DNA from: Lactobacillus sp. PV012
GTDB taxonomy: Bacteria > Bacillota > Bacilli > Lactobacillales > Lactobacillaceae
Length of the DNA stretch: 64,000 bases
Assembly: GCF_014522325.1 (NCBI RefSeq)
Contig: NZ_CP041983.1
Location: 744,001 to 808,000 of the forward strand
Direction: 5' to 3'
Of the stretch, positions 1 to 64,000 are shown in pieces. Under the pieces are notes generated by a model, which was given only the letters and a program-made list of their open reading frames with translations, searched no databases and was not told the origin of the DNA. A program made the translations under genes and the position numbers. How positions within the stretch are numbered: position 1 is the first letter of the stretch; each line of letters begins with the position of its first letter.

Positions 1-1
1 C

Positions 2-178
2 AAGCAAGTCTCTAATAATACTTATCTTATTCAATATGATGGAGAAGCTCGAGGGTTATATAAAGGTGAAAAAAATGCCCGAGTATTATTCAGAAAGAAT
101 GGCAGTATTTATCAACTTGGTGAGATACAAAATGGGAAAACATCCTGGGACTCACATGATTATTATAAAAGTAATTAA
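2..178 (+). CDS. C-terminal 58 residues of a truncated unknown protein
   Basis: An open frame runs from the window edge to TAA at 176-178. The visible tail is polar, ends SWDSHDYYKSN and has no recognisable motif. The next gene is a Ser-rich lipoprotein 37 nt downstream, so this is probably an extracellular protein of the same cluster (inference). The N-terminus lies outside the window and no family can be assigned. Confidence 0.55.
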   Translation, partial: KQVSNNTYLIQYDGEARGLYKGEKNARVLFRKNGSIYQLGEIQNGKTSWDSHDYYKSN

Positions 179-215
179 TTGGATAAATTGAAGAATTTAA
201 GAAAGAAGAACAATA

Positions 216-944
216 ATGACTAAAAAATTAATTTTACTTAGTAGTTTAGCATTAATAAGTTTAGGAGCAACAGCTTGTCAAAATAATCAACAAACTAGTA
301 GTACATCTTCTTCGCAATCATCTGTAAGTAGTAAAGCAAGTCTACCATCTGTGAATAAAACAAGTAATTCTTCAGTAGAGGAGTCGAATCAATCCTCAAA
401 TTCAGAGATAAGCCAAACTTCTTCAAGTGATCAAATGAGTTCCTCAAGCGCATCTTCAACTAGAAGCGAGCAATCCCAAGATACTAACAAAGAATCAGAA
501 ACTAACCTTCCAGGGGATGAAGGAGCTTTCCCTATTCCAAGTGAATATCAGGGAACTTGGTATGGATATGACAGTGAGGGAAAAGAAGAAAAGATTACTT
601 TTGAAGGATCAAAGATTATTACTGAGGAAGGCTCTACACAACTTCGTAAAGTAAATATAAAGAAGCTACCAGATATTCCAAGTGAAAAGCAGGCAGTCGC
701 CGCTAAGGATTATAGTCGGGCACTAATAGTTAGCGTTGATGGTATTCAATATATTAATGTTAGAGGTTATTTCCAAGGTGCAGGAGATGGTGGATATTAT
801 GGCGCTCATACTGAAAAAGGACAGCCAGTAATTGTCACTGCACATGGAGCTGGCGCTTGGGCAGATGGAGTATATTGGAAATCCCCAGAATTAGCTAAAC
901 AATATAAAGATGAAAAATTTGATGATTTAAATTATCAAGATTAG
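216..944 (+). CDS. putative lipoprotein with Ser-rich linker
   Basis: The 242-residue product starts with a lipoprotein-type signal (MTKK, hydrophobic core to about residue 20) and a plausible lipobox ending ATAC at residue 21. Residues 22-100 are a Ser/Thr/Gln-rich, low-complexity linker typical of lactobacillar lipoproteins that must cross the wall. The C-terminal 140 residues form a compact domain (YQGTWYGYDSEGKEEKITF, later GAGDGGYYG) of the kind found in small Lactobacillus surface lipoproteins; no catalytic motif is visible. It probably sits outside the membrane anchored through a diacylglyceryl Cys. It is followed by its own terminator at 962-1015. Function unknown. Confidence 0.75.
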   Translation: MTKKLILLSSLALISLGATACQNNQQTSSTSSSQSSVSSKASLPSVNKTSNSSVEESNQSSNSEISQTSSSDQMSSSSASSTRSEQSQDTNKESETNLPGDEGAFPIPSEYQGTWYGYDSEGKEEKITFEGSKIITEEGSTQLRKVNIKKLPDIPSEKQAVAAKDYSRALIVSVDGIQYINVRGYFQGAGDGGYYGAHTEKGQPVIVTAHGAGAWADGVYWKSPELAKQYKDEKFDDLNYQD

Positions 945-961
945 AAATTAAAAGTTAAAAC

Positions 962-1015
962 AAAAAGACTACATAATTACCTAACGAAAGTTAAATAGGT
1001 TATGTAGGCTTTTTG
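962..1015 (+). terminator. rho-independent terminator after the lipoprotein gene
   Basis: A long hairpin pairs AAAAAG, CTACATAA and ACCTA on the left with AGGT, TATGTAG and CTTTTT on the right, followed by TTTTTG. It separates the lipoprotein gene from the Rgg operon. Confidence 0.75.
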
Positions 1016-1052
1016 TTTGAATTTATTACAAATTTTCATATTGGAAGATATT

Positions 1053-1080
1053 TTGAAGGATTAAGTGTTTGTAGTAAAAT
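1053..1080 (+). promoter_or_regulatory. putative sigma-A promoter of the Rgg operon
   Basis: TTGAAG at 1053-1058 is spaced 16 bp from TAAAAT at 1075-1080. It lies about 50 nt upstream of the first Rgg start and behind the upstream terminator. This is a consensus match only. Confidence 0.45.
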
Positions 1081-1131
1081 AGGTATGTTTTTAGACTAGT
1101 TTCTAGCCTCATTGAAAAGGAGTAATTTTTA

Positions 1132-1989
1132 ATGGTAAAATTAGGAGCTGCACTAAAGAACATACGTCTTCAAGCAGGCATTACACAACAAGAAATGTGT
1201 GAAGGTGTATGTTCTGTATCAGCCTATTCTAAAATTGAAAGAGATATTCATAATATTGATATAGATACGCTTTGTGAAATTTTTGATAACAACCTTGGTG
1301 TAATAGATGTTGACAGCTTTTTAAAAATTATGTTAAGTGAAAATTCTAAATCTGAAGAATCAAGGTTACTAGAAAGTATTTCTCAGGCACTTGTTTTAAA
1401 AGATAAAGATAAGTTTGAGAAGATTAGAAAAGAAGCGATAAATAAAAATTTAAGCGAATTAATCAAAGAAGGATTAGCATATGCAGAAACGAGTTTTGGC
1501 ATAGCTAAAAAGTGGCCAGCCACTCCTGAAATTAAAAAAAGAATTCAAATTTTATATAGAGTAGAAAATTGGGGTGGAATAGCAGTATCGAATTTAAGAA
1601 CTTTGTTGCCATTTATGGATAGTAAGGAAAGAGTCTCTTTTATTAAATTAGTGCACCGTACTTTTAAAGGAGAAGATCTAGATAACGATTTTAGGACGGA
1701 ATTTTTATTTTTGCTGGTAGATTATTTGAAAATTTTACTAAATGATGAGGCTCCCAAGGAAGATTTCATTTTACCTTTTAACATAGTTGGAGAAATAGCT
1801 AGTCCTTTATACGATGAAGGTCATTTTGGATATAGTTTTATTGTTAAGAAAATTGAAGCTATTGTGACTGAAGATAAGGATCTATATCGAGATATCGTGG
1901 TAATCCAGAAAGCTATTAAGATGGTTCCAGAGGATGAATCTGAGTCGTTAGAAGACAATAAGTATTATCAAAAGAGGAATCTTAAATGA
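1132..1989 (+). CDS. Rgg/GadR/MutR-type transcriptional regulator (first of two)
   Basis: The 285-residue protein has an N-terminal XRE helix-turn-helix (about residues 5-60: LGAALKNIRLQAGITQQEMCEGVCSVSAYSKIERD) followed by a long helical C-terminal region. That is the architecture of Rgg regulators, which usually bind short peptide pheromones through TPR-like repeats (family knowledge). The ATG is preceded by AAAAGGAG. Its stop overlaps the ATG of the next, paralogous regulator (1986-1989, ATGA), so translation of the two is probably coupled. An oligopeptide-binding lipoprotein follows in the same operon, which fits a peptide-sensing role. I did not find an obvious small hydrophobic pheromone gene next to it, so the ligand is unknown. 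Confidence 0.85.
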   Translation: MVKLGAALKNIRLQAGITQQEMCEGVCSVSAYSKIERDIHNIDIDTLCEIFDNNLGVIDVDSFLKIMLSENSKSEESRLLESISQALVLKDKDKFEKIRKEAINKNLSELIKEGLAYAETSFGIAKKWPATPEIKKRIQILYRVENWGGIAVSNLRTLLPFMDSKERVSFIKLVHRTFKGEDLDNDFRTEFLFLLVDYLKILLNDEAPKEDFILPFNIVGEIASPLYDEGHFGYSFIVKKIEAIVTEDKDLYRDIVVIQKAIKMVPEDESESLEDNKYYQKRNLK

Positions 1990-2822
1990 AAATTTCAGAG
2001 TTATTAAAATTAATCCGCACCCTTACAGGAAAAACTCAAAAAGAATTTAGTGAAGGAATCATGACCGAATCTTATTATTCAAAGGTAGAGCGAGGTATTC
2101 ATCAGATTAATGCTGATAGCTTTTTTGAATTAATAAATAAAAACTACTCTGATCCAAAACTTGAAAGAAGTATTAGGCGGATTCTAGTTGCTGGTGAAAA
2201 TACAAAAAGATTAGAAAAAATAAGTAATGAATTATCAAAGACACTTTCTGATGAAGAACAAACAAGGCAGTATTACGAAAAATTATATAAGGAAGTAAAA
2301 GAGTTAAATGAAGAAGTACCGCACTCTGTGTACCTAAATTTACTTTCACTAATAGTGGCAGTTTTTCCTAACCTGTTAAATGAGCAAGAAAAAGAGTTAC
2401 TTCGAATTGATTTGAAAAAGATAAATTCTCCTACTTTAATAACATCTAGCATATTGCTAAGACTACAATATACTACTTCTCTTTATTCAACTGCGGAAAT
2501 AATAAAACTGATGAAAATTTTAGGTCAGTATATTATGAAGAATAAAAAAGATACTTATTTATATTTAAAATTTGCAGAGGTAGTTGTTATTGGTATCTTC
2601 CATGGACGTTATGAGAAAAATGAAGAACTGAGGGAAGAAGTGAAAAAAATGTTAGATTGTGTTTTAAAACTTGACCCTCATAATACGACATTTATTTATA
2701 TTAAGATTCATATATATTTATATGAAAAAGAAGTCTTAGGAGAACCTTATGCAAAAGTAAATGATGCCGTAAGTAGAGTTGTAGAAAATATTTTACCTAA
2801 TTATTCAGCAAAACAGGATTAA
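1986..2822 (+). CDS. Rgg/GadR/MutR-type transcriptional regulator (second of two)
   Basis: This 278-residue paralogue of the preceding gene has an N-terminal XRE helix-turn-helix (LLKLIRTLTGKTQKEFSEGIMTESYYSKVERG) and a helical C-terminal half. Its start overlaps the upstream stop by 4 nt and the weak Shine-Dalgarno AAGAGG lies inside the upstream gene. It ends 14 nt before the ATG of an OppA-like lipoprotein. Two different Rgg-type regulators translated together could form heteromers or respond to two peptides; that is inference. Regulators of this family typically act on neighbouring peptide, bacteriocin or stress genes. Confidence 0.85.
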   Translation: MKISELLKLIRTLTGKTQKEFSEGIMTESYYSKVERGIHQINADSFFELINKNYSDPKLERSIRRILVAGENTKRLEKISNELSKTLSDEEQTRQYYEKLYKEVKELNEEVPHSVYLNLLSLIVAVFPNLLNEQEKELLRIDLKKINSPTLITSSILLRLQYTTSLYSTAEIIKLMKILGQYIMKNKKDTYLYLKFAEVVVIGIFHGRYEKNEELREEVKKMLDCVLKLDPHNTTFIYIKIHIYLYEKEVLGEPYAKVNDAVSRVVENILPNYSAKQD

Positions 2823-2836
2823 AAGGAAGATAAGAA

Positions 2837-4453
2837 ATGAAGGTTAAACAAAAACTAGGAGTTGTAACACTTGTGGCAATAAGCTTATTAGCGGCGGGTT
2901 GTAGCAAGCAAAATAGTAAAGATGAAACAAAGAATTCAGAATTAAATTGGGCTACTACAGGAGAAATAACCACTTTAGATGCAAGTAAAGTTGCAGATAC
3001 TGCAAGTATGGGTGCATTGGTAAATATGGGTGAAGGTTTGTATCGAATTGATAAGACCGGAAAACCAAAGTTGGCATTAGCGGATAAGGTTACTGTTTCC
3101 AAAGATAAAAAGCACTATGATTTTTATTTAAGAAAGACCAAGTGGGCTAATAATGAAGATTTAACTGCAGAAGATTTTGTTACTACTTATCGCCGTATTA
3201 GTGATCCGAAAACTAAGTCTTCAAGTATGGGGTTAATGGGTCTTTTTAAAAATGGAAAGGATATTGTTCAAGGAAAAAAGAAGGTAACTAGTTTAGGAGT
3301 ATCAGCACCTTCTAAATATCACTTGCATTTTGATTTGCAAGTTCCTAATACAATGTTAAAAGAGTACTTAAGTTTACCTTCCTTTTATCCTCAAAATAGT
3401 CGTATTTTGAAAAAGGCTGGTTCACGTTATGGAACATCTTCAAAATATTTTGTGGCTAATGGACCATTTAAAATAAAAAAGTGGGATCCAAATCAAAAAA
3501 ATTGGGTTTTAATTAAAAATGAAAATTATTGGGATAAAAAGCATGTGTATTTAAAAAAGATTAATGTTCAGTCTAATGCAAGTACGATCACTAGTTATAA
3601 TCTTTATCAAGCTGGTAAAAGTGATAATACCTTTCTAGATAGTAGCCAAATTGCAGCTAATGAGAAAAAGAAAGAATTTCATGATTTTCCGACTTATGCT
3701 ATTACTAGAATGGATTTTAATTTCAAGAATAAAGCTTTAAAAAATTTAAAAATTCGTCAGGCTATTGCTGCAGCAATCAATCGACATGAACTTTTGAAGT
3801 CACTTCATAGTACCTCAAAACCTTTGCTGGGTCTTATTCCAGAAAACTACAATAAAAATCCTAAAACTGGCACTCCTTTAGAAAAAGATGCTTATGTGAA
3901 AGAAGCTGTAACCTATAATTTACAAAGGGCAAAGCAACTTTGGAGTGCTGGAAAGAAGGAAGAAAATCTTAAAAATCTTGAACTTACTGTTTTATCAGAT
4001 GACAGTTCTTCAGGCGAAGAAACCGCTGAGTATATTCAAAGTAATCTCTCAGAATTGCCAGGATTAACTGTGAAAGTTCGTCATGTTCCTTTGACACAGC
4101 AATTAGCACTAACGGCTGCTAAAAATTATGATCTAAATATTTATTCTACTTCTACACAAATTCCTAGTGCGATTGATCTCTTAAATAATTTCAAAAGTAC
4201 AACGCCACAAAGTCCGGGCTGGGATAATAAAGAATATGATAGTTTATTAACAGATGCAATCAACAAAAATGGTGCTGATCCAATAAAACAGTATCAAGAT
4301 TATGTTAAGGCAGAAAAACTTTTGATGAAGCAACAAGTAACAATTCCATTATTTGAAATTAACAATTCAGTATTAATTAAATCTAAGGTAAAAGGTTACA
4401 TTTTTATGCCAAATTACCTAGAGTTTGATTTTAAGTCGGTTTATGTAAATTAA
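2837..4453 (+). CDS. oligopeptide ABC transporter substrate-binding lipoprotein (OppA family)
   Basis: The 538-residue protein has a lipoprotein signal with lipobox LAAGC (Cys about 22) and the body of a SBP_bac_5 protein: ELNWATTGEITTLDASKVAD near the N-terminus, LTAEDFVTTYRRISDP, NGPFKIKKWDPNQKNWVLIKNENYWDK and KNLKIRQAIAAAINR. Such proteins capture peptides outside the membrane and hand them to an Opp permease. No permease or ATPase genes are adjacent, so it is an orphan receptor that must use a transporter encoded elsewhere. Its place directly behind two Rgg-type regulators suggests uptake of signalling peptides (inference). The Shine-Dalgarno AAAGGAAG lies just before the ATG. Confidence 0.9.
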   Translation: MKVKQKLGVVTLVAISLLAAGCSKQNSKDETKNSELNWATTGEITTLDASKVADTASMGALVNMGEGLYRIDKTGKPKLALADKVTVSKDKKHYDFYLRKTKWANNEDLTAEDFVTTYRRISDPKTKSSSMGLMGLFKNGKDIVQGKKKVTSLGVSAPSKYHLHFDLQVPNTMLKEYLSLPSFYPQNSRILKKAGSRYGTSSKYFVANGPFKIKKWDPNQKNWVLIKNENYWDKKHVYLKKINVQSNASTITSYNLYQAGKSDNTFLDSSQIAANEKKKEFHDFPTYAITRMDFNFKNKALKNLKIRQAIAAAINRHELLKSLHSTSKPLLGLIPENYNKNPKTGTPLEKDAYVKEAVTYNLQRAKQLWSAGKKEENLKNLELTVLSDDSSSGEETAEYIQSNLSELPGLTVKVRHVPLTQQLALTAAKNYDLNIYSTSTQIPSAIDLLNNFKSTTPQSPGWDNKEYDSLLTDAINKNGADPIKQYQDYVKAEKLLMKQQVTIPLFEINNSVLIKSKVKGYIFMPNYLEFDFKSVYVN

Positions 4454-4486
4454 TATTTAAAAAGTAAATTATTTTTGGAGGATAAG

Positions 4487-5263
4487 ATGAAATTTTGCCC
4501 AAATTGTGGAAACAAAGTTAAGCCAGAGGATAATGTTTGTAGTAATTGTGGTTATCGCCTTAAGCAAAAAAGTAATCAGGCATCTCAGCCAAATTCAGAT
4601 TCTTATCCAGCACCAGCAACTCGTACTGAAATTTCAAGACAGTCTCCCTCAAAAAAGAAGCATACTGCCTATAAGGTTTTCATTACTTTAGGCATCCTTG
4701 CAGTATTAGGAGAAGGAGGATACATTGCTTATCAGCATTTTAATCAATCTTCTACTTCGCAAATTGAGTCTTCTGCCAATTCTACAAATTCAAGCAGTTC
4801 AGTTACTAAAACTAGTAGTGGAAAAAGTAGCCAAGAGAGTACAACAACTAGTCAAAGTTCAGGTTATTGGAATTCAGAAAAGGAAGCAAAATTTGAAAGC
4901 TTTTTTGCTGATTGGGCTGCAGGGATGAACCAGAATTATACAAAGTACACAGGTGGTCAATTGCGTACAGATTCTGGTAGTGAATTTCCTAAAATGTTTG
5001 ATCGTTTTGATGTAAATGATGAACCGGTTTCAATTGGAATGAGTGAAAATGGGGAAGGAAATAATGATTATAATGTGGTAGCAATGTATAATTATAATAA
5101 ACCTGGCGCTCCTGGCACACTTCATATTACCTACTTTTTTGCTTTTCATAATGGTAATCCAGTGGTCTTAGTAGATCAAAGCACGAATGGGGACCGCATA
5201 AAGGCAACAGAGACAGAAAATAAGAAATTAAGTGAGGGCTTTGTTCGAATTGCAAATGAATAA
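4487..5263 (+). CDS. zinc-ribbon membrane protein with C-terminal DUF4767-like domain
   Basis: I start at the ATG at 4487, which has GGAGG at 4477-4481; the TTG at 4475 overlaps that site. The 258-residue protein opens with a zinc ribbon (CPNCG, then CSNCGYRLK), has one membrane segment around residues 60-82 (VFITLGILAVLGEGGYIAY), a Ser/Thr-rich linker, and an extracellular domain beginning YWNSEKEAKFESFFADW that resembles DUF4767. The ribbon is cytoplasmic and the C-terminal domain outside. It is the last gene of the Rgg-OppA operon. Function unknown; the topology would suit a sensor or a membrane-anchored surface factor. Confidence 0.8.
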   Translation: MKFCPNCGNKVKPEDNVCSNCGYRLKQKSNQASQPNSDSYPAPATRTEISRQSPSKKKHTAYKVFITLGILAVLGEGGYIAYQHFNQSSTSQIESSANSTNSSSSVTKTSSGKSSQESTTTSQSSGYWNSEKEAKFESFFADWAAGMNQNYTKYTGGQLRTDSGSEFPKMFDRFDVNDEPVSIGMSENGEGNNDYNVVAMYNYNKPGAPGTLHITYFFAFHNGNPVVLVDQSTNGDRIKATETENKKLSEGFVRIANE

Positions 5264-5291
5264 GTGATAGGTAGTATTCACTAAAGAATGT

Positions 5292-5330
5292 AAAAAAAGC
5301 GATCGTTTTTTAGAAACGATCGCTTTTTTA
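5292..5330. terminator. bidirectional terminator between convergent genes
   Basis: A hairpin GCGATCGTTT/AAACGATCGC is flanked by seven A on the left and six T on the right, so it can terminate both the Rgg operon (plus) and the SLAP gene (minus). Confidence 0.85.
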
Positions 5331-5340
5331 TTAAGTTAAA

Positions 5341-6189
5341 TTACTTAGTTGCTTTTTTAGCTTTAGTATCAGCTTTAACAGTTTTTGAAGCTTTTACAGC
5401 TTTTTTAGTAGTAGCTTTCTTAGTATCTTTAGCAGCTACCTTTTTGCTATCTTTGGTAGCTTTCTTAGTATCTTTAGTAGTTAACTTTTTGCTATCCTTG
5501 GCAGCTTTTTTAGTGTCTTTAGTTGCTACTTTCTTAGTATCTTTGGTAGTTTTCTTAGTTACCTTAGTAGTCTTTTTAGTAGCTTTCTTTGAAGTTTCCT
5601 TCTTAGCAGTTTTCTTTGAAGTTGCTTTAGCATCTTCAACCTTAACATTAGCTAATTTAACGTATTGGTCTTTAGCAATTTTAACGTATTTCTTACCCTT
5701 GATAGTCTTTTCTTCAAGTTTGGCAACTTCACGCTTAGTGTTTTTCTTAATTACGCCACTCTTAGCAACACGCTTACCCTTAGCATTGTAAATAAATGCA
5801 TTGTGCTTGAATACTAAAGTCTTCTTAGTAGACTTCTTCTTATCTGCTTTCTTAGTGTCATCCTTTTTAGCATCACTTGCAGCGCTTGAAGCTTGGCTTG
5901 CACTTGATGAAGCAGCACTAGCTGCTGAAGAAGTTGCAGAACTTGCAACACTAGAATCAGCAGAGCTAGTTGCAGCACTTGCTACTGAAGATGAAGCAGA
6001 ACTTGCAGCTGAAACATCTGCGCTACTTGCAGCGCTAGAAGCAGCAGAAGAATCTGTAGCACTACTAGTTGCTACAACAGCAGCAGAGTCTGCATCTGCA
6101 GCTTTAGCATTAACTCCACCAGCAACTGCAGGTGCTAATGCAAGAACAGTTCCTAAAACAGTTGCAGAATACTTAATAGATTTTTTCAT
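5341..6189 (-). CDS. secreted SLAP-domain protein with Ala/Ser spacer and Lys/Thr-rich tail
   Basis: I choose the ATG at 6189 because GGAG lies 9 nt before it; the upstream in-frame ATG at 6204 overlaps that site. The 282-residue protein has a signal peptide (KKSIKYSATVLGTVLALAP, cleavage near VNAKAADAD), a roughly 75-residue Ala/Ser repeat, one S-layer-protein-associated (SLAP) module (HNAFIYNAKGKRVAKSGVI to YVKLANVKV) and a very basic tail of about 80 residues built from repeats such as DTKKATKDSKK. SLAP modules attach proteins non-covalently to the wall in the L. acidophilus group. The basic tail could bind teichoic acids or nucleic acid (inference). The divergent gene at 6380 shares the SLAP module. 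Confidence 0.85.
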   Translation of the reverse strand: MKKSIKYSATVLGTVLALAPAVAGGVNAKAADADSAAVVATSSATDSSAASSAASSADVSAASSASSSVASAATSSADSSVASSATSSAASAASSSASQASSAASDAKKDDTKKADKKKSTKKTLVFKHNAFIYNAKGKRVAKSGVIKKNTKREVAKLEEKTIKGKKYVKIAKDQYVKLANVKVEDAKATSKKTAKKETSKKATKKTTKVTKKTTKDTKKVATKDTKKAAKDSKKLTTKDTKKATKDSKKVAAKDTKKATTKKAVKASKTVKADTKAKKATK

Positions 6190-6379
6190 GATATCTTTCT
6201 CCATTCAAAATAATTTTTCTATCAATAATAATATCTTACACATTAAGATTTGCAATTAGTTCCTAATATCTAAAGACTTTCTTAAACTTTTTGTAATATC
6301 GGCAGATTTTTGAGGAAATATTTTGCAACACTTAATTAATGAGACAGTGTATAATTGAAGAAAGATAAAGGAGAGAAAA

Positions 6380-7273
6380 ATGAAGAACAAATTTATATTA
6401 TTGACCGGTGTTACCTTATTAGGTTTGAGTTTGGCGTCTTCGGTAAATGCTGCCAGTATTAATACTAATTTAATTCATAATAGTTATGTTTATTCAGGTA
6501 GTGGAAAACGTCTTAATAAAAAGACATTAAAGAAAAATAGTATCATTAAAGTCCTAGATACCAAAACAATTAAGAATAAAAAATACGTTAAGATTGCTAA
6601 AGACCAATACGTTAAAGCTACTAATGTAGCAATGCCAATTAAAAGAACTTTAACCCATAATGCTTATATTTATAACGATAAAGGTAAGCGTGTTAAGAAA
6701 GTAGTTTTAAAGAAAAATAGTAAAGTGACTACTTTTGAAACGGTAACAATTAATAAGAAAAAATTTTATCGTATTGGGAAAGATCAATATGTTAAAGTAG
6801 GAAACTTTAAGCCAACAAAAATTTTATCTTCAGATAATAAGATTGAGAAAACTCTTAAACAGACTGCTGCTTTGTACGATGAAGAAGGAAATGTAATTAA
6901 AGGTGATTATGTTCAAGAAGGTACTACTTTAGAGATAAAAGGTACTAAAACTATCGATGGTGAAAGATACTATCAAACGGCTGGGGGTTATATTAAGGCT
7001 GCAATGTTTGAGGATAAAGGAGTAGATTCAACTAAATTATCAACAAGCGTTAATTTTGAAAAGTTGAGTAATACAATTTCTTCAACTAGCTTAACTACTA
7101 CTCAATTGCAAGAAAAATATCATAAAGCTGATGAAAAAGTTCGTCGTGATTATGATGAAGCACTTGCTACAGCTAAAAAAGTATTAGCAGACAAAAATGC
7201 AAGTACTCAGGACCTCACAATTGCAAACAATGATCTACAAGTAGCTTTTAATGCAATAAATGGAGAACAATAA
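6380..7273 (+). CDS. secreted protein with tandem SLAP modules
   Basis: The 297-residue product has a signal peptide (KNKFILLTGVTLLGLSLASS, cleavage near VNAA) and two clear SLAP repeats (HNSYVYSGSGKRLNKKTLKK to DQYVKATNVAM, and HNAYIYNDKGKRVKKVVLKK to DQYVKVGNF), plus a third diverged copy (TAALYDEEGNVIKGDYVQEG). The last 70 residues are charged and helical (LQEKYHKADEKVRRDYDEAL). The Shine-Dalgarno AAAGGAGAG precedes the ATG. It is divergent from the other SLAP protein, and both repeats match that protein closely, so the two probably arose by duplication. It is expected to be wall-bound; no enzymatic domain is visible. Confidence 0.85.
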   Translation: MKNKFILLTGVTLLGLSLASSVNAASINTNLIHNSYVYSGSGKRLNKKTLKKNSIIKVLDTKTIKNKKYVKIAKDQYVKATNVAMPIKRTLTHNAYIYNDKGKRVKKVVLKKNSKVTTFETVTINKKKFYRIGKDQYVKVGNFKPTKILSSDNKIEKTLKQTAALYDEEGNVIKGDYVQEGTTLEIKGTKTIDGERYYQTAGGYIKAAMFEDKGVDSTKLSTSVNFEKLSNTISSTSLTTTQLQEKYHKADEKVRRDYDEALATAKKVLADKNASTQDLTIANNDLQVAFNAINGEQ

Positions 7274-7301
7274 AAATATCCTTGAAAAAGGATATTTTTT
7301 T
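7272..7301 (+). terminator. terminator after the tandem-SLAP gene
   Basis: Hairpin AAAAATATCCTT/AAGGATATTTTT with a four-base loop and seven T. Confidence 0.85.
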
Positions 7302-7382
7302 GTTGCTAAGCAATTATATTTTTAAAATCTAGCTTTATCATTTAAAATAAGAGGGAGTATAAAAGAATAGAGGTGCCTAATT

Positions 7383-9068
7383 ATGGAAAAGAAAATATAT
7401 GGAGCAGATATTATCATAGATAGCTTAAAAAAACATAATATTGATCTTGTTTTTGGTATTCCTGGAGCAAAGATTGATCGTTTATTTGAAGCTTTAGATG
7501 GGAAAGATAGTGCAGACTCCCCTCAATTAATAGTAACTAGACATGAACAAAATGCAGTTTTTATGGCTCAAGCCTATGGGCGCTTAACTGGTAAAACAGG
7601 AGTAGCTATTGCAACCTCTGGTCCGGGAGTAGGAAACTTGACTACTGGATTGATGACTGCTGATGCAGAGGGAGATCCAGTTTTAGCCATTGGGGGCCAA
7701 GTACAAAGAAAAGATTTGTATCGTGCAACTCACCAATCGACTCCTGCAAAGCAATTAATGGCTCCAATTACACAATTTAGTGCAGAAATTCAAGATCCCA
7801 ATAATATTTCTGAAACAATGGCCAACGCAATCGAAGCAACGCAAAATGCACCTAAAGGAGCAGCTTTTGTTAGTTTGCCACAAGACATTGACGATGCAAT
7901 TATTACGGAAAAGCCTCTTCCTGTCTATCCTTATCCTAAAATGGGACCAGCAGATCCAGCAGATTTGAAGAAGGTTGTTGAATTAATTAAGGAAAGTAAA
8001 TTGCCAGTTATTTTAGTGGGGCAAAGAGCTGGAGATGAATCTTCAACAAGGGCGTTGCGTAAACTATTAGATAAGTTTCCTTTTCCTGTCGTAGAAACTT
8101 ACCAAGCAGCTGGAGTTATTTCAAGAAAGTTAGAAAAAGATTCTTACTTTGGTCGTGTAGGATTATTTAGAAACCAAGTAGGAGATCGGCTTTTAGCAAA
8201 AAGTGACCTAGTATTGGCAATTGGGTATGATGCAATTGAGTATGAGCCTCGCAATTGGAATAAAGAAGGAAACTTACGAATTATTAATTTGGATAGTGTT
8301 CCGGCTCAAATTGATAATAACTATACACCAATGATGCAATTAGTTGGGAATATCACTACCAGTTTAAAACAATTAACTGATCTTTTCTGTGATGAGTGTT
8401 ACTCATATCCAGATAGTAGTAAGAAGCTGTTAGCTGATTTCAAAGCAGAACTTGATAGAGAAATTGAAGTTCCGAAGCAGACCAAGCCGACAAAGTCCCA
8501 TCCCTTAGCAATTGTTAAGGCCATTCAAAATAATGTTAATGATGATACTCATGTAGCTTTAGATGTAGGTTCACATTATATTTGGATGGCGCGTTACTTT
8601 AGAGCTTATCAACCAAGACATTTATTAATTTCAAATGGAATGCAGACTTTAGGAGTAGGTTTGCCATGGGCAATTGTCGCTGCTTTACTTTATCCAGAAA
8701 GAAAGGCAGTTGCGGTTTGTGGAGATGGGGGCTTTATGTTTTCAGCCGCCGAGTTGTCAACTGCAGTTGAACATAATTTGAACTTGGTAACTATTGTTTG
8801 GAATGATGGCGGGCACTATGACATGGTTAAATTCCAAGAAGAATTGAAATATCCACAAGCTGCAGGAGTAAACTTTGGTGAAGTAGATATTGTAAAATTT
8901 GCAGAAAGTTTTGGAGCAACAGGGATGCGAGTTAATAAGCCGGAAGAACTAAATGAGGTTTTAAAGCAGGCTTTTTCTACAAAGGGTCCTGTAGTAGTTG
9001 ATGTTCCAGTTGACTACTCCCATAATAAAGAATTAGCGAAAAACTTGATTGATTCTCAATTAGGATAG
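7383..9068 (+). CDS. alsS: acetolactate synthase, catabolic (AlsS)
   Basis: This 561-residue ThDP enzyme condenses two pyruvates to 2-acetolactate plus CO2 in the cytoplasm. Visible hallmarks are the N-terminal GIPGAKIDRLFEAL, the catalytic Glu in VTRHEQNAVFMAQAYGRLTGK, the SGPGVGNLTTGL loop and the ThDP/Mg motif GDGGFMFSAAELSTAVEHNLN...WNDGG. No small regulatory subunit is nearby and alsD follows after 18 nt, so it serves acetoin formation (pyruvate overflow and acid tolerance) rather than valine synthesis. The Shine-Dalgarno is GAGGTG. Confidence 0.95.
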   Translation: MEKKIYGADIIIDSLKKHNIDLVFGIPGAKIDRLFEALDGKDSADSPQLIVTRHEQNAVFMAQAYGRLTGKTGVAIATSGPGVGNLTTGLMTADAEGDPVLAIGGQVQRKDLYRATHQSTPAKQLMAPITQFSAEIQDPNNISETMANAIEATQNAPKGAAFVSLPQDIDDAIITEKPLPVYPYPKMGPADPADLKKVVELIKESKLPVILVGQRAGDESSTRALRKLLDKFPFPVVETYQAAGVISRKLEKDSYFGRVGLFRNQVGDRLLAKSDLVLAIGYDAIEYEPRNWNKEGNLRIINLDSVPAQIDNNYTPMMQLVGNITTSLKQLTDLFCDECYSYPDSSKKLLADFKAELDREIEVPKQTKPTKSHPLAIVKAIQNNVNDDTHVALDVGSHYIWMARYFRAYQPRHLLISNGMQTLGVGLPWAIVAALLYPERKAVAVCGDGGFMFSAAELSTAVEHNLNLVTIVWNDGGHYDMVKFQEELKYPQAAGVNFGEVDIVKFAESFGATGMRVNKPEELNEVLKQAFSTKGPVVVDVPVDYSHNKELAKNLIDSQLG

Positions 9069-9086
9069 TAAAAAAGGAAGTTAACA

Positions 9087-9797
9087 ATGACAACATTATA
9101 TGAACATGGAACACTTGCTTCTTTGATGGCAGGTAATTTTGAAGGGACTTTAAGCTTAAAAGAACTTTTGAAACATGGAAGTATTGGAGTAGGAACTTTT
9201 AATGATTTAGATGGTGAAGGAATTATTTTAGATGGTCGTGTTTACCAAGCAGAATCTTCTGGAAAAATAAACGAAATTACCGATTTAGAACAAAAAGTTC
9301 CCTTTGCGTCGGTTCATTTTCCTGAACAAGGAGAAAAAATTGAATTAAATAATACTGATATTAAAGTAATAGAAGATGAATTACCAAGAAAGTTCAACTT
9401 ACGCAATGTGTTTGCAGCAGTTAAACTTCATGGAGAATTATCTTATTTACACACACGTATTGCGCCTAAGCAAGAGAAACCTTATCCAAGTTTTTTAGAG
9501 GTTTCAAAAGATCAACCAGAATTTACTTATGAGAATGTTTCTGGAACAATTATTGGCTATTATGCACCAGCCATTTTTGATACAGTAACAGCTGGTGGCT
9601 GGCATCTTCATTTTTTAAGTGATGATCGTCAGATTGGAGGCCACTTATTAGATTTTAAGAGTAAAAAATTAGTAGGAAATTTGGAAGTTTTTGAAACTTT
9701 CGAGCAGCATTTTCCAATTTATAATCAAGAATTTAGAAATGGTAAAGTCAATCTAGACACATTAAGACAAGATATCGCTAGTTCTGAAAAAGCGTAA
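9087..9797 (+). CDS. alsD: alpha-acetolactate decarboxylase (AlsD)
   Basis: The 236-residue enzyme converts 2-acetolactate to acetoin. Family hallmarks are present: GTFNDLDGEGIILDG, the segment FAAVKLHGELSYLHTRIAPKQ, and the zinc-binding His cluster in GGWHLHFLSDDRQIGGH. Length agrees with other lactobacillar AlsD. It is the second gene of the alsSD operon, with an AAAGGAAG ribosome-binding site 7 nt upstream of the ATG, and is followed by a terminator at 9867. Together the pair diverts pyruvate from lactate to neutral acetoin. Confidence 0.95.
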   Translation: MTTLYEHGTLASLMAGNFEGTLSLKELLKHGSIGVGTFNDLDGEGIILDGRVYQAESSGKINEITDLEQKVPFASVHFPEQGEKIELNNTDIKVIEDELPRKFNLRNVFAAVKLHGELSYLHTRIAPKQEKPYPSFLEVSKDQPEFTYENVSGTIIGYYAPAIFDTVTAGGWHLHFLSDDRQIGGHLLDFKSKKLVGNLEVFETFEQHFPIYNQEFRNGKVNLDTLRQDIASSEKA

Positions 9798-9866
9798 GAA
9801 ATATTTTAAAGTAATTAATAACTATCTGATTACCCAAGACTATCTCTAAAGTTAAAACAAGAATGG

Positions 9867-9902
9867 ACCACAAAATTCAAATAAGGATTTTGTGGTTTTA
9901 TT
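9867..9902 (+). terminator. terminator of the alsSD operon
   Basis: Perfect 10-bp stem ACCACAAAAT/ATTTTGTGGT followed by TTTATTAT. Confidence 0.8.
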
Positions 9903-9920
9903 ATCCGTTCAAATAAAAAA

Positions 9921-9960
9921 TATATTAAAAATCGCACCCACAACTAGAGGGATGCGATTG
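9921..9960 (-). terminator. terminator of the ABC exporter gene
   Basis: Read on the minus strand, AATCGCATCCCT pairs imperfectly with GGGTGCGATT and is followed by a T-rich tail. It lies 13 nt beyond the stop of the exporter gene. Confidence 0.65.
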
Positions 9961-9972
9961 ATACCAGGTATA

Positions 9973-11700
9973 TTAATCTTTAAATTGAGTTTTTACATAT
10001 TCTGCATATTTTGGCGTTGATTTAATTAATTGCTCGTGAGTACCAGCACCATCAACTGTTCCGTGATCAATGAAATAAATTTCATTCGCGTCAACGATTG
10101 TACTCAAGCGATGGGCAATTACCAAGGTGGTCCGGTTTTTCATTAAACTATTCAGTGCCTTTTGAACCATTGCCTCAGATTCAGAATCAAGACTAGCAGT
10201 TGCTTCATCTAACATTAATATTTTAGGATTACGTAAAAATGCTCGAGCAATTGCAATTCTTTGCCTTTGCCCACCGGAGAGCTTAATTCCACGTTCACCG
10301 ATTTGAGTATTAAGTCCGTCTTCCATTTCTTTAACAAATTTTTCTGCATAAGCCATTTTTAGCACATGCCATAGTTCATCTTCAGAAACTTCTCTTTCTA
10401 ATCCATAAACAAGGTTTTCTCGGATAGTGCCTGGCATTACAGAAGAATTTTGACCAACTAAACCAATTTGCTGACGCCAATTGCTTAAATCAAGAGTATC
10501 AATATCCTTATCACCAATTAGAATTTGGCCAGAAGTGGGTTGATAGAAACGCTCAATTAGGGCAAAAATAGTAGATTTCCCGCCACCTGATGGGCCTGCA
10601 AAAGCGACCACAGTATTGGGTTTAGCTTGAAAATTAATATTATGTAGAATTTGTTTTCCATCCTCATAAGAAAAGTTAACATTGTCAAACTTAAGAACTT
10701 TATTGGCAATATCAGATTTTTCTTTATGAGGAAGAAATTCTTCTTTTTCCAATAAAATTTGCTGGAGACGCTCGGTAGAACCACTAGTTTTTGAAAGTTC
10801 ATTGAAGAATTGACTAATGATAATTACAGGACTCATAATTTGGAAAAGATACATTAGAAATGATACTAAAGCCCCCATAGTAAGGGAACCACGCATTACT
10901 CGAATTGCTCCATAGCCTAAAATTCCTAGGAAAAGAATCATCATTAACATATTAATGATTGGTTGAGTTAATGAGTTAATGAAAGCTTCTTTACGGCCAA
11001 TATTGTAAAGACGGTGGATACGATCATGACCATTTTTGAGTTCTCTTTTTTCACCATTGGATGATTTAACTAACCGGATTTCTCCTAAGACATTAGTAGT
11101 GGTACTAGAGAAATTGGCAACCTCATCTTGGCGTTTACGTCCAATCTTACGTGACTGACTCATAATTGGAAGCATGGCAATAACGAAGAGTGGAACCCCA
11201 ATAAACATTAAAATAGTCATTTGCCAATCCATGCTAATCATAATAAAAAGAGCTCCGAAAAATTGTAGGAGAGAAGTCATAGCATTGGGTAAGGTAGAAG
11301 CTAATAATTGCTTCACTTGCGACGTATCGTTAACTAAGCGTGAACTCATGTCCCCAGTTTTGTTATTATCAAAATAGTTAACCGGCATTTGAAGTAATTT
11401 GTGCCATAAGGCTTCACGCAGACGTGAGACAATATGTTCACCGAAGATTCCTAGTAAAAGTCCAGAAGCTGCACTAACTAATAATCCCCCAATAAAAATA
11501 ATAACTGTCAAAATAATCAAAGTTGGAGAGATTGATTTGAAGTTATTGATTAGCTTTTGGGCAAGTTGTGGTACAAAAAGGTTAGCTCCAGTTCCAATAA
11601 ATCCTAAAATGACTCCCCAAATTAATTTTGAATAATTTGGATGGAGTTTATTTACTAAAGCAAAAAAGTCTTTAAAATTAAATTTTTGTTTTGAATGCAA
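9973..11700 (-). CDS. ABC multidrug exporter, half-transporter with fused ATPase
   Basis: The 575-residue protein has an N-terminal six-helix membrane domain (about residues 20-310) and a C-terminal nucleotide-binding domain with Walker A GPSGGGKST, signature LSGGQRQR, Walker B ILMLDEATASLD and the switch His in IAHRLSTI. This is the type IV exporter architecture of BmrA/LmrA-like proteins, which work as homodimers and extrude amphipathic drugs or lipids. The start is TTG at 11700, six bases after AAAGGAG; no better ATG is available. It stands alone, divergent from the UvrA-like gene, so it probably homodimerises. The substrate cannot be deduced. Confidence 0.9.
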   Translation of the reverse strand: MHSKQKFNFKDFFALVNKLHPNYSKLIWGVILGFIGTGANLFVPQLAQKLINNFKSISPTLIILTVIIFIGGLLVSAASGLLLGIFGEHIVSRLREALWHKLLQMPVNYFDNNKTGDMSSRLVNDTSQVKQLLASTLPNAMTSLLQFFGALFIMISMDWQMTILMFIGVPLFVIAMLPIMSQSRKIGRKRQDEVANFSSTTTNVLGEIRLVKSSNGEKRELKNGHDRIHRLYNIGRKEAFINSLTQPIINMLMMILFLGILGYGAIRVMRGSLTMGALVSFLMYLFQIMSPVIIISQFFNELSKTSGSTERLQQILLEKEEFLPHKEKSDIANKVLKFDNVNFSYEDGKQILHNINFQAKPNTVVAFAGPSGGGKSTIFALIERFYQPTSGQILIGDKDIDTLDLSNWRQQIGLVGQNSSVMPGTIRENLVYGLEREVSEDELWHVLKMAYAEKFVKEMEDGLNTQIGERGIKLSGGQRQRIAIARAFLRNPKILMLDEATASLDSESEAMVQKALNSLMKNRTTLVIAHRLSTIVDANEIYFIDHGTVDGAGTHEQLIKSTPKYAEYVKTQFKD

Positions 11701-11834
11701 AATGTACTCCTTTCTAGTGATTCTTCAATTTTAACATTAAAATTATAATTTTAATATCTTAAAACATATGTTTGAGATTTGAGAACTCATGGACTAAAAT
11801 TAAAATAGATTTTGAAAAGTTAGAGGGTTAAGTG

Positions 11835-14351
11835 ATGAACACAAAGGTAGAATTACCTAATAATATTGAAGTACGTGGTGCGCATCTGCACAACTTAAAA
11901 AATGTTGATGTTGATATTCCGTTACATAAATTTATAGCGATTTCTGGTTTATCAGGATCTGGGAAATCATCTTTAGCGATGGGAACTCTTTATGAAGAAG
12001 GGTCGAAAAGATATTTAGATGCTCTTTCTACTTACATGCGGAGACGAATTAAACAAGGGACCAATGCGGCAGTTGATAGTATCAAACATATTCCTTCAGC
12101 ACTTGCTTTGCGACAACGTCCTAGTGTTCCTAATGAACGTGCAACAGTTGGGACAACAACAGAGACCTATAATGTCTTACGATTGATTTTTTCTAGATTG
12201 GGAAGCCCAGTATGCCCCAATGGACATCAATTAAAACCAAGTTTAGCAATTGCGCAGGCAATGAGTAAAACAGAAAGTGAAATGGGTGAAATTACTTGTT
12301 CAATTTGCAATGTAAAATTCCATGTACCCAGTGCCGAGGATTTTGCTTTTAATTCAGATGGAGCCTGTCAAAATTGTGAGGGTACTGGAAAAGTACGAAC
12401 ACTTGATGAAAGCAAACTAATTCCGAATGAGAATTTAACTATCAAAGAAGGAGCGGTTGCCTCCTGGTCGCTTCCAGGAAGAAATTTTATGCCCAATGTT
12501 GCAGAATTTGCAGGTGTAAGAATTAATGTGCCCTTTAAAGAGTTAACTGCAAAAGAAAAAGATTTTGTTTTAAATGGACCCGAGAAAAAGTATAAAATGG
12601 ATTTTCTTTCTGGAACTGGACGAGTATTTCACGATTTTAATGCTCTTTATGAAAATGCTCATCAAGCAGTTTTAAAGTCGGCGCAAAGTAGCAAGAGTGA
12701 AAGGGCTCAAAAGAGAATTTCTGAATTTTTCACTTATTCAACCTGTGAAGTTTGTCATGGATCACGCTTAAAGCCTGAATTATTAAAACAAAAAGTAAAT
12801 GGAAAAAATATTTTCGAAGTAGAAAATATGTCCTTAGGTAAACTTCCTGCGTGGAGTAATGAAGTTTTAGCAAACTTACCAGCAGAAATGCATGAAATGG
12901 CAAATGAACTGATAACAGAGTTTATCAATAATTTGCAGCCCTTACTTGATCTAGGCTTAGATTATTTAACTATGGCTCGTCCTGGTAATACATTGTCGAC
13001 AGGAGAACTACAAAGAATTCAATTAGCAAGAACCTTGCGCACAGAAACCACGGGTGTGCTTTATGTGTTAGATGAACCCTCCATTGGACTTCATCCAGCT
13101 AATGTTGATGGTTTAATTAAGGTAATGAAAAAAATTGTTGCTCAAGGTAACTCCTTAGTGGTAGTTGATCATAATGTTGATATTGTAGCTGCAGCAGATG
13201 AAATAATCGAAATTGGACCAGGCTCCGGACAAGAAGGAGGGAGGCTAATTGCTCAGGGGACACCAAAAGAAATTGCCAATAATTCACAGTCGTTAATTGC
13301 TCCTTATCTTACTGGGCAAGGAAATCTTTTAGTACGTAAACCTGCGCAAAAAATTAACGAAGATAAAATAAAATTTGAAGTAAATGATTATTTTAACTTA
13401 AAGGATGTTAAAACAGAAATTCCTATTAACCAATTGACAGCTGTCACTGGCTTTTCAGGAGCAGGAAAAACCAGTTTAATTTTGGATTCTTTGGTTCCAG
13501 CAATTCAGGCAAAAGATAGACAAAGTTTCCCTCAGCAAGTAAGTAATTTTTCCTCTTCTATTAAGAAAGTTGTAAGTGTAGATGCAAGTCCGATTGGGAA
13601 AAGTACACGTTCAACAGTGGCTACCTATACTTCAATTATGGATAATTTACGTAAACTTTTTGCTAAGCAACCATTGTCTAAAGAACGGCACTATACTCCA
13701 AGCTATTTTTCTTATAATAATAAGGAAGGGGCATGTGTGACGTGTAGTGGAACGGGAATTGTAACTTTAGATATTCAATTTTTGCCCGATATGCAACAAA
13801 CTTGTCCAACCTGTCAAGGCACGCGCTATAATGAACAAATACAAGAAGTAAAGTGGCATGGCTATTCTATTGTAGATATTTTAAATTTAGATGTTAATGA
13901 AGCGCTTACTATTTTTAAAGAGGTTCCTAAGATTGAACGTGAATTAAAATTACTTCAAGAAGTTGGTTTAGGTTATTTGCATTTAGGTGAGAGTACGCCA
14001 GCATTATCTGGTGGAGAAGCCCAGCGTTTAAAATTAGTGACTCATTTAAGTAAAAAAGAAGAGAATACTTTGTTTGTTTTTGATGAACCAACAATTGGAC
14101 TTCATCCATTAGATGTAAAGGTGTTAGTGGAGGTAATGCAACGTTTACTTGACCAAGGTGCAACAATCATTACGATTTCTCATGATCTTAACTTAATTGC
14201 AAATAGTGATTATATCTTAGATATGGGCCCGCGTGGGGGAGAAAATGGCGGAAAAATTGTTGCTGCTGGGTTAACACAAGATTTAATTAAATCACCACAA
14301 AGCTTAACGACAGAATATTTAGCCAAATATTGGAGAAAATTTAAAAGTTAA
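11835..14351 (+). CDS. UvrA-like ABC ATPase (UvrA2 class)
   Basis: The 838-residue protein carries two ABC ATPase modules (Walker A GLSGSGKSS near residue 40 and GFSGAGKTS near 540; signatures LSTGELQR and LSGGEAQR) and two zinc-finger pairs (CSIC...CQNCEGTG; CVTCSGTG...CPTCQGTR). It is about 100 residues shorter than canonical UvrA, as expected for class II UvrA paralogues that lack much of the UvrB-binding region. Such proteins are linked to DNA-damage tolerance or resistance to intercalating drugs, which would suit the divergent exporter next door (inference). I use ATG 11835, 7 nt after AGAGGG; an in-frame GTG one codon earlier is less likely. Confidence 0.85.
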   Translation: MNTKVELPNNIEVRGAHLHNLKNVDVDIPLHKFIAISGLSGSGKSSLAMGTLYEEGSKRYLDALSTYMRRRIKQGTNAAVDSIKHIPSALALRQRPSVPNERATVGTTTETYNVLRLIFSRLGSPVCPNGHQLKPSLAIAQAMSKTESEMGEITCSICNVKFHVPSAEDFAFNSDGACQNCEGTGKVRTLDESKLIPNENLTIKEGAVASWSLPGRNFMPNVAEFAGVRINVPFKELTAKEKDFVLNGPEKKYKMDFLSGTGRVFHDFNALYENAHQAVLKSAQSSKSERAQKRISEFFTYSTCEVCHGSRLKPELLKQKVNGKNIFEVENMSLGKLPAWSNEVLANLPAEMHEMANELITEFINNLQPLLDLGLDYLTMARPGNTLSTGELQRIQLARTLRTETTGVLYVLDEPSIGLHPANVDGLIKVMKKIVAQGNSLVVVDHNVDIVAAADEIIEIGPGSGQEGGRLIAQGTPKEIANNSQSLIAPYLTGQGNLLVRKPAQKINEDKIKFEVNDYFNLKDVKTEIPINQLTAVTGFSGAGKTSLILDSLVPAIQAKDRQSFPQQVSNFSSSIKKVVSVDASPIGKSTRSTVATYTSIMDNLRKLFAKQPLSKERHYTPSYFSYNNKEGACVTCSGTGIVTLDIQFLPDMQQTCPTCQGTRYNEQIQEVKWHGYSIVDILNLDVNEALTIFKEVPKIERELKLLQEVGLGYLHLGESTPALSGGEAQRLKLVTHLSKKEENTLFVFDEPTIGLHPLDVKVLVEVMQRLLDQGATIITISHDLNLIANSDYILDMGPRGGENGGKIVAAGLTQDLIKSPQSLTTEYLAKYWRKFKS

Positions 14352-14364
14352 TAAGTAGAAATAA

Positions 14365-14401
14365 TGGGTATTTTCAAAGGAAATTACCTATTTATTTTTT
14401 A
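14365..14401 (+). terminator. terminator after the UvrA-like gene
   Basis: Stem GGTATTTTC/GAAATTACC with one mismatch, four-base loop and the tail TATTTATTTTTT. Confidence 0.65.
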
Positions 14402-14685
14402 CAAAAAAATAATATAAATGTGTTACTTTAACAAAAATCAAAAATAAAAAGGCATACACAGAAACAAAAACGAGAAATTATCAAGCATACCTTCAAAAAT
14501 AACTTATATTGACAATTTAATTATTATGTAAAGTTATATAAAGTATAAACTCTAAATTCATTAACTTGGTAGCTTTTTATAAATTAATGTAATTTTATAC
14601 ATCTTAAAAATAAACTCCCAAAAATAGATTAAGTAATAATGGTGGCAAAAAACTACCCCATCAAAAATAATCATTAGGAGAAAAT
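14402..14685 (+). other. AT-rich gap with a possible promoter for the Rpn gene
   Basis: No coding frame is convincing here. TTGACA at 14509-14514 followed by TTATAT at 14534-14539 (19-bp spacer) is the best promoter candidate, leaving a leader of about 140 nt before the Rpn gene. Nothing else recognisable is seen. Confidence 0.4.
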
Positions 14686-15513
14686 ATGGAGCAGAAAAAA
14701 TGGTTTGGCTTTAACCAGGACTTAGTTTTTGGAGAAGTCATGAAAAACAAGGAATTTTGTAAATATGTAATTCAAGCCGCAATCCCTAAATTACAGGATT
14801 TTGAAATTATTAGTATTGAATCTCAAAAAGAATTCAAAGGTACTGATGCCAAAGAAAAAGGGATTAGACTTGATATTTTAGTCAAAAATAATGATGGCGA
14901 TCTCTTTGATATTGAGATGCAAAATGCTAATGAGTATAACTTAGGCAAACGGATGCGATATTACCAATCTCGAATGGATACTTTTGCATTAGATTCTGGT
15001 AGTACGTATAATGAGCTTAAGAAAACTTACATTATATTTCTATGTATGTTTGATTACTTTAATCAAGGAAAAGCAATTTATACTTTTCATGAATATGAAG
15101 ATTCAAATAAAGGATTACAGCTAGATACTGCTTCAACAAAGATAATTGTTAATGGGGTAGCTACTTATGTTGAAAATAATTCCAAGCTATTAAGTATTAT
15201 CAAACTGATGCAAGGGAAAAGTGACTTTTCAAATAAGTATATCAACTATGCTTTAGATAAAATCGCTCAAATTAATAATGATCCGAAGAAAAGGAGAATA
15301 ATTATGGAATATGAAACTAGATTACTAGAACGAGAACAATATGGCGAACAAAAGGGAATTAAGCAAGGGGAGGATAATATTGTAACCCTATCTAAAAAAA
15401 TTAAAGTTTTAAAATCAGAAGGCCTTACAGATGAAGAAATTTATCATCGTTATAAAGGTAATAACTCTCTTTCTTCTGAGAAGTTAAAAGAACTAATTAC
15501 TTTAATTAATTAA
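14686..15513 (+). CDS. Rpn-family PD-(D/E)XK nuclease / putative transposase
   Basis: The 275-residue protein matches the Rpn (recombination-promoting nuclease, PDDEXK_2) family: the start WFGFNQDLVFGEVMKNKEFCKYVIQ, then the catalytic block GIRLDILVKNNDGDLFDIEMQNA, where the Asp and the E-x-Q residues form the PD-(D/E)XK site, then RMRYYQSRMD. The C-terminal region is charged and helical, as usual. The Shine-Dalgarno AGGAGA precedes the ATG. These proteins are stand-alone DNA endonucleases that can raise recA-independent recombination in E. coli. They are often scattered in many copies; only this one occurs in the window. Confidence 0.85.
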   Translation: MEQKKWFGFNQDLVFGEVMKNKEFCKYVIQAAIPKLQDFEIISIESQKEFKGTDAKEKGIRLDILVKNNDGDLFDIEMQNANEYNLGKRMRYYQSRMDTFALDSGSTYNELKKTYIIFLCMFDYFNQGKAIYTFHEYEDSNKGLQLDTASTKIIVNGVATYVENNSKLLSIIKLMQGKSDFSNKYINYALDKIAQINNDPKKRRIIMEYETRLLEREQYGEQKGIKQGEDNIVTLSKKIKVLKSEGLTDEEIYHRYKGNNSLSSEKLKELITLIN

Positions 15514-15837
15514 TGTTAGTTAATTTATTATTAAAAAGAAACAAAGAACAAAAGACGCTCCCAAACTTAGTTTTAGAAAGTTTATACTTTAATTCAAGTA
15601 CTATTACTATTTCAAAATGGTATTAAGGATTATTTGCAGACCAGCCACTGCTAGATAAAAGAATTGAAGGTCTACAAAAGAGCGCAGAAAGTTAAATTTA
15701 AATCTGAAGCTTCAAAAGGAAGTCTCAGAGTTTTTATTTATGGGGGTATAATTTTATTATAAAAATAACCTTTTAATTAAATAAGTGAGTACCATAGAGC
15801 ACAACACCATATGATACAGTGCAGCATGAGATAAAAT
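15514..15837 (+). other. intergenic region with a possible short gene remnant
   Basis: A short open stretch (about 15629-15695) reads LFADQPLLDKRIEGLQKSAES before a stop, with no start codon or Shine-Dalgarno. It looks like a decayed gene end but I cannot assign it. TATGAT near 15812 may be the -10 of the TetR gene. Nothing else is recognisable. Confidence 0.3.
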
Positions 15838-16416
15838 ATGAAAAATTATAGTTATAGTTTGGATTTAAATCTACCTCCAACTTCTACAAAAGCCCAACAA
15901 GAACTACATCATGTAGTAGTTAAATTTTTGACACGGAATAAAAAGGATAAATTAACAGTATCTAGATTATGTAAAACTGCAAAAATATCTAGAAGTACTT
16001 TTTATCTCTATTACTCTTCAGTAGAAGAATTATTAGAAGAAGTCAGAAATAGTTGGTTGCAAAAGTTAATTGATTTAGACAAAGAATTAACAAATTCTCA
16101 ACGCAAAAGGGGAGAAGATTTTGAATACTTTTCAAAAATCCTCGATTTTATTGATAGAAATCTGGATTTCATTGAAGCTTTTTTAATCAACAATTATGAT
16201 CTCCAACTAGCTGAAAAATGGAAAATAGCTTTAAAAAGGCAGTTTTGGATCAGATTAGGAAAAGGAAAAGTCACTCCAAAACAAGATTTTAATTTTGAAA
16301 TAATTGCTAGTGCAACCTTAAATTCCTATATTTACTATGTAAAAAATCATTCTGTAATTTCGCGTACAGATATCTACCAAGAAATTGCTCAGGTAATGAA
16401 TTTTTTAGAAAACTAG
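15838..16416 (+). CDS. TetR/AcrR-family transcriptional regulator
   Basis: The 192-residue protein has a TetR-type helix-turn-helix at about residues 17-65 (KFLTRNKKDKLTVSRLCKTAKISRSTFYLYYSSVEELLEEV) and a helical ligand-binding half without recognisable motif. The Shine-Dalgarno is weak. It reads in the same direction as the MBL-fold hydrolase that starts 80 nt downstream, and the gap between them carries a dyad over a TATAAT box, so it plausibly represses the hydrolase gene (inference). Confidence 0.8.
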   Translation: MKNYSYSLDLNLPPTSTKAQQELHHVVVKFLTRNKKDKLTVSRLCKTAKISRSTFYLYYSSVEELLEEVRNSWLQKLIDLDKELTNSQRKRGEDFEYFSKILDFIDRNLDFIEAFLINNYDLQLAEKWKIALKRQFWIRLGKGKVTPKQDFNFEIIASATLNSYIYYVKNHSVISRTDIYQEIAQVMNFLEN

Positions 16417-16478
16417 ACACTTAATTGAAAAGTGTCCTGGGCCCTTTATTAATTCCTGTTTATAATGTAGACAACATT
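16416..16478 (+). promoter_or_regulatory. promoter with two dyads upstream of the MBL hydrolase
   Basis: TATAAT at 16461-16466 overlaps the dyad AATGT-AGACA-ACATT (16464-16478), a size and position suited to a TetR-type repressor. A second dyad GACACTT/AAGTGTC (16416-16435) overlaps the TetR stop codon and may be a weak terminator or a second site. The -35 is poor, which is common for promoters needing tight control. Confidence 0.5.
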
Positions 16479-16496
16479 AATTAAGGAGTTGATTTT

Positions 16497-17345
16497 ATGA
16501 ATAACTCTAAATTACACTTACTTCACACGGGCAAAGTTAGAATTGAACCAGAATTAGCTTTTGGAGGCGACCATGCAAGTTTGGCAAAAGCATCTGGATT
16601 TTCCTTAAGACGTTCACCCAAAATTTGGCTTCCAGTTTCAGTCTTTTTAATTGAATCTCCTCATGACTTACTTTTACTAGACACAGGATGGAGTAGATCA
16701 ATGAGTCCAAAGGGTGAATTTGATAAAAAAGCACAAATTAAATCCTTAGGTTCTCGAATTTTATATCATGTTAATCAAGGAGTAGTACCTTATGGGAAAA
16801 GTGCTTCTGAGCAGCTAGCTCAAAAAGGAATTTCTCCTAAAGATATTCAAGCTGTAATAATTTCTCACCTTGATTGTGATCATGCTAATGGGTTAGAGCA
16901 ATTCAAGAATGCTAAGCGAGTACTTGTTTCAAAGCAAGAATACGAATATGGTCTCAACCATAGGATTCGTTTTTATAAAAAGTGGTGGTCAGATCTAGAT
17001 AATATAGATTTTTACCAATGGAATGATACTGAAGGCCCATTTAAGCAGTCGTATGATGTGTTTGGAGATAAGACAGTAGAGTTAATTAATATTCCAGGTC
17101 ATACCGCCGGGCAAGTAGCCACTAAGATTACTAGTCCTCAAACTAAACAATTTGTGCTCTACGTTGGGGATGGTGGGTATAGTGAACACTCTTGGGAAAA
17201 GATGATCACTTCTGGAATTTCAATGAATAAAGACTGGCAAAAGAAATCTTTGCAATGGATTAAAGAGCAAAGCCAAAAAACTAACTGTAAAGGTGTGTTT
17301 GCTTGTCACGATAATCATTTAAAGCCAATGTCAATAGAATTTTAA
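16497..17345 (+). CDS. MBL-fold metallo-hydrolase, AHL-lactonase-like
   Basis: The 282-residue protein has the dinuclear zinc motif of the metallo-beta-lactamase fold as ISHLDCDHANG (HxDxDH), a downstream His in NIPGHTAGQV and an Asp in YVGDGGYSEHSW. The arrangement FLIESPHDLLLLDTGWS...IQAVIISHLDCDH resembles the N-acyl-homoserine-lactonase-like branch. Lactobacilli do not make AHLs, so the real substrate is probably another lactone or ester. A good Shine-Dalgarno (AAGGAG) lies 8 nt upstream. It follows a TetR gene and its promoter dyad, suggesting induction by a small molecule. Confidence 0.85.
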   Translation: MNNSKLHLLHTGKVRIEPELAFGGDHASLAKASGFSLRRSPKIWLPVSVFLIESPHDLLLLDTGWSRSMSPKGEFDKKAQIKSLGSRILYHVNQGVVPYGKSASEQLAQKGISPKDIQAVIISHLDCDHANGLEQFKNAKRVLVSKQEYEYGLNHRIRFYKKWWSDLDNIDFYQWNDTEGPFKQSYDVFGDKTVELINIPGHTAGQVATKITSPQTKQFVLYVGDGGYSEHSWEKMITSGISMNKDWQKKSLQWIKEQSQKTNCKGVFACHDNHLKPMSIEF

Positions 17346-17350
17346 GAGAT

Positions 17351-17399
17351 AAAAAAATAAAACTCCAGGATTTTAAATAATTTTGGAGTTTTATTTTTT
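17351..17399 (+). terminator. terminator after the MBL hydrolase
   Basis: AAAATAAAACTCCA pairs with TGGAGTTTTATTTT, followed by TT. The stem is long and AT-rich and is A-rich on its other side. Confidence 0.8.
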
Positions 17400-17479
17400 G
17401 AAACTATATCATATCGTCTTTTTTAAGATTATACTTAAGACATAGAACTTTATTTATTTTTATAGAGAAAGATAGAATT

Positions 17480-19489
17480 ATGGTTAATAAAAAGAAATTA
17501 AAGAAATTATTACATCAAAAAAGTAAAACAAAAATCTCATTTAAGAAAAAAGTTGTCGCGTCCGATGAAGAAGAGATAAGTGATTATGATACTCATATTC
17601 CAATTGCTAAAAAGGAAGATATTAAAAAGAACGGTGAAACACATGAGCTTAATAAAATTCGACGGTTAACTGCTAAAAAATACCTAAATAAATTTCGATA
17701 TAGTGCCTCCGACCATAGTTTAATTAAATACTATTACTATCTAAGAGAATGGTTTGATTGGACAGGAATTATCGCTGATATTTCTATGCCCACAGGAAAT
17801 GATTCAACGAAATTAGATGGAAAAGTATTAATCGATAAGTTTTGCTACTATGACAAAAACTCAGGTAAAAAAGAATTATTAGATCATCACATTTGGCTAA
17901 ATGTTAATAATATTCGTTATCTAATGAGTGGATCCAAGCTTACCTTGGGTATTGGGGACGTCATTCAAGCATCTAGTCGCATCATGCAGTATTCAGGTAA
18001 TAAGGGAACAGTTGAAAAATTTGGCTTAGGTTCCACAATTATTCATGCAGGTGGGGTGACAACTTCTCATACTAATTTTACTAATAAAAATTCTCAAACA
18101 ATTATTAGTAATTACGATCATGGGGATGATTGGGTATTAAAGCTGGACAATAGTGGTGTTCCAGATACCACGATTGAGAACTACCAGTCTACTAATGATA
18201 TTCGCTTTTTTGCTAATCGAGAACATGGGCACGTCTTAGCCACCTATCAACCTAGTCGCTACCAACATTACTTTGAGCGCTTGCAAGAAAGTGAGTCGGA
18301 TTCACTTATTAATCAAAATCCAACTGAACGAGTTTATACAGGAACGATTTATGATTTACGAGTGTATGAAGAAAATGGCGAAGCAATCCCCAAGCTTGTT
18401 TTTGAAAAAATAGAAAACTCCATTGGAAGAATAGTTTGTGCCCGACGAATTCTTGAATATAATGAAGAGTTACGTAGACTAGGTACGCTATATAAAGGAG
18501 ATAAGCTAAGTTTTACATATAGCGGAAATGATTTTGATAATATAAAAATTGAAGACCTACATAAAATTAAGCGCTTAAGTTCTCATTCAAATTATAAGCT
18601 TCCACGCAATAAGCAATTACTAGCTGGTTGGATTATGAAAACTTTTTATTATGGACCAACCCAAGATTATGACTTAGTGGGGAAATATTTGCATTGGCAA
18701 CAAATCAGTAATGGAGAAGATGCAGAAATTGATGAAGAAGATTTTGATAAGATTTATGGACTCACAGTTTCAGAAATTGCTAGAAAACTCCATTTAAGTA
18801 GAAGCAAGGTACAAGATTTTTTAGAAACAAAGTACCCTAATAGTGGGGATGTTTTATATTCAATTATTGATCTCCAAGATAACGAACATCGGTATTATAA
18901 ACCTGAAGTTTTAGAAGAAGTAGAAAATCACCTTAAGTACAAGGGGGTCAAAGCTCAAAGTGCTCTTGAGCGAGTTAAAGCTACTAAAAATAATTATTCT
19001 CATCAAGTTAAAGAAAAAATTTCTGCAATTCCGAAAGCTAAACAAAAACCAGAACTTAGTGAAAATGAAATTGAGCAAAAATTTTTGGCTGGAGCTAAGC
19101 AACAATCTGCTCCTAAAGATCAACTATCAGAAAAAGAAAAGAGTCAAGATAAACTTACTGCTCCCGTTTCTGTTGGTAGCAAAGAGAAAAGTAGCTTAGA
19201 AGACCATAAACCAATTAGTGAAGAAGATAAAGTTGTAAAACAAGATGCAGTTGCTAAAGAAAATAAAGAATTACATGGAGAAGATAATTCAAACTTCACA
19301 GTTAAATTAATTTGCGAAACGGGAAGCTATACTAGTACTCAATTTCAAAATTATGGTGAAGCAATTAACTTTTTCCAAAAAGGTCTTGAACTTAATAAGT
19401 TGAATCAATTCTTACTTGTAACTGATAAAAACGGCCAGGAAAGTTTAATTTCCATTAAACAAATTTTAGAAATAAAGCCAGCTAAATAA
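17480..19489 (+). CDS. unassigned 669-residue protein with possible OB-like domains and an HTH
   Basis: I do not recognise this family. Residues 1-80 are very basic (KKKLKKLLHQKSKTKISFKKK). Two central segments (about 95-185, beginning GIIADISMPTG; and about 285-370, beginning YTGTIYDLRVYEENG) are beta-rich and similar in pattern, suggestive of nucleic-acid-binding barrels. A helix-turn-helix-like stretch follows (LTVSEIARKLHLSRSKVQDFLETKYP, about residue 430). Residues 490-590 are Lys/Glu/Gln-rich and probably disordered; the last 65 form a small alpha/beta domain. There is no signal peptide or membrane segment, so it is cytoplasmic. It is monocistronic with a weak ribosome-binding site and its own terminator. 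Confidence 0.6.
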   Translation: MVNKKKLKKLLHQKSKTKISFKKKVVASDEEEISDYDTHIPIAKKEDIKKNGETHELNKIRRLTAKKYLNKFRYSASDHSLIKYYYYLREWFDWTGIIADISMPTGNDSTKLDGKVLIDKFCYYDKNSGKKELLDHHIWLNVNNIRYLMSGSKLTLGIGDVIQASSRIMQYSGNKGTVEKFGLGSTIIHAGGVTTSHTNFTNKNSQTIISNYDHGDDWVLKLDNSGVPDTTIENYQSTNDIRFFANREHGHVLATYQPSRYQHYFERLQESESDSLINQNPTERVYTGTIYDLRVYEENGEAIPKLVFEKIENSIGRIVCARRILEYNEELRRLGTLYKGDKLSFTYSGNDFDNIKIEDLHKIKRLSSHSNYKLPRNKQLLAGWIMKTFYYGPTQDYDLVGKYLHWQQISNGEDAEIDEEDFDKIYGLTVSEIARKLHLSRSKVQDFLETKYPNSGDVLYSIIDLQDNEHRYYKPEVLEEVENHLKYKGVKAQSALERVKATKNNYSHQVKEKISAIPKAKQKPELSENEIEQKFLAGAKQQSAPKDQLSEKEKSQDKLTAPVSVGSKEKSSLEDHKPISEEDKVVKQDAVAKENKELHGEDNSNFTVKLICETGSYTSTQFQNYGEAINFFQKGLELNKLNQFLLVTDKNGQESLISIKQILEIKPAK

Positions 19490-19490
19490 T

Positions 19491-19522
19491 AAAAGCATCC
19501 CTATCAACTAAGGGATGCTTTT
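19491..19522. terminator. bidirectional terminator
   Basis: Perfect 12-bp stem AAAAGCATCCCT/AGGGATGCTTTT between convergent genes. Confidence 0.85.
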
Positions 19523-19527
19523 ATTAT

Positions 19528-19956
19528 TTAGCGTTGCGCTTGTTTAGCTAAGATATTTGCGATTATATCAGATAAACTTATCTGCTTCATTTTATTAAAA
19601 GCAGCAATTTCTATTTCTTGATAAGATTCGTTTAAAGTATCTTGGATATTACTGCCAACAACACAAGCTGGGTTAGTTTTAGGATCAACGTGAAGCAAAT
19701 TATGATCCATGTTGATTGCACAATAAATATCGTAAATATTGATATCTTTTGGAGATTTTAAAAGTTTGGCACCAGCTTTGCCCTTTTGGGTAGCAATTAT
19801 TCCAGCGTTGCGTAAGTCAGACATTAATTGACGTACTAAAGTTGGATTTGATTCGATACTTCTAGCAATTGCCTTGCTAGAAAGATCACCGTCTTTATAG
19901 ATTTCGAGATAACTGAGTAAGTGAATTGCGTCACTTAGTTTATAAGAATACTTCAT
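19528..19956 (-). CDS. Rrf2-family transcriptional regulator
   Basis: The 142-residue protein has the winged helix of Rrf2 proteins (KLSDAIHLLSYLEIYKDGDLSSKAIARSIESNPTLVRQLMSDLRNAGII). It contains a single Cys (PACVV) in place of the three-Cys Fe-S cluster of IscR/NsrR types, so it probably senses thiol oxidation or electrophiles like YwnA-type Rrf2 members (inference). It is encoded 24 nt downstream of an NmrA-like quinone reductase gene in the same direction, which it likely controls through the repeats at 20868-20893. Confidence 0.85.
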   Translation of the reverse strand: MKYSYKLSDAIHLLSYLEIYKDGDLSSKAIARSIESNPTLVRQLMSDLRNAGIIATQKGKAGAKLLKSPKDINIYDIYCAINMDHNLLHVDPKTNPACVVGSNIQDTLNESYQEIEIAAFNKMKQISLSDIIANILAKQAQR

Positions 19957-19980
19957 AATCTTATTTAACTATTATTTTTA

Positions 19981-20832
19981 TTATTTATCAAGAATAATCT
20001 TAATTGCCTCAACGAGTGGGGTAACGGGACGATTTAAGGCTTGAGCCAACTCGTTTGTTTCTTCATTAAGAGATCCATCGTCAATTGGATCTTCAAAAGA
20101 AGCAAACATCTTAGCAAGGTTGCTATCTAAGCCCGTACCTTCAAGGAATTTAATGTATTCATCTTTAGAAACTTGTTTAGCTTCAATATCATTTCCAATA
20201 GCTTCTTTTAAAGCCTTTCCCAATTCTTCATAGGATCGACTTGGGCCAGCAAATTCATAAATCTCTTTTGCATTTTCACTAGCTAATACTTTTGCGGATG
20301 CTTCTGAATAATCATTTTCAAGAGCCCAACCTGCATTATTGTTTGTCCAATAAAGAGGATCTTGACCATTTTTTCCCATTTGTAAAAAACTAGCTTCATT
20401 TTCTAAATACCAGTTGTTACGAAGAAAGGCATGAGCAATTCCAGCTTCTTTAATTGCATTTTCAGTTAGACGGTGGTCATTAGCTAACGCACTTTTTGAA
20501 GTTTGAGCATGAGGGAAGCTAGTATAAGCTACAAACTTTACGTTAGCTTTCTTTAAAGCATTAACTACATTTTTTTGTGCTTGGGCGCGACTAACTTTTC
20601 CACCTGGTTGAGAAGAGATAAATAAGACTTTATCTACTCCTTGGAAAGCATTTTCCATTGAAATAGGTTCATCATAATTACCTTCTCTAACTTCATAGCC
20701 GGGGAAAAGTTTTTTAGCTTTTTCTACGTTACGGTTAATGAGGATAACATTTTCTTTACCAATGATTTTACTTAGTTCTTTAACGGCATTTTGACCAAAA
20801 CGTCCGGTTGCAGCAGTTACAGCATATTTCAT
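19981..20832 (-). CDS. NmrA-like NAD(P)H-binding oxidoreductase (QOR2 type)
   Basis: The 283-residue protein has an atypical-SDR Rossmann start (AVTAATGRFGQNAVKEL) with a TGxxGxxG-like glycine pattern, then VDKVLFISSQPG and AHAFLRNNWYLEN, as in NAD(P)H:quinone oxidoreductase 2 (YtfG/QorB) proteins. It likely reduces quinones or related electrophiles in the cytoplasm. The Shine-Dalgarno AAAGGAG lies 9 nt upstream of the ATG. It forms a two-gene unit with the Rrf2 regulator downstream, an arrangement typical of redox-responsive self-regulated pairs. Confidence 0.85.
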   Translation of the reverse strand: MKYAVTAATGRFGQNAVKELSKIIGKENVILINRNVEKAKKLFPGYEVREGNYDEPISMENAFQGVDKVLFISSQPGGKVSRAQAQKNVVNALKKANVKFVAYTSFPHAQTSKSALANDHRLTENAIKEAGIAHAFLRNNWYLENEASFLQMGKNGQDPLYWTNNNAGWALENDYSEASAKVLASENAKEIYEFAGPSRSYEELGKALKEAIGNDIEAKQVSKDEYIKFLEGTGLDSNLAKMFASFEDPIDDGSLNEETNELAQALNRPVTPLVEAIKIILDK

Positions 20833-20867
20833 AATATTATCTCCTTTATCTTGTTAGTAATAAACTT

Positions 20868-20893
20868 ACATGTATTATAATAGCACATGTATT
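20868..20893 (-). promoter_or_regulatory. promoter with repeated ACATGTATT operator
   Basis: ACATGTATT occurs twice on the plus strand (20868-20876 and 20885-20893, 17 bp apart) around a minus-strand TATTATAAT -10 region of the NmrA-Rrf2 unit. Each copy contains the palindrome ACATGT. This is a candidate Rrf2 binding site. Confidence 0.5.
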
Positions 20894-20960
20894 TTTATTT
20901 GCAACAAGTTATTTTTTTAAAAAACTTATCTCTAACTTTTTAGAAATAAGTTTCTATTTT

Positions 20961-21326
20961 CTAGCTTTGAATTAGCTCTACTGTCGCATTAGCACAAGTA
21001 GGGGAGATCATCATATCAATTGGATATTGACCATGATACTTTTCTAGATATGCTTTAGTTACATTTTGTTCCTCATTTTTATCAGTCACAGGGCGGTAAT
21101 TAATCTTAAAAATTTGCCCATCTACTTTGATTTGACCACCATTTTTAATGCCTGCTTGATACCATTTGCTTTCTTTACCTTTTCCTGCTCGCAAATAAAT
21201 ATGTTTATTAATTGTAACAACCCAAAGAGGAATGTCTTGTAAAGGCGTTTTGTTTTCATCAAAAGGTTGGTTTTGAATGGTAGTACTTTGGTTAATTTTA
21301 TTAATTATTTCTCTTGTCCAACTCAT
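20961..21326 (-). CDS. DUF2255-family protein
   Basis: I use the ATG at 21326 (MSWTREI), which has AAAGGAG 5 nt upstream; an upstream in-frame start would overlap the AKR gene. The 121-residue protein matches DUF2255 in its central part (PLWVVTINKHIYLRAGKGKESKWYQAGIKNGGQIKV). These are small cytoplasmic proteins, sometimes found with pyridoxamine-phosphate-oxidase-like folds. It is the last gene of the MerR-AKR-DUF2255 operon. Function unknown. Confidence 0.75.
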   Translation of the reverse strand: MSWTREIINKINQSTTIQNQPFDENKTPLQDIPLWVVTINKHIYLRAGKGKESKWYQAGIKNGGQIKVDGQIFKINYRPVTDKNEEQNVTKAYLEKYHGQYPIDMMISPTCANATVELIQS

Positions 21327-21337
21327 ACTTTCTCCTT

Positions 21338-22273
21338 TTACTTGTCCATATCCGGTTCCCAACTACCGGTAGTATTAACATTGATTTTTTCAGCAACATC
21401 TTCTAATTCTTGAATTTCACTTTTAGTTAACCGAGTAGCAGCAACTTGAGCTGCATCTTCAACTGGGTTAACCTTGGTTACACCAATAATTGGAAAGGTA
21501 CCTTTAGATAAGGCCCAGGTCATTGCAGTTTGTGCTGCAGATAAATCATAGTTTTTACCAATTTCTTCTAATTTAATTACTAAGTCAGTTAACTCAGGCA
21601 ATTTATCATTATAAAATTGCGCCCGTACACTACCAGCAGGAAAGGGATTATTTACATTATACTTACCAGTTAGTGCTCCTTGTTCTAAAACCATATATGC
21701 AAAAAATTCTAAATTATTTTCTTTGCAGTAGTCTAGAATACCGGCTGTTTCTGAACTACGATCTAATAAACTCAAATGATTTTGGACAGCAGCTAATTTA
21801 AAACCTTCTTCTGCTAAAATCTCTTGTACACGTTTAATTTCACTTAGAGTATGATTGGAAACACCGACATGTTTAATTTTTCCTTCTTTTAAAACTGGTA
21901 AAAGATCATGGGTCCATTTTTCTACATCTGCATCATTATGAATCCAGTAATAACCAATATAATCAGTTTTTAAACGTTTCAAACTTTCATCTAACATTGT
22001 TTGGACTGGATTATCTGTCTTCGGTGCCATTTGCGGGGTGAATTTGGTAGAAATAGTTAATTCACTACGTGGTGTATTTGCTATCAAATTACCTAAAATT
22101 TCTTCAGATCTTCCACTACCATAGGCAGTAGCTGTATCAAAAAATGTTAAATTTTTAGAAATTGCTGCTTCATAAACAAGTCTAAAGTGGTTTTCATCAT
22201 AGCTATTTCCAAAATAACTATTATTATCTCCCCATGCCCAAGTTCCTAAAACAATTTTATTTTTGATCATCAT
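21338..22273 (-). CDS. aldo/keto reductase
   Basis: The 311-residue protein shows the AKR pattern: VLGTWAWGD at the N-terminus, FFDTATAYGSGRSEEILG with catalytic Asp and Tyr, a Lys in STKF, and YYWIHND, which holds the usual active-site His. The NADPH end is present (AAQTAMTWALSKGTFPIIGVTKVNPVEDA). It reduces carbonyls, possibly reactive aldehydes, in the cytoplasm. It starts 6 nt after the MerR regulator gene and two ATG codons follow GGAGAAA. Control by the MerR dyad at 22714-22733 is likely. Confidence 0.88.
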   Translation of the reverse strand: MMIKNKIVLGTWAWGDNNSYFGNSYDENHFRLVYEAAISKNLTFFDTATAYGSGRSEEILGNLIANTPRSELTISTKFTPQMAPKTDNPVQTMLDESLKRLKTDYIGYYWIHNDADVEKWTHDLLPVLKEGKIKHVGVSNHTLSEIKRVQEILAEEGFKLAAVQNHLSLLDRSSETAGILDYCKENNLEFFAYMVLEQGALTGKYNVNNPFPAGSVRAQFYNDKLPELTDLVIKLEEIGKNYDLSAAQTAMTWALSKGTFPIIGVTKVNPVEDAAQVAATRLTKSEIQELEDVAEKINVNTTGSWEPDMDK

Positions 22274-22279
22274 TTTCTC

Positions 22280-22687
22280 CTAATCATCTAATATTTTATA
22301 TTCTTCAAAATAGCTTTTATTCTGCTTAATTTCACCAGATTCATACAGTGAAATTTTATGCTTTAAGCGCTCAATTGAACGATTAAGGTCATTCTTTTTA
22401 TTTTCTAGCTCTATGAGCTGTTCTTTTAGCAATTCCTCACGCGCTTGCAAAGTCTCATCCCCAGCACGTAACATGTCTGCATAGTCAATTAATTTTTCAA
22501 TTGGAACACTAGAATGACGTAAACACACTATCATTTCAATCCAACCTTGCATCCCTTCACTAAAATAACGATTGCCATTACTTTTACGTGGAACAGTAGG
22601 TAATAAGCCAATTCGCTCGTAGTAACGAAGAGTATCAGGCTTTATATCGTATTTTTTGCTTACTTGTGTAATAGTTAAATCAGCCAT
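22280..22687 (-). CDS. MerR-family regulator (AdhR-like)
   Basis: The 135-residue protein starts with the MerR helix-turn-helix and wing (LTITQVSKKYDIKPDTLRYYERIGLLPTVPRKSNGNRYF), followed by a coiled-coil dimerisation helix (about 80-120). It lacks the metal-binding Cys set of MerR/CueR, so it resembles the AdhR group that responds to aldehydes and other electrophiles. It is the first gene of an operon with an aldo/keto reductase. A perfect 20-bp palindrome lies in its own promoter, and a close copy lies in the promoter of the DXS-like gene at 26039. Confidence 0.9.
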   Translation of the reverse strand: MADLTITQVSKKYDIKPDTLRYYERIGLLPTVPRKSNGNRYFSEGMQGWIEMIVCLRHSSVPIEKLIDYADMLRAGDETLQAREELLKEQLIELENKKNDLNRSIERLKHKISLYESGEIKQNKSYFEEYKILDD

Positions 22688-22705
22688 TTTTCGCCTCCTG
22701 CATAT

Positions 22706-22736
22706 AATTTACTACTTGGAGTTAACTCCAAGTCAA
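22706..22736 (-). promoter_or_regulatory. MerR-type promoter with 19-bp spacer and perfect dyad
   Basis: On the minus strand TTGACT (22736-22731) and TAAATT (22711-22706) are separated by 19 bp. The spacer overlaps the palindrome ACTTGGAGTTAACTCCAAGT (22714-22733). A long spacer spanned by a dyad is the signature of MerR-activated promoters. Confidence 0.8.
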
Positions 22737-22912
22737 TAATTTAAATTAATTTTTAAATAAAAGCATCTTTGCTTGTAAAAAGTAAGTTAAATGTGTATAT
22801 TAATCATTGAGAAAGCTAAAAACTTTATTTACGAGTATTCGTTTTTATTATGCTAGAATAAAAATTAAGTAATTTCTTATTTAGATAGTTATTTTTATAA
22901 TTAAAGTAATAA

Positions 22913-23719
<807 letters not shown>

Positions 23720-23731
23720 AGATCCATCTTA

Positions 23732-23772
23732 AAAAGAACTTAGGAGCTTTGAAGAGCCCTAAGTTCTTTTAT
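23732..23772. terminator. bidirectional terminator
   Basis: AAAAGAACTTAG/CTAAGTTCTTTT stem (12 bp) between convergent genes, with T- and A-rich flanks. Confidence 0.85.
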
Positions 23773-24875
23773 TTTGCCAGCGGCATTATCTGCAGGATAT
23801 TAAGCATCTTTTTAGCAGATTTTTCAATTGATAAGGTGTGTGCATATTGCTGATATTCTTGGCTCATTTTTTGTAGTTGTTTGGGATGATTTTTCCAAAA
23901 AAGTATTTTTTTAGCCAGAGCTCTACTATCACCTGCAGGGAAAAGATTGTTTTTAGTCAAGGCATAAGAAGAGGTGGAAGAAAGTGGAGCATCAGCAATT
24001 ATTGGTACACATCCACTTGCGAAGGCCTCCATACAAGCCATCCCTTCAATTTCAATATCTGCACAATGAACTACTAAATCACTTTTTTGCATAATTTTTT
24101 GTAATTGCTGAGGTTTATAGTAAGAAAAAGTAATTTGTTGAGGTAGGTGTTTGGCTAAGTTTCGATAATTTTTTTCTAAAGGTCCTTGGCCAGCAAAAAT
24201 TACTCTAATATTTTTAGGAAGATATTTTAATGCTCGTAACAAGACTTCCTGTTTTTTCTCATGCGAAAATCTTCCGATGCACAAGATTGTAAAACAGTGG
24301 TCTGTTTGCTCTGGGCGCTTAACTAAATAGGTATTACTGATGCCATTAGAGATGACATGCAATTTTTGCTTGAAATTATTTTTTCTAAGGTAGTGGGCTA
24401 CTTTTTCTGTTGGGCAAAAAATATCTGTCACATGACGGTAAGCAATTTTTTTAGCAAAGTTAAGTAATAAGTGATTAGACCATTTGTAATTTAGAAAAGG
24501 GACAGAATATAAAATATTTTCTGGATAAATATGAAACATTGCGGCTAACTTTTTGTGCTTTTTAGCAGCTACTTTGCCTACAACTGCTGAAACAGGGAAA
24601 GGTGTCTCTAAAATCACTGCCTCTGCCCAAGATACAGCCTTATTAACCATCTTGCGTTGTGAACGAGCCAATTGAAAACCTTGTTTATCAATGATTTTTT
24701 GAAAAAAAGGTAATTTTTGTACTGGAAGAGGATAATCCACCGCTCCATTTGCTTCATTACCTAAAATTCTAACTTCATGACCTAATTTTTCAAATTCTTT
24801 TTTAAAGCGCTGGGTAGAAATGGACAAGCCATTTGTTTGACAGCCAAAATCATCAATAACAAGTAAAATCTTCAT
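23769..24875 (-). CDS. glycosyltransferase family 4
   Basis: I start at ATG 24875, 6 nt after GAGGAG. The 368-residue protein is a GT-B fold transferase: N-terminal LLVIDDFGCQTNGLSISTQRFKKEFEKLGHEV acceptor side, C-terminal GRFSHEKKQEVLLRAL and the EX7E-type motif within EIEGMACMEAFASGCVPII. The nearest functional relatives are membrane-associated glucosyltransferases that make glycolipids or wall glycans. A PAP2-family phosphatase lies divergently next to it, which fits lipid-linked glycan metabolism (inference). The acceptor is not deducible. Confidence 0.85.
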   Translation of the reverse strand: MKILLVIDDFGCQTNGLSISTQRFKKEFEKLGHEVRILGNEANGAVDYPLPVQKLPFFQKIIDKQGFQLARSQRKMVNKAVSWAEAVILETPFPVSAVVGKVAAKKHKKLAAMFHIYPENILYSVPFLNYKWSNHLLLNFAKKIAYRHVTDIFCPTEKVAHYLRKNNFKQKLHVISNGISNTYLVKRPEQTDHCFTILCIGRFSHEKKQEVLLRALKYLPKNIRVIFAGQGPLEKNYRNLAKHLPQQITFSYYKPQQLQKIMQKSDLVVHCADIEIEGMACMEAFASGCVPIIADAPLSSTSSYALTKNNLFPAGDSRALAKKILFWKNHPKQLQKMSQEYQQYAHTLSIEKSAKKMLNILQIMPLAK

Positions 24876-25040
24876 ACTTACTCCTCTTCCAAAAGTATCT
24901 TTATACATACTATTTTATCTAAAAAATATAAAAATCAAAAATAACTAATCTGTGGCCTGGCTGAATCAATCTTTTAATGATGTTTGTTAAATGATAAAAT
25001 TAACTTGTTAATTTTATAAAAGAAAGAAACGAGTAATTTC

Positions 25041-25670
25041 ATGAAAAGATTTAAATATGCTGTATACATCGGCTTACCAATCTTTTTAATTTTTGCTATT
25101 TCAATTATTATGCATCTTGCATGGATTAACTCATTTGATAGTTTTTTCCAAGAAATAGTAAGAAGTGCTAGTGGCTTGGATGGTGTAATGAAAAAGATTA
25201 CATTTTTGGCTAAACCAGTAGTTGATTTGGTATGGATGTTAATTTTATCAGTAATTCTTTGGTTTAGAAATAAGAGAGCGTTGGCTACAAGTATCGTGAT
25301 TACTTTGGTAAGTGCAGATATTGTAGGTTGGATTGTAAAACATCTTATTCAGAGAAGCCGGCCGGTAGGACACCTAGCAGCTGACGATGGATTTAGCTTC
25401 CCAAGTGGACATACTTTAGGAATGGGTGTTTTGGTAATTTGGATAATTATGGTATTGCTTCCCAAAATTATGAAAAATCGCTCCCATCGGCTTTGGATTG
25501 ATACTATTCTTATTCTTTGGCTAATCATTGTGATGATTTCTAGAGTTTACTTACTTGCTCACTATCCATCAGATGTTTGTGCTTCAGTTTCGTTAGCATT
25601 ACTATGGGTAGGGGTAGTAGAACTTTGCTTACATGCTCTTGCGAAAAGACTTTGGGATATTAATGTATAA
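25041..25670 (+). CDS. PAP2-family membrane phosphatase
   Basis: The 209-residue protein has about five to six membrane segments and the full acid-phosphatase signature: KHLIQRSRP (KxxxxxxRP), FPSGHT (PSGH) and SRVYLLAHYPSD (SRxxxxxHxxxD). These enzymes dephosphorylate phosphatidate or undecaprenyl pyrophosphate on the outer face of the membrane. The ribosome-binding site is weak. It is a single gene followed by a complex nested hairpin. Confidence 0.9.
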   Translation: MKRFKYAVYIGLPIFLIFAISIIMHLAWINSFDSFFQEIVRSASGLDGVMKKITFLAKPVVDLVWMLILSVILWFRNKRALATSIVITLVSADIVGWIVKHLIQRSRPVGHLAADDGFSFPSGHTLGMGVLVIWIIMVLLPKIMKNRSHRLWIDTILILWLIIVMISRVYLLAHYPSDVCASVSLALLWVGVVELCLHALAKRLWDINV

Positions 25671-25692
25671 ATAATATTAATTTATAATTGGT

Positions 25693-25818
25693 GTCTGGGA
25701 AAAAAATAATCTTTTAGTCTAAATTGTATAAATAGATAAAACAAAAGTGCTGATATATCAACGTTAAAAAAACGAAGATTATCAGCACTTTCTTTAATTT
25801 AAGAGTTTTTTCCCAGAC
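25693..25818 (+). repeat. nested inverted repeat / compound terminator
   Basis: Outer arms GTCTGGGAAAAAA (25693-25705) and TTTTTTCCCAGAC (25806-25818) enclose a second stem AAAGTGCTGATA/TATCAGCACTTT (25745-25756, 25780-25791) with a small inner CGTT/AACG hairpin. CTTTTTATT follows the outer arm, so the whole could terminate the PAP2 transcript. The size and layered symmetry also suit a small MITE-like element or a stable RNA. Confidence 0.6.
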
Positions 25819-25943
25819 TCTTTTTATTAGCAAAAAATCGGCAGTATCAATAATATTTAAGAGTAATATGAATATAATCTATTTGGTTCCATACTCTTGT
25901 TTTCTTTTTTTATCATTATCCAATGCCAATCAAGATTAATAAT

Positions 25944-25974
25944 TTGACTTAGAGTAAACTCCAAGTGATAGTAT
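25944..25974 (+). promoter_or_regulatory. MerR-type promoter of the DXS-like gene
   Basis: TTGACT (25944-25949) is 19 bp from TAGTAT (25969-25974). The spacer overlaps ACTTAGAGTAAACTCCAAGT (25947-25966), differing from the perfect MerR palindrome at 22714-22733 at only two or three positions. The gene is therefore a likely target of the MerR regulator at 22280. Confidence 0.75.
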
Positions 25975-26024
25975 AAAGTTAGTAGAGTTTAGCAAGTGAT
26001 AGTATAAAGTTAGTAGAGTTTAGA
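25963..26024 (+). repeat. 31-bp tandem duplication in the DXS-like promoter
   Basis: Positions 25963-25993 and 25994-26024 are identical except for the last base. Each copy includes the TAGTATAAAG -10 region, but only the first is preceded by the -35 and full operator. Confidence 0.9.
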
Positions 26025-26038
26025 AGGGAATAAATATT

Positions 26039-27784
26039 ATGAATCAACATCCAGATTATCTTTTAAATAATATTAAAGGGCCAAAAGATTTAAGAAAATT
26101 AAATATTGAACAATTAAACCAACTAGCTCAAGAAATTAGAACTTTAATTTTAGAAAAAGACTCTGTGGAAGGAGGTCACTTAGGACCTGATTTAGGAATT
26201 GTTGAAGCCACAATTGCCTACCACTATGTTTTTGATGCTCCTAAAGATAAAATAGTTTGGGATGTTTCGCACCAAACTTACCCACATAAGATGCTTACTG
26301 GACGTGCATTAGCTTGGCTTGATCCAGATCACTATGAAGATGTTACTCCTTATACCAATCCAGATGAGAGTCCATATGACTACTATGCAGTAGGGCATAC
26401 CTCTACTTCAATCGGTTTAGCTACGGGAATGGCTAAAGCCCGTGATTTAATGGGAGGTCATGAAAATATCACTGCCTTAATTGGGGATGGTTCAATGACT
26501 GGTGGATTAGCATTTGAAGGACTTAATAATGCAGCTATTGAGAAACATAATTTGGTCATTGTTTTAAATGATAATCAAATGTCAATTGATGAAAATGTTG
26601 GTGGAGTAGTTACCATGCTTGAAAAACTACGTAATTCTGACGGAAAAACTCCAGATAATCCTTTTACAGCAATGGGATTTGATTATCGTTATGTAGCAGA
26701 TGGTAATAATATTAAGGATATGATTGAAGCATTTAAAGCTGTAAAAGATGTCGATCATCCAATTGTTCTTCACATTAACACTCTAAAAGGTAAAGGTTAC
26801 CAACCAGCTATTGACGATGAAGTTGGACACCATTGGGTACTTCCATTTGATTTAAAGACCGATAAAACTACAGTACCAGCACCAAAGGGACCTACTGCAA
26901 ACTCTATTGCTTTAGATGAAGTCATTCGCCACATTAAAAAAGGAGAAAATATTATGGCAATTAACGCAGCTATTCCAGGAGTATTCGGCTTAGGAAAAAT
27001 TAAAAAGGAATACCCTGAACACTACACTGACGTTGGAATTGCTGAACAAGAATCTGTAGCCTTTGCGGCAGGAGCTGCAAAAGAGGGGGCTGTCCCAGTT
27101 TTATTTGAAAATTCTACTTTCTTACAACGTGCCTTTGATCAACTTTCTCATGATGTTGCCGCAAATGACTTACCAGTAGTAATGATGGTTGCAGGTGGGG
27201 GAATTTCTAATGCTTCAAAAACACACTTAGGGATTTTCGATCAAGTAATGGTCGGTAATTTACCTAATTGGAATTATTTAGCACCTACTACTTTAAATGA
27301 AGAACGTGCAATGCTTGATTGGGCAATTAAGCAACGTAAGCATCCAGTTGCAATTAAAATGCCAACTAAACCAGTGCCAGAAGGTGAAAAAATTGAAGAT
27401 CCTGACTATAGCACTATTCACTATCAAATTATTCCCGGTAAAAATGATATTGCTGTAATTGCTTTAGGGGACTTTTATGAACGTGGTCAAAAAGTCGCAG
27501 CAGAATTAGGAGCAACTTTAGTAAATCCACTTTCAGCAAATATTTTAGATAAAACAGCTCTAGATGATTTGGCTGAAAAGAATCAATTAATCATTACTTT
27601 AGAAGATAATTCTTTAGATGGTGGCTTTGGTCAAAAAGTGGCCAGTTATGTTGGTAGTAGAACTAAAGTGCTTAACTTTGGTCAGATTCGTGAATATAGC
27701 GATCAAACTCCACTTGAAACTTTATATGAAGATAATCAACTTAATGTGAACCAAATTGTAGCAGCTGCTAAAAAGGAATTATAA
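26039..27784 (+). CDS. DXS-like thiamine-diphosphate enzyme
   Basis: The 581-residue protein follows the plan of 1-deoxy-D-xylulose-5-phosphate synthase: GGHLGPDLGIVEATIAYHYVF, KIVWDVSHQTYPHKMLTGR, the ThDP motif GDGSMTGGLAFEGLNNA, IAEQESVAFAAG with the catalytic Glu, and STFLQRAFDQLSHDV. It is about 40 residues shorter than typical DXS. The region equivalent to GADGxTHxGxFD reads SNASKTHLGIFD, and the Arg-bearing YPRG motif is replaced by MPTK, so phosphate binding and substrate may differ (inference). Lactobacilli usually make isoprenoids by the mevalonate route, so the role is unclear. It is controlled by a MerR-type promoter. Confidence 0.85.
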   Translation: MNQHPDYLLNNIKGPKDLRKLNIEQLNQLAQEIRTLILEKDSVEGGHLGPDLGIVEATIAYHYVFDAPKDKIVWDVSHQTYPHKMLTGRALAWLDPDHYEDVTPYTNPDESPYDYYAVGHTSTSIGLATGMAKARDLMGGHENITALIGDGSMTGGLAFEGLNNAAIEKHNLVIVLNDNQMSIDENVGGVVTMLEKLRNSDGKTPDNPFTAMGFDYRYVADGNNIKDMIEAFKAVKDVDHPIVLHINTLKGKGYQPAIDDEVGHHWVLPFDLKTDKTTVPAPKGPTANSIALDEVIRHIKKGENIMAINAAIPGVFGLGKIKKEYPEHYTDVGIAEQESVAFAAGAAKEGAVPVLFENSTFLQRAFDQLSHDVAANDLPVVMMVAGGGISNASKTHLGIFDQVMVGNLPNWNYLAPTTLNEERAMLDWAIKQRKHPVAIKMPTKPVPEGEKIEDPDYSTIHYQIIPGKNDIAVIALGDFYERGQKVAAELGATLVNPLSANILDKTALDDLAEKNQLIITLEDNSLDGGFGQKVASYVGSRTKVLNFGQIREYSDQTPLETLYEDNQLNVNQIVAAAKKEL

Positions 27785-27785
27785 T

Positions 27786-27814
27786 AAAAAGCATCCCTTC
27801 GAGGGATGCTTTTT
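27786..27814. terminator. bidirectional terminator
   Basis: Perfect AAAAAGCATCCCT/AGGGATGCTTTTT stem with a tight loop after the DXS-like gene. It can also serve the convergent ilvE gene. Confidence 0.85.
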
Positions 27815-27855
27815 ATTATAGGATTAAAACCCCTAATAGCGAGGTAACATTCATA

Positions 27856-28881
27856 CTAACTTACGGAAACTACCCAACCAAATTTATCTGGTAAATCACC
27901 ATTTTGGATACCTACCAAATTATTGTACAATTTTTCTGTAATTGGTCCAGGCTGATTTTTATTACCGAAATTATATTTATGATTGTGATAAGTTAAAGAA
28001 GCAACAGGTGAAATTACGGCAGCAGTTCCAACTGCTCCAACTTCAACAAAACGTTCAACATCAGAAAAAGGAATTTTAGTCTCAATTGGATTAAGTCCCA
28101 TATCTTGTGCAAGAGTTAATAATGAGCGTTTAGTGATGGATGGTAAAATAGAATCAGATTTAGGTGTTTGGAATTGACCTTCAGCAGTAATTCCATAAAA
28201 GTTAGCACCACCAAATTCATCAATATATTTATGTTCACGAGGATCCAGATATAAACAATCCGCAAATCCTTCTTTTTTTGCTTTAATACTTGGTAATAAA
28301 CTGCCAGCGTAGTTTCCAGCCGTTTTTGCTTGACCAGTTCCTGCATGGGCTGCACGATCATAATCAGTTACCTTGTAGGGCATTGGATGTAATCCTTTAA
28401 CATAAGGGCCAACTGGTGTCGCATAAATTCTAAAAGTATAAGTATCTGAAGGAGATACACCAACTAGTGGCGCACTTCCAATCATAAAGGGGCGAATGTA
28501 CAAAGTACCATCTGAACCATAAGGTGGAACAAAATCTTGGTTAGCTTTAACCACTTGCTTAACCGCTTCTACAAATCTATCTTCAGGATAAGGTTCCATC
28601 ATTAAGCGCTTTGCCGAATTAGTAAATCTTTTAGCATTCTGTTCAGGTCTAAATAAGTTAATACCACCATCTTTACGACGATAGGCCTTCAATCCTTCAA
28701 AAACCTCTTGACCATAATGAAGTTGTTCAGCAGCTTCGTTAAAAACAATATTAGAATCTTGAGTCAATTCCCCACCTTGCCACTGACCATCTTTAAAGGT
28801 ATCAGTCCAGCTGTAAGGTAAATCATGATACTTAAAACCTAAATTGTTCCAATCAAAATCTTCTGGCTTTGCTTTTGTCAT
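27856..28881 (-). CDS. ilvE: branched-chain amino acid aminotransferase (IlvE/BcaT)
   Basis: I start at ATG 28881 (MTKAKPEDFDW) with GGGGGA upstream. The 341-residue PLP enzyme interconverts Leu/Ile/Val with their 2-oxo acids using 2-oxoglutarate. Fold-type IV hallmarks are seen: HYGQEVFEGLKAYRR, RPFMIGSAPLVGVSPSD, the PLP Lys in the AKTAGNYAGSL segment, and EVGAVGTAAVISPV. Lactobacilli use it mainly for amino-acid catabolism and 2-oxo acid supply. It is monocistronic. Confidence 0.92.
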   Translation of the reverse strand: MTKAKPEDFDWNNLGFKYHDLPYSWTDTFKDGQWQGGELTQDSNIVFNEAAEQLHYGQEVFEGLKAYRRKDGGINLFRPEQNAKRFTNSAKRLMMEPYPEDRFVEAVKQVVKANQDFVPPYGSDGTLYIRPFMIGSAPLVGVSPSDTYTFRIYATPVGPYVKGLHPMPYKVTDYDRAAHAGTGQAKTAGNYAGSLLPSIKAKKEGFADCLYLDPREHKYIDEFGGANFYGITAEGQFQTPKSDSILPSITKRSLLTLAQDMGLNPIETKIPFSDVERFVEVGAVGTAAVISPVASLTYHNHKYNFGNKNQPGPITEKLYNNLVGIQNGDLPDKFGWVVSVS

Positions 28882-29057
28882 TTTCTTTTCCCCCTTCAAT
28901 AGGAATTTTTTAATAAAATAATAATTAAATAAATGAAGTTTGTCAACGATTTATTAATAATTAATAAATAAAAAATTAAAATTTTAAATTAACTTTGATG
29001 GCGGTCTAAAAAGAGATAAAATATAGTTCTAAGCTTTAAAAAGAGGGTTAAAAGAAG

Positions 29058-29513
29058 ATGAAAATTAAAAATTTTGAATTCAAAACGATTGAGGAATTGA
29101 GTGGAAGAGAAATGTTCTGTATCGAAAGATTACGAATTAATACATTTGTAACTGAACAAAAAATAACTCTTCCGGAGTTAGATAATATAGATTTAAGTGC
29201 TATCCATGTTTATCGACTTAATGAAGAGAAGACGAATGCTCTTGCGACTTGCAGAATTTTTCAAGATGAAAAAGGAAAGTGGTTTTTAGGTCGAGTTGCT
29301 GTTGATAGAGCTACTCGTGGACAAAAACTTGGAAAGAAAATGTTAGAAGCAGTCCATAAATATCTTAAAGAAGAAAAGGGTGCAAGCCATCTCTCTTGCC
29401 ACGCTCAACAATATGTGCAAAAGTTTTATGAATCATTAGGTTATAAAACAAAGGGTGAAGTATTCCAAGAAGCTGGTATCGCTCACATTATGATGACCAA
29501 AAATTTAGGTTAA
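29058..29513 (+). CDS. GNAT-family N-acetyltransferase (ElaA-like)
   Basis: The 151-residue protein shows the acetyl-CoA binding loop of GNAT enzymes in LGRVAVDRATRGQKLGKKMLEAV (R/Q-x-x-G-x-G/K). The N-terminal ELSGREMFCIERLRINTFVTEQ and the end ACRIFQDE...FYESLGYKTKGEVFQEAGIAHIMM place it near the ElaA group. The substrate is unknown. The ribosome-binding site is AGAGGG. It is followed 4 nt later by a small membrane protein gene, likely cotranscribed. Confidence 0.85.
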   Translation: MKIKNFEFKTIEELSGREMFCIERLRINTFVTEQKITLPELDNIDLSAIHVYRLNEEKTNALATCRIFQDEKGKWFLGRVAVDRATRGQKLGKKMLEAVHKYLKEEKGASHLSCHAQQYVQKFYESLGYKTKGEVFQEAGIAHIMMTKNLG

Positions 29514-29517
29514 TTCC

Positions 29518-29751
29518 ATGAATAGACAGTTAGTTAGTTTAGTAACTTGCTTTGGAGTAAGTATTTTGCTTATCCTTTTCTTCAAAACTCATAATCAAAC
29601 TCTCTGGATCGGGATTTTAGGATTATCTTTCTGGGCAGGTGTGTCACTTTTGCAAGATAAACTTATAAAATCAAAAATTTTGATTTTAGTAATGGCATCT
29701 ATTTTAGGATTATTAATAGTATATGGGATAAACATATTTTTAACTCATTAA
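29518..29751 (+). CDS. small membrane protein (77 residues)
   Basis: The product has three hydrophobic segments (about residues 5-22, 29-44 and 52-74) joined by short basic loops, so it should span the membrane two or three times. No motif is recognised. Its start lies 4 nt after the GNAT stop and no separate strong Shine-Dalgarno is seen, suggesting translational coupling. Confidence 0.65.
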   Translation: MNRQLVSLVTCFGVSILLILFFKTHNQTLWIGILGLSFWAGVSLLQDKLIKSKILILVMASILGLLIVYGINIFLTH

Positions 29752-29813
29752 GATACTAAACAAAATTATTCTTACTCTATTAGGTTGTATAATATAAGTA
29801 AAATTAAAAATAA

Positions 29814-30047
29814 AGAATAAAAATTACGAAGCATACTATCTATGGAAAGAAAGTATATACCTACCCTAGACATTTAAGCAATATACCTTCTCGAACAATT
29901 ATTAGTAAAGCTTACTTTGTAAATCCTGGTTCAACTAAAAAGAAATTGATTATTTCCCCATTTCAAGCAGACGGTTTTGGAATATATCGTAGTGGTAAAA
30001 ATCTGATTAAACAACAATTATTTTATACAGCAACATATCATAAATGA
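29814..30047 (+). pseudogene. possible remnant of a secreted or surface protein gene
   Basis: An open frame of about 77 codons with no ATG, GTG or TTG near its beginning reads like the end of a folded protein (KKVYTYPRHLSNIPSRT, then ISPFQADGFGIYRSGKN) and stops at TGA 30045-30047. A TATAAT lies at 29788-29793. It has no Shine-Dalgarno and no identifiable N-terminal part, so I treat it as a decayed fragment. Identity unknown. Confidence 0.35.
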
Positions 30048-30049
30048 GA

Positions 30050-30092
30050 AAAAGCATCCTTGGTGAAAGCAAATTATTCAAGGGGGCTTTTA
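30050..30092 (+). terminator. imperfect terminator-like hairpin
   Basis: AAAGC-AT-CCTTG pairs with CAAGG-GG-GCTTT around a 16-nt loop and is followed by TTATAG. Confidence 0.45.
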
Positions 30093-30102
30093 TAGATAAC
30101 TA

Positions 30103-30144
30103 ACCGGAGAAAACTCCTCATTTTAATGAGGAGTTTTCTCCGGT
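30103..30144. repeat. 42-nt perfect palindrome upstream of the TnpB gene
   Basis: Arms of 20 bp (ACCGGAGAAAACTCCTCATT and its exact complement) surround a 2-nt loop, followed by ATTTTTATT. It can act as a very strong terminator. It may alternatively belong to the left end of the TnpB element. Confidence 0.8.
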
Positions 30145-30224
30145 ATTTTTATTGACTTGTTAAGAACATACGTTTTAAAATATAGGACCTTTTGGTAAAA
30201 TATAATTAGCTCTAATTTAAGGAG

Positions 30225-31424
30225 GTGAAAAAGCTGCTTAAAGGAATTAAATTAAAACTCTATCCTAATATGGTCCAACAAGAACAATTAGACTTAATGT
30301 TTGGTAATGATCGCTTTGTTTGGAACCAAATGTTAGCCATGATGAATAAACGTTATGAAAGCAACAAGCAGTTACCTTTTTTAGGAAAGTTCAAACTTAA
30401 TTACTTGCTAAAACCCTTGAAAGTAGAATATCCCTTCTTAAAACAGAGCGATTCTTCTAGTTTGCAAGTTATAAATGAATTTCTAACGCAAGCCTGGAAG
30501 AACTTCTTTAATGATAAGACAGGCAAGATTGGTAAACCAAAGTTTCATTCTCGTAAGTACTTGCGGCAATCATATACGGGAAAATCCACAATTAAAGTAG
30601 CTGCTAAAAGATACTTAAAGCTTCCTAAGTTAGGATATATAAAAGCTAGTAAAACTAACCTTTTAAAGAATTGTAAAATCAAGCGTTACACCCTTAGTCT
30701 AGAACCTAATGGAAAATATTACATTGCTTTGCAAGTTCAAGTACCAGAGCTGAAGCAGTTCCCAAAAACAAATCAAGCTGTTGGCATTGATGTTAGTTTA
30801 GCTAACTTAGCGATCCTATCTGATGGAACAAAATACCATTCATTTAATGGTAGCTATTTTGAAAAGAAAGCAAAAAGTTGGCAGAGAAAGTATTCAAAAC
30901 GTAAATATCAAGCTCAAGTTTTAGTAGCTCAAGATAAGAATCGCCAGGTGTTAATTCCAAGAAGTTTAGAAAGTTTCAAAAACTGGCAAAAAGCTCAGAA
31001 ACAAAAAGCAGTCTATCAAGCAAAAATAGCCAACCAGCGCAAGGACTACCTACACAAGTTGACTACAAAAATTGTCAAGCAATATGATGTGATTGTAATT
31101 GAGGATTTGAAAACCAAGAATCTTCAAAAGAATCATAAACTAGCTAAGTCGATTTCAAATGCTTCATGGCGTATATTTAGAACAATGCTTGAATATAAAT
31201 GTCGCTGGTATGGAAAAGAGTTGATCACTGTTGATCCAAGAAATACATCAAGAATTTGCTATACTTGCAAGTTTAACAGTGGTGAGAAAGGCTTAGAAGT
31301 GCGTGAATGGACTTGTCCAAACTGTCATGTTCATCACGATCGAGATATTAATGCGGCAGTTAATATCTTAAATAAAGGTAAATCAAAGCTAAATGGTCAG
31401 GGACTGGCCGTGGTAAATAGCTAA
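30225..31424 (+). CDS. tnpB: TnpB, RNA-guided endonuclease of an IS200/IS605-like element
   Basis: The roughly 399-residue protein has the complete TnpB layout: N-terminal KGIKLKLYPNMVQQEQLDLMFG, RuvC Asp in AVGIDVSLANLAIL, Glu in VIVIEDLKTKNL, a zinc finger (CYTC...CPNC) and the final Asp in HHDRDINAAVNI. All three catalytic acids are intact, so it should be an active guide-dependent nuclease. No TnpA transposase is adjacent, making this a solo element. The start is uncertain: the GTG at 30225 overlaps its own AAGGAGG, while a CTG at 30234 has good spacing and would give the usual LKGIKLKLYP start. Confidence 0.92.
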   Translation: MKKLLKGIKLKLYPNMVQQEQLDLMFGNDRFVWNQMLAMMNKRYESNKQLPFLGKFKLNYLLKPLKVEYPFLKQSDSSSLQVINEFLTQAWKNFFNDKTGKIGKPKFHSRKYLRQSYTGKSTIKVAAKRYLKLPKLGYIKASKTNLLKNCKIKRYTLSLEPNGKYYIALQVQVPELKQFPKTNQAVGIDVSLANLAILSDGTKYHSFNGSYFEKKAKSWQRKYSKRKYQAQVLVAQDKNRQVLIPRSLESFKNWQKAQKQKAVYQAKIANQRKDYLHKLTTKIVKQYDVIVIEDLKTKNLQKNHKLAKSISNASWRIFRTMLEYKCRWYGKELITVDPRNTSRICYTCKFNSGEKGLEVREWTCPNCHVHHDRDINAAVNILNKGKSKLNGQGLAVVNS

Positions 31425-31520
31425 GTTCTGTGAGTTAGGTATAATTTTTAACTTTGTAACATCCTAAACACTACTTAGTGTTCCCAGAAACTCGGGATTT
31501 TAATCCTGATGTAGTTCATA
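31425..31520 (+). ncRNA. candidate omega-RNA scaffold and right end of the TnpB element
   Basis: Directly after tnpB come the hairpin AACACTA/TAGTGTT (31467-31482), then CCCAGAAACTCGGG and GGGATTTTAATCCT ending in GATGTAGTTCA. This resembles the conserved right ends of lactobacillar IS605/TnpB elements, whose transcript forms the omega RNA; the guide would begin just past the element end near 31520. The exact boundary is inferred. Confidence 0.55.
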
Positions 31521-32105
31521 CGAGGTCATAAAAGATTATAAAAAGCTAGCAGTGGTTAATACCCCAATTAAATTTAAAGTTTTTGCTGTTACTGGCTATG
31601 ATGAAAAATTTGAAAAGCCTTTAACTACTGCAGTTGAAACTGGAATGGAAAAAGCAGACATTAAAACTACTGTCTATAAAATAGATGAAGAATTAAGTAA
31701 TCACTATAAAGAAATTAATAGTGATGATAAGAGTAGTGAAAAGTCATCTAAAGATAGTAAAGCATTGTTACAATCAGATAATATGCAAGATTATCTGGCT
31801 TCCAGCCTTGAAAAATCATTTCATAAAGATATTCCTGTAAAAAAAAGAAAAAACTTTATGTTATCGAACTAGATAGAGGAAAAGCTAATAATAGCCTAGA
31901 ATTTGCAGTAAATGAAGCCAAATCTGGTGATACTGATGATTGGGAGACCTTTGTAAAATTCTTTACAGAATATTCAGATACATTGAATGAAGCAGGAATG
32001 AAATCAAAAATCGTTGTTAATGATCCTAAGAGCTCCAAAAAAGCAATCTTAACTGTGGAAAAGGGAAAAGTAGTTGAGGATCTTGTTAACAGTAGTGATA
32101 TTTAA
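31519..32105 (+). pseudogene. gene interrupted by the TnpB element and frameshifted
   Basis: An open frame starts at the element's right edge without a start codon (EVIKDYKKLAVVN, then PIKFKVFAVTGYDEKF). It runs to a run of A at about 31840-31856, where it shifts frame. Adding one A would continue it as KKLYVIELDRGKANNSLEF to LVNSSDI and TAA at 32103. The reconstructed product is hydrophilic and contains a Ser/Lys/Asp-rich insert. The 5' part is missing. Function unknown; the frameshift could also be a sequencing error in the homopolymer. Confidence 0.6.
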
Positions 32106-32114
32106 CTAAATTAT

Positions 32115-32140
32115 GAGCAGGAATAACTTCCTGCTTTTTA
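32115..32140 (+). terminator. terminator after the interrupted gene
   Basis: Perfect stem AGCAGGAA/TTCCTGCT with a four-base loop, then TTTTA. Confidence 0.8.
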
Positions 32141-32179
32141 TATGCTAAAATAAATTACGAATAGTAAAGGAGTTTTTCA

Positions 32180-33043
32180 ATGAAAGTTGGTTTTATTGGT
32201 ACCGGAGTAATGGGTACTGGAATTATTAATAATTTGCTTAAAGCAGGGAACGAAGTAACTGTTTATAATCGCACCAAGGCTCATGCACAAGAAGTGCTTG
32301 ATAATGGCGCAAAGTGGGCGGATAATCCTGCAGATGCTACTAAAAATAATGATGTAGTTATGTCAATGGTGGGATTCCCACAAGATGTTGAGCAGATTTA
32401 CTACGGTCAAAATGGAATTTTAGCTGCAGCAACTTCTAAGCAAGTTTTGGTAGAAATGACTACTAGTAAACCTTCTTTAGCACAAAAACTAGATAGGGAT
32501 GCTCGAGAAAAAGGCTTACATATCATTGATGCACCAGTTTCAGGAGGAGATATTGGTGCTAAAAATGGTACCTTAACGATGATGGTTGGTGGAGATAAAG
32601 TAGATCTAGAAAAAATCACACCACTTTTGAAGCAATTTAGTAGTCAAATTCATTACTTTGGCTCTGCTGGTAGTGGCCAACATGCAAAAATGGCAAATCA
32701 AATCATGATTGCAGGTACTATGACTGGAATGAGTGAAATGCTTGCTTATGCTAAAGTAGCTAATTTAAACCTCCAAGAAGTAATTAAGACTGTTTCAGGA
32801 GGAGCGGGAGAAAATTGGAGTTTGAGTAATTATGGGCCCCGGATTTTAAGAAATGATTATACTCCTGGATTTTTTGCTAAACATTTTTTGAAAGACTTGC
32901 GGATTGCTCTGGAAGAAGCAGAAAAGATGAAGTTGAATTTGCCTGCTACTAGGGATGCCAAACGCCTTTATGAGGTTTTGGTAGATGAAAAGGGGCTTGG
33001 TAATGACGGAACGCAAGCCTTAATCGAGCTATGGTGGAAATAA
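32180..33043 (+). CDS. NAD(P)-dependent beta-hydroxyacid dehydrogenase (GarR/HIBADH family)
   Basis: The 287-residue protein begins with the Rossmann motif GFIGTGVMGTGI and continues with the substrate motif DAPVSGGDIGAKNGTL and the catalytic Lys in GQHAKMANQIMIAG, all diagnostic of the 3-hydroxyisobutyrate/tartronate-semialdehyde reductase family. Length is normal. The substrate is not deducible. It has an AAAGGAG site and is followed by a hairpin that also covers the ribosome-binding site of the recombinase gene. Confidence 0.88.
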   Translation: MKVGFIGTGVMGTGIINNLLKAGNEVTVYNRTKAHAQEVLDNGAKWADNPADATKNNDVVMSMVGFPQDVEQIYYGQNGILAAATSKQVLVEMTTSKPSLAQKLDRDAREKGLHIIDAPVSGGDIGAKNGTLTMMVGGDKVDLEKITPLLKQFSSQIHYFGSAGSGQHAKMANQIMIAGTMTGMSEMLAYAKVANLNLQEVIKTVSGGAGENWSLSNYGPRILRNDYTPGFFAKHFLKDLRIALEEAEKMKLNLPATRDAKRLYEVLVDEKGLGNDGTQALIELWWK

Positions 33044-33081
33044 GAATTTGATAATAGAGAGACTAAAATAATTGCAAATCT

Positions 33082-33134
33082 AAAACCTCTTTGAAAAATA
33101 GTTAATGTGACTAATTTATTCAAGGAGGTTTTTT
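33082..33134 (+). promoter_or_regulatory. terminator-like hairpin that sequesters the recombinase Shine-Dalgarno
   Basis: AAAACCTCTTTGAA (33082-33095) is complementary to TTCAAGGAGGTTTT (33119-33132) over 14 bp with one G-T pair. The right arm contains the AAGGAGG of the recombinase gene and is followed by TT. It could both end the upstream transcript and block translation initiation at 33137. Confidence 0.7.
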
Positions 33135-33136
33135 AT

Positions 33137-34069
33137 ATGTCACGAAAAAAGTACAGTACAAAGTTGTTTTACAAGTATTATTTGGACTGGATTCATCTCT
33201 ATAAAGAGAATGCAATTCGTCCAGTTACCCTGGATAAGTATTACCTTGTTCAACGCACTTTAAAGGAAATTGCTCCAGAGCTACATATGAATGAACTAGA
33301 TCGTAAAAGCTATCAAAATTTGCTTAATATCTATGCACAAACTCATGAAAAAACAACTACGCTTGATTTCCACCATCATTTAAAAGCTAGTCTATTTGAT
33401 GCAGTAGATGACGGCATAATTAAAATGGATCCTACCAGAAGAGCAATTATTAAGGGAACTGTAACGAAGAAGAAAAGACCAAAGTTTCTTAATCTTTTCG
33501 AACTTCAAATTTTATTAAGATCACTAAACTTAGGATCAGAATTAAATTGGGACTGGTTTATTCTCTTAGTTGCAAAGACTGGTCTGAGATTTGCCGAAGC
33601 TTTAGCCTTAACGCCAGAAGATTTTGATTATGAAAAACAAAGTATTAAAATCAACAAATCTTGGAATTATAAAGAAAACGTTGGTCATTTTCAACCAACT
33701 AAAAATCCATCATCTAATCGAATAGTTATGGTTGATTGGCAGATAATGCAACAATTTAAGCAATTAACAGAAAACAAGATGCCAAAGAAGCCAATCTTTT
33801 TTGAAGAAAATCAGAGAGTATATAATTCAACTTTAAATCAGCGTTTAGCATCTTATTGTAAAAAAGCTGGCATTCCCCCAATTTCAATTCATGGATTAAG
33901 ACATACACATGCATCATTATTACTTTATGAAGGTGTGTCAGTAGCAAGCGTTGCTAAACGGTTAGGCCATTCAAATACAACTACTACTCAAGAAACCTAT
34001 ATTCATATTATTCAAGAATTAGAAAATAAAGATAATGATAAAATTTTGTACCACTTAAGAAAACTATGA
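33137..34069 (+). CDS. tyrosine recombinase, probable DNA invertase of the tdc switch
   Basis: I start at ATG 33137 (MSRKKYSTK), which has AAGGAGG 9 nt upstream. The 310-residue protein has a SAM-like core-binding domain (about 15-110) and a catalytic domain with the full tyrosine-recombinase set: Arg in TGLRFAEAL, HGLRHTH, LGHSNTTT and the nucleophile in TQETYIHI. It is shorter than typical phage integrases and appears to lack the N-terminal arm-binding domain; there is no excisionase, attachment site or phage gene nearby. It converges on the decarboxylase operon whose 5' end is inverted 3.2 kb away, so it is the natural candidate for the invertase (inference). XerC/XerD housekeeping functions are unlikely. 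Confidence 0.85.
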   Translation: MSRKKYSTKLFYKYYLDWIHLYKENAIRPVTLDKYYLVQRTLKEIAPELHMNELDRKSYQNLLNIYAQTHEKTTTLDFHHHLKASLFDAVDDGIIKMDPTRRAIIKGTVTKKKRPKFLNLFELQILLRSLNLGSELNWDWFILLVAKTGLRFAEALALTPEDFDYEKQSIKINKSWNYKENVGHFQPTKNPSSNRIVMVDWQIMQQFKQLTENKMPKKPIFFEENQRVYNSTLNQRLASYCKKAGIPPISIHGLRHTHASLLLYEGVSVASVAKRLGHSNTTTTQETYIHIIQELENKDNDKILYHLRKL

Positions 34070-34110
34070 TTATTTCTATTCTGTAGATAATATATCCTCT
34101 TAATTATGCA

Positions 34111-34146
34111 AAAACTCGTAAGTTCTCAACTAAACTTACGAGTTTT
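34111..34146. terminator. bidirectional terminator between recombinase and permease
   Basis: AAAACTCGTAAG/CTTACGAGTTTT stem between the convergent recombinase (plus) and decarboxylase-permease operon (minus). Confidence 0.85.
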
Positions 34147-34156
34147 ATAGGATTTT

Positions 34157-35578
34157 CTAATTTTTCTTTTCTTGCTGGGCCATTAGTTCATTAACTTCCT
34201 GTGTCCATGAATCTTTGTGAAAATGTACAATAACAAATGGTAAAACAGTAAGGATAATACTAATGACTGCTACAATAATAAAGTTTAACCAAGTTCCTAC
34301 AGCAAAAGTAGCAACTAGAGCAACAATTATTGTAGCAATTAATAATAGACCGATAAACCAAGTCATACCTAAATTTCCAACTTTGAAAGGACGTTTTAAA
34401 TTTGGCTCTTTAATTTTTAACCTAATAAATCCAACTGCCATGAAGATGTAAACAATGCAATAGAGAACAGTAGTTGCATTTACTAAATCAAGAAATGCTG
34501 TATTAATCGCAGGAATTAATAGATACACTAACGCAAAAAGGGAGATAATAGTTGCTTGTGTAAATAGAATAGTGTGCGAATCACCGAATTTATCAGTCTT
34601 CCAAAATTTAAATTTGGGTGGATAAAGACCTTGTTGGGCGCTAGAAACAATCGTCTTACCTGGTCCTGAAGCCCATGCAGATAGTTGAACACTTACTCCA
34701 ATGAAAACCATAATACTAAAAACATTAGCAATCCAAGAAGGGAGACCCAAAATTTTATCATAGATGATAACAGGTTGGACAATATTATTTAAGTCGATTG
34801 CAGATGGAGAAACAACAGCTGCTTCTAAGAAGCCATTAACAGTATTTAAAAGAAACATAAATACTAAAGTTACTAAAACTCCAATTGGATAAAATGAAAC
34901 TTTTTTAAGTCTAGTAATATAGACTGAAGACATTTCAATTCCAGTAAAAATAAATATTATTGGCGAAAAGAACTGCAGTGATTTCATATCTGTAGGATCT
35001 GGCCATAACTTATCTACAGAAAAGTGACCTAAAATAGCTGTAGGATGAATTCCTGTTTTAATGACTGCAATAATTCCTAAAATTGTCATAATCGCAAGTG
35101 GGATATAAATACCTAGCCATGATCCAACTTGTCCTGTTATTTTAGCCATATCAAACTTCATATTCAAAAAAGTGATTATCCAATAAACAACTAAAATTAC
35201 AATTAACGTAAAAATATTGTTAGTTCCCAATTTTGGTTGATTAATTGCAGTAGCTAATAAAGGAGGAAGGGCAGAGGCAACCATTACCATTCCAGGAAAC
35301 ATCTGTACCCAAAGTAACCAAGAAGTTGCAAAGCCAAATTTCTGTCCTAAAGAATTGTTAACCCATAATTCAGGACCACCTTTTTGTGGGAATGCACTCC
35401 CAAACTCACCAGCAATTAAACAAATTGGTAAAGCAAAGAGCAAAGTAGCAACAGCCATGTAGAAAAACATTGTCCAGCCACTACCAGCAACATCGGGAAT
35501 ATTACGAATACTTGCTGCTAGAGCTACTGTCATCCCTATGAAAGTAATTAATCCAACTTTTGATGTCTTACTTTTCAT
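34157..35578 (-). CDS. APC-family amino acid/amine exchanger, partner of the decarboxylase
   Basis: The 473-residue protein has about 12 membrane segments and resembles the glutamate:GABA-antiporter-like branch of the APC superfamily (LITFIGMTVALAASIRNIPD, AGEFGSAFPQKGGPELWV, GIEMSSVYITRLKK). It starts 15 nt after the decarboxylase stop, so the two are one operon. Such decarboxylase-exchanger pairs swap external amino acid for the internal amine and consume a proton, giving acid resistance and proton-motive force. It would be switched together with the decarboxylase by the invertible promoter. Substrate (tyrosine/tyramine) is inferred from the enzyme. Confidence 0.88.
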   Translation of the reverse strand: MKSKTSKVGLITFIGMTVALAASIRNIPDVAGSGWTMFFYMAVATLLFALPICLIAGEFGSAFPQKGGPELWVNNSLGQKFGFATSWLLWVQMFPGMVMVASALPPLLATAINQPKLGTNNIFTLIVILVVYWIITFLNMKFDMAKITGQVGSWLGIYIPLAIMTILGIIAVIKTGIHPTAILGHFSVDKLWPDPTDMKSLQFFSPIIFIFTGIEMSSVYITRLKKVSFYPIGVLVTLVFMFLLNTVNGFLEAAVVSPSAIDLNNIVQPVIIYDKILGLPSWIANVFSIMVFIGVSVQLSAWASGPGKTIVSSAQQGLYPPKFKFWKTDKFGDSHTILFTQATIISLFALVYLLIPAINTAFLDLVNATTVLYCIVYIFMAVGFIRLKIKEPNLKRPFKVGNLGMTWFIGLLLIATIIVALVATFAVGTWLNFIIVAVISIILTVLPFVIVHFHKDSWTQEVNELMAQQEKKN

Positions 35579-35593
35579 AAATTAATACACTTT

Positions 35594-37257
35594 CTATAGA
35601 ATTTCGTTTAATTTCTTTTCCATTGACTTTGCAATTCCTTTTGAATAGAAATCAAAGAGTTTGTCATCATTCAAGTAAGGTGTCATAATAGCAGCTCTCA
35701 AAAGGGTTACTTCACCAACTTTATTCCATTCATCTTCAGTAAAGCCCATCTTTTCAATAAATGGAACAGGAGATTTGCCATAAGTGCCTTTTCTAAAGAT
35801 AGTATGTGAGGTTAAGAAACGATTTTCGTAAACATGACTGTCATAAAATGAAGAAAAATCAAATACTTTTTCATTAAGGGCATTGGTTTTTGCTAAATCA
35901 GTTTCGCCATCAACTTTCAATACCCAATCCACCATATTAAAATCTGGATTATCAAGAGGATAGACACTCACTGTTTTTCCTTTAACATTGAATTTAAGAT
36001 TACTTAAGAAATCTCTAAATCTCTGGGCTGCTTCCATAGATGAACCTACTAAACGTCCATATCCAGTTACGTTAAGTGGTAGTGTGCGGTGTGCGGCCCA
36101 AACTGCAGCTGCAGTAGCACCTGCTTTGGAACCACCAATAATGTACGAACCTAACATATCTGGTAGGGATGCGGTTTTCTTTTCAAAAACATATGGAGCA
36201 AAGTAAGAAATGGCATTTCTCATTGCCAGGTGTTTAATTGCAATCCCACCAGCTGCATATGGAACATAACCCATCTTATGAGGGTCAACTGTAACTGATT
36301 CTGCCTCTTTAATCGCTTTAAAAGCGTTATAGACATGCTTAGAAATCTTGACAGGATAATTAAAGACATCGTGTTCTTTTAATAAATCTGCTAGTTGATC
36401 ATATTCAACATAATTGCCATTTTCATCTTTAAATAAAGCTCGACCGTAACCACCGTATGCAGCATCAACGTGAAGGTAGAAGTAGACACCTTGTTTTTCC
36501 ATTTCTTGCCGGAATTTAACAATTCGGTCTACTTCATCTATTTGACCTTCTTCAGTAGTACCAACTACTGCTACTACTCCTAAAATTGGAATCTTTTTAG
36601 CAGCTAAATCTTTGATGGTTTGTTCCAAGACATCAACGTCCATCCTAAAATCACTTTTAACTGGAATTTGGACCATTTGGTCAAGACCCACACCAGAAAT
36701 ATCAAGTGCTTTTAACCAAGAGTAGTGTTTAGTATAAGGAACAATAAATTTACCCAATTTTTGAATGTTTTTACCACTTCTAGAAGAGTGGGCCTTAACT
36801 TCAGTAATTTGTTCTGGAGTTAAAGTAGCCATAATTTTTAATACATCTTCAACAGACATATTAAGTAATTCCCATTCGCTCATTCCTTCAACTTTTTCGG
36901 GAACTACTTCCTTAAAAGCAAGTGGTAAAGATTTGAATTGACGAGCATACCACATTCCTTCAAGATTTGCCATCGAACCGTCATGAGTAATATGGCCCCA
37001 GCCATCTTTATAATCAAATAATTTTGCAAAGTCTTCACCAACTTCTGCTTCCATCTTAGAAGTAGCCATTGAAGATTCAAGGGCAACATTGTTTGAATTC
37101 CAAAGCATTGCATAACTATAAGCAATCATTGCAGGAGCTAGGGTATCAGAGTTCATCTGGCCCCAATAACGGCCAGCTGACATCCAAGGAACGGTCCCTG
37201 GTCTTAAGCGACGATCTAATTCAGTTAATACTTTATGTTGTCGTTCCTGCGAAACGA
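35594..37257 (-). CDS. tdc: tyrosine decarboxylase-type enzyme, 5' end missing in this orientation (OFF)
   Basis: This PLP-dependent group II decarboxylase matches bacterial tyrosine decarboxylases along its length: [33 protein letters not shown] in which THDGS resembles the usual VADGS, AHSSRSGKNIQKLGKF, HVDAAYGGYGRALF, the PLP Lys in VDPHKMGYVPYAAGG, and GSKAGATAAAVWAAH. The first in-frame ATG (37183) lies inside the conserved core and has no Shine-Dalgarno. Upstream of it the frame reads RQHKVLTELDRRLRPGTVPW and runs into the 15-bp repeat at 37243-37257. The missing 65 codons are inverted at 37401-37595; after inversion the product is 614 residues, the usual family length. As sequenced the gene is not expected to be expressed. 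Confidence 0.9.
37243..37257 (-). repeat. left inverted repeat of the tdc switch (IRL)
   Basis: On the minus strand this reads TCGTTTCGCAGGAAC, identical to the right copy. Within it GTTTC-GCA-GGAAC is itself a partial dyad, like a recombinase core site. Confidence 0.9.
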
Positions 37258-37338
37258 AAATTTTTAAATAATAATTTTTCTCTACTACTTATGTGCCATT
37301 TTAACAATAAATTTACCTTCCAAAAAAGGGCATATTAT

Positions 37339-37366
37339 TTGCAATTAATCTTAATGAGATTATGCT
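37339..37366 (+). promoter_or_regulatory. promoter inside the invertible segment
   Basis: TTGCAA (37339-37344) and TATGCT (37361-37366) are 16 bp apart, about 35 nt upstream of the tdc start codon. It now drives only the truncated 68-codon frame; after inversion it would read into the whole tdc-permease operon. Confidence 0.6.
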
Positions 37367-37400
37367 TAAGGTGTTAGTAAGTTACTGAAAGGAGTCAAAA

Positions 37401-37607
37401 ATGACTAATAAAAAAGATGTAAATTACAAGTCACTTTTTATCGGTGATAAAGCTGAAAATGGTGATAAGTACCTAGATGAATTAACACATTTAATTCATG
37501 AACATTTGGGTTGGCGAAAAAATTATCTACCAGGTGATTTACCCGCAATTACTGATGATGACAAGTTAAAACAAGAATATATCGTTTCGCAGGAACAAAT
37601 AAATTAG
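37401..37607 (+). CDS. inverted N-terminal fragment of tyrosine decarboxylase (68 residues)
   Basis: ATG 37401 has a good GAAAGGAG site. Residues 1-65 (YKSLFIGDKAENGDKYLDEL, EHLGWRKNYLPGDLPAI) match the N-terminus of bacterial tyrosine decarboxylases; after the 15-bp repeat the frame continues only as QIN and a stop supplied by flanking DNA. In this orientation it would yield a non-functional peptide. It is the 5' exon-like part of the gene on the opposite strand at 35594-37257. Confidence 0.88.
   Translation: MTNKKDVNYKSLFIGDKAENGDKYLDELTHLIHEHLGWRKNYLPGDLPAITDDDKLKQEYIVSQEQIN
37582..37596 (+). repeat. right inverted repeat of the tdc switch (IRR)
   Basis: TCGTTTCGCAGGAAC on the plus strand, inside the reading frame as codons I-V-S-Q-E. 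It is an exact inverted copy of 37243-37257. Confidence 0.9.
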
Positions 37608-37650
37608 CATCTCTAATAAAAGTAAATTTTATTGGGAATGCTTTTATTTT
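37606..37650 (+). terminator. terminator just outside the invertible segment
   Basis: AGCAT and AATAAAA pair with TTTTATT and ATGCT around a short loop, followed by TTTATTTTT. It begins 10 nt after the right repeat, so it would end transcripts from the inverted promoter before the reductase gene. Confidence 0.7.
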
Positions 37651-37708
37651 TACAAAAAATAAAAAAGTAGTATGCTAGTCTAAAAACATGCTATGGAGAT
37701 TAAAAACA

Positions 37709-39049
37709 ATGAAAAAATATGATTATATTATTTTAGGAACTGGTCCTGCAGGATATGCTCTAGCTAAGAAATTATCAGCAGCTGGTAAAAGTATTCTGGC
37801 TGTTGAAGGTGGTTTATTTGGTGGTACTTGTCCTAATGTAGGATGTGAGCCCAAAATCTTCTTAGAAGGGACGGTTCACACTGCATTAATGACGCAACAA
37901 TTAGTGGGACACGGATTAGTACAAGAAGCTAAAATTGACTGGCAGGAATTAATGCAAAATAAAAAGAAACGCTTTGATTCTTGGCCTGAAGAAACAAAAG
38001 CTATTTTTTATAAACTAGGCGATGTAGCTGAAGGTTACGGAAAATTTGTTGGCAGTCATACTATTGAAGTTAATGGTGAAAAATATGAAGGCAGTAAAAT
38101 AATTATTGCTACCGGAGCGCATCCTCACAAAGTTCATTTTCCTGGTGATGAGTTAACTCATACCTCTACAGATGTATTATCTTTAGATAATCTCCCTAAG
38201 AAAACAACAATTATTGGTGGTGGCTATATTGGTATGGAACTGGGAACTTTTTTAGCTGCAGCTGGTAGTGAGGTGACTATTTTAGTACGTTCAGATAGAG
38301 TCTTACGTAACTTTTATCATGATTATACTGTGCAACTCGTAGATGAAATGGAAAAAAGAAATATTCATATTCGTTTATTTACAGAGATAGCTACCCTAGA
38401 GAAGACGACAAATAAAAAAGAATTAATAATTACTACTAAAGATGGTTCAAAAATTGAAACGAATTATGTTATAGATGCTAGTGGACGACAACCTAACGTA
38501 GAAAGACTTAACTTAGATGAAGTGGGAATTAAGTATTCACAGCATGGAATTGAGGTAGATGATCACTTAGAGACTAGTATTAAAGGGATATATGCCATGG
38601 GGGATGTAACTAGCCAAAAACTTCCAAAATTAACCACTGTTGCTGAAAGTGAAGCTGACTATCTCTTTAATTTACTTGAACAAAATATCAATATTCCTTA
38701 CTATAAGCCAGCCATTGGGACAGCAGCCTTTACTTTTCCTGAAATTGCCCAAGTAGGCCTTAATCCAGAGCAGGCTAAACTTTCTTCAAGTCAATATAAA
38801 ATTGAAGAACATAATCTGCAAGGTAGTAGTCTTTATGCTGGACTTAATGAAAAGCCAGCAAAATTAATACTAGTGTTTGACAAACATAATAAATTAGTTG
38901 GAGCAAGTGAAATTTCAGCAACTGCTGCTGATGATATTAATAATTTTGTACCAATTATTGGACTAGGATTAACTAAAGAAGAATGGGTTAAAAAGGTTAT
39001 CCCAATCTATCCAGCACTTGCTGATAAAGTTGGTGGTTTTCTGAAGTAA
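37709..39049 (+). CDS. class I pyridine nucleotide-disulfide oxidoreductase (glutathione-reductase-like)
   Basis: I start at ATG 37709 (MKKYDYIILGTGPAG), with GGAG 10 nt upstream. The 446-residue flavoprotein has the FAD motif GTGPAGYALAKK, the redox pair in GGTCPNVGCEPK, the NAD(P) motif GGGYIGMELGTFLA and the second FAD motif YAMGDV. The C-terminus reads VIPIYPALADKV where functional disulfide reductases have HPTxxE, so the catalytic His-Glu pair seems to be missing. The NADPH-dependent target may therefore be unusual or the enzyme may be an FAD-dependent transhydrogenase or quinone reductase (inference). Length is normal. Confidence 0.85.
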   Translation: MKKYDYIILGTGPAGYALAKKLSAAGKSILAVEGGLFGGTCPNVGCEPKIFLEGTVHTALMTQQLVGHGLVQEAKIDWQELMQNKKKRFDSWPEETKAIFYKLGDVAEGYGKFVGSHTIEVNGEKYEGSKIIIATGAHPHKVHFPGDELTHTSTDVLSLDNLPKKTTIIGGGYIGMELGTFLAAAGSEVTILVRSDRVLRNFYHDYTVQLVDEMEKRNIHIRLFTEIATLEKTTNKKELIITTKDGSKIETNYVIDASGRQPNVERLNLDEVGIKYSQHGIEVDDHLETSIKGIYAMGDVTSQKLPKLTTVAESEADYLFNLLEQNINIPYYKPAIGTAAFTFPEIAQVGLNPEQAKLSSSQYKIEEHNLQGSSLYAGLNEKPAKLILVFDKHNKLVGASEISATAADDINNFVPIIGLGLTKEEWVKKVIPIYPALADKVGGFLK

Positions 39050-39080
39050 AACTACTAATCTTTTATGAATTAAAACATTA

Positions 39081-39113
39081 AAAAACCAGGGTAGTCAAAG
39101 TACCCTGGTTTTT
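39081..39113. terminator. bidirectional terminator
   Basis: Perfect 13-bp stem AAAAACCAGGGTA/TACCCTGGTTTTT with a seven-base loop. Confidence 0.85.
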
Positions 39114-39144
39114 AATACATATTCTAAGAAATGAGCTAATTTAT

Positions 39145-39240
39145 TTAATGACGGTGTTGAGTTTGAGGCTTTTTAGCGGGCTTGCTTGCGTAATAAAGAC
39201 CACCCAATAAGACAATAACACCAATGATTTGTGTTGACAT
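39145..39240 (-). CDS. 31-residue single-pass membrane peptide
   Basis: ATG 39240 follows a strong GGGAGG site. The product is an N-terminal hydrophobic helix (STQIIGVIVLLGGLYYA) with a basic, His-containing tail (SKPAKKPQTQHRH). It has its own near-consensus promoter (39272-39300) with two operator-like dyads and a terminator downstream. These signals argue it is a real gene despite its size. Function unknown: it could be a small regulator of a membrane protein, a metal-responsive peptide or a toxin. Confidence 0.7.
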   Translation of the reverse strand: MSTQIIGVIVLLGGLYYASKPAKKPQTQHRH

Positions 39241-39254
39241 AATTTTCCTCCCAA

Positions 39255-39300
39255 ACTTACTTTATGTAAGTATAATAACAACTTATTAAAAGTAAGTCAA
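39255..39300 (-). promoter_or_regulatory. strong promoter with two operator-like dyads
   Basis: On the minus strand TTGACT (39300-39295), 17 bp, TATTAT (39277-39272). Dyads ACTTAC-TTTAT-GTAAGT (39255-39271) and ACTTAT-TAAAA-GTAAGT (39281-39297) flank and overlap the core promoter 26 bp apart, indicating a dedicated repressor encoded elsewhere. Confidence 0.75.
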
Positions 39301-39310
39301 GTAAATAACT

Positions 39311-40030
39311 TTATTTTTTTACCTTATCTAGCCATTTAATTAATAAGTTTGCAACTTCTTTTTGCTGAGTAGCATTAGAAATTGTAGTGTTGCCATCACC
39401 TTTTTGCTTACCATAAGAGCCAAATCCGGCATGGTTTCCTCCCTTAATTGAGGCAAATTTGGTATTGGTAGGTAAATATTTCTTGTTTACTTCATAATTT
39501 TTCCAATTCAATACTTTGTCATTGGTGGCTGTAATTGATAGGACATCTAAATTTGTTTTATCTAATCTACCTTTTTCATCAGCATAAGCGCCAAGTAAAA
39601 ATAGGCCACGTAAATGTTTGTTATGAGAATTATGAGCATAGCGACTTGCCATTGCACCGCCTAGAGAGTGACCTCCAACAACGTAATTTTTATTTTTACC
39701 AGCTAAATTATCAGCAGCATTTTGATTGAAAAATGCCATATTTAAAGGAAAATGAACAATCTTAACCGTATAACCGGCTTGCGCAACTTGCTTAGCCCAA
39801 ATTGAGTAAGAATCAGGCTTAACCATTGCTCCTGTATAAAAAATTACTGTCATTTTGTTGTGCTTTGCCTTAAAGACAGTAGCCTTATTAATAACTTGGC
39901 TACTCTTAGCGGCTTGTTGCGCTGCTGCAGAAGGTTGGTAAGTAGAAAAATGAATGTAAGTGGCAGCGGCAATTAAAATAATGGCAATAATGCTGATCAC
40001 TGTAATAATTATTTTTTTAAAAGTCTTCAT
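39311..40030 (-). CDS. membrane-anchored alpha/beta hydrolase
   Basis: I start at ATG 40030, 8 nt after AGGAG; the TTG at 40036 overlaps the spacer. The 239-residue protein has an N-terminal signal-anchor (about residues 5-25), the nucleophile elbow VVGGHSLGGAMA and a catalytic-His region KGGNHAGFGSYG. The central part VIFYTGAMVKPDSYSIWAKQVAQAGYTV is typical of the alpha/beta-hydrolase family 5 group. It likely acts on the outer face of the membrane as an esterase. Substrate unknown. Confidence 0.85.
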   Translation of the reverse strand: MKTFKKIIITVISIIAIILIAAATYIHFSTYQPSAAAQQAAKSSQVINKATVFKAKHNKMTVIFYTGAMVKPDSYSIWAKQVAQAGYTVKIVHFPLNMAFFNQNAADNLAGKNKNYVVGGHSLGGAMASRYAHNSHNKHLRGLFLLGAYADEKGRLDKTNLDVLSITATNDKVLNWKNYEVNKKYLPTNTKFASIKGGNHAGFGSYGKQKGDGNTTISNATQQKEVANLLIKWLDKVKK

Positions 40031-40104
40031 ATTCAATACTCCTATGTTTCATCCTTTTGATTTTAATTATAGCTAAACAGATGAAATTAATTGAGCAAAA
40101 AAAC

Positions 40105-41163
40105 TTAGCTTTTGCTAAGTTTTTGGCCAGGGTATTCAATTTCGTATTTTATCCAGTGATGGACGGGTGCTAAGGGTCTCATGGTAATATCACCAAATTC
40201 GGGATGGTGAGGTGCATCGGGAAGAGTTTGAGCCTCCAATGCAAGAGCAGCCCAAGAACACCCTGGATGATTAAGCTTTACTGTATTTGGCAAACCATTT
40301 GCACTAAACATTACTAAAGCATTACGGTCAGAGTACATTCTCATCTTTAAATTAGTAACCGGATTAGCTAAACTAGCTATTTCTTTACCAGCATAAGTAG
40401 AGCTTGGAGCGACTACAAAAAAGTCATCAAAACCTTTTTCAGGAGTTTTATTCATTTCAGTCAAGGCGTTCTCTAGTCTTTGTCCCTTTTTAAAGTCGTA
40501 AGCATTGGTATTTTTAACTAATTCTCCTGTAGGAATCTTTTCTTTGTTAACAGCTAAGTGATAGTCTGAGTTGATAGTTAAAATTTGTTTTTCAATTGTT
40601 AAGTCAGTTTCGCTTAAGTTCCAGTAAGTATGACTTGTAGGATTAAAAAGGGTAGGTGCGTCAGTTTGACCGTAGAGATCAATTGTAACACTATCATCAT
40701 TTCTCAAGGTATAAACCACATAAATGTCTGTATTAGCTGGCATCCCGTCAGCGGTAGGAGAATAATTATTATGCAAAATTAAATGAGCGGAATTTTTATC
40801 AATCTCTGCTTTAACATCCCAAAAATGATTTTGCCAACCTTGAGATCCACTGTGAATATTGTTATTGCCTTCATTTTTTTCAAGACTATATTCTTTACCA
40901 TCAATTGAAAATTTAGCTTGATCAATTCGATTGGCAACTGGTCCAATTAGTTGACCAATACTATAACCAGCATCTAAGTAGTCTTCGATTGAATCAGCAG
41001 CTAGTAACATATTAAAGTGATTATTGTTACTTGGAATACTGTATTGTTGCCAAATACCACCGTAATTTAGGACGCTAATTTTTACATTGTTATCATTACT
41101 AATCGTATAACGTGTAACATCCTGATCATTTACTTTGCCAAAAGAATCTTCAAAAAATTCCAT
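40105..41163 (-). CDS. galM: aldose 1-epimerase family protein (GalM-like)
   Basis: The 352-residue protein has the galactose-mutarotase fold: ISVLNYGGIWQQYSIP near the N-terminus, IGPVANRIDQAKFSIDG, NNIHSGSQGWQNHFWDV with an active-site His, NPTSHTYWNLSE with the second His, and a Glu near LALEAQTLPDAPHHPEF. It converts the anomers of galactose or a related hexose. An AGGAGG site precedes the ATG. A perfect cre box just upstream implies CcpA carbon-catabolite repression. The terminator hairpin AACTTAGC/GCTAAGTT overlaps its last codons. Confidence 0.88.
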   Translation of the reverse strand: MEFFEDSFGKVNDQDVTRYTISNDNNVKISVLNYGGIWQQYSIPSNNNHFNMLLAADSIEDYLDAGYSIGQLIGPVANRIDQAKFSIDGKEYSLEKNEGNNNIHSGSQGWQNHFWDVKAEIDKNSAHLILHNNYSPTADGMPANTDIYVVYTLRNDDSVTIDLYGQTDAPTLFNPTSHTYWNLSETDLTIEKQILTINSDYHLAVNKEKIPTGELVKNTNAYDFKKGQRLENALTEMNKTPEKGFDDFFVVAPSSTYAGKEIASLANPVTNLKMRMYSDRNALVMFSANGLPNTVKLNHPGCSWAALALEAQTLPDAPHHPEFGDITMRPLAPVHHWIKYEIEYPGQKLSKS

Positions 41164-41181
41164 TTTATCCTCCTTAAAATT

Positions 41182-41195
41182 TGAAAACGTTTACA
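41182..41195. promoter_or_regulatory. cre site (CcpA operator)
   Basis: TGAAAACGTTTACA matches the consensus TGWNANCGNTNWCA at every defined position, 19 nt upstream of the aldose epimerase start. Confidence 0.85.
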
Positions 41196-41461
41196 AATAT
41201 AATTGTAGCACTTTAAGATTAATAAAAAAAGAATAAGCAAGTGAAGGGGCTAATTTGAAAAATAATTTAAACTATTTAGAAACTTGTATAGCTTCTAAGC
41301 AGAATACTTTTTAAGTCAGATTGTTTGCACTATAGAGTCTTAATTTTGCAACACTCTTTTGCGTTGTCTTTTTCTAAGTTTCAAAGCAAAATTGATAATA
41401 TAATAAATTATTTACTAAACTAAATAGGCTCAGTTGCATAGGATTATAGAATGTGCATCTT

Positions 41462-41481
41462 TATAGCATATCTGCTATAAT
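41462..41481 (+). promoter_or_regulatory. autoregulatory dyad and -10 of the toxin-antitoxin operon
   Basis: TATAGCA-TATC-TGCTATA (41462-41479) overlaps TATAAT (41476-41481). Transcription would start about 7 nt later, at or next to the ATG at 41488. Confidence 0.7.
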
Positions 41482-41487
41482 AGGGAT

Positions 41488-41847
41488 ATGAAAAAATTTG
41501 AATTTAGCTATTATAACGAAAAAGAATTCGAAGAGTTTTTAGATAAACTGCCAGTTAAAGAAATGGAAAAATTAATTCTTCGTATTTCTAACATTGAAGA
41601 AGCAGGTTTTAGAATTTCTAGTAGACAAAAGTGGACAAAAAAATTAGTAGGATATGTTAATTTATTAGAAATTAGATCTAATTTTTCTAATGACATAATT
41701 AGAGCATTATTTTTTCACAGCTCGACTGGTCAATATGTGATTACCCATGCCTTTAAGAAAAAATCACAAAAAACACCACTATCAGAAATAAATAAAGCTC
41801 TTTCAAGAATGAAGGATTATGAGAAGAAAAATGGAGGAAAAGACTAA
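41488..41847 (+). CDS. RelE/HigB-type toxin (Gp49-like)
   Basis: The 119-residue basic protein has the RelE/ParE-superfamily pattern of Gp49/HigB toxins: a helical N-terminus (EKEFEEFLDKLPVKEMEKLILRI), KWTKKLVGYVNLLEIRSNFSNDIIRALFFHSSTG, and HAFKKKSQKTPLSEINKALSRMKDY. Such toxins cleave mRNA on the ribosome. The stop overlaps the antitoxin ATG by one base. Toxin-first order is typical of hig systems. No good Shine-Dalgarno precedes the ATG and the -10 is only 7 nt away, so the mRNA may be leaderless. Confidence 0.85.
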   Translation: MKKFEFSYYNEKEFEEFLDKLPVKEMEKLILRISNIEEAGFRISSRQKWTKKLVGYVNLLEIRSNFSNDIIRALFFHSSTGQYVITHAFKKKSQKTPLSEINKALSRMKDYEKKNGGKD

Positions 41848-42122
41848 TGAGTTTTGCAGATAGATATATTGCTAAAAAAATAAAAGAAAATCCAGCCCTT
41901 AAATCTGAATTTGAACAAGAAGATTTGAATTTGAAAGCAAGTATTCTAGTGAGAGATATGCGAGATGATCTCGGAATGACGCAACAAGAATTTGCAAATT
42001 ATATAGGTAAACCTCAATCGACTATTAGTCGAATTGAATCAGCTTCAATGAATGTAAGTATGGGATTACTTTCTGAAATTGCAAGGGCAGCGCACAGGCA
42101 AATTAAGTTAGTTTTAATTTAG
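41847..42122 (+). CDS. HigA-type XRE antitoxin
   Basis: The 91-residue protein carries an XRE helix-turn-helix (VRDMRDDLGMTQQEFANYIGKPQSTISRIESA). It is translationally coupled to the toxin (TAATG) and has its own strong GGAGG site 9 nt before the ATG. Separate initiation should keep antitoxin in excess. It probably binds the toxin and represses the operon at the dyad 41462-41479. Confidence 0.88.
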   Translation: MSFADRYIAKKIKENPALKSEFEQEDLNLKASILVRDMRDDLGMTQQEFANYIGKPQSTISRIESASMNVSMGLLSEIARAAHRQIKLVLI

Positions 42123-42282
42123 AGGATTCCAGTGCAGATTGGGGTCATCGAGACTACCTAGAGGACTGTCAATCGGATTAGCATTAACGACTGATAAACA
42201 TTACTATGAAAATGCAGTGTCGCTTTTAATGTTGAAGGCAATCACTAATAATAGTGTAAAACTATTATACGAGTTAAATCTT

Positions 42283-42330
42283 AAGCTAAAAGTTATTAGT
42301 ATATTACTGATAACCTTTTAGCTTATTTTT
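42283..42330 (+). terminator. terminator of the toxin-antitoxin operon region
   Basis: AAGCTAAAAG-TTAT pairs with ATAAC-CTTTTAGCTT (one bulged C), followed by ATTTTTAATTTTTT. Confidence 0.7.
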
Positions 42331-42483
42331 AATTTTTTGCAATTCACCCACAAAGAAAATTTTTTCTAAAATAAGAATCAAGAGTTAATGCAACTCAAAA
42401 TTTTAGAAAGGAAAGTTACTAGAGATGAAACAAGTAAGAAAAAAGAGGAAGCTAATTTTAAAGCTCCTCCAAATATAGGAAGC

Positions 42484-42616
42484 TTAATTGACTAGTGCTT
42501 TAAGCATAATCTTCCCAGCTTTTAAGGTACTGGTCAAAAAGCCTTTGCGATCAATAATGTGGACTTTATCTAGACTTCCCAATCTATAATCCAGTTTCAA
42601 GTAATGCACAATAAAA
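42484..42616 (-). pseudogene. possible gene remnant
   Basis: A minus-strand frame of about 44 codons without start codon reads LDKVHIIDRKGFLTSTLKAG, then KIMLKALVN and stop. It looks like a dehydrogenase-type C-terminus but is too short to assign. Low confidence. Confidence 0.25.
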
Positions 42617-42650
42617 TCCCGAGATTTCTTTCCGGCAATCTCGGGATTTT
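42613..42650. terminator. terminator after the uracil permease gene
   Basis: Perfect 14-bp stem AAAATCCCGAGATT/AATCTCGGGATTTT with T-rich flanks on both strands. Confidence 0.85.
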
Positions 42651-42663
42651 ATTTTATTTCATC

Positions 42664-43944
42664 CTATTCACTTACTTCATTTGCGGCTTTTTTAGGTAAA
42701 ATCCAATTTAACAACATCCCCATGATGGTACATAAAGCAACTGCAGTTAACTGGAAATTACCAATTTGTAGATAAGTCCCACCGATTCCAATTACCAAAA
42801 TTACTGAAGCAATCATCATATTTCTTTTTTTACTAAAATCGATTTTGTTATCTACTAAAATCTTTAAACCACTTGAGGCAATCGTTCCAAATAATAAGAA
42901 AGAAATTCCTCCGATTACTGGCATGGGAATGGTATCAATTAAGGCAGCTATTTTTCCAACAAATGAAAAGATAATTGCTAATCCAGCTGCACTAGCTAAA
43001 ACCCAGACTGAGTGAATTTTCGTCATGGCTAAGACACCAATATTTTCTCCGTAAGAGGTAGTAGGAGGACCACCAATAAATCCAGCAATAATTGTCGAAA
43101 GTCCATCGCCCATCAAGGTACGATGTAAACCAGGATTTTTAAAGAAATTACGTTTGGTTAAAGAGTTAAGCACCATGATATGACCCATGTGTTCACTCAT
43201 TGTTACAAAAGCAATTGGCGCCATCGTCAAAATAGCTGCCGGATAAAATTTTATTTTATAAGAAATCCCTGGTAAATCTAAAGCTGGCCAAGAAAACCAA
43301 GCTGCTTTAATTACTGGGGTGAAATCGACAATCCCTACCAAACATGAAAGCAGATAACCAAAGATAATTCCTAATAGGATAGAAACTAAGGCAGTAAATC
43401 CTTTGAAAAACATTTGGAAGAACAAAGTAACCGCTAAGGTAAAAATAGCAATTCCAAAAAATTTTAGGTCATATTTTGAATTATTGAGCATGGCATCATT
43501 AGCAGCAGTTGTTGCAAGTGATAACCCAATGACAATAATTACTGGTCCCACTACAATTGGCGGTAAAACTTTGTCTACCCAGCCAGAACCGATTTTTGCT
43601 ACTACGAAAGCTACAATTACGTAGACAATACCAGCAGCGATCGCTCCTTGAGCAATGGCTGGATAGCCATCTGCTTTCATTAACGCTTGCATTGTGGCAA
43701 TATAAGCAAAACTTGATCCTAAATATGCCGGAATTTTAAAGCGAGTTAATGCCATGTGCACTAAAGTTCCAACTCCTGAAGATAGGAGGGCAATGCTGGG
43801 ACTAAGTCCTACTAAAATTGGTACTAATACTGTTGAGCCAAACATTGCAAACAAATGTTGTAAAGCAAGTAATAATCCCTGTCCAACTTTGGGCTTCTCA
43901 TTAACATCTAGTAACGCATCTGGATTGCGAAATTCCTTTTTCAC
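42664..43944 (-). CDS. pyrP: uracil permease-like NCS2 transporter
   Basis: The 426-residue protein has about 12-14 membrane segments of the NCS2/UraA family: LALQHLFAMFGSTVLVPILVGLSPS, PAYLGSSFAYIATMQA, a substrate-site region AFVTMSEHMGHIMVLN and GGPPTTSYGENIGVLAMTK. The Glu in EHMGH and the TTSYGEN motif match uracil rather than xanthine carriers. The start is GTG (43944) after GGGAGG. A leader with a terminator hairpin (43959-44038) suggests attenuation by pyrimidine status. Confidence 0.88.
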   Translation of the reverse strand: MKKEFRNPDALLDVNEKPKVGQGLLLALQHLFAMFGSTVLVPILVGLSPSIALLSSGVGTLVHMALTRFKIPAYLGSSFAYIATMQALMKADGYPAIAQGAIAAGIVYVIVAFVVAKIGSGWVDKVLPPIVVGPVIIVIGLSLATTAANDAMLNNSKYDLKFFGIAIFTLAVTLFFQMFFKGFTALVSILLGIIFGYLLSCLVGIVDFTPVIKAAWFSWPALDLPGISYKIKFYPAAILTMAPIAFVTMSEHMGHIMVLNSLTKRNFFKNPGLHRTLMGDGLSTIIAGFIGGPPTTSYGENIGVLAMTKIHSVWVLASAAGLAIIFSFVGKIAALIDTIPMPVIGGISFLLFGTIASSGLKILVDNKIDFSKKRNMMIASVILVIGIGGTYLQIGNFQLTAVALCTIMGMLLNWILPKKAANEVSE

Positions 43945-43958
43945 TATAACCTCCCTAT

Positions 43959-44038
43959 AATAAAAAACGACTCACCCTAATCTGTAAGGACTAAGGAAAA
44001 GTCGTTTCTGACAAAAATTAGTCCTACAAGACTAATTT
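43959..44038 (-). promoter_or_regulatory. leader attenuator of the uracil permease gene
   Basis: On the minus strand a hairpin AAATTAGTC/GACTAATTT (44038-44015) is followed by a terminator AACGACT/AGTCGTT with inner CCT/AGG pairs (44006-43966) and TTTTTTATT, ending 20 nt before the GTG. The layout fits transcription attenuation, probably by PyrR. I do not see a clear PyrR consensus loop, so the effector is uncertain. Confidence 0.6.
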
Positions 44039-44087
44039 ACCTTAAATTGTCTAATATTAAACATGTAATAAAAGGACTTGTCAAGGA

Positions 44088-45419
44088 CTATTTTTTGAAT
44101 AAATCATTAAAAGCTTCACTCATTGTAGGATGAGTATAAATTTGATCACGCAAGACTGTGTAAGGAATATGCATCTTCATAGCTAGTGAAATCATATTAA
44201 TCAATTCATAGGATTCAATTCCATATAAAGTTGCCCCAATAATTTCGTTATTAGTAGGGCTAACTAAAGCTTTGAATAAACCTTTAGGATTTTTAGCAAC
44301 GTGAGCCTTAGGAATTGCACTAACTGGTAAAGTAAAGAGTTCGTAAGGGATGTTTTGCATTTTAGCTTGTTTTTCATTTAAACCAACTACAGAAAGAGCT
44401 GGGTCAATAAAAACGCTGTAAGGAATAACCTTACGGTCTTCTGTTGAACGAATTTTGCTACCAAAAAGTTGATCTTTAATAATTCTAAAGTCATCCAAAG
44501 AAATATAAGTAAATTGTGGACCACCTTTAACATCCCCAATTGCCCAAACATTAGGAACAGTAGTTTCGAGATACTTATTTACGACAATGGCACCACGAGT
44601 GTCAGTCTTAATTGATGTACTTTCCAAATTTAAGTTTTGGGTATTAGGAGTGCGGCCAGTAGCTACTAAGATACGCTCACCATCAACAACATGAACACCT
44701 TCTGCATCATTAAAGATTACTTGAGCACGCTCTTGTTGATCAACAATTTTTTCTAATTCAACACCTAATTTAAAGCTAACTCCTAAGTCTTCCAAGTCTT
44801 GTTTAACTAACTTGGCAATGTCGTCATCTTCTTTTGGTAAAAATTCACTGTTATGATCTAACACAGTTACATGAGAGCCATACTTAGCAAACATTGCGGC
44901 AAACTCTAGACCAATGTAACCACTACCAATAATTACTAGTTCTTTTGGAAGGCTCGTTTGATCCATAGCGGCGGTTGAATCCAAAATGAAGCGACTTTCC
45001 TTTAAACCAGGGATGTCTATCATTCTTGGCTTAGAACCAGTATTAATAAAGATTCTCTTACCTTCAAAATTCTTAGTACCTAATTCAGTTTCTACAGCAA
45101 TAGTGTGGTCACCAGTAAAGTGTGCTGTTCCATCTAAAACAGTAACTGTCTTTTCATCAGCTAACATATGATAGTTTTTGTTGCGAAGCATGGCTGTCAT
45201 TTGGTTTTTGTTAGTGACTGCGTCCACATAATCCATTCCATTTCCCGCTTCAATAATTAGGCGTTTGGAAGGAAGACAGGCGATATTAATACAAGTTCCA
45301 CCATACATTTGATTGCTTTTTTCGATTACCAGAACTTCTTGTCCTTGGCTTGCTAAAAATTTAGCTAAGGTTTTACCACCTTTACCAAAACCAATAATAA
45401 TATTTTCTACTTTTTGCAT
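44088..45419 (-). CDS. rclA: RclA-like flavin disulfide reductase (hypothiocyanous acid reductase family)
   Basis: The 443-residue flavoenzyme matches RclA/YkgC closely: IIIGFGKGGKTLAKFLA, MYGGTCINIACLPSKRL with the redox Cys pair, NKNQMTAMLRNKNYHMLAD, VWAIGDVKGGPQFTYISLDDFRI, PYSVFIDPALSVVGL and the catalytic C-terminal IYTHPTMSEAFNDLF with HPTxxE intact. Family members use NAD(P)H to detoxify hypothiocyanous acid, an oxidant made by host peroxidases, and are important for gut or oral survival. It stands alone, divergent from glutaminase. Confidence 0.88.
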   Translation of the reverse strand: MQKVENIIIGFGKGGKTLAKFLASQGQEVLVIEKSNQMYGGTCINIACLPSKRLIIEAGNGMDYVDAVTNKNQMTAMLRNKNYHMLADEKTVTVLDGTAHFTGDHTIAVETELGTKNFEGKRIFINTGSKPRMIDIPGLKESRFILDSTAAMDQTSLPKELVIIGSGYIGLEFAAMFAKYGSHVTVLDHNSEFLPKEDDDIAKLVKQDLEDLGVSFKLGVELEKIVDQQERAQVIFNDAEGVHVVDGERILVATGRTPNTQNLNLESTSIKTDTRGAIVVNKYLETTVPNVWAIGDVKGGPQFTYISLDDFRIIKDQLFGSKIRSTEDRKVIPYSVFIDPALSVVGLNEKQAKMQNIPYELFTLPVSAIPKAHVAKNPKGLFKALVSPTNNEIIGATLYGIESYELINMISLAMKMHIPYTVLRDQIYTHPTMSEAFNDLFKK

Positions 45420-45583
45420 GATAATCCACCTCGTTATCTTTTTACTTTAATTATATTAGAAAATTATCATCTTGCCACTTTAAATGCTTATTTTTTATAA
45501 GTAAATTAAGTGCTTTTAATTGGCTTTTTAAGAAAAAGCGCTATGATTAAGCTAAAAGTATAGTGTGATAGAAAGGTTTAAAG

Positions 45584-46513
45584 ATGAATTTAGATTTAAA
45601 TAATTTAATTAAAGAAAATCTCCCTAAACAAACACAAGGAAAAGTAGCAAGTTATATCCCAGCACTAGCGGAAGTCAATCCTAATCAGCTCGGAGTTGCT
45701 TTGTATGATTTAAAAAATAAAGAGATCATTCAAGCAGGAGATAGTGATGTTCGTTTTGCGATTGAAAGTATTTCTAAGGTAATTACTTTATTGTGGGCCA
45801 TCAAAAAGTTGGGGATGCAAGAAGTATTTACCCACGTTGGCTCACGTCAAACAGGCTTTGCCTTCAACTCAATCTTAAATATGGAAATTAATAAGCTCAA
45901 ACACCCAATGAACCCATTTGTTAATGCTGGTGCCATCATGACTACTTCATTAATTGTTGAAGATAAAAAAAGAGATCCTGAACCTTTTGCAGAGATCTTG
46001 GATTTTGCTCAAGAAATCTGTAATGACCCTGATTTATATTTAGACGATGTTATTTACCATTCTGAAAGAAGAACTGGTAATCTAGACCGTTCGTTAGCTT
46101 ATTACATGAAATCAAAGAATATGATGATTGCGGAAGTTGAACCAAGCCTAGATACATATTTTGAGCAATGCTCAATGATGGTAACTGCTAAAAGCTTAGC
46201 TAATTTAGGAGCTGTCTTAGCAAATGATGGAATTAAACCTTGGGATGGTGAAAGATTAATTTCTAGTGAAAGTGCTACTTATACTAAATCCTTAATGATG
46301 ACTACAGGATTATATAACCAATCTGGAACCTACTCCCGCTTAATTGGTGTTCCTACCAAGAGTGGAGTAGGTGGTGGCTTAGTATCAGCTGCACCTCATG
46401 AATATGGTATCGGTGTCTTTAGTCCTGCTTTAGATAAAGAGGGTAACAGTGTAGCCGGTCTAGGTTTATTACAAGATATTGTTGATGGACTAGGATTGGA
46501 CATCTTTAAATAA
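45584..46513 (+). CDS. glsA: glutaminase A
   Basis: The 309-residue serine-dependent glutaminase hydrolyses glutamine to glutamate and ammonia. Hallmarks: GKVASYIPALAEVNPNQLGVALYD, the nucleophile motif SISK (about residues 63-66), NPFVNAGAIMTTSLI, NRSLAYYMKSK-like segment, and the C-terminal GVPTKSGVGGGLVSAAPHEYGIGVFSPALD. Ammonia release supports acid tolerance in lactobacilli. It is monocistronic with a modest GAAAGG site. Confidence 0.92.
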   Translation: MNLDLNNLIKENLPKQTQGKVASYIPALAEVNPNQLGVALYDLKNKEIIQAGDSDVRFAIESISKVITLLWAIKKLGMQEVFTHVGSRQTGFAFNSILNMEINKLKHPMNPFVNAGAIMTTSLIVEDKKRDPEPFAEILDFAQEICNDPDLYLDDVIYHSERRTGNLDRSLAYYMKSKNMMIAEVEPSLDTYFEQCSMMVTAKSLANLGAVLANDGIKPWDGERLISSESATYTKSLMMTTGLYNQSGTYSRLIGVPTKSGVGGGLVSAAPHEYGIGVFSPALDKEGNSVAGLGLLQDIVDGLGLDIFK

Positions 46514-46642
46514 AGAATTATATTTATTCATTTTAAGCATTAATTTTGAAGAAAAATAAGCATTTCACATAGTAGAAACTTATTACTAAAATGAATTAAA
46601 GCAATCGAATAATGTAATTACTTTTAAGGAAGGATGTTTCTA

Positions 46643-47395
46643 ATGACAGAAATACACCAAACTGCAGGAAGAGATCAATTAGGTAAATTTGCACCAGAAT
46701 TTGCTCATTTTAACGATGATGTATTATTTGGAGAAAATTGGGCTAATGATGATATCAGTCAAAAAACACGCTCAATTATTACTATCTCTGTCTTTTTAGG
46801 CCGTGGACTAGTTGATTCATCATTAAAATATCATCTTCAAACTGCTAAGAATAATGGAATAACTCGTAAAGAAATTGCTGCAATTATTACTCATGCTGCG
46901 TTTTATGCAGGCTGGCCTGTAGCTTGGGCTGCCTTTAATATGGCTAAAGAAGTATGGGCAGATGAAAAGACTGATGACGAAAAAGCAGCTTATCAAAATA
47001 CGATTATTTTTCCAATTGGCGAATCAAATGATGCTTATGCAAAATACTTTACTGGTCAAAGTTATTTAGCACAAATTACTGATGATGCTTTTCCAATTAG
47101 TAATGTAACTTTTGAACCTGGGGTTATTAATCATTGGCATGTTCACCATGCTTCTAAAGGTGGCGGTCAAATGTTAATTGCTGTTGGTGGTCGTGGTTAT
47201 GTGCAACTTGAGGGACAAGACCCTGTTGAATTAAATCCTGGAGATAGTTTCTTTGTACCAGCTAATACTAAACACTGGCATGGAGCTGCACCTAACTCAT
47301 GGTTCTCACACTTAGCCTTTATGGTTCCGGGAGAAGACATGAGCAATGAATGGCTTGAACCAGTAGATGAAGAGTTTTATCGAAAATTGAAGTAA
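46643..47395 (+). CDS. carboxymuconolactone decarboxylase-cupin fusion protein
   Basis: I start at ATG 46643, because the ATG at 46634 sits directly on the AAGGAAGG site. The 250-residue protein has an N-terminal CMD/AhpD-like domain (NDDISQKTRSIITISVFLGRG, ITRKEIAAIITHAAFYAGWP) and a C-terminal cupin with metal ligands in NHWHVHHASKGGGQ and the second motif NPGDSFFVPANTKHWHGAAP. It lacks the CXXC of AhpD peroxidase-reductants. Fusions of this kind are common in lactobacilli; the reaction is unknown, perhaps an isomerase or quinone-related detoxification. Confidence 0.85.
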   Translation: MTEIHQTAGRDQLGKFAPEFAHFNDDVLFGENWANDDISQKTRSIITISVFLGRGLVDSSLKYHLQTAKNNGITRKEIAAIITHAAFYAGWPVAWAAFNMAKEVWADEKTDDEKAAYQNTIIFPIGESNDAYAKYFTGQSYLAQITDDAFPISNVTFEPGVINHWHVHHASKGGGQMLIAVGGRGYVQLEGQDPVELNPGDSFFVPANTKHWHGAAPNSWFSHLAFMVPGEDMSNEWLEPVDEEFYRKLK

Positions 47396-47406
47396 TAACG
47401 AAGTAG

Positions 47407-47450
47407 AAAAAGAGGTTGTATTCAAACTATGGAATATAGCCTCTTTTATT
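47407..47450 (+). terminator. terminator after the CMD-cupin gene
   Basis: AAAAGAGG-TATTC pairs with GAATA-CCTCTTTT with small internal mismatches, followed by ATTAT. Confidence 0.7.
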
Positions 47451-47627
47451 ATGAGAATGAAGGGAAAGTAAAAATAGCAGTGTTCATAAAGGGATGCTCT
47501 AGTACATTAAAATTTCGATTTAGAAGATGGGCTATTTTCAATTACACTCCATGATAAAATACCTTGTGTAAAGAATGAAAAAGTTATTTAAAACACAAAC
47601 TACCCAAACACTAATGGAGGTTTAAAA

Positions 47628-48536
47628 ATGAAAATTAAAAATGTCGTGAAAAAAGTTACTATTGCAGCCATGCTGGCTACGCCTGCACTCGGCGCTTTCT
47701 CTCATTCTGCCGCCCTAGCTGCTAGTTGGGTGCCTAACTCCAAATACTATAAATCCTATAATGACGATGATGATATTCCTGATCAAGACGTTTATGATAC
47801 TTATGATGGTGCCTCTTATCGCAACTTCAAACGCCGCAGCGCTAATATCTATGTCAAAGATAAGTCTATTTTGCCCGCTGTTAAAAAGGCCATCAAACTC
47901 TGGGCTCCTAAGTTTAAATTTAAGTTAGTTAAGTCTGCTAAACATGCTAGCCTTAACTCTGCTAAATATGCTAATATTGTGGTTTATGATAATAATAACG
48001 CCGAAGTAAACAAACATATTATGATAAATGGAAAGCCAGCAATGGGCGATGGAGGTAGTGCGGGTATTAGTTCAACCCGTGTATACGAGAATAAAAATCC
48101 TGAAGTAATTAAGTACCTCCATGGTAGTAAATATCAAGCTTATGCAGAAATGCACCTTACTCCTAAACGAGTTGAGTTTCTTAAGAAAAATCCCGGCTGG
48201 CAAAACTCTAGCATGTTTAAACCTAAAGATTGGAAAAAGAAAGCCTTTGTTAATCATATGAACCTTGTTGTATGGTCAAAAACTTTAACTGCACAAGGTA
48301 AAGTCAATGCCGTTGCCCAACAATTAGGTGAAGCCATTGGGTTAGGATATTATGATAAAACTCTTCCAAATGCCGCTGGAGAAGTAGATGATCTCATGTT
48401 CGCTGGTGAATATAATTATAATAAAAATTGGCGAGTAACCCAAAGTGATCTAGATCACATCGATTGGATTTATTCACACCCTTACGCTGGTGACTACAAC
48501 ACTGTGGTTAATAGTTCAAGCGCTTTTGGACTTTAA
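47628..48536 (+). CDS. secreted matrixin-like protein with degenerate zinc motif
   Basis: The 302-residue protein has a signal peptide (KKVTIAAMLATPALGAFSHS, cleavage near AALAAS). The mature part has the outline of an M10-type zincin: RRSANIYVKDKSILPAVKKA followed by IKLWAPKFKFKLV and ANIVVYDNN. Where matrixins carry HELGHALGLGH, this protein reads QQLGEAIGLGY: spacing and small residues are kept but all three zinc His and the catalytic Glu are changed. It should therefore be a non-catalytic secreted protein, perhaps a binding or inhibitory derivative. It uses more C-ending codons than its neighbours by eye. GGAGG precedes the ATG. Confidence 0.7.
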   Translation: MKIKNVVKKVTIAAMLATPALGAFSHSAALAASWVPNSKYYKSYNDDDDIPDQDVYDTYDGASYRNFKRRSANIYVKDKSILPAVKKAIKLWAPKFKFKLVKSAKHASLNSAKYANIVVYDNNNAEVNKHIMINGKPAMGDGGSAGISSTRVYENKNPEVIKYLHGSKYQAYAEMHLTPKRVEFLKKNPGWQNSSMFKPKDWKKKAFVNHMNLVVWSKTLTAQGKVNAVAQQLGEAIGLGYYDKTLPNAAGEVDDLMFAGEYNYNKNWRVTQSDLDHIDWIYSHPYAGDYNTVVNSSSAFGL

Positions 48537-48546
48537 GATTATTTAT

Positions 48547-48571
48547 AAGCATCCCTCTGGGATGCTTTTTT
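48547..48571 (+). terminator. terminator after the matrixin-like gene
   Basis: AAGCATCCC/GGGATGCTT hairpin followed by TTTT. Confidence 0.85.
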
Positions 48572-48672
48572 GTTGCTCAAAAAAATAGCTTAAACTTTTT
48601 TTGTCACTTTCATAACACGCCTTAAAAATTCTTTATACTAATTACAATCTCAAATAGAAAGGTTGTAATTAT

Positions 48673-51141
48673 GTGAAAAATCGAAAACGTTTTCAAAAAT
48701 TTATGTTAAGTGCTGTTGCACTAACAACTTTAATTCCTTTTACTTCTTCTGCGGGTATTGTGCAGGCCAGATGGAATAAACCCTGGCATACCCGTTATGG
48801 ACTAAATCAAATTAATATTCGTGCCGCTTACGGCGAACTCAATGCCAAACATAATAATGGCAAAATCGCCATTCATGAAGGTTCTAAAAATGGTAATAAA
48901 CTTTCTGCTTGGGCGGCCGAGGGATCTACGACAAGCTCTAAGTCTAAGAAAAAAATTCCCAATACTACAGGTTTCTTAGTAGAAAATAAAGGTCTTAGTG
49001 GTCAACCATTTGGAGCGGCTGCCAAAAATTGGAGTAGATCTGATGAAGGTGATCCAAAAAACATCAAAAAGGGCGATCACCATTACTGGTATATTTACAC
49101 CTTCCCTAATGGTGACTACAGTAAAAATCACGGCCAAATTGGAATGTTTTACAAAAATGCTTTAACTTATTATCCAAATAAAAATGGTAAGAAAGTGAAG
49201 TTAAATGCCCGCATTGTTTGGAATGGTGATTATCACTATCAGTATAATAAGAAAACAATGCCTAACCTCAATATTCACTTTGACTCAAAGCATTTAGCTG
49301 TTAAAGAGCCATATGGTGGTGAAGGTAACTTTTCTTTACTCTTGACTCGTGCAGATAATGACCAACCATTTGCCGTTAAAAGTGAGTTAACTCAAACCGA
49401 TGTGGATGCTGAACAAGGACTAATTTTTAATGCACCAAATTATATTCTTGTTAGCAAAAATACCAAATTAAATGCTGGGGTTCAGACTAGTTGGGCCGGA
49501 ACTGGTATCCAAAATGGTGTTGCTCGCATCTTCGGGGATTATGCCGAAGTGTTAACAGATAAAAAGACTGGTAAGAATTTACGTCAAGGGACTGTTTGGA
49601 AATATGATCCAGATGGTAGATTTTCTTACATTCCTAAGAAAAGTAGCAGTGAATACAATGTAACCTTTGTTCATGATTATGACAACGAAGCCTATGAAGC
49701 ACCTAAGCTTGGGAGTTGGGCAAAACCTGCTTCGATTAATTTCCTTAATAAACATAAAATAGCAGTTGGGAAAATTAAACATGTTGCCGCTCACAAAGAT
49801 ACTAAGGGAAACTATACCGATCACGCTCAAGCAGACTACTTTGGCTTCGATTTTGACAAAGGGACTATCGTTCCTTACGATATACCAGTTGACAAGTGGG
49901 TCTCTAAAACCAAAAATAACTTTACTAAGCACTCAACTAAAGAAACAATCAATGACACTGGAACTGCTTATTTTGACATTCACACTAGCTTAAAAGCACC
50001 CTCAAGTGCTTTAGTTAAATCTGGTAACACTGATGAAAACTATAATGCACTTCCTCTTGCAGCAGCCATCAATGATAAAGATGACCCTTACATGGTGGGT
50101 GTTAAAAAATCTAAACATGCTAAACAACAGCTTGTGTTAACCGACTACGTTGATCCTAGCTTAAAAGTAGTTAATGCCAAGGTGTATGAAAGTGAGTGGG
50201 ACGATAAGTACGGTAGGAAACTTAAACCAGCAACAAAAGCTTTTACCCTTCAATACGATAAACAAGGACTCAACAAACATAAAGGTTACACTGTAGTTGA
50301 AGCTAAGATGACAGATAAGGCTGCTGAAGCCACTTCTGATGCTTGGCACAAAAACTACCACTTAGTTATTCAAGTTAAACCTAAACCTGATCAACAACCT
50401 GCAGAAGGTAGTATCTACAGCGGTTCTACGGTTGTTAACAACCAAGCATGGTTAAACGGTAAAGACAGTGGTGCAAAAAGTAAACTTATCGTTAAATACA
50501 ACCACACTGATACAACCACTAAAGGTGACTCGAAAAACGGTTTAACTGCTCACAAGTATGTTTACGCAGCCGATCCAAAGGATCCAACTAAAGCTAAAGA
50601 TACTGGTGCAGCAGACATTCATGAACAAACCGTTTATCCAAATCAATACTTATATTACCGGTTGCGTTTCAAGCTCAATAACTTTACCCAAGTAGAGAAA
50701 AAAGACGGGCACAAGTTAACCAGTAGCGACGGGCAAAAGCTGGTAGATGACAAATATACTGACTTTACCATTCACGACACGCTCGACGATAAGTTTAGAA
50801 CTAAACTCGACAGTAGTGGTGATGCTGCGGTTGACCATGTGCAAGTTAGCTTAGATCCAAAAGATTTTAACAATAACTCTGCAACGCACGGTGCAACTAT
50901 CAATGGTAACAAGTTAAGTATTAAGATCAACAAGGACAGCGGTAAAGACAAAGATAAAGACAAAACCATGCTTAAAGAGCTTTCTAAGAATGGTGGTACA
51001 ATCTGGGTGCAATACCGCGTTCAAATTAGACCTAATGAGGTCGGCGCAAATGCTAATAAGTACTTGAAGCCACTTAACTTACATTACGAAGATAATGTTT
51101 ATTTAATTGGCCAATTTATCATTATGAACTTGCTGAATTAG
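48673..51141 (+). CDS. large secreted surface protein lacking a wall anchor
   Basis: The 822-residue protein starts with GTG (48673) behind GAAAGG. It has a basic signal peptide (KNRKRFQKFMLSAVALTTL, cleavage near VQAR), an N-terminal region rich in Asn, Gly and Lys, then at least two beta-rich repeats of the pilin or isopeptide-domain type (GTAYFDIHTSLKAPSSALV; EQTVYPNQYLYYRLRFKLNN). There is no LPxTG, GW, SLAP or LysM segment. The last residues (EDNVYLIGQFIIMNLLN) look unrelated to the preceding domain, so the gene is probably 3'-truncated and the protein released. Codon use is again C-richer than surrounding genes, hinting at transfer together with 47628-48536. Confidence 0.75.
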   Translation: MKNRKRFQKFMLSAVALTTLIPFTSSAGIVQARWNKPWHTRYGLNQINIRAAYGELNAKHNNGKIAIHEGSKNGNKLSAWAAEGSTTSSKSKKKIPNTTGFLVENKGLSGQPFGAAAKNWSRSDEGDPKNIKKGDHHYWYIYTFPNGDYSKNHGQIGMFYKNALTYYPNKNGKKVKLNARIVWNGDYHYQYNKKTMPNLNIHFDSKHLAVKEPYGGEGNFSLLLTRADNDQPFAVKSELTQTDVDAEQGLIFNAPNYILVSKNTKLNAGVQTSWAGTGIQNGVARIFGDYAEVLTDKKTGKNLRQGTVWKYDPDGRFSYIPKKSSSEYNVTFVHDYDNEAYEAPKLGSWAKPASINFLNKHKIAVGKIKHVAAHKDTKGNYTDHAQADYFGFDFDKGTIVPYDIPVDKWVSKTKNNFTKHSTKETINDTGTAYFDIHTSLKAPSSALVKSGNTDENYNALPLAAAINDKDDPYMVGVKKSKHAKQQLVLTDYVDPSLKVVNAKVYESEWDDKYGRKLKPATKAFTLQYDKQGLNKHKGYTVVEAKMTDKAAEATSDAWHKNYHLVIQVKPKPDQQPAEGSIYSGSTVVNNQAWLNGKDSGAKSKLIVKYNHTDTTTKGDSKNGLTAHKYVYAADPKDPTKAKDTGAADIHEQTVYPNQYLYYRLRFKLNNFTQVEKKDGHKLTSSDGQKLVDDKYTDFTIHDTLDDKFRTKLDSSGDAAVDHVQVSLDPKDFNNNSATHGATINGNKLSIKINKDSGKDKDKDKTMLKELSKNGGTIWVQYRVQIRPNEVGANANKYLKPLNLHYEDNVYLIGQFIIMNLLN

Positions 51142-51212
51142 TGATACTTAGTATTGACGTAAACAAGTAAAATATGACAAAATAATTGATGAATTATTAC
51201 TAGGAGAAAAAT

Positions 51213-52325
51213 ATGAAAATAAAAACAAAGTTTACTGCAGCTTTTGCGGCAACTTTATTAAGCGCAAGTTTTTTAACTGTAAATGTTAAAGCAGCAGATA
51301 TTGATATCAATAGTCAATCAAATAGTTCAGATAAAACTATTCAAACGGTAGAAACACCAGTAAAGAAAGTTAGCTACTTTAAATCTAATCCTAAAATTAT
51401 TCAATTAAAGAAGGAAACTACTCTTTACAAAGATGCAGCTTTGGCTCATCCTGATCATAAGGCTAAAAAGAACTATCACTACTTGATTTCCTTATTGAAG
51501 ACTAATAATGATGGTAGTAAGATATTGAAAACTAATTCTGGTCTTTATATTTCTGCAGATACATCCCTTTCTAAAAAGATAAAAGGTTACCAAAATCCAA
51601 AGAAATATCATCAAGTACATTATACTCAACTCAAGCCTTATGGTAAGGTGGGTTACACCTTATCTCGCGGTTATGAGGGTATTAAGACTTGGAAAGTTAT
51701 GCATAAGATGGGTACTTGGGCAGGGACTAATTACTATAATCAAGCTACTTATAACGCAGTTAAAAATTTCCAACGTAAGCATGGCTTAAAGGTTACAGGT
51801 AGTGTTAACTTAAAGACTTGGCAAAAAATGGGCTTTTCTAAAAAGGAATGGTATGACATTGATAGTTATGTAGCTCCACTTGGTGCTAAAGCATGGCAGG
51901 ATAGAAGTGGCCATATCGAAGCAATGATTAAACAAGCTTATAAGTACATAGGTAAGCCATGGCTTGCTGGTTGTTCTTCAAGTCCAGCTTATGGTGTTGA
52001 TTGTTCAGGACTTGTAATGCAAGCATTGTATGCTGGTGGTATTAGTCCAGAGCCAACAAGTTCAATAGGTCATGCTCATCCTGGTAACGAATGGAATTCA
52101 CGTAACTTATGGGCAGATAAGAAATTAAAGAAAGTCTCTTACTCTAGCCGGAAACGTGGTGACTTAGTATTTTATTACCAACCGGGTACTCATACTATTT
52201 GGCACGTTGCAATTTATTTAGGTAATAATAAGGTAATCGAAAGTTGGCCACCATCTGTAATGGTTCAGCCAATTGTTAATGGTCAACGTAATGTAATTGC
52301 CGGTATTAAACGTCCGTTTATCTAG
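51213..52325 (+). CDS. NlpC/P60 peptidoglycan hydrolase with peptidoglycan-binding domain
   Basis: The 370-residue secreted protein has a signal peptide (KIKTKFTAAFAATLLSASF, cleavage near VKAAD), a Lys-rich middle, a PG_binding_1 module (TYNAVKNFQRKHGLKVTGSVNLKTWQKMG, about 180-210) and a C-terminal NlpC/P60 domain with the catalytic Cys in YGVDCSGLVMQALY and His in TIWHVAIYLG. It likely cleaves D-Glu-diamino-acid bonds in stem peptides during growth or separation. AGGAGA precedes the ATG. It is followed by its own terminator and a second secreted peptidase-like gene. Confidence 0.9.
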   Translation: MKIKTKFTAAFAATLLSASFLTVNVKAADIDINSQSNSSDKTIQTVETPVKKVSYFKSNPKIIQLKKETTLYKDAALAHPDHKAKKNYHYLISLLKTNNDGSKILKTNSGLYISADTSLSKKIKGYQNPKKYHQVHYTQLKPYGKVGYTLSRGYEGIKTWKVMHKMGTWAGTNYYNQATYNAVKNFQRKHGLKVTGSVNLKTWQKMGFSKKEWYDIDSYVAPLGAKAWQDRSGHIEAMIKQAYKYIGKPWLAGCSSSPAYGVDCSGLVMQALYAGGISPEPTSSIGHAHPGNEWNSRNLWADKKLKKVSYSSRKRGDLVFYYQPGTHTIWHVAIYLGNNKVIESWPPSVMVQPIVNGQRNVIAGIKRPFI

Positions 52326-52329
52326 AAAT

Positions 52330-52367
52330 AAAATGTATCAAAAATATTGGTTTTTGATACATTTTTT
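52330..52367 (+). terminator. terminator after the NlpC/P60 gene
   Basis: AAATGTATCAAAAA/TTTTTGATACATTT perfect stem followed by TTT. The next gene starts 20 nt beyond, so readthrough or a promoter within is needed. Confidence 0.8.
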
Positions 52368-52386
52368 ATGAGGAACTAAATTAAGA

Positions 52387-53259
52387 ATGAAATTAAAATA
52401 CAAATTATTAGCTGCAGCAGCTATTACAATAGGATTAAATGCTAGAAATTCCCAAGTTATTTTGGCAGCAACTGACAATAATATTGAGAAAAATTCGCAA
52501 ACACAAGCAAATCCAACTTCACAAGTCTCACACTGGCAGACAGTCAATGGTAAAACTTATTATGTGAAAAATGGGAAAAACCTCAAAGGTTATCGCCAAA
52601 TTGATGGTAACTGGTATGTTTTCAATAAAAAGGGTGAAGTCTGCACTGGTGTACATCAAATTCCACATACCAAGATTTTAGGCTATTTTAATAATCAAGG
52701 TCATCGCATTTTCTCTAATGTAACTGTCGGTAAAGTAAAGTACTGGATTAATAAAAAAGGGACGATTGTTGGAGTTAAGAATAATGCCAAAGTAGTTTCT
52801 CAACTTCCTGAAATGCCTACTGGCTGTGAAATAACCGCTGTAACGATGATGCTCAACTATGCAGGAGTTAATGTTTCAAAATTCAAAGCAGCTAAGATAA
52901 TGCATTATAGTTTTAATCCTAACAAAGGATTTATCGGTTCGCCTTATAAAAAATGGCCTTTGGGATATTGGGTAGCTCCTGATGGTGTTAAGTCAGTAGT
53001 TAAACATTATCTCGGTACCTCCAAAGTAATGACTAGGACAAGTATGGCCGGAATTAAGAATAAGTTAATTCGCTCACATCTTGTTGTAGCATGGGTTGGA
53101 AACTTTGACGGCTTTTCTAATCATGCAATCACATTAACTGGTTATCATGGTAAAACTTTGTATTACAACGATCCTTGGACTGGTACTAAACGTTCCATTG
53201 GTGAAAATTCATTTATGTTACATTGGGAAAAGGATGCTAAAAGGGCATTAAGTTATTAA
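52387..53259 (+). CDS. secreted C39-like peptidase with choline-binding-type repeats
   Basis: The 290-residue protein has a signal peptide (about residues 1-28), three or four short aromatic repeats of the CW_binding type (HWQTVNGKTYYVKNGKNLKGY; GNWYVFNKKGE; KYWINKKGTIVG) and a C39_2 papain-like domain with Cys in MPTGCEITAVTMMLNYAG, His in SNHAITLTGYHG and Asp in YYNDPWTGTK. Such proteins are wall-associated; the substrate may be peptidoglycan or surface protein. It is close behind an NlpC/P60 gene. The ribosome-binding site is GAGG, 12 nt upstream. Confidence 0.88.
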   Translation: MKLKYKLLAAAAITIGLNARNSQVILAATDNNIEKNSQTQANPTSQVSHWQTVNGKTYYVKNGKNLKGYRQIDGNWYVFNKKGEVCTGVHQIPHTKILGYFNNQGHRIFSNVTVGKVKYWINKKGTIVGVKNNAKVVSQLPEMPTGCEITAVTMMLNYAGVNVSKFKAAKIMHYSFNPNKGFIGSPYKKWPLGYWVAPDGVKSVVKHYLGTSKVMTRTSMAGIKNKLIRSHLVVAWVGNFDGFSNHAITLTGYHGKTLYYNDPWTGTKRSIGENSFMLHWEKDAKRALSY

Positions 53260-53285
53260 AAGGACCGGGGTAGGTCCTTTTTTTG
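53258..53285 (+). terminator. terminator after the C39-like gene
   Basis: AAAAGGACC/GGTCCTTTT hairpin plus TTTT. Confidence 0.85.
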
Positions 53286-54092
53286 CTTTAATCCATTACT
53301 CCAGTTAATTTTGGTACTTTAATTGCTATTAGGCATGACATTTAAAATTTAGACTTTTTGCCTCGTTCATTAGTACCGATAATATTTTTATTGGTAAAAG
53401 TATAATTTAGAAGGATACCTATTCTCCTCTTTTGCAAGGGAAGAGTCAAAAGAAGAGTTTTAGATATAATGATTAAGTTTAATGCTATATATTATTGAAT
53501 ATTATATATTAAATATATATGTGTGTATCATAAATATATGGAATATAAATTTTAAGACTAATAAATTTATCTATTAAACACTGAAGTTTATTTTATTAAT
53601 CAATTTTAACCAGTACAAAGTTTTAATTTAAGCCTATGAAGATCGATGAAAAATCAGTATCTAAAAAGCTAGCCAGCCATAGGTCGGGACTTATGAATTT
53701 ATTGTGATGGGATCCAAGATAGTTTAATAAAAGCAACAATTAAATAAAATGATTTTATTAGGAGAGATTTTCCGGAGATGAGTCGAGTAGAAAATAAATT
53801 TGTCACTAAAACAAATAAAAATTAAATGGCAAAATTAGATAAGTGAAGACATATTTATATAGATAAATAATAGCAGCTCTATTCTTTTCATTATTTAACT
53901 TTACATAATATCGATTATAGGAAATTGTATAAAATTTAGTTTCTAATCTCCTTTTGGCTATTTTGGAGAGATTTATTATTTATCTTTTGGATTTAAAAAT
54001 TCGTCATTATAAAAAATGCATCCTTTCAAAGAGTTTGTAGCCAGAAGAAATGCATTTATCAAAATTTATTTTTATGAGATTCAATCTTTTCC
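53286..54092. other. 800-bp AT-rich region without recognisable genes
   Basis: Very AT-rich, including a run of ATAT-type sequence near 53485-53540. Short frames have no Shine-Dalgarno or coding character. A hairpin AATCTCC/GGAGA-ATT lies at about 53943-53972 and AAATGCAT/ATGCATTT arms near 54016-54058 may terminate the DUF554 gene. It could hold decayed genes or an unrecognised RNA. Confidence 0.5.
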
Positions 54093-54776
54093 CTAAATTA
54101 TACTTTTCCCAATAAAAAAGATAATTGGTACCAATAAACTTGGTAAAAAATTCAAAGTTTTTATATCGCGCAACTTTAAAAGTACAATTCCAGTAATTGT
54201 AATCAAAAATCCTCCTACAATTGAAATTTCTGTAATTAATGGCCCACTAAAAAAAGAAGCTGATAAATACTTTGCCACTAAATAGATTCCTCCTTGCCAA
54301 CAGAATAAAACTGGCGCACAAATCAACATTCCCCAACCAAAACTAGCTCCAAAAATAGTTGAAGATACAAAATCTAAAGTAGCATTTGTAAATAGCATGG
54401 TATGGTCTCCTTTAGCGGCTGCCATAACAGGACCTACAATTGATAAGGCTCCGATGCAATATAATAAAATTCCAGTTGCAATTCCTTCACCGGTAGAAGC
54501 TTTGCCTCCAAAACGATCAATTAAATTGTTATAATGCTTATTTAAGTCAAGCCAATTTCCAAACAAAGCACCTAGTGCCAAACTAACAATAAATAAGACG
54601 GGATACTTACTTTTAGGAAGATTGTTAATTACATTTTCTAAACCAATGCCCAAAGCTGCTAACCCCATGGCAATGTATAGAGCATCTTCATATTTATCTT
54701 TAAGGCCATTTTTTAGAAAGCATCCAATTGTTGTTCCAACTAAAATTGCTCCTGTATTTACTATTGTCCCAATCAT
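54093..54776 (-). CDS. DUF554-family membrane protein
   Basis: The 227-residue protein has seven or so hydrophobic segments and matches the DUF554 (YdfK/YqgA) family: the start MIGTIVNTGAILVGTTIGCFLKN, LGLAALGIGLENVI-like segment, LGALFGNWLDL, and ATGILLYCIGALSIVGP. Function is not established; a transport role has been suggested for the family. GAGGAAAAG precedes the ATG. Confidence 0.88.
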   Translation of the reverse strand: MIGTIVNTGAILVGTTIGCFLKNGLKDKYEDALYIAMGLAALGIGLENVINNLPKSKYPVLFIVSLALGALFGNWLDLNKHYNNLIDRFGGKASTGEGIATGILLYCIGALSIVGPVMAAAKGDHTMLFTNATLDFVSSTIFGASFGWGMLICAPVLFCWQGGIYLVAKYLSASFFSGPLITEISIVGGFLITITGIVLLKLRDIKTLNFLPSLLVPIIFFIGKSII

Positions 54777-54854
54777 ACTTTTCCTCTTTTAATAATAAAT
54801 TAAATCTCTTTAGATAGATCTTCTTTTATTAACAGTACAAAGAAAAGATCCTAC

Positions 54855-55295
54855 TCAAAATAGTTCATCCCTCTCACCATCTAATAAATGTTCACTAATC
54901 TTTTCATCAAAATAAACTGGTAAATCATGATCAAAATTATATGCTAGTTTCGAATGGAGTAATTTATCCTTTGTCATCCAAGTTAGAGTCCCTTCTTCAC
55001 TTTCCTGTAAATTACCACTGAATTTTGTTGCAGTATAAAAGAATACTAAATAGCGTTGTTGGTTAGCGTCATAAAACTGCTTAACGCCTACAAGTTTAGG
55101 AGCTTCAATAATTAAACCGGTTTCTTCTTTAACTTCACGGATTACTGAATCATGAAATGACTCATGAGCTTCAACGTGGCCACCTGGAAAAGTTAGTCCT
55201 GGCCAGACTGGATCTTTTCGATCTAAAACTAATATTTTATCTTTGTTCTTGATCATACACATGTTTGTTAAAGTAACTGATTCAGTTCTACTCAT
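54855..55295 (-). CDS. NUDIX hydrolase (MutT/8-oxo-dGTPase-like)
   Basis: The 146-residue protein contains the complete Nudix box GGHVEAHESFHDSVIREVKEETGL (G-x5-E-x7-REVxEExG). The start SRTESVTLTNMCMIKNKDKILVLDRKD and the FPGGHVE context are like YtkD/MutX-type 8-oxo-dGTP diphosphatases of lactobacilli, so nucleotide-pool cleaning is likely though other nucleoside diphosphate derivatives are possible. Confidence 0.88.
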   Translation of the reverse strand: MSRTESVTLTNMCMIKNKDKILVLDRKDPVWPGLTFPGGHVEAHESFHDSVIREVKEETGLIIEAPKLVGVKQFYDANQQRYLVFFYTATKFSGNLQESEEGTLTWMTKDKLLHSKLAYNFDHDLPVYFDEKISEHLLDGERDELF

Positions 55296-55371
55296 TAAAT
55301 TGCCCTACTTTCAAAAATTTACGTCTTGTATTTAATTATAACTTTTTTCATTTCATAGTCTAAAGGAAATA

Positions 55372-55409
55372 AAAACACTATTGCTACAAATCTAAGCAAT
55401 AGTGTTTTA
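55372..55409 (-). terminator. terminator of the AKR-SDR operon
   Basis: AAAACACTATTGC/GCAATAGTGTTTT perfect 13-bp stem, T-rich on the minus strand beyond. Confidence 0.85.
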
Positions 55410-55424
55410 TTATCTTCACAAATT

Positions 55425-56084
55425 TTAGTAAACAGGTCTAGGAGAACCTTGAGTAGCTTCATCAGCAAAGCCAATACTCTCTCTACTGTATTTTTTAGGA
55501 TCTTCAATAATTTCTACAATTAACTTTGCGCAGCTCTTTCTTGAGACAGAGACACCAATATACTCTTCACCCTTGTGAGTAACAGTATAATTAGTATCAT
55601 TCCGATCATTAAGCCAAGCTAATCGAAGTACTGTATAATCTAAATCTGATTCTTCAATATACTTATCAGAAAGTACAACTGCATCAGTTGCTTTAACTTT
55701 TCCGCCAAAACAAACTTCTCGGTTATATGAACCAAATGGCTCAGGTACTTTGTCATAAATTCCAAGAATATTTGAAGAAATTAAACGTTTAACGCCTTCT
55801 TCATCCATAATTTTAATAATATCTTGGGTAAGCTTAGCTTCTGCACTATGATCTACAAAAGCCACATAGACAATATCTTGTCCTTTAATTGCTTTACGCA
55901 AATCGTCTGGATTATTAGCATCCCCATCAATAATGGTCACTCTGGGATTATCTGCTAAATCAGCAAGACGAGCAGAATTCCTTAAAAATAGGGTTAACTC
56001 AATATCATTAGTATCTTTTAAAATTTTTTCTTCTACTAAGCGAGCAATTTGTCCATTTGCTCCAATGATTGCTACTTTAGTCAT
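55425..56084 (-). CDS. NAD(P)H-binding atypical SDR (NmrA/YwnB-like)
   Basis: The 219-residue protein has the atypical Rossmann start VAIIGANGQIARLVEEKIL, then VYVAFVDHSAE, RLISSNILGIYD and the C-terminal LRLAWLNDRNDTNY. It lacks the classical YxxxK pair, as do many flavin reductase-like members of this group. It follows the AKR gene by 23 nt on the same strand, forming a small redox operon divergent from a LysR regulator. Confidence 0.85.
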   Translation of the reverse strand: MTKVAIIGANGQIARLVEEKILKDTNDIELTLFLRNSARLADLADNPRVTIIDGDANNPDDLRKAIKGQDIVYVAFVDHSAEAKLTQDIIKIMDEEGVKRLISSNILGIYDKVPEPFGSYNREVCFGGKVKATDAVVLSDKYIEESDLDYTVLRLAWLNDRNDTNYTVTHKGEEYIGVSVSRKSCAKLIVEIIEDPKKYSRESIGFADEATQGSPRPVY

Positions 56085-56107
56085 TTTACTTTACTTCCTT
56101 TCAATAC

Positions 56108-56965
56108 TTAACGTAAAGCTTTCAAACTTGAACCAAAAATACTTTCAATAGCACTTGGATCACGATGATCGAAGAACTGACTTTCTTGCAAATCAAGTGA
56201 ATTCATTTTCTTCATGTCTTCATCACTTAATTTAAAATCAAAAACATCAAAGTTTTCTGCCATGCGAACCTTATGAACAGACTTTGGAATTACAATAATA
56301 CCTCTTTGAAGTAACCAGCGTAAAATTACCTGTCCGTTCTTCTTACCATATTTCTTACCAATTTCAGCGATTGTTTCATTAGTGAAAATCTCATGCTTAC
56401 CTTCCGCAAATGGTGCCCAAGCTTCTACTGCAATCCCTTGTTTTTGATTCCAGTTTACTTCACTATCTTGTTGGAACCAGGGTGAGACTTCAATTTGGTT
56501 AACTGCAGGTTTAACATTACTCATTAATTCTAAGTTTTTGAGTTGATCTGGATAAAAATTAGAAACCCCAATGGACTTAATTTTACCAGCTTTTTGAGCT
56601 TCTTCTAAAGCTCTCCAAGCTCCATAAACATCCCCATATGGTTGGTGGAGTAAATAAAGATCCATGTAATCCATTCCAAGCTTGGCTAAAGATTCATCAA
56701 TTCCTTGTTTAGCTTTTTCATAAGTAAAATGATCTACCCATAGTTTAGAAGTTACAAAGAAGTTGCTTCTATCGATGCCACTTTGGTTAATTGCTTTACC
56801 AACAGCTTCTTCATTTTGATAAGCTGCTGCTGTATCAAATAAGCGATACCCTACTTCAATTGCATCTTTAACTGCAGTTTCTGCTTCTTTTAGATCTGGA
56901 ACTTGAAAGACACCAAATCCAAGTTGTGGCATTTTATTGCCATCATTTAAAGTAATATATTCCAT
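56108..56965 (-). CDS. aldo/keto reductase (AKR5-like)
   Basis: The 285-residue protein shows AKR5 hallmarks: MPQLGFGVFQVPD, LFDTAAAYQNEEAVGKAI with Asp and Tyr, TSKLWVDHFTYE with the catalytic Lys, LYLLHQPYGDVYGAWRALEE with the His, and GVSNFYPDQL. It reduces aldehydes, ketones or keto sugars with NADPH. A strong GGAGG site precedes the ATG. Divergent from LysR with a T-N11-A dyad between, so LysR is its likely activator. Confidence 0.9.
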   Translation of the reverse strand: MEYITLNDGNKMPQLGFGVFQVPDLKEAETAVKDAIEVGYRLFDTAAAYQNEEAVGKAINQSGIDRSNFFVTSKLWVDHFTYEKAKQGIDESLAKLGMDYMDLYLLHQPYGDVYGAWRALEEAQKAGKIKSIGVSNFYPDQLKNLELMSNVKPAVNQIEVSPWFQQDSEVNWNQKQGIAVEAWAPFAEGKHEIFTNETIAEIGKKYGKKNGQVILRWLLQRGIIVIPKSVHKVRMAENFDVFDFKLSDEDMKKMNSLDLQESQFFDHRDPSAIESIFGSSLKALR

Positions 56966-57053
56966 GATAATTCCTCCGTTTTTATGATATCTCTTAACAA
57001 TTATTAGTATAGCTTGAAAAATTAAGAGAGAAAATTACCCTTTATGTATATCA

Positions 57054-57068
57054 CGATACGATAAATGT
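57054..57068. promoter_or_regulatory. LysR-type T-N11-A dyad
   Basis: ATAC-GATAAAT-GTAT lies in the divergent region between the AKR and LysR genes and is flanked by an outer ATCAC/GTGAT pair. Confidence 0.55.
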
Positions 57069-57211
57069 ATGGTGTGATTTTAGCTTAGAAAAGTAATGTT
57101 AAAATGTAGTTTATTTTAAATTAAGTAGCGTTATCTGCTCAAACTCAGTAATTAATTTTCAATTTAATTCATGTTATTATACATATAATGCATACTAAGG
57201 AGAGAATTGTA

Positions 57212-58081
57212 ATGATAAGTTTTGAATTGCTAGAAGAATTAGTTACCTTCGCTAAATATGGGACTTTAAGAGCAACAGCTGAGCATTTGATGATTACTCA
57301 ACCTAGTGTTACACGCGGGATGCAAAAGTTAGAACAAGAATTGGGTGTTAAGCTTTTTGACCGCCAAGCTAATCGAATTTCCTTAAATGAAACTGGTAAA
57401 TTAGCTGCAGCTGAGGCCAAAAAGTTATTAGCTGCAGAAAATAATTTTGTGGAGAAAATTGCTAATTTTGACCAAATGAAAAAGAATATTACCATTGGTT
57501 CCGTAGCTCCTGGTCCTCTTCTTTGGTTAGATAATAACCGTCCTAGTTTTAATCAAGACCTTGCCATTACCCAGCAACTGATTACACCTGATCATGTTGT
57601 GCAAGATTTACTTAGCTACAAACAAAGAATCATCTTCACAAATTATGAAATTGAATCTGAGGAAATCGAATCAATGTATTTAGGTAGAGAAAAATTATTT
57701 GTTAGAATTGATAAATTTAATCCTCTGGCTGCCAAGAAAAGTGTAACTTTCAAAGATTTAGCAGGTTTAAGTTTCTTAGTAGTTAGGGATGTGGGACCTT
57801 GGCGTAAGATTCAAGAGTCCAATATTCCAGATGCTAAATTTTTATACCAAGAAGATTTAAACTCACTAGATGAATTAACACAATATTCTAATTTTCCCGT
57901 CTTTAGGTCTAACTTAACTTTAGCGAGTCATTTTGAAGAAAAAGATGACGATCGTATCTTAATACCAATTGAGGATAAAAATAATACTTTAGAAATTTAC
58001 GGCTCGTATTTAAAAGAGCAGCGGTCTACTGTACAGCCCCTTTTAAAGGAAATATCTCAAAATTGGCCAGTTCAAAAATAA
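57212..58081 (+). CDS. LysR-family transcriptional regulator
   Basis: I use ATG 57212, 9 nt after AAGGAG. The 289-residue protein has a LysR helix-turn-helix (LLEELVTFAKYGTLRATAEHLMITQPSVTRGMQKLEQELGVKLFDRQANRISLN) and a periplasmic-binding-like effector domain. It is divergent from the AKR-SDR operon, the standard arrangement for control of that operon. The inducer is unknown, possibly an electrophile given the targets. Confidence 0.9.
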   Translation: MISFELLEELVTFAKYGTLRATAEHLMITQPSVTRGMQKLEQELGVKLFDRQANRISLNETGKLAAAEAKKLLAAENNFVEKIANFDQMKKNITIGSVAPGPLLWLDNNRPSFNQDLAITQQLITPDHVVQDLLSYKQRIIFTNYEIESEEIESMYLGREKLFVRIDKFNPLAAKKSVTFKDLAGLSFLVVRDVGPWRKIQESNIPDAKFLYQEDLNSLDELTQYSNFPVFRSNLTLASHFEEKDDDRILIPIEDKNNTLEIYGSYLKEQRSTVQPLLKEISQNWPVQK

Positions 58082-58125
58082 AAAGTCTAACTTTTGGTGG
58101 TATTTCACACTAAGTTAGACTTTTT
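58080..58125. terminator. bidirectional terminator
   Basis: AAAAAGTCTAACTT/AAGTTAGACTTTTT stem between convergent genes. Confidence 0.85.
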
Positions 58126-58127
58126 AT

Positions 58128-59167
58128 TTACTTATCATTTACAATAATCAAAGACTTAATCGCTTCACGCTTATCCATTGCAGCATAAGCATCTTGAATA
58201 TGCTCTAAATCAAAACGTTTAGTAAATACTTTACCTGGATTAATATTTCCCTTTAATACTTCATCTAAAAGTAAATTTTGTCATAAGTAGTAACACTAGC
58301 AATACCACCCCGAAGACCAATATTTTTCCAAAAAAGAGTATTAGAAGCTGGTTCGGTCTGAGGTACACCAACACGACCAATAATTGCACCTGGACGAGCA
58401 AGTTTGCCAGCTTGTTCTATTGCACTTGTAGCACCGACACATTCTAAGACGCTGTCAGCTCCTGCACCGTTAGTTAAAGTCATGACTTTCTCTACTGCTT
58501 CATCTCCACGTGCAGAGACAATATCAGTTGCACCAAATTCTTGTCCTAGTTTAGCTCGAACTTTATGGTGACTCATTAAGATAATTCTTGAAGCACCAAG
58601 TAAACGTGCTCCAATTACTCCACATAGTCCTACTGCTCCATCCCCAATAACTACAGTAGTATGACCAGGTTTAACTTCAGCAGATTTTGCGGCATGAAAA
58701 CCCGTTGCCATAACATCGGCTAAAGTTAAGAAGTTGTTGAGTTGTGCATCTGAGTAGTCTTCTGGTTTACCAGGAATTTTGATTAAAGCCCAATTAGCTT
58801 GCTCAAAACGTAAATACTCACCCTGATAACCACCATTACTACCCTCTGGTTGGTTTAGACACGAGCCGTCAAAACCTGCTCGACAAGCGGCGCAATAACC
58901 GCAACCGTGAGTAAAAGGTACAATTACAAAGTCACCAGGATGAACTGCAGTTACTTCATCACCAACTTCTTCAATAATTCCTATCGCTTCATGCCCTACT
59001 GTCGAGCCACTTTCGCGCTTAGAAATGCCACGATACCACCATAAGTCAGAACCACAAACACAAGCTCTGATAATACGAATAATAGCATCAGTAGGCTTTT
59101 GAATAGTTGGTTCAGTTAATTCTTTTATTGCCATCTTCCCTGGTTTAACAAAAACTGCTGCTTTCAT
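58128..59167 (-). pseudogene. zinc-dependent alcohol dehydrogenase with 3' frameshift
   Basis: The MDR-type dehydrogenase frame opens at ATG 59167 (GGAAAGGAA upstream) with zinc ligands CVCGSDLWWYRG, GHEAIGIIEEVGDEV and the structural zinc set CGYCAACRAGFDGSC, and the cofactor motif VIGDGAVGLCGV. At 58265 it stops as TYDKIYF. Adding one A to the run near 58285 would continue as NLLLDEVLKGNINPGKVF to SLIIVND and TAA at 58128, a full-length protein of about 346 residues. The frameshift removes the last 45 residues. Either a recent mutation or a homopolymer error. Confidence 0.8.
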
Positions 59168-59315
59168 TTTATCTATTTCCTTTCCGTCATTTAACTTGCA
59201 ATGATCATTGTAGTGCTAAATTTTTCTTATGAAAAATACCAAAAGTTGATGCTAGTATGCCTAAACCGTATAATAAAAAATATTTTTAAGGACTATAGAC
59301 CGGATCTACTGCTAC

Positions 59316-59687
59316 TTAATATGGGCTAGCCACTTGTTTAGCTATAACCCACTTGCCATTTTCTTTAGCAAAATACATTTTCATTTGAAGTGGCCAAGTA
59401 GAAATACTACCGCCCCAAATTCTGGCTTTAACACGATTTTTACCAATAAATGATGCTGTATTCCCATTAATTTCAATATCTTCAATCGCTTCTTCATCAG
59501 AAGAATAATATTTCATTTCTTCATTTTGGATTTGGTCGATCCATTCCATCTTCGGTTGAACATAGCCAGTCATATGAGTTAATTCCATACTTGGAGCTAA
59601 AATTTGGTTAAGTGTGTTAATGTCTTTGTTAACCATCGCTTGGTTTTCTTTGCGGTAAAGTGAAATTATTTGTTGTTCATCAGTCAC
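59316..59687 (-). CDS. SnoaL/NTF2-like small protein
   Basis: The 123-residue protein has the NTF2-like pattern: EQQIISLYRKENQAMVNKDINTLNQILAPSMELTHMTGYV, then IEDIEINGNTASFIGKNRVKARIWGG and WPLQMKMYFAKENGKWVIAKQVAS. Such cone-shaped proteins bind or isomerise small hydrophobic ligands. The start is GTG (59687) after GAGGTG. It lies 25 nt downstream of an SDR gene, likely one operon. No catalytic residues can be named. Confidence 0.82.
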   Translation of the reverse strand: MTDEQQIISLYRKENQAMVNKDINTLNQILAPSMELTHMTGYVQPKMEWIDQIQNEEMKYYSSDEEAIEDIEINGNTASFIGKNRVKARIWGGSISTWPLQMKMYFAKENGKWVIAKQVASPY

Positions 59688-59712
59688 AAAATCACCTCAT
59701 TATCTATTTATA

Positions 59713-60549
59713 TTAATTTCTAACTTCGTCAACATTACCGTACCAATACTGAGCGGTAACACCACCATCAATTAAAAAATCACTCCCTGTAATAAAGGCT
59801 GCTTGGTCACTCATTAAATATTGAGCTAAACTAGCAATTTCATCCGGAGTTGCTGGACGCTTAGTTACCATCGATTCAAACATTTTCTTGTAGCCGGCAC
59901 CACGTGGGCCATTTAATTCATCCAAGGCAAGTGGAGTCATTACTATTCCGGGAGAAATGGCATTAATTCTGGCACCACGCTTTTGCCAATTTACTGATTC
60001 ACTAGCAACACGCAACACATTCTCACGTTTAGCATATTGGTAAGCAAAAAGTGAATCGGTAATTACATCAGGTTGCAAAATATCTAAATCAAGCAATTTT
60101 TCAGTTGGAGTCATAGCAAGTTTTTTGTCGTTCTCTTGACCTAATGCGGGTAGACGATGTCCAGATTGAGAAGAAATAATAATTCCACTACCACCTTCAT
60201 CAATAACTTTTCCGAATTCTTCAAGCAAAACTGAGGTACCATACAAATCCACTTTCAAGACTTGCTCAGGAGTAGTTTGAGATGGTGAAACACCTGCTGC
60301 ATTGACTAAGTGCTTAATTTTACCCAACTCTTGAGCTTTCTTAACTACTTTTTGAATTGATTCACGAGAAGATAAATCAGCCTTGATTGTTTCTACATCA
60401 AAACCTGCTTCTTGTAATCTCTTTTGCACATTTTTTAAGTTGTTTTCATTGTAGTCAGCTAGTAATAATTTTTTACCACTAGCAACCCGTCTAACAATAG
60501 CTTCACCAATTGATCCACTACCAAATAAAACAACTACTTCTTTTTTCAT
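59713..60549 (-). CDS. SDR-family oxidoreductase
   Basis: The 278-residue protein begins VVLFGSGSIGEAIVRRVASGK, a variant of the TGxxxGIG motif, followed by VNAAGVSPSQT, a Ser in IISSQSGHRLP, and YAKREN in place of YxxxK; the downstream ARINAISPGIVMTPLALDELNG and AAFITGSDFLIDGGV are classical. It is a NAD(P)-dependent dehydrogenase of unknown substrate. It heads the operon with the SnoaL-like gene. Confidence 0.85.
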   Translation of the reverse strand: MKKEVVVLFGSGSIGEAIVRRVASGKKLLLADYNENNLKNVQKRLQEAGFDVETIKADLSSRESIQKVVKKAQELGKIKHLVNAAGVSPSQTTPEQVLKVDLYGTSVLLEEFGKVIDEGGSGIIISSQSGHRLPALGQENDKKLAMTPTEKLLDLDILQPDVITDSLFAYQYAKRENVLRVASESVNWQKRGARINAISPGIVMTPLALDELNGPRGAGYKKMFESMVTKRPATPDEIASLAQYLMSDQAAFITGSDFLIDGGVTAQYWYGNVDEVRN

Positions 60550-60623
60550 ATTTTTCTCCCTTAATAAATTGATTTAATCCACCTAAAATTAAAACTTTTT
60601 TATTTGAATTTACTCTTAATGAT

Positions 60624-61229
60624 TTATTCTTCTGAAGTATTAATACCCACACTATCTCTAGAGTAAAGCGAATCATCATCGACAAGTTTTTGGACTAAAT
60701 CACCAATTGATGCAACCGAAACATCATGGCCACCAAATGGTTCCCCTTTTCTAGTTACTTCGTAATTAACGGGACCATTAGTGAACCAACCAGGACGAAC
60801 AATAGTGTAGTTTAAATCGGATGCTTCAATGATATCAGCTGCTTCACGATAAGGTCTTAAAGTAGAATTAGTTCTTAAATTACCACCACCAACGCTAGCT
60901 GGAATTTCATTGTAAATTCCCATGGAAGTAATGAATACTAAACGTTTTACGCCATTTCGGTTCATTGCTTCAACAATGCTCTTAGCAAAATGTCCTAAGT
61001 TACCACTTAATGCGGCAAATACAGCATCTTGTCCTTGTAAAGCCTTGTCCAAGTCTGCTGGATTAGTTACATCCCCAGAAATTGTCTTTTCTCTACTTGG
61101 ATCAGCTACACTAAGTTTGTTAGCTGAGCGAGAGAATAAAGTAAGATTGTCATTTGTATTTTTTAAAATTGCTTCGGTTGCTGCTCTACCCACAGTACCA
61201 GTAGCACCAATAATTAAAACGTTTGTCAT
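60624..61229 (-). CDS. NAD(P)H-binding atypical SDR
   Basis: I start at ATG 61229 (MTNVLIIGATGTVG) with GAGGTG upstream. The 201-residue protein has the GATGTVGRAA cofactor motif, LVFITSMGIYNEIP and YTIVRPGWFTNGPVNYEV. It is a paralogue in style of the protein at 55425. It lies between a frameshifted LysR gene and an SDR operon, all on the minus strand. Confidence 0.85.
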   Translation of the reverse strand: MTNVLIIGATGTVGRAATEAILKNTNDNLTLFSRSANKLSVADPSREKTISGDVTNPADLDKALQGQDAVFAALSGNLGHFAKSIVEAMNRNGVKRLVFITSMGIYNEIPASVGGGNLRTNSTLRPYREAADIIEASDLNYTIVRPGWFTNGPVNYEVTRKGEPFGGHDVSVASIGDLVQKLVDDDSLYSRDSVGINTSEE

Positions 61230-61279
61230 AATTTTCACCTCATGTGTTTAATTCGATTTTCAATTATTATTGTAGAAGC

Positions 61280-61320
61280 AAAAAGACCTAGGAACAATTT
61301 CTTGTTCTTAGGTCTTTTGA
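61280..61320. terminator. terminator between LysR and SDR genes
   Basis: AAAAGACCTAGGAACAA pairs with TTGTTCTTAGGTCTTTT with one wobble; A- and T-rich flanks make it bidirectional. Confidence 0.85.
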
Positions 61321-61333
61321 TAAGTAAAACTTA

Positions 61334-62226
61334 TTAATTATTAAATTGTTTTTCTAAAATATCAAAGAAGCTCTCAATGTAGTAGCCAGAATTATCTGCT
61401 TTCCAAAAGGCATAGTATTCTTGTGATAACTGTTGATCACCATTGTATAGAGGCAAACTAACCAAATCATCATTCAAAGTAATCGTATCTTTAACACGAT
61501 CATTAATAATTAAATAGCCTTGATTCAAAGTTGCCATCATAATTGCTTCATCATAAGTAGATGCAGTTACAAAATCACCGCTGATATTTAAAACATCTTG
61601 ATAATACTTCTCTTCATCGGCCTGTTCATTGGCCCTACAATTAAAATACATGGCAAATCACGCAAGGCTTGACTTTCAACTTTAGTTTGATTGGTATTGA
61701 CTTGTTTTTTATTAATCAAAACTTCGAAATTACTTGAAGTCAAAAACTTATTTACATATTTATTAGAAGGAGCTCTTCTTAAATCACTAAAAGCAATATC
61801 TAATTTATCTTCTTCTAGCATGTTAAATAGTTTTTCGTGACTACCACTAGTAATTTTTAATTGAACATCAGGAAATTCCCCTGAAAATTCCGTTACTGCT
61901 CGTAAAAATTCATTAGTTCCAAAATTACGCAAATAACCAGCATGCAAAATAAAAGGTTCTTCTGTTTGATTATCAATTTTCTTTGTCTCGGAAATTAATT
62001 CATCTAGGTTGTTTAATAAATCTTGGCTATGATTATAAAAATATTTACCAGCTTGAGTAACAGTAAAGCTGCGCCCTATTCTTTCTAAAAGTTGGACGCC
62101 TAATTCTGACTCGAGCTCTTTAATTTGCTGTGAAATGGCTGGTTGTGAGATATGACATTCCTCAGCAGCTTTCGTAAAATTTTTATTTTTAACTACTGAA
62201 ATAAAATATCTAATTTGATTAAACAT
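61334..62226 (-). pseudogene. LysR-family regulator with internal frameshift
   Basis: The N-terminal part (MFNQIRYFISVVKNKNFTKAAEECHISQPAISQQIKELESELGV) is a normal LysR DNA-binding domain with AGGTG before ATG 62226. The frame is lost after LPCILIVGP at about 61640; in the next frame ANEQADEEKYYQDVLNI continues to the expected C-terminus. Restoring one G in the GGGCC tract would rebuild a protein of about 297 residues. The effector domain is cut, so the product is probably inactive unless the lesion is a sequencing error. Confidence 0.8.
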
Positions 62227-62239
62227 AATTATCACCTGT

Positions 62240-62630
62240 ATACAAAAATAAAGAATACAATCCTACTTGCATCCATTATTTAAATATTTTTCTCTTATAA
62301 TGTCTAATAATTTTTGTCACTGTCTGTGCATCATGATTTCTACCTTCGATATATCTAAATTATCAGAAATTTGAACACTGTATCCTATTTATCAAAAATT
62401 AAAAGGTACAATTAAAAATCTGAAAATAATTAAATACTTTCAGATTAATAAATTCCCACGTTCATTTTTATACCTTATCCTTTAATTTCTAACTATGTAC
62501 TTACAGTGGTTACCCTTATTCATTTGGTGTTTAGACTTTTACTACCGGCTTAAAAGTAATTACAGCTTACAATCCAAGCCAATCATCTAATCTATTTAAA
62601 GCCTTTGCGATTTGTTAAAGGAGCTAGATT
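62240..62630. other. intergenic region without recognisable genes
   Basis: AT-rich. A perfect AATCTGAAA/TTTCAGATT hairpin lies at about 62424-62453 without a clear T tract. I see no coding frame with a ribosome-binding site. Confidence 0.5.
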
Positions 62631-62637
62631 AAACCTA

Positions 62638-62666
62638 TTGAAATCTTATTTAATTTATTTTATAAT
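62638..62666 (+). promoter_or_regulatory. near-consensus promoter of the small RNA
   Basis: TTGAAA (62638-62643), 17 bp, TATAAT (62661-62666). It reads toward a 90-nt region bounded by an intrinsic terminator. Confidence 0.8.
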
Positions 62667-62672
62667 TGTAAA

Positions 62673-62761
62673 AGAAAAGGAGCTAACGAGTGCCAGTCGT
62701 TAACTCCAATCGTAACTTGAATGACTGAATAGTTAGCTAATCCTTGTGATTAGCTTTTTTT
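62673..62761 (+). ncRNA. candidate small antisense RNA (type I antitoxin-like)
   Basis: From a strong promoter (start about 62673) the transcript would form the hairpin GGAG-AACGA/TCGTT-CTCC (62679-62707) and end at AGCTAATC/GATTAGCT plus seven T (62735-62761). No open reading frame is evident. It is fully antisense to the 3' part of a minus-strand transcript encoding a small hydrophobic peptide. Confidence 0.6.
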
Positions 62762-62838
62762 GTTATTGCATAAGCCTTTGCACAACTCACTAAGAATTTA
62801 CCTAGTGCATTGAGTGCAATAGCAGAAGCTATTTGCAA
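62737..62838 (-). CDS. 33-residue hydrophobic peptide, candidate type I toxin
   Basis: The minus-strand frame starts with TTG 62838 and reads QIASAIALNALGKFLVSCA and then KAYAITKKANHKD: one hydrophobic helix with a basic tail, as in many type I toxins. Its 3' end is covered by the small RNA at 62673-62761. The minus transcript could end at the 62707-62679 hairpin, which on that strand is followed by TTTTCTTTT. The start codon and ribosome-binding site are weak, so this is tentative. Confidence 0.4.
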   Translation of the reverse strand: MQIASAIALNALGKFLVSCAKAYAITKKANHKD

Positions 62839-62873
62839 GGAAGCCTACTTCTCCAGTCTATTCCATGTGGCAT
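62829..62873 (-). CDS. 14-residue possible leader peptide of the toxin-like gene
   Basis: ATG 62873 has an excellent GGAGGTGAGAGCC ribosome-binding site and encodes MPHGIDWRSRLPCK before a stop that overlaps the start of the hydrophobic frame. It could couple translation into that frame, or simply be a ribosome-loading site. An upstream GGCTACACACCCCTC segment may partly pair with the ribosome-binding site. Confidence 0.35.
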   Translation of the reverse strand: MPHGIDWRSRLPCK

Positions 62874-63010
62874 GGCTCTCACCTCCGTAACTGAAAATAG
62901 GTTGAGGGGTGTGTAGCCATCCAAAGTTACTAAATCATCGGTTAGCTAAACCAATGACCTAATAATATTGTAACAAGATGATAAACAAAAAGCGATCAAA
63001 TTTTGAAGTG

Positions 63011-63056
63011 CCTCATAATTGTTAGACATAGATCTAACAAGTGTGAGGTATTTTTA
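63011..63056 (+). terminator. orphan terminator-like hairpin
   Basis: CCTCA and TGTTAGA pair with TCTAACA and TGAGG, followed by TATTTTTAT. No plus-strand gene is upstream within 5 kb except the small RNA, so it may end an unrecognised transcript. Confidence 0.5.
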
Positions 63057-63228
63057 TACTCCCTCTTTGCTTAACTTTTATTAACAGTTTATAGAGAAAA
63101 GGAATACTTGAAAATTACTAGTTATTTATGCTAGCTTACGTATAACGTAAACTAATGAATTTATCGATCTTTTAGGTGAAAAGATAACTTTCAAGCCGTT
63201 ACTCCGATTGATCAAAAGCTAAAAAATA

Positions 63229-63263
63229 ATCAAAAAGCCGATGAAATTCATTCATCGACTTTA
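63229..63263 (-). terminator. terminator of the glutamine amidotransferase gene
   Basis: On the minus strand AAAGTCGATGAA pairs with TTCATCGGCTTT followed by TTGATTATTTTTT. Confidence 0.75.
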
Positions 63264-63275
63264 AAGAAAACCTTA

Positions 63276-63950
63276 CTACCAAGTCCTACTAATAAAATCT
63301 AACAACTTAAACATTATTTTTTTATTTTCTTCTGGCACACCGTGTTTTATTATTTCTTGATAAGTCTGGTGTAGAGAATTGTTTTCTGCAGGATATTCTT
63401 GATCATTAATAGCAATTTCACGAAGATTATCTTCTTCAGGCTCAAAATGGAATTGCAGGCCAATCACATTATCATTAAGCAAAAAGCCCTGATTTTTAAC
63501 TAAATCGCTAGAAAACAACAACTTTGCTTCTTTAGGAATTTCAAACATTTGTTGATGCCAATGTAAAGCAGTTAATTTTTCTGGAAGTCCTGGAATTGTT
63601 TGATCTTGCAAATAAACTGGGGCCCAGCCTACTTCTTTGTAAGGCGCATCTAAAACCTCATATCCAACAGCTTTAGCAATTTGTTGAGCACCAAAACAAG
63701 CCCCAAAAATTGGTTTATGCGCTTTAAGCATCTCTTTGATTAATTCACGTTCTTGTTTAATCCAAGTTAAATCATCATTAGGACTCATTGGCCCACCTAA
63801 AATTACTAGCAGATCTGTTTCTTGCGCACTAGGCAAGTGGCCAAATGTTTCTGGATGATAGACATAAAATTGATAATTATTCTTGTCTGCCCAAGATTTA
63901 ATCGCCCCTGGGCCTTCATTGGGTGTATGCTGCAAAACATTAATTCTCAT
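63276..63950 (-). CDS. class I glutamine amidotransferase (GuaA-N/YfeJ-like)
   Basis: I start at ATG 63950 (MRINVLQHTPNEG), 5 nt after GAGAGGAG. The 224-residue protein has the triad of class I amidotransferases: Cys in FGACFGAQQIAKAVG, and His and Glu in LQFHFEPEEDN. It stands alone, not fused to a synthetase, as in YfeJ-like proteins annotated as GMP synthase-like amidotransferases. It may hydrolyse glutamine for an unknown partner or act on gamma-glutamyl compounds. Confidence 0.88.
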   Translation of the reverse strand: MRINVLQHTPNEGPGAIKSWADKNNYQFYVYHPETFGHLPSAQETDLLVILGGPMSPNDDLTWIKQERELIKEMLKAHKPIFGACFGAQQIAKAVGYEVLDAPYKEVGWAPVYLQDQTIPGLPEKLTALHWHQQMFEIPKEAKLLFSSDLVKNQGFLLNDNVIGLQFHFEPEEDNLREIAINDQEYPAENNSLHQTYQEIIKHGVPEENKKIMFKLLDFISRTW

Positions 63951-64000
63951 TTTTCCTCTCCTCTCTAGTGGCAAAAAAGTTTTTAATAATTTCTTGATAT

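Follow-up and report, generated by a model that had tools for sequence, protein, structure and literature searches.

Lactobacillus sp. PV012, one of two gut Lactobacillus species with such a locus, probably flips a piece of its own DNA to turn tyramine production on and off, as judged from sequence. The DNA analyzed was a stretch of 64,000 nucleotides, referred to here as the window. We hold with high confidence that it carries a phase-variation switch, in which a neighboring recombinase would invert 354 bp and so toggle both expression of the tyrosine decarboxylase (tdc) and antiporter (tyrP) genes and the output of tyramine. The assembly holds the segment in the OFF orientation. The features of the locus are as follows:

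33137 to 34069, plus strand: tyrosine recombinase gene (Phage_integrase, PF00589), convergent with tyrP and the candidate for the invertase; a GTG at 33107 is an alternative start
34157 to 35578, minus strand: tyrP-like gene for a tyrosine/tyramine antiporter, following tdc; its NF040513 score of 523 bits falls short of the cut-off of 630
35594 to 37257, minus strand: body of tdc, severed from its 5' region and start, with the first in-frame ATG at 37183 (ORF reading, profile search)
37243 to 37257, minus strand: body-side arm of the inverted repeat, TCGTTTCGCAGGAAC as read on the minus strand (repeat search and in-silico inversion)
37243 to 37596, no strand: invertible segment, 354 bp, OFF in the assembly (in-silico inversion and the Lactobacillus rodentium ON/OFF pair)
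37258 to 37400, plus strand: 5' non-coding region of tdc within the segment, 143 bp, with a putative promoter (short stretches common to L. rodentium)
37401 to 37607, plus strand: 5' end of tdc in detached form, with 65 of its codons followed by three tail codons (QIN) and a stop codon (ORF reading)
37582 to 37596, plus strand: N-side arm of the inverted repeat (repeat search and in-silico inversion)

The original prediction had placed 15-bp inverted repeats at 37243-37257 and 37582-37596, and its coordinates were right. The two arms are complementary at 15/15 bases, and the flanking base is mismatched on either side. The exact 15-mer has two copies in the whole 1.54-Mb assembly (96% complete), both at the arms of the tdc segment. 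A perfect inverted 15-mer pair with a spacing of 45-500 nt and at least 8 G/C was found once in the window and in none of 60 simulated second-order Markov windows. Without the G/C condition, such a pair was present in 7 of 40 first-order Markov draws and, therefore, the repeat by itself is modest evidence. The main weight is carried by the exact in-frame placement of the arms at the break in the gene, which is beyond explanation by chance. The prediction had also claimed that inversion rejoins the gene exactly in frame to 614 residues, and this was reproduced by a scripted inversion, which fused codons 1-65 on the plus strand (37401-37595) to the minus-strand body and gave a protein of 614 aa with its stop at 35594. 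This joined ON protein scored 905.4 bits with the tyrosine decarboxylase profile TIGR03811, narrowly above the cut-off of 905.3, compared to 805.2 for the 529-aa OFF body and 63.1 for the 68-aa N piece.

Both orientations were then found in a relative, the comparison that had been proposed as a check. In L. rodentium DSM 24759 (locus L018), tdc is split as in the window, and the order is detached N part, body, tyrP, recombinase. The computed inversion product of L018 is identical at 614/614 residues to a public protein, P0001 (614 aa, named L. rodentium, encoded on a 173,355-bp contig). Therefore, the sequences of L. rodentium fit both orientations, as expected of an inverton, with OFF seen as DNA and ON at the protein level only. 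The L. rodentium ON form scored 891.8 with TIGR03811, slightly below the cut-off. Five near-identical public proteins of 544 aa (P0005-P0009) are of the OFF type, and P0006 alone of these bears the name L. rodentium. All of these came from the best 120 of 1028 matches in the protein search. Among the same 120, the window's own species was found as OFF only, its OFF body corresponding to P0004, a cluster of 19 members taken as a cluster rather than individually. The detached N piece of L. rodentium is catalogued as a database protein of its own, P0242. A third such piece, P0241, differs from those of the window and L. rodentium; it is 69 aa long and ends in VSQEQITN.

Assemblers may in general be misled by short inverted repeats, and the split gene could reflect an assembly error at the repeat. 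This is extremely improbable, since the separate assembly of L. rodentium has the same split and the third N piece exists. Sequencing reads are also usually much longer than 15 bp.

It is also very unlikely that the inversion is frozen, with the gene disrupted by a single event and now in decay in these lineages. The sole readable copy from the window's species is OFF, as a frozen inversion would have it, but the L. rodentium sequences fit both orientations and a matching base change is found in both arms. The L. rodentium arms match at 13/15 bases, 10 of them consecutive, and the 10-bp core TTCGCARGAA reads TTCGCAAGAA (A) in both arms of L. rodentium and TTCGCAGGAA (G) in both arms of the window. 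One species-specific base common to both arms is as exchange between the arms would predict, and we take it as suggestive, no more. Selection also argues against decay. Between the window and L. rodentium, dN/dS was 0.053 for the N part of tdc, 0.027 for the body, 0.045 for tyrP, and 0.130 for the recombinase. dS was above 1.2 for both tdc parts and tyrP, with values of 1.26 for the N part and 1.45 for the body. These values indicate that both tdc halves, as well as tyrP, are under purifying selection. Such low dN/dS would not be expected of a gene locked in two pieces. The original interpretation of the locus as a switch is thus supported by the L. rodentium ON/OFF sequences, by purifying selection, and by a linked recombinase gene in two species.

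Among the 38 tdc loci of the contig collection, the N part and body are on one strand in 36 and on opposite strands only in L018; the contig of L053 ends before the N part. A further split tdc was sought in the 37 loci besides L018 (one being cut before the N part) and none was found. Of 397 Lactobacillaceae genomes, 30 had a tdc match and 29 were counted, with G107 left out since its match spans 109 residues only. The gene was split in the window's genome and that of L. rodentium, in contrast to the 27 others, where it is unsplit. The search across the genus found tdc in 8 of 75 genomes. An inverted 13-base pair across the tdc start was found at 1 of 30 loci scanned (L052).

The 5' region within the segment was compared to that of L. 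rodentium. TATTATTTGC (37333-37342) and the ribosome-binding site GAAAGGAG (37387-37394) are common to both species, and the region is otherwise poorly conserved save for short stretches. A consensus promoter of at least 9/12 was sought in 37258-37400 and none was found; L. rodentium has one 9/12 site in its 5' region. Of the promoter and ribosome-binding site that had been predicted within the segment, the latter is present and the former is likely, although weak by consensus. L. rodentium has a two-way terminator beyond its OFF peptide (7442-7471), and the same scan found none in 37150-37800 of the window. Because of this empty scan, OFF transcripts might read through into the oxidoreductase gene at 37688-39049. 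Rfam gave two weak matches in 33000-38000, which were judged to be chance, and no match at gathering score in the whole window.

We also considered that OFF might produce an N-truncated decarboxylase from an internal start, with a different role, making tdc a two-isoform gene. ATG 37183 does open a 529-aa frame in the OFF body, and the databases hold 544-aa proteins for the OFF form of L. rodentium. Still, we give this very little credence since the OFF body is without its 5' region and P0001 can be aligned with solved decarboxylase structures (7cwx) starting at its residue 4. This alignment indicates that the N part belongs to the decarboxylase fold.

The gene at 33137-34069, which the original prediction overlooked, is likely to encode the enzyme of the inversion. 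The recombinase has motifs of the active-site type at residues 148, 252, 276, and 287, which we take to have active-site roles. Its gene adjoins the tdc-tyrP operon in the same orientation in the window and in L. rodentium, and the two proteins are 69% identical. Other recombinases are on hand since the window's genome has nine Phage_integrase (PF00589) rows, this gene included. The switch could be real and driven by one of the others, with the neighbor a bystander left from a former hsd locus. We regard this as unlikely, since L. rodentium shows the same linkage and orientation of recombinase and tdc, and its locus lies elsewhere in the chromosome. Moreover, among the 38 tdc loci, a recombinase match in the fetched flanks (at most 8 kb, and far shorter on small contigs) was found at L018 alone, which is also the sole split locus. 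Two further points on the side of the bystander, the flanking genes and the recombination sites, are taken up below.

The relatives of the recombinase suggest where it came from. Matches at E 1e-60 or better were present in 21 of 75 genus genomes, at 22 places. Wider stretches were fetched for 20 of these, and 18 were scanned for repeats that enclose the recombinase gene. At all eight loci whose recombinase is 78-94% identical to that of the window, the recombinase is spanned by an inverted repeat that includes GCAACGAAAA; one of these eight recombinases (G058) has an internal stop. Methylase_S (HsdS) genes flank the recombinase on either side in each of the three of these eight loci that were scanned with Pfam. 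The window's recombinase thus falls in the group of hsdS-associated invertases, whose close kin are linked to inverted hsdS copies. Since these kin are flanked by hsdS genes that are inverted relative to each other and carry short repeats, an hsdS-type invertase seems to have been recruited to a metabolic gene. The recombinase also matched 2002 phage records, two at 60-80% identity and the others lower. PADLOC gave no match for it. A plasmid search in 'near' mode gave no match.

The surroundings of the locus bear on whether the module moves. The only block of matching DNA between the window and L. rodentium is 33069-37604, at 79% identity. L. rodentium carries homologues of both genes that flank the window's locus on contigs other than that of its module, which therefore has a different chromosomal location. 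Genome G044 has homologues of these flanking genes, which occupy 32180-33043 and 37688-39049 in the window, at 564.9-565.8 kb and 541.9-543.2 kb, respectively, and the stretch between them holds an hsdRMS-recombinase locus. It is this neighborhood that would fit a bystander left from an hsd locus. The recombinases of the window and G044 are 94% identical, compared to 79% and 76% for the two flanking-gene proteins. The tree pairs the window's recombinase with the hsdS-linked one of G044 (96/95) and not with that of L. rodentium. The tree goes against a common ancestor for the two recombinases linked to tdc, which we had considered; their union was not rejected by the AU test (p 0.094), which leaves a single origin neither shown nor rejected. 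We infer from these comparisons that the module is mobile and has exchanged its recombinase with hsd loci or acquired it from them.

We also asked if the tdc site itself could have been captured from hsdS. The tdc arms, CAGGAACGACAA, resemble the hsdS sites, CAGCAACGAAAA, and the likeness is not significant, which leaves site capture as an idea only and is the second point that would suit a bystander. The best 15-base comparison had 5 mismatches, with 0.07 expected by chance over 40 offsets (uncorrected, several tries); the expectation was 0.34 for the N arm and 0.44 to 2.5 for the remaining pairings, also uncorrected. Methylase_S matches in the window's genome are at 535-536, 675-676, and 829 kb, and the recombinase is at 777-778 kb. 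Five site patterns run on these three regions gave one match. The hsdS match nearest to the switch, at about 48 kb, is in L114 (G000:C1:820001-838000). This region also matches the neighborhood of the hsd locus in G044 at many points and may be a fragment displaced from an earlier hsd locus.

The switch can be compared to several known systems. PsrA, the hsdS invertase of Streptococcus pneumoniae, is required for inversion at the 15-bp repeat IR1 (PMC4948785), and the tdc arms are of the same length. In both hsdS inversion and the tdc switch, a tyrosine recombinase is encoded at the locus and short repeats lie in coding sequence. hsdS inversion exchanges specificity domains, whereas inversion at tdc would join or sever the gene of a metabolic enzyme and its 5' end. 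Unlike in hsdS systems, no Methylase_S match of the window's genome is near the switch. Invertible promoters, or invertons, were reportedly described by Jiang et al. in 2019. They share with the tdc switch a segment between inverted repeats (matching at 15/15 bases in the window and 13/15 in L. rodentium), a likely promoter region inside it, and a recombinase nearby. In contrast to them, the tdc segment also holds the start codon and 65 codons and, therefore, flipping splits tdc itself. Chanin et al. are said to have described intragenic invertons in 2024. As in these, an arm of the tdc switch lies within coding sequence and the flip alters the encoded product. The original prediction had called the inversion intragenic, and this was right for one arm, which is within the coding sequence in ON (codons 61-65). 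The other arm precedes the start codon in ON, unlike in intragenic invertons, which have both arms inside one coding sequence, and by its anatomy the tdc switch is all-or-none. The inverton work of Jiang et al. is cited in PMC11868660, and the term gene-intersecting invertons occurs in PMC11892184. The gene order agrees with tdc-tyrP operons of lactic acid bacteria, with a TIGR03811 decarboxylase followed by an antiporter gene. An open-access literature search gave no title on a phase-variable decarboxylase among the matches listed, and printed inversion catalogues may include the locus.

In the mechanism that we propose, the neighboring tyrosine recombinase would bind both 15-bp repeats and invert the intervening 354 bp. 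In ON, the 65 codons of the segment would continue in frame into the body, preceded by its promoter and ribosome-binding site, tdc and the downstream tyrP would be expressed, and tyrosine would be converted to tyramine and then exported. In OFF, the promoter would point outward and yield only a 68-aa peptide, with the tdc body and tyrP separated from promoter and start. From sequence, we infer catalysis by the neighboring recombinase, the position of the promoter, the silence of OFF, and the tyramine phenotype. A broader reading is possible, and we hold it only tentatively: the recombinase, tyrP, and split tdc could form a transferable switch module, in which an invertase that shuffles hsdS captured a site within a decarboxylase gene and now phase-varies the output of a host-active amine, and the OFF promoter, facing the oxidoreductase gene, could make it a two-way metabolic switch.

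Other features of the window were also noted. By eye, an ORF at 30225-31424 resembles a TnpB-type transposon protein, and two small adjacent ORFs at 41488-42122 resemble a toxin-antitoxin pair of the RelE/HigA kind. An intergenic region of about 320 bp (62661-62976) is a repeat in the genome, with 6 matches counting itself and short fragments, and was matched in 34 of 75 Lactobacillus genomes. It has no Rfam match at gathering score and no ORF of at least 60 aa over the region, and it is a candidate for a repeated non-coding RNA or a small mobile element.

The best-known cases of phase variation concern surface structures and restriction systems. The switch would put a metabolic enzyme with a host-acting product, tyramine, under phase variation. 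Enterococcal kin of tyrosine decarboxylase break down levodopa. The tdc switch suggests a route by which the recombinase of a restriction locus may be recruited to a new gene. Activity at such a locus could not be predicted from gene content, since a genome may hold all of the gene and still be OFF. In the annotation of L. rodentium, the OFF form is represented only by a truncated decarboxylase plus a hypothetical peptide.
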